A stretch of 7,983 nucleotides of DNA from Bacillota bacterium. GTDB lineage: Bacteria > Bacillota > Clostridia > Christensenellales > QAND01. The stretch's first letter is position 1. The number at the start of each line of letters is the position of its first letter. Under the pieces are notes generated by a model that had not been told where the DNA came from, made no database searches, and saw nothing but the letters and a program-made list of their open reading frames with translations. The position numbers and the translations under genes are program-made. Below are positions 1 through 7,983 of the stretch, in pieces. The DNA is taken from NCBI GenBank assembly GCA_019415425.1, contig DXZF01000152.1, positions 1-7,983 of the forward strand, given 5' to 3'.

Positions 1-397
1 CTGCATGAGAACTCAAAACACTTCAGCCGCACGCCGCATGTTTCCATCGGCCTCGCCCAATCCACGCTATCGGCAGTCAGGATCCGCCGCATCCTGCGCC
101 ACAATGACAAGTCAGATTGCCTACCCCTCCTTTTGCGTCCCAGAGAAATCGATGCTTTCCCCTTGAGGCTGCTTGGAAGCTCATCCAGAAAATGCTCATG
201 AATGCATGTTCATTTGGCCGAATGGACATTGCGTCGGCGCTTTAGCGCAATCGATCGGCCCCGCAACATTGATTGCAGAATCGCCGCCTTACAAAGCGCT
301 TGTGTGCCTACCATGCGCTTATACCCTTGCCGGACGACCTGCATCTTGAACTGGCAACCCCCATGCAAACGGCATTTCGCGCGCCGCCCAGCAACCG
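1..397. other. Gene-free stretch downstream of the Spo0A-like gene
   Basis: I recognise no gene here. On the minus strand one frame stays open from about 209 to the left edge (about 70 codons) and on the plus strand frame 1 is open from the edge to about 200, but neither gives a familiar protein or has a start with a well-placed ribosome binding site. The purine run AAGGAGG on the minus strand (about 125-135) has no ATG/GTG/TTG at normal spacing. A 63-codon minus-strand frame (210-401) starts with an ATG overlapping the stop of the Spo0A-like gene (ATGA) but encodes an unfamiliar Arg/Lys-rich peptide and has an equally open antisense frame. No T-tailed terminator hairpin, tRNA or repeat array was seen. 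Confidence 0.5.
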
Positions 398-724
398 TCA
401 TTGCGATCGCCTGATGTAGTTGGCCACGATCTCGATGAATTCAGACGCCGTTGGCGATGCCGCCATGGGATAGCCGGCCATCTCCACGATCTTTTTGGCA
501 TTGATCTTCCAAGCCCGGTGCACAAGGGTGCGAATGTTGCGCTCCACTGCATTCCAGTTGCAGCCGCACTGATCCGCTACAGCCATATACACATCTTTGA
601 CTACAGATTCCAGCCGGTCTTCATCCTCCAACACCAGCAAAACTGCCATTTCCACATGACGATACCCAAGGTAATTGTGGGTTCCACCCAATACGCGCAA
701 TGTTTCGCGAATTCGTGTTGTCAT
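398..724 (-). CDS. Orphan Spo0A C-terminal DNA-binding domain protein
   Basis: Predicted sequence-specific DNA-binding protein of 108 residues that is essentially only the effector domain of Spo0A, the master regulator of sporulation. Recognisable blocks, numbering from the chosen start, are the N-terminal helix region with LGYRHVEMAV (about 19-28), the recognition-helix signature VERNIR (60-65) followed by HRAW (69-72), and the C-terminal block SPTASEFIEIVA (about 90-101), which matches PTNSEFIAMVAD of Bacillus Spo0A. There is no phosphoacceptor receiver domain, so activity cannot be set by the usual phosphorelay through this chain. The first in-frame ATG (778) was rejected for the ATG at 724, because GGAGGGG sits 6 nt before it and the domain begins right after. 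The gene stands alone, with its own promoter and tandem 0A-like boxes upstream. Receiver-less paralogues are known in clostridial genomes; the targets here are unknown. It could act as a competitor or modulator of true Spo0A (inference). Confidence 0.9.
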   Translation of the reverse strand: MTTRIRETLRVLGGTHNYLGYRHVEMAVLLVLEDEDRLESVVKDVYMAVADQCGCNWNAVERNIRTLVHRAWKINAKKIVEMAGYPMAASPTASEFIEIVANYIRRSQ

Positions 725-730
725 TGCATT

Positions 731-737
731 CCCCTCC
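731..737 (-). promoter_or_regulatory. Ribosome binding site fixing the Spo0A-like start
   Basis: GGAGGGG on the minus strand lies 6 nt before the ATG at 724. It favours this start over the in-frame ATG at 778, which has no comparable site and would add 18 residues not seen in the Spo0A C-terminal domain. Confidence 0.8.
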
Positions 738-789
738 ATTTTTTCTATCAAAGAGAATAGTATCGCATATGATGACAATTGTAGTTCCT

Positions 790-806
790 TTCGAGGTTTT
801 TCGACA
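790..806 (-). promoter_or_regulatory. Tandem 0A-box-like operator
   Basis: On the minus strand TGTCGAA (800-806) matches the Spo0A box consensus TGNCGAA exactly. A second, degenerate copy CCTCGAA (790-796, two mismatches, CGAA core kept) follows in the same orientation after 3 bp. The 10-bp repeat equals one helical turn, the spacing used when a Spo0A C-terminal-domain dimer binds head-to-tail boxes. The sites lie just downstream of the predicted -10 (814-819), where bound protein would be expected to block transcription, as at the abrB promoter. Binding by Spo0A or by the encoded paralogue is inferred. Confidence 0.5.
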
Positions 807-813
807 CATTATT

Positions 814-842
814 ATTATAATATAGTTTGCATTGCGTTTCTA
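814..842 (-). promoter_or_regulatory. Sigma-A-type promoter of the Spo0A-like gene
   Basis: On the minus strand a perfect TATAAT (814-819) lies 17 bp from TAGAAA (837-842), which keeps four of six bases of TTGACA. The surroundings are the most AT-rich in the window. Initiation would fall near 807, giving an untranslated leader of about 80 nt that begins with the 0A-like boxes. I found no convincing sigma-H, sigma-F or sigma-G element, although an AAAGGAA string occurs nearby. Confidence 0.55.
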
Positions 843-1069
843 TATAAAAGAAGAATATCCACTTGAAATTCACGCCGTCTGCTTTTTCTCTCAAACGGCA
901 CAACAACATCGCAAAAAACACGCATCAGGCAGTAACCGCGTGGTGGAATCGCCACCGTGCACATGCAATGCAACCTACCTGTACGAGGCGAATGGCCCAG
1001 AACCTTCGCCTGCCGCTGTGCGTTACGCCCGTTTTCCGCCCCTCTTTTACCGTTACATCCACTGGGTAC
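843..1069. other. Intergenic spacer with two hairpins, no gene seen
   Basis: Spacer between the Spo0A-like promoter and the terminator of the URO-D-family gene. It holds two inverted repeats. One (938-960) has a 9-bp stem with two G-T wobbles and loop AATCG. The other (986-1011) has AGGCGAA paired with TTCGCCT, a small bulge, two more pairs and loop CCCAGAA. Neither is followed by a T run on either strand, so they are not intrinsic terminators. They could be DNA-binding sites, part of a small RNA, or chance. Frames crossing this stretch give no recognisable protein. Confidence 0.4.
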
Positions 1070-1104
1070 AAAAAAACCGCCCTGTTCGTAACGAACAGGG
1101 CGGT
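1070..1104 (-). terminator. Intrinsic terminator of the URO-D-family gene
   Basis: ACCGCCCTGTTCGT (1076-1089) and its exact reverse complement (1091-1104) form a long perfect hairpin, effectively 12-13 bp closed by a 3-5 nt loop. Read on the minus strand it runs directly into seven T residues (1070-1076). It starts 20 bp after the stop codon at 1125. There is no T run on the other side, so it ends minus-strand transcription only and separates this unit from the Spo0A-like gene. Confidence 0.95.
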
Positions 1105-1124
1105 CAATCCGTCCGAAGTTGCCT

Positions 1125-2084
1125 TTAGCAGTGATGCGCAGCATCCACCGCCGCAAAGATGCGCTCGTGTGGCGCATTGGTGTGCAGCGTACAATCCGCC
1201 CCCAGAATAAAGCCCTTGCGGCCAAAATCCTTGACGATACGGCGCACTTCGTCGCCAATCTCTTCCAGCGTGCCGTCCACAATCACGCCGCTGCGGTTTT
1301 TCAGGCCGCCCCAGATCGTCTTGCCTTTGAACAGCTCGCGTCCCTGCTCAAGCGAAAAATCCGTCTCATACACGCCCCAGTTGAACACGTCTGCATAGTC
1401 GACGTAGCTCTCGTAGCGGTTCATGTTGAGGTTTTCCTTGCACATGTGGAAGAAGGTGTAGCAGCTGGACTGGTTCAGCACGCTGAGAATCTGCTTCTCC
1501 AGCGGTTCGACCAGCTCGGCAAACTCCTCATCGGTAAAGTAGTGCCTTTCACCGCCCAGGGAGGCATACATGATACCATCCAGCCCCATGGTGACAAATT
1601 TCTCCGCCGTACGCGTCAGACTGTCCGCCATGCGCTTGAACGCATCGGTGATGGGCTGCTTGTCCTCGCGGTAGTGCGCACACATCAGTTCACGCGTCTG
1701 CTCAAACGTATAGCCATCGCTGGTGGCATGCCGCATGGCCGCCACCACGCCGTGCAGCGTGCCCAGGCTGAAGTAATTGGGGTCCATCTTTTCCAGCAGG
1801 CGCTCTACGAGCTCAAACTGGCGCACGAACACCGTCTCATCGATGGGCAGCGAACGCACGTCTTTCCAGTCGGCCGCCGTCTTGACCCCGCTCATGCAGG
1901 GGATCCGGTTGTCATTCATAATTTTGCAGATATCCGCCTGCGTCTCGCGGAAATACTTCAGGTGCGCCTCTATCGCCGCGTCGCCATACTCCTGTCCCTT
2001 GGGGAAATGATACGAGAATCCACTGGGGATACCATCCACCTCTTGCTGCTTGATCGCAGCGATCACACGCTCTTTCGGGGTCAT
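1125..2084 (-). CDS. Uroporphyrinogen decarboxylase (URO-D) family protein, methyltransferase-like
   Basis: A 319-residue TIM-barrel protein of the URO-D superfamily, which contains HemE and the corrinoid/coenzyme M methyltransferases MtaA, MtbA and CmuA. It opens with MTPKERVIAAIK, the usual family N-terminus, but lacks the Arg-rich substrate motif (PVWxMRQAGR) of true HemE, so I do not call it a haem enzyme. FFHMC (211-215) and GADC near the C-terminus (295-298) give His213, Cys215 and Cys298. This is the His-X-Cys...Cys arrangement that binds the catalytic zinc in MtaA-type methyltransferases, so methyl transfer to or from a corrinoid or thiol is the best guess. No corrinoid protein or partner methyltransferase is next to it, so the substrate is unknown. 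The ATG at 2084 has AAGGAGAAGGA upstream; the longer in-frame start at 2225 lies upstream of the predicted promoter and cannot be on that transcript. It forms a single-gene unit with promoter, palindrome and terminator. Confidence 0.85.
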   Translation of the reverse strand: MTPKERVIAAIKQQEVDGIPSGFSYHFPKGQEYGDAAIEAHLKYFRETQADICKIMNDNRIPCMSGVKTAADWKDVRSLPIDETVFVRQFELVERLLEKMDPNYFSLGTLHGVVAAMRHATSDGYTFEQTRELMCAHYREDKQPITDAFKRMADSLTRTAEKFVTMGLDGIMYASLGGERHYFTDEEFAELVEPLEKQILSVLNQSSCYTFFHMCKENLNMNRYESYVDYADVFNWGVYETDFSLEQGRELFKGKTIWGGLKNRSGVIVDGTLEEIGDEVRRIVKDFGRKGFILGADCTLHTNAPHERIFAAVDAAHHC

Positions 2085-2086
2085 TG

Positions 2087-2097
2087 TCCTTCTCCTT
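2087..2097 (-). promoter_or_regulatory. Ribosome binding site of the URO-D-family gene
   Basis: AAGGAGAAGGA on the minus strand is a strong purine-rich site with core AGGAG 7 nt before the ATG at 2084. It decides between this start and the in-frame upstream ATG at 2225. Confidence 0.8.
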
Positions 2098-2104
2098 TTT
2101 TTCG

Positions 2105-2121
2105 GGATCGTCTCTCGATCC
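2105..2121 (-). other. Leader hairpin before the URO-D-family ribosome binding site
   Basis: GGATCG and CGATCC form a perfect 6-bp stem around a 5-nt loop (AGAGA on the minus strand) in the predicted leader RNA, ending 7 nt before the purine run of the ribosome binding site. It could stabilise the message or affect access to the site. No known riboswitch pattern is visible around it. Confidence 0.35.
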
Positions 2122-2142
2122 GTCCATGATTCCCTCTGCCCG

Positions 2143-2157
2143 ATATCCACAGGATAT
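2143..2157. promoter_or_regulatory. 15-bp palindrome near the predicted transcription start (possible operator)
   Basis: ATATCC-ACA-GGATAT is a perfect inverted repeat with 6-bp arms. The predicted -10 is at 2166-2171, so transcription should begin near 2159 and the palindrome covers roughly +2 to +17, a common place for a repressor operator. It could also fold weakly in RNA. No candidate regulator gene is adjacent. Confidence 0.4.
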
Positions 2158-2165
2158 GTAGGTAT

Positions 2166-2194
2166 ATTATATCTGTACGGCATGGAACATTCAA
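2166..2194 (-). promoter_or_regulatory. Sigma-A-type promoter of the URO-D-family gene
   Basis: On the minus strand TTGAAT (2189-2194) and a perfect TATAAT (2166-2171) are separated by exactly 17 bp. The predicted start near 2159 leaves a leader of about 75 nt. With the terminator at 1070-1104, this defines a transcript carrying only the URO-D-family gene. Confidence 0.7.
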
Positions 2195-2418
2195 TATTTC
2201 CCAGGCAAATCGCCGTGTGCAGCATCTTTCAAAATCTGCACGCTTGCCCGGCCACACCCTACAAACGCCGGCAAACCTGTGCCCTGGCGCACCATCCTCT
2301 CCGCACACGCAGGCCATTTGCGCACAAAAAGCGCGCATCCGTCACACCTTGCCTTCGTAGAGCGCCTTCGCACGCCACCGTGCCGGGCAACAGCGTTTGT
2401 GGTACGTTGCTCTATTGT
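2195..2418. other. Intergenic spacer after the four-gene operon, no gene seen
   Basis: Between the stop of the hydroxyacid dehydrogenase (2419) and the promoter at 2166-2194 I see no gene and no classical T-tailed terminator. One inverted repeat, TGCGCAC/GCGCGCA around AAAAA (2319-2337), makes a 7-bp stem with one wobble pair but has no T run after it on either strand. Read-through from the upstream operon into the URO-D-family gene is therefore possible. Confidence 0.4.
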
Positions 2419-3384
2419 TTAGACATCGCTTTTCCGATACCCGGTTTGCCGATCAACGCCGCAGACCGCCTCGCCGCGCAAAAAGCGTGCGAGGTTTTCA
2501 TAACACACGGCAAAGCGCCGCTCGGCAACAGCATGCGTCCGGCCGCCGGTATTGTGCGGCGTGATCGTCACGCGGCGATATTCCCACAGACGGTGTGACG
2601 GCGGCAGCGGCTCAGGGTCCGTCACGTCCAGCGCCACGCCGCTGAATTTGCCGACGTCCAGCATGCGGCACAGCGCGTCGGTATCGATGGCATTGCCACG
2701 GCCGACGTTGATCAGCAGCGCATCTTGCTTCATCAGTGCCATACGCCTTTCATCCAAAAGGTGCACGGTCTGTGGCGTGCTGGGCAGCGCCATGGCCACG
2801 ATATCGGCTTGCGGCAGCAGCTGGTCGGTCTTTTTCATGGGATTCATCTGGTCAAAGATCGCCGGGTCGCCCCGCCCGATGGTGCGCCGCACGCCGATGG
2901 TGGTCGCCCCCATCGCCTTGACACGCGCCGCATAGTGGCTGCCAATATCGCCCGCCCCCAGCACCAATACCACCGCGCCGTCCAGGCTGCGCGCCGGCCC
3001 TTCATCGCGCCACAGTTGCGCGCGCTGGTTGTCGCGGTACAGGTGCAGATTGCGCAGATGCATCAGAGTCACCGCCAACATGTATTCCGAAATATTGGGG
3101 CCGAACGTACCCGTTGCGTTGGCCAGCACGACTTCGGGCGACAGGACGCCTTCGCGCACGTAATTTTCACAGCCCGCGCTGGACAGCTGCAAAAACTGCA
3201 GGTTGCGCGACCCCCGGATCATTTCGCTGCCCGGGTTGCCCAGGATGATGTGTGCCTGCTGCGCCATCTCACGCGTAAGCGTCTTGCGCGAGGCAAAGGT
3301 AAAATGCGCTTGCGGCGCCAGGGCCATCAGCCGCTGTTTTTGCTCTTCCGTCACGTCCATCAATACCAGAATCTGTCTTTGCAT
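2419..3384 (-). CDS. D-isomer-specific 2-hydroxyacid dehydrogenase
   Basis: A 321-residue cytoplasmic oxidoreductase that interconverts a 2-oxoacid and the D-2-hydroxyacid using a nicotinamide cofactor; length is normal for the family. The nucleotide-binding fold is in the middle, with GAGDIG at 143-148. The catalytic set is complete: Arg229 in NVGRG, Glu258 in DPEP, and His277 in TPHNTG. The residues after the second strand of the Rossmann fold are GVRRT (164-168), with Arg instead of the Asp typical of strict NAD enzymes, which hints at NADP(H) use (inference). The substrate cannot be read from sequence; glyoxylate/hydroxypyruvate-type reductases and phosphoglycerate-dehydrogenase-like enzymes share this layout, but there is no C-terminal ACT domain as in many SerA proteins. 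The ATG at 3384 has AGGAG 6 nt upstream, 41 bp after the EFR1 gene, so it is probably the last gene of the operon. No terminator is obvious after it. Confidence 0.92.
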   Translation of the reverse strand: MQRQILVLMDVTEEQKQRLMALAPQAHFTFASRKTLTREMAQQAHIILGNPGSEMIRGSRNLQFLQLSSAGCENYVREGVLSPEVVLANATGTFGPNISEYMLAVTLMHLRNLHLYRDNQRAQLWRDEGPARSLDGAVVLVLGAGDIGSHYAARVKAMGATTIGVRRTIGRGDPAIFDQMNPMKKTDQLLPQADIVAMALPSTPQTVHLLDERRMALMKQDALLINVGRGNAIDTDALCRMLDVGKFSGVALDVTDPEPLPPSHRLWEYRRVTITPHNTGGRTHAVAERRFAVCYENLARFLRGEAVCGVDRQTGYRKSDV

Positions 3385-3425
3385 CTCCTTCTCCTCTCTG
3401 CTTCATCGCATGGTAAGAACGGCGC

Positions 3426-4178
3426 TTATACCTCTTGCGTGTTGAAGTACCGCCGCTTGCCGGCCGTTCGCTTGCCGTACTCGATTGCCTCGGTCGGGCA
3501 CGCATTGATGCACGCCATGCAGTGCGTACACCGTTTGCCCCAGTGCGGGCGCTTGTCGCGGATGTGGATGTTGTTGCAGACGCACAGCGTCGCACACCTG
3601 CCGCAGCCGATACATGCGTCCGTGGCAAAGAACGGCTTGGCCTTGACGACAAACCGATAAAATAGCGGGTTGACCACCGCGCTCTCCAACCGTCCCATAC
3701 ACCCGGGAGGCGAACTGTGCAGCGATTGCCCTGCGGCAATTTGCGCTGCGATCTGCCGCAGCACGGGCACGGCGCGCATGATCATGCCCTGCGCCTGCTC
3801 CTGTTGCGGGGCCTGGAACAGCGCGATGTAGTTTTCAGGCATCACGACCGCCTGTAGTCCCATAAAATCCAGCCCTGCCCTTTGGCAGAACTTCTGCGCA
3901 TAGTGTGCGGCGTTGCCCGCGCTGTCGCCGCAGGTGGTGACAAAATACGCCTGGCGGCTGCCCTGCCACTGCGTATGCAGCAGGTGCTCCTCCACCATGC
4001 GCGGGATGCGCCACGCATAGATCGGCGTCACAAATACCCACGGGCGGTCGGCATACAGCGGTGAATCCTCTCCCCGCTGCATGCGATCGCCCAATGAAAC
4101 AGCCGTATCGTCCAGCGCCTTTGCCAATACCTGCGCTGCGTAGCGGCTGTTTCCCGTGCCGGAAAAGTACAGAATCAC
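3426..4178 (-). CDS. EFR1-type flavodoxin/ferredoxin fusion protein
   Basis: A 250-residue electron-transfer protein with an N-terminal flavodoxin-like domain and a C-terminal domain for two [4Fe-4S] clusters. Numbered from the GTG at 4178, the FMN phosphate loop is FSGTGNS (5-11) within the family-typical start ILYFSGTGNSRYAA, and MPENY (113-117) is a second flavin-side motif. Cluster motifs are C189-C192-C195-C199 and C217-C220-C223-C227-P. The first cluster is followed by Val-Cys201 instead of the usual Pro. Electrons presumably pass between FMN and the clusters; the partner is unknown. The GTG is preferred because AGGAG lies 8 nt upstream and the product then starts exactly where relatives do. 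An in-frame TTG at 4202 would add eight residues and has only a weaker AGGGG site. It sits 36 bp after the MBL-fold gene and 41 bp before the dehydrogenase, so a shared redox pathway is possible but unproven. Confidence 0.88.
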   Translation of the reverse strand: MILYFSGTGNSRYAAQVLAKALDDTAVSLGDRMQRGEDSPLYADRPWVFVTPIYAWRIPRMVEEHLLHTQWQGSRQAYFVTTCGDSAGNAAHYAQKFCQRAGLDFMGLQAVVMPENYIALFQAPQQEQAQGMIMRAVPVLRQIAAQIAAGQSLHSSPPGCMGRLESAVVNPLFYRFVVKAKPFFATDACIGCGRCATLCVCNNIHIRDKRPHWGKRCTHCMACINACPTEAIEYGKRTAGKRRYFNTQEV

Positions 4179-4186
4179 TAGCGATG

Positions 4187-4191
4187 CTCCT
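4187..4191 (-). promoter_or_regulatory. Ribosome binding site supporting a GTG start for EFR1
   Basis: AGGAG (within GAGAGGAG, 4187-4194) lies 8 nt before the GTG at 4178. It overlaps the codons that would follow the alternative TTG start at 4202, so the two starts exclude each other and the GTG fits the family N-terminus. Confidence 0.7.
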
Positions 4192-4214
4192 CTCTCATCC
4201 AACGAATGGAACCC

Positions 4215-4835
4215 CTATTCCTGCATAAAGGGATTGTGGGCGCGCTCCCAATGCAGCGTAGTCGCGCTGCCGTGGCCCGGCAATACGGTATAATCGCCCG
4301 CAAGCGCCGCCAGGCGCTGTAACGAGGCGCGCATCGCCTTCGGATCGCCAGTCGGAAAGTCCGTACGCCCACAGCTACCGGCAAAGAGCGTATCGCCGGC
4401 AACCAAAAAGCGGTCCACCACATAGCATACGCTCCCCGCGGTGTGGCCCGGGGTGTGCAGCACCTGCCAGTGCATCTGGCCAACGTCAAACGCATCGCCA
4501 TCTGCCACCGTCCGATCCGCCGTGAGCGAGAGCGGGCGCATGGCCATCGCTTCGGAGAGATTGAGCGCGGGGGAAGCCAACAGCGCCGTCTCCTTTTCTC
4601 CGATGCACACCGGGCACGCATACCGCTCGCGCAGCGTCTGTACGGCGCCAATGTGGTCAAAGTGTCCATGCGTCAACGCGATCAGCCGCACGCACAGCTG
4701 TCGCTGCTGCACAAATGCCTCTACTTCGCGTCCGCTCCCGTCACAATCCACGATCACGGCCTGCCCATCGGCATCGTACAGGATGTGACAGTTGGTGCCC
4801 AGCGCACCCAACGAAAACGTCTGCACTTCGATCAT
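4215..4835 (-). CDS. MBL-fold metallohydrolase, glyoxalase II-like
   Basis: A 206-residue single-domain metallo-beta-lactamase-fold hydrolase of the short hydroxyacylglutathione-hydrolase-like group (YcbL/YqgX type). The dinuclear metal site is complete: THGHFDH (55-61, His56, His58, Asp60, His61), His131 in HTPGHTAGS, Asp148 in GDTLFAGSCGRTD, and His188 in LPGHG. The protein lacks the C-terminal extension that binds glutathione in classical glyoxalase II, so a thioester or other small acyl substrate is possible, and glutathione is not expected in most Clostridia. No signal peptide is seen, so it should be cytoplasmic. The ATG at 4835 has AGGAG 7 nt upstream. It lies 41 bp after the EndoQ-helicase gene and 36 bp before the EFR1 gene, inside the predicted operon. 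Confidence 0.92.
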   Translation of the reverse strand: MIEVQTFSLGALGTNCHILYDADGQAVIVDCDGSGREVEAFVQQRQLCVRLIALTHGHFDHIGAVQTLRERYACPVCIGEKETALLASPALNLSEAMAMRPLSLTADRTVADGDAFDVGQMHWQVLHTPGHTAGSVCYVVDRFLVAGDTLFAGSCGRTDFPTGDPKAMRASLQRLAALAGDYTVLPGHGSATTLHWERAHNPFMQE

Positions 4836-4853
4836 ATTTCTTCTCCTCTCCTC

Positions 4854-4877
4854 TGGTAGATCACTTGGTAGATCACT
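4854..4877. repeat. Perfect 12-bp tandem duplication in an operon gap
   Basis: TGGTAGATCACT occurs twice head-to-tail (4854-4865 and 4866-4877) with no mismatch. The pair fills the gap between the stop codon of the EndoQ-helicase gene, which shares base 4877, and the purine-rich region before the MBL-fold gene. It looks like a recent slippage duplication that adjusts spacing. A regulatory role is not indicated. Confidence 0.9.
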
Positions 4878-7800
4878 CAGAACAGGCTGAGCTGTTTGCC
4901 CTGTTGCGCCCTTTGCGGCGTTCGGATGGTTACGCGCTCGATGTCCTGCTGTGCAATCTCCTGCAAAAAGGGCGAGGGCTGCTGAGTGGCCGTGAGAATC
5001 AATTCATCTCTGGCGCGCGTCATGCCGACGTAGAACAGCCGCCGTTCCTCCTGCACGTCTGCCGTGCCATGCGTGGATTCCAGCGGCAGCGTGCCCGCAT
5101 TCACACCGCATACAAATACCACGGGAAACTCCAACCCCTTGGCGCCGTGCAGCGTCATCAGCGTCACTGCGCCGGAGGCGTAATGCCTTTGCTCGCTGCG
5201 TCGCAAATCGCTCTCCTGCCCCAGCAGCAGCGTCTGCAGCAACGCGGGCATATCGGCGTGCAGCTGTGCCATCTGTTCCAGTTTTTTCAGGCCTTCGCTA
5301 TGCGGATATCCCATGCGCTGTCGCCACGCCTGCAGCAGTGCGACCGGGCTTTCGCTCTGTACGCGCGGTGCCAGCGCACACAGCGCATCCAAACAGGGGT
5401 GATACTTCTCCCCCGCCTGCGCGCGCACGGACGCGATGCGCGCCTGCCAGTCCTGTTCCTTTTCCGTTTGTGCCCAGGCCTGCAACAGCGCCTGTACCTC
5501 TCGCTTGCCGGCGCGCTTTTGAGCGCACAACAGCGCTTGCAGCGCCCCGTCGTTGTGGGGCTGCGTCATGCACCGGAAGGCGCAGAGCGCTTCGTGCACG
5601 CGCGAATCCTGCAAAAAATCCTCCCGCCCCGTCACCACATACGGGATTCCTTCCCTGCGCAGGCACTGCTCCAGCACCTTTGCCTGGCGGTGTGTGCGGT
5701 ACAGGACGGCGATCTCGGCAAAACTGCGCGCATGCGTGCGCGTCGAGGCGCCGGCGAGCTGTTGGGCATCCAGCATATCCACACCGCCGACCATGCGGTT
5801 GATCTCTTTGGCAATCCAGATGGCCTCTGCCAGATCGCTCTGTGCCGTGTACAGCCGTACAGGCGCCCCCGCTTCGCGCTGCGCGTGCAACGTGCGGGCA
5901 GCGCCGTCGTTGTGCTGTACCACCGACAGCGCACACGACAGCACCTGCGGCGTAGAGCGATAGTTTTGCACCAGTGCAATGGTGCGCAAATCCGGTTCCG
6001 CCTGTTTTAGGTGTGCAAAGCACTGCGCATCCGATCCGCGAAAGCCGTAGATGGACTGATCGGGATCGCCGATGACGAACAGCGATTCGTTCCCCTTCGC
6101 CCAGGCTCGAATCAGCCGGTGCTGCAGCGCGTTGATATCCTGGAATTCATCCACCAGCAGGTGCGTAAATGCCGGTTTCTGTTCAGGCATGTCCAGCGCC
6201 AGCGCGCGCAACAACAGGTCGTCAAAATCCAGCGCATGCCGCTGTTCCAGGCGCCGCGCATACAGCGCCAACGCCTGCGGGGGGACATCGGTACACGGCA
6301 ACTCATTTTTGTGCCGCGAAATGCCCTCCAGCAATTGCGCAGGGGACAGCGAAAGCCCCAGTGCACGCACAATTTCATGCGCCAGTGCCAGCGCCTCGTC
6401 AGGGTCGATCAACGTCACGGTCCCGGATTGCTGCTGCAGCAGTTGCAGGCAGATGCTGTGGAACGTACCGATCGTCATGCCCCGGATGGCCTGCTTCCCA
6501 CCCAGCTGCGCCTCCAGCCGCGCGCGCATTTCCTGCGCCGCCTGGTTGGTAAAGGTGACGGCCGTGATGGTGTCGGGCCTGGCCTTTTGCCGCTCCACCA
6601 GGTGGATGATCCGCGCAATCAGCGTTTGCGTCTTGCCAGTACCCGGCCCTGCGATGACGGCCACGGCGCGCTCTTGCGCGCAAGCCGCTGCCCGTTGTTC
6701 TTCATTGAGCGTAGCAAACAGTTCTCCGGCTGGTTGGGCGGGGGGCCGTACCGCTTCGCTGCTTGCCTGGTGGCGCGCAGGTTGGGCCGTTTTGCGCGCC
6801 TGCTTCTTTGCGGGGGCCGCCTGTGCCCCGTCAAAAAAACCGATTTGCCCTTGCAGGGCGTCCCGCTGCGCCTGATCCAGCAATTGGATGGTTCCATAGA
6901 CGCCATCGTACCCCGGCGTACGCTCCACCTCCTTGCAGCGCAACCGCCGAATGCCTTCGCGCACACACGGACCCGCTACGCGCGCAATGGCATCGAGCGG
7001 GGCCTGCCGCAGGATGAAAAACTCCGTGCCCAGCGCCTGCAACATGTGCTCGTACTGCGCCTGCACGCGCACGCTGGTAGGGCCGCGTCCCGTCGAGGCG
7101 GCAATGACTTCGGGCAGCGGCACCAGGCTCTCAAATGGGCGCGCGTTTTCGGGCCGGTAGCCCCAGGCACGATCGGCCAGCTGCTCCACGCGGTGCTGCA
7201 CACCGATGGTGATCTTTTTCCCGCACACAGGGCATTTGCCGCCCAAGGCCTGTGTCTGCTCTGGCGTCAGGCACAGTTTGCAGTTGCGATGCCCATCGTA
7301 GTGGTATTTGCCCTCTTCCGGAAAAAACTCGATGGTCCCCACAAGGCCCTCGCCCGTCTGCAGCGCACGGTACAGCGCCGCATAGCCGTAGGGGATCTCC
7401 AGTAGATTGGCTTCGCGCCCCAGCTTGCTGGGCGAATGCGCATCGGAGTTGGAAATGAGGCGGTAGCCATCCAGCTGCGACAGCTGCCAATTCATGGGCG
7501 GGTCGGAGGACAGGCCCGTCTCCAACGCGTAGATGTGCGGTGTGAGGTCGCCATAGCATTGCTCAATGGTCTCAAAGCCCGAAAATGCGCCAAACAGCGA
7601 AAAGTGCGGCGTCCAGATGTGCGCCGGGATGAACAGCGCCTGTGGGCAGCATTCGAGCGTGATCTCCAGCAGGTCGTGGCTGTCCAAGCCCAATATCGGG
7701 CGCCCATCGGAATGCAGGTTGCCCACCTGTTCCAGCCGGTGCGAGAGCCGCTCGGCCGCTTCCAATCCCGGCAGCAAAATCACGTGATGCACTTTGCGCA

Positions 7801-7983
7801 CCTTGCCGTCTTTCTTGTAGATGGTGCTGATCTCTGTAGAGCATACGAACCGGGGTTCCGGCGCACCGTCAATGGAAAAATCCTGCACGCGATACGCGTC
7901 CTTGAGCCTGTAGAACCCTTCCTCTGCCGGTTCCAACTGCTCCCGGCACAGGGCGCGCCAGGCCGGATGCGTAAAGTCGCCGG
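4877..7983 (-). CDS. Endonuclease Q-UvrD/PcrA-type helicase fusion (5' end beyond window)
   Basis: DNA-repair fusion with 1034 residues visible; roughly the first 40, including the PHP HxH motif, lie off the right edge. Numbering is from the first visible residue. Residues 1-385 match EndoQ, a PHP-fold endonuclease that nicks 5' of deaminated bases and abasic sites: GDFTHP (1-6), CSTEIS with Glu50, His65-His66, LDSHDLLE (99-106), IPAHIWTPH (118-126), NSDAHS (178-183), and a Zn ribbon with Cys234, 237, 250 and 253. A low-complexity Ala/Pro/Lys/Gln linker (about 385-420) leads to an SF1A helicase with every motif: Q motif near 425-433, Walker A GPGTGKT (445-451), DEFQD (611-615), GDPDQSIYGFRG (638-649), QNYRST (672-677), TLHGAKGLEF (943-952), VGMTRARDEL (985-994). 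The C-terminus is QLSLF (1030-1034), a sliding-clamp-binding consensus. Fusion should couple lesion nicking to strand unwinding. The TTG at 7936 is not the start, because EndoQ residues continue upstream in frame. It is the first visible gene of the operon. Confidence 0.93.
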   Translation of the reverse strand, partial: GDFTHPAWRALCREQLEPAEEGFYRLKDAYRVQDFSIDGAPEPRFVCSTEISTIYKKDGKVRKVHHVILLPGLEAAERLSHRLEQVGNLHSDGRPILGLDSHDLLEITLECCPQALFIPAHIWTPHFSLFGAFSGFETIEQCYGDLTPHIYALETGLSSDPPMNWQLSQLDGYRLISNSDAHSPSKLGREANLLEIPYGYAALYRALQTGEGLVGTIEFFPEEGKYHYDGHRNCKLCLTPEQTQALGGKCPVCGKKITIGVQHRVEQLADRAWGYRPENARPFESLVPLPEVIAASTGRGPTSVRVQAQYEHMLQALGTEFFILRQAPLDAIARVAGPCVREGIRRLRCKEVERTPGYDGVYGTIQLLDQAQRDALQGQIGFFDGAQAAPAKKQARKTAQPARHQASSEAVRPPAQPAGELFATLNEEQRAAACAQERAVAVIAGPGTGKTQTLIARIIHLVERQKARPDTITAVTFTNQAAQEMRARLEAQLGGKQAIRGMTIGTFHSICLQLLQQQSGTVTLIDPDEALALAHEIVRALGLSLSPAQLLEGISRHKNELPCTDVPPQALALYARRLEQRHALDFDDLLLRALALDMPEQKPAFTHLLVDEFQDINALQHRLIRAWAKGNESLFVIGDPDQSIYGFRGSDAQCFAHLKQAEPDLRTIALVQNYRSTPQVLSCALSVVQHNDGAARTLHAQREAGAPVRLYTAQSDLAEAIWIAKEINRMVGGVDMLDAQQLAGASTRTHARSFAEIAVLYRTHRQAKVLEQCLRREGIPYVVTGREDFLQDSRVHEALCAFRCMTQPHNDGALQALLCAQKRAGKREVQALLQAWAQTEKEQDWQARIASVRAQAGEKYHPCLDALCALAPRVQSESPVALLQAWRQRMGYPHSEGLKKLEQMAQLHADMPALLQTLLLGQESDLRRSEQRHYASGAVTLMTLHGAKGLEFPVVFVCGVNAGTLPLESTHGTADVQEERRLFYVGMTRARDELILTATQQPSPFLQEIAQQDIERVTIRTPQRAQQGKQLSLF
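6811..6852 (-). other. Candidate -1 frameshift/slippage site at the EndoQ end
   Basis: Coding-strand codons GGT TTT TTT GAC contain the slippery heptamer T-TTT-TTT (6833-6839) in the correct phase. A -1 ribosomal shift, or one extra T added by RNA polymerase, gives TGA as the next codon, producing an EndoQ-only protein ending in QIGFF. An SD-like AAGGG (6848-6852) lies 8 nt upstream of the run, and a GC-only hairpin (CGGGG/CCCCG or GGGGC/GCCCC, 6811-6830) starts 2-4 nt after it. The layout resembles dnaX. Use in vivo is inference; TTT TTT also encodes Phe-Phe elsewhere in this gene. Confidence 0.35.

Follow-up and report, generated by a model that had tools for sequence, protein, structure and literature searches.

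The known endonuclease Q (EndoQ) enzymes (PfuEndoQ, TkoEndoQ, MacEndoQ and B. pumilus EndoQ) are proteins of about 400–425 amino acids and carry no helicase. The pairing of a UvrD-like motor with a nuclease in a DNA-repair complex is familiar from AddAB, RecBCD and AdnAB, whose nuclease lies at the C-terminus and works on double-strand ends. The available text of the 2015 EndoQ paper gives two routes after the nick, one by polymerase strand displacement and the other with a postulated helicase (PMC4357722). Archaeal EndoQ binds PCNA, and bacterial EndoQs have been noted to carry clamp motifs (PMC4858679, available text). Published accounts, in the portions accessible to us, give EndoQ in some or a few bacteria. 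We found no description of an EndoQ–helicase fusion in the open literature, to which the search was largely confined.

The window considered here, a stretch of 7,983 nucleotides of DNA from a Bacillota bacterium, encodes a protein that differs from the known EndoQs in having a helicase fused to it. The minus-strand frame 4877–7981 runs without interruption over 1034 amino acids and on past the right window edge; in it an N-terminal EndoQ homologue precedes a complete UvrD-type helicase.

4877..7981, minus strand: EndoQ–UvrD fusion gene; its 5' end (39 codons in P0002) lies beyond the right window edge
6839..7981, minus strand: EndoQ module (P0002 residues 40–420)
4916..6733, minus strand: UvrD/PcrA-type helicase module

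The absent start is provided by a public protein, P0002 (1073 amino acids; 99% identity and 100% coverage to the window protein, with 13 differences), whose additional 39 N-terminal residues begin MIIADLHIHS and include the PHP HxH motif. A sequence-only reading of this DNA had proposed EndoQ and a UvrD-type helicase in a single frame, and had staked the proposal on an HxH motif just past the right edge and on a domain search placing the N-terminal 385 residues in the EndoQ family. The single frame is borne out by profile and structure matches to both families, the HxH motif is where it was expected in the P0002 N-terminus, and the EndoQ assignment holds through the matches to PfuEndoQ and TIGR00375, the curated cut-off of the latter not being reached. 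A frame artefact or a chimera of the window is ruled out, since the 120 protein matches listed cover 98–100% of the query and full-length fusions are found in records of ten phyla. The window contains no tRNA and no Rfam match.

The PfuEndoQ structure 5zb8 matches residues 61–371 of the window protein (E = 1.1e-36) and TIGR00375 matches residues 58–365 (E = 3.5e-43). Both the sequence and the fold of the PHP, zinc-ribbon and C-terminal domains place the module in the Endonuclease Q family. The TIGR00375 score, computed without the first 39 residues, which lie outside the window, is 148.4 bits, the curated cut-off being 326.6; because it falls below this value, we file the module, as judged from its sequence, as a divergent EndoQ homologue rather than a TIGR00375 member itself. 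Of 299 genomes sampled from the phylum to which window-like genomes belong, 153 match TIGR00375, only one of them reaching the curated cut-off. These profile matches point to EndoQ homologues being common in certain bacteria.

7223..7282, minus strand: zinc-ribbon cysteines (CxxC...CxxC) within the EndoQ module, confirmed in the DNA

In an alignment of 42 chosen fusion relatives the second of these cysteines is kept in 34 and missing in eight, and the other three are present in all 42. The positions aligned with PfuEndoQ E76, H84, H139, G169, S171 and D193 are identical in the 42 fusions and in the window protein, E76 having been placed by hand outside the stretch of the 5zb8 alignment. Metal-ligand and base-pocket roles of these positions are given in the available text of PMC8307549 and, for the aspartate (MacEndoQ D192), of PMC6202378. 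Fusion-type EndoQs share only 24–35% identity with the classical clostridial type in matched stretches and form a clade of their own (SH-aLRT 100), apart from the classical EndoQs sampled from clostridia. We know of no fusion-type EndoQ with known activity.

The helicase half is, as first read, a complete SF1A helicase, with PF00580 at residues 425–660 (E = 1.3e-55), PF13361 at 668–1000 (E = 1e-48) and seven helicase-motif residues of the UvrD-type motor identical in all 42 aligned fusions.

6629..6652, minus strand: Walker A (AGPGTGKT), confirmed in the DNA; its Lys is present in all 42 aligned fusions
6137..6151, minus strand: motif II (DEFQD), read back from the DNA; DE in 42 of 42
5015..5050, minus strand: motif VI (EERRLFYVGMTR), confirmed in the DNA; its final Arg is present in all 42 aligned fusions

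It scores far under the equivalog cut-offs for PcrA, Rep and UvrD (334, 309 and 301 bits for TIGR01073, TIGR01074 and TIGR01075, against curated cut-offs of 911, 951 and 1144) and, with support 87, branches apart from nine UvrD-type helicases encoded in the same genomes. The solved structures of AddAB, RecBCD and AdnAB are matched by the fusion helicase; unlike the nuclease in those complexes, the EndoQ-type nickase of the window fusion sits N-terminal.

The PADLOC Gabija GajB models also match (E = 1.1e-73), although UvrD-like motors in general may give such scores. In Gabija, gajA is the partner gene beside gajB; none was found among the five annotated downstream genes, the upstream side lying beyond the window edge. 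The GajB match, together with the suggestion in the available text of a review that bacterial EndoQ may join antiviral defence (PMC8307549), would suit an antiviral effector acting against uracil- or base-modified phage DNA. We consider this very improbable: the PADLOC models listed match the helicase part only, profile searches assign the window's downstream genes to metabolism or regulation, and neither the 50,697 phage records nor the 72,556 plasmids searched contain a match to the EndoQ part, none being confirmed in viral contigs either. The same searches rule out a phage or plasmid gene.

The protein has two short motifs of clamp-binding type, one at the junction of the modules and the other at the extreme C-terminus. 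These two consensus motifs, which the sequence-only reading had overlooked, are, on sequence evidence, what is new here.

6833..6847, minus strand: junction motif QIGFF, of clamp-binding type, closing the EndoQ module; confirmed in the DNA
6731..6832, minus strand: linker between the modules, predicted disordered (P0002 residues 418–456, pLDDT <50)
4880..4894, minus strand: C-terminal motif QLSLF, clamp-binding type, the last five residues, read back from the DNA

The clamp-binding consensus is QL[S/D]LF or QxxLF, and QLSLF is the clamp motif of B. subtilis PolC (PMC12309361). The C-terminal QLSLF of the fusion, in a low-pLDDT segment, agrees with this consensus and resembles that of PolC, from which the fusion differs in that its one chain bears two motifs and lacks a polymerase. 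The commonest form of the junction motif is QISLF, the QIGFF of the window being a variant with Phe at the fourth place; its Gln is present in 41 of the 42 aligned fusions. A strict junction pattern is found in 97 of 116 proteins among the matches listed and in 37 of 56 genome fusions (shuffle mean for the latter 0.33), and a strict C-terminal pattern in 117 of 120 proteins among the matches listed and in 64 of 73 genome fusions (shuffle mean for the latter 0.39); a loose C-terminal pattern raises the last count to 70 of 73 (shuffle mean 4.07). The tail motif is absent from the nine other UvrD-type helicases, which come from six fusion genomes, and from 36 classical EndoQs. Both motifs fall in low-pLDDT stretches of the P0002 model, where the chain is probably disordered. 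Tags on both halves are likely to dock the fusion on the sliding clamp, and the putative clamp-binding pair is the feature that best links both halves to replication-coupled repair.

Fusion-size frames occur in 96 of 731 sampled genomes, a sample made up of groups centred on carriers. The sequence-only reading had placed such fusions in clostridial genomes; their clostridial presence stands, and their spread, over the ten phyla already mentioned, had been understated. In the phylum of one Nitrospirae genome (G586) the modules are separate genes. Here the helicase adjoins EndoQ on the same strand in 11 of 40 loci examined and was not found in the flank of 27, and a loose clamp motif is carried by 32 of the 40 EndoQ tails and by ten of the 11 helicase tails. 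Fusion-type EndoQs also stand alone. Since there are many of these (the tree includes 22, the majority lacking a clamp motif), the helicase is dispensable to some of them.

Such lone EndoQs without an adjacent helicase would be expected if the modules shared a chain for co-localization or co-expression only and catalysed separate reactions. This reading seems to us improbable in view of the breadth of the fusion across phyla, the recurrence of adjacent pairs in the G586 phylum and the grouping together of the helicases of fused and paired forms (SH-aLRT 87). The EndoQ trees need ten changes of fused state, and their weak deep branches accommodate either an ancestral fusion with losses and splitting or repeated origin.

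We favour, with restrained confidence, a clamp-tethered excision-repair enzyme that would place its nick on the 5' side of a deaminated or abasic base and afterwards peel away the lesion strand. The idea of nicking followed by unwinding, put forward in the earlier reading, fits the anatomy of the protein. In support of it, we note the presence of both modules in one frame, the invariance of the catalytic positions that were compared, the two motifs and the two-gene versions, mostly with a clamp-like motif ending each gene. By analogy with PfuEndoQ, the EndoQ module would flip uracil, hypoxanthine or an AP site out of the helix, and its cut 5' of the lesion would give the damaged strand a 3'-OH and a 5'-phosphate. 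UvrD, PcrA and Rep track 3' to 5'. If the fusion helicase behaves likewise, it would run on the intact strand opposite the nick, moving in the direction of the polymerase, and displace the strand with the lesion at its start. The motifs suggest that the sliding clamp would keep the protein at the nick and pass the 3'-OH on to a polymerase bound to the clamp, after which the flap would be removed and the ends ligated. With two motifs per protein and two sites per clamp, a single molecule could occupy both sites, or it could share them with a polymerase.

The order of events might also be reversed, with the helicase acting before the cut: travelling with the clamp or along single strands, it would present lesions to EndoQ, and the fusion would be a scanner. 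The flexible linker and the clamp-type motifs suit a scanning or fork-associated role, and replication-associated EndoQ repair has been proposed (PMC4858679, available text). Nevertheless, according to the available text of PMC8307549, EndoQ cuts double-stranded DNA by base flipping and so has no need of prior unwinding, and we regard this order as unlikely.

For nicking before unwinding, a broader proposal is possible and is offered tentatively: a widespread and so far undescribed bacterial repair machine that nicks at deaminated bases, unwinds the damaged strand and grips both sites of one clamp, giving a glycosylase-independent long-patch pathway and a physical form of the helicase step of 2015. 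For the step after the EndoQ nick, the fusion puts a motor in the same chain and the clamp motifs suggest how the steps are held together; the question can therefore be addressed with one purified protein.

In the 2015 scheme the helicase step (section 29 and the figure 10 legend in the available text of PMC4357722) has a different setting, in which the lesion is flanked by two cuts, made by EndoQ and EndoV; the fused helicase would then remove the short piece. In the sampled phylum of window-like genomes EndoV (PF04493) is found in three of 299 genomes; none of the three has EndoQ, and none is among the 33 fusion genomes. Double-sided excision is accordingly scarcely credible and is rejected for this phylum, unless another 3'-side endonuclease substitutes. 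Since EndoV is nearly absent there and never alongside EndoQ, a one-nick route is simpler, and the EndoQ family becomes the natural candidate for inosine repair. Replacement of UDG as a general reason for the fusion is not upheld, because a link with UDG loss appears in one phylum (13 of 33 versus 19 of 266, significant with kinship ignored) and is absent in the two others examined.

Among the source names of the clostridial matches is 'UvrD-helicase domain-containing protein', much as the sequence-only reading had said. Pfam PF27218 is listed for nearly all protein matches to the fusion.

The minus-strand frame at the right of the window encodes an EndoQ module followed by a UvrD-type helicase, as the sequence-only reading proposed: residues 61-371 match PfuEndoQ (5zb8; E 1.1e-36) and residues 425-1000 match the UvrD N and C domains. 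The missing N-terminus was taken from a public protein, P0002 (1073 amino acids, 99% identical to the window protein across its whole length), which begins MIIADLHIHS and so carries the PHP HxH motif expected beyond the right edge. The relevant features are as follows.

4877-7981, minus strand, EndoQ-UvrD fusion frame (1034 codons, open at the right edge)
6833-6847, minus strand, junction motif QIGFF at the end of the EndoQ module
4880-4894, minus strand, C-terminal motif QLSLF at the protein end

Each half is already known; what is new, as far as our literature search reached, is how widely the architecture is spread, its second clamp motif and its occurrence as a gene pair, and the portions of the literature searched gave no description of an EndoQ-helicase fusion. 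Source names, where given, are 'TIGR00375 family' or 'UvrD-helicase domain-containing protein', the latter being essentially the label that the earlier reading gave.

Residues were compared in 42 fusions, hand-picked from the 120 listed proteins (P0002-P0121) and 80 genome loci. The HxH pair, the equivalents of PfuEndoQ His84, His139, Asp193, Gly169 and Ser171, and seven helicase-motif residues are invariant in all 42. Equally invariant is the glutamate assigned to PfuEndoQ Glu76, an equivalence that is our own placement at a position outside the stretch aligned with PfuEndoQ. Roles for Glu76, His84, His139, Gly169 and Ser171 follow PMC8307549, and that of the aspartate follows MacEndoQ Asp192 in PMC6202378. 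The zinc ribbon is intact in the window protein; its second cysteine (P0002 position 276) is replaced in eight of the 42 (Arg in five, Ser in two, Val in one), and loci L072, L075 and L077 have ribbons altered at this position.

In Bacillus subtilis PolC the clamp-binding motif is QLSLF; such motifs follow a consensus of QL[S/D]LF or QxxLF, and the sliding clamp presents two identical sites (PMC12309361). The junction motif of the window has Phe at the fourth position. Motifs were counted in 73 of the 80 genome loci, seven having been removed because the locus ran off its contig or the frame was short. Within the last 15 residues the C-terminal motif occurs in 64/73 under a strict pattern (shuffle mean 0.39) and in 70/73 under a loose one (4.07); the strict junction motif occurs in 37/56 (0.33), a count that excludes 17 fusions without the anchor used for locating the site. 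Amongst P0002-P0121 the corresponding figures are 117/120 at the C-terminus and 97/116 at the junction, where four proteins without the anchor were left out. Mean column identity in the 42-row alignment is 0.64 for the junction motif versus 0.25 for the neighbouring linker, and 0.77 for the C-terminal motif versus 0.27 for the neighbouring tail; the junction Gln is present in 41 of 42. The tail motif was found in 0/36 classical EndoQs (those of the known, helicase-free type), in 0/9 other UvrD-type helicases of six fusion genomes and in 3/22 fusion-type EndoQs lacking a helicase.

EndoQ cuts 5' of the lesion to leave 3'-OH and 5'-phosphate ends, and PMC4357722 offers two continuations: a polymerase displaces the strand, together with Fen1, or EndoV makes a second cut, followed by removal through helicase activity. 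In the window-like phylum, EndoV (PF04493) occurs in 3/299 genomes and TIGR00375 in 153/299, EndoV being found in 0/153 EndoQ genomes versus 3/146 others (p 0.12). The EndoQ-EndoV-helicase route therefore cannot be general in this phylum. UvrD, PcrA and Rep are 3'-to-5' helicases. A helicase of this polarity, loaded on the intact strand, would travel downstream from the nick in the same direction as the polymerase and would thereby displace the lesion-bearing 5' end. Archaeal EndoQ binds PCNA, and clamp motifs in bacterial EndoQs have been remarked on (PMC4858679). We infer that the fusion probably acts as a clamp-held nick-and-displace enzyme.

Relatives were sought in one genome per species, giving at least 587 confirmed by tblastn, possibly including helicase-only ones. 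Within the best 80 of these, the top match is L001, a Clostridiales metagenome-assembled genome (MAG; 57% identity), which makes an uncultured clostridium the probable source of the window, and the full-length fusions are mostly MAG records titled as Bacillota/clostridial taxa, Spirochaetes, Gemmatimonadetes, SAR324, KSB1, Latescibacterota, Planctomycetota, Fibrobacteres, Anaerolineae and Caldithrix. A Treponema record (L048) nests in the clostridial branch, which may reflect transfer or misbinning; another spirochaete record, L069, is placed outside it. Five group surveys with TIGR00375, centred on known carrier genomes so that rates are not global, gave matches of any length in 153/299, 44/64, 30/120, 21/100 and 63/148 genomes. 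Frames of at least 900 residues, the criterion for a fusion outside the sampled loci where the helicase was verified directly, numbered at least 31 (seven matched genomes not being among the matches listed), 37, 20 (one with an internal TAG), 8 and 0, respectively, or at least 96/731. The EndoQ part had no match in phage records or plasmids and none confirmed in viral contigs. The fusion gene at L051 (5485-8685) would read through as one frame were it not for an in-frame stop that separates the linker from Walker A, which would make it a pseudogene or a split form unless the sequence is in error.

In two MAGs, L068 (Nitrospirae) and L079 (Desulfobacterota), the frame stops after the EndoQ motif (QGTLF, QLGLF) and the helicase is a separate gene ending in QMGLF or QLTLF. 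All frames from the 63 matching genomes (of 148) in the phylum of the L068 genome are EndoQ-sized. For 40 of these loci the flank was examined to about 3 kb downstream: the helicase gene directly adjoins EndoQ on the same strand in 11, lies 1.6-2.7 kb away in two and was not found within that flank in 27. The loose motif ends 32/40 EndoQs (shuffle mean 1.5) and 10/11 adjacent helicases; at L221 and L246 the helicase could not be read properly. Since both tails carry the motif, either half can be clamp-tagged in its own right, and both tags are retained in the fusion.

Fusion-type EndoQs form a clade separate from the sampled classical EndoQs (SH-aLRT 100), within which the fused, paired and lone forms require ten changes of fused state. 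Paired forms make a single branch (support 90) located among fused ones, and helicase scraps remain downstream of EndoQ at L126. This pattern fits an early fusion followed by several losses and one split, deep support in the sequence trees being weak. In the helicase tree one branch (support 87) splits fused and paired forms from the other UvrD-type helicases of the same genomes. Genome G007 (locus L130) has a fusion at 1576-5190; a further fusion-type EndoQ, this one lacking a helicase, is encoded roughly 7 kb from it on the opposite strand (12253-13506).

In the window-like phylum 2/299 genomes carry both a fusion and a classical EndoQ, versus 11.7 expected (p 7e-5, kinship ignored and ten matched genomes unclassed), a pattern to be expected if the proteins do one job, or simply from lineage. 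UDG (PF03167) is absent there from 13/33 fusion genomes (31 called by frame length, two by a helicase match at a contig end) versus 19/266 others (p 3e-6, kinship ignored; 12 of the 32 UDG-less genomes assigned as the complement of those listed). Two other phyla show no such link (absent in 3/37 versus 4/27 and in 0/20 versus 3/100) and the statistics ignore kinship, so we make no claim that UDG is replaced by the fusion.

Downstream of the fusion, on the same strand, lie genes for an MBL-fold hydrolase, an EFR1-family ferredoxin, a 2-hydroxyacid dehydrogenase, a URO-D-type protein and a Spo0A C-terminal-type regulator, the first and last of which are

4215-4835, minus strand, MBL-fold hydrolase (PF00753), beginning 41 bases past the fusion stop
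401-778, minus strand, Spo0A C-terminal-type regulator (126 amino acids; PF08769 the sole match, E 9e-27)

The regulator frame is without a receiver domain. Given the shared strand and the 41-base gap, the hydrolase and fusion genes may be co-transcribed.
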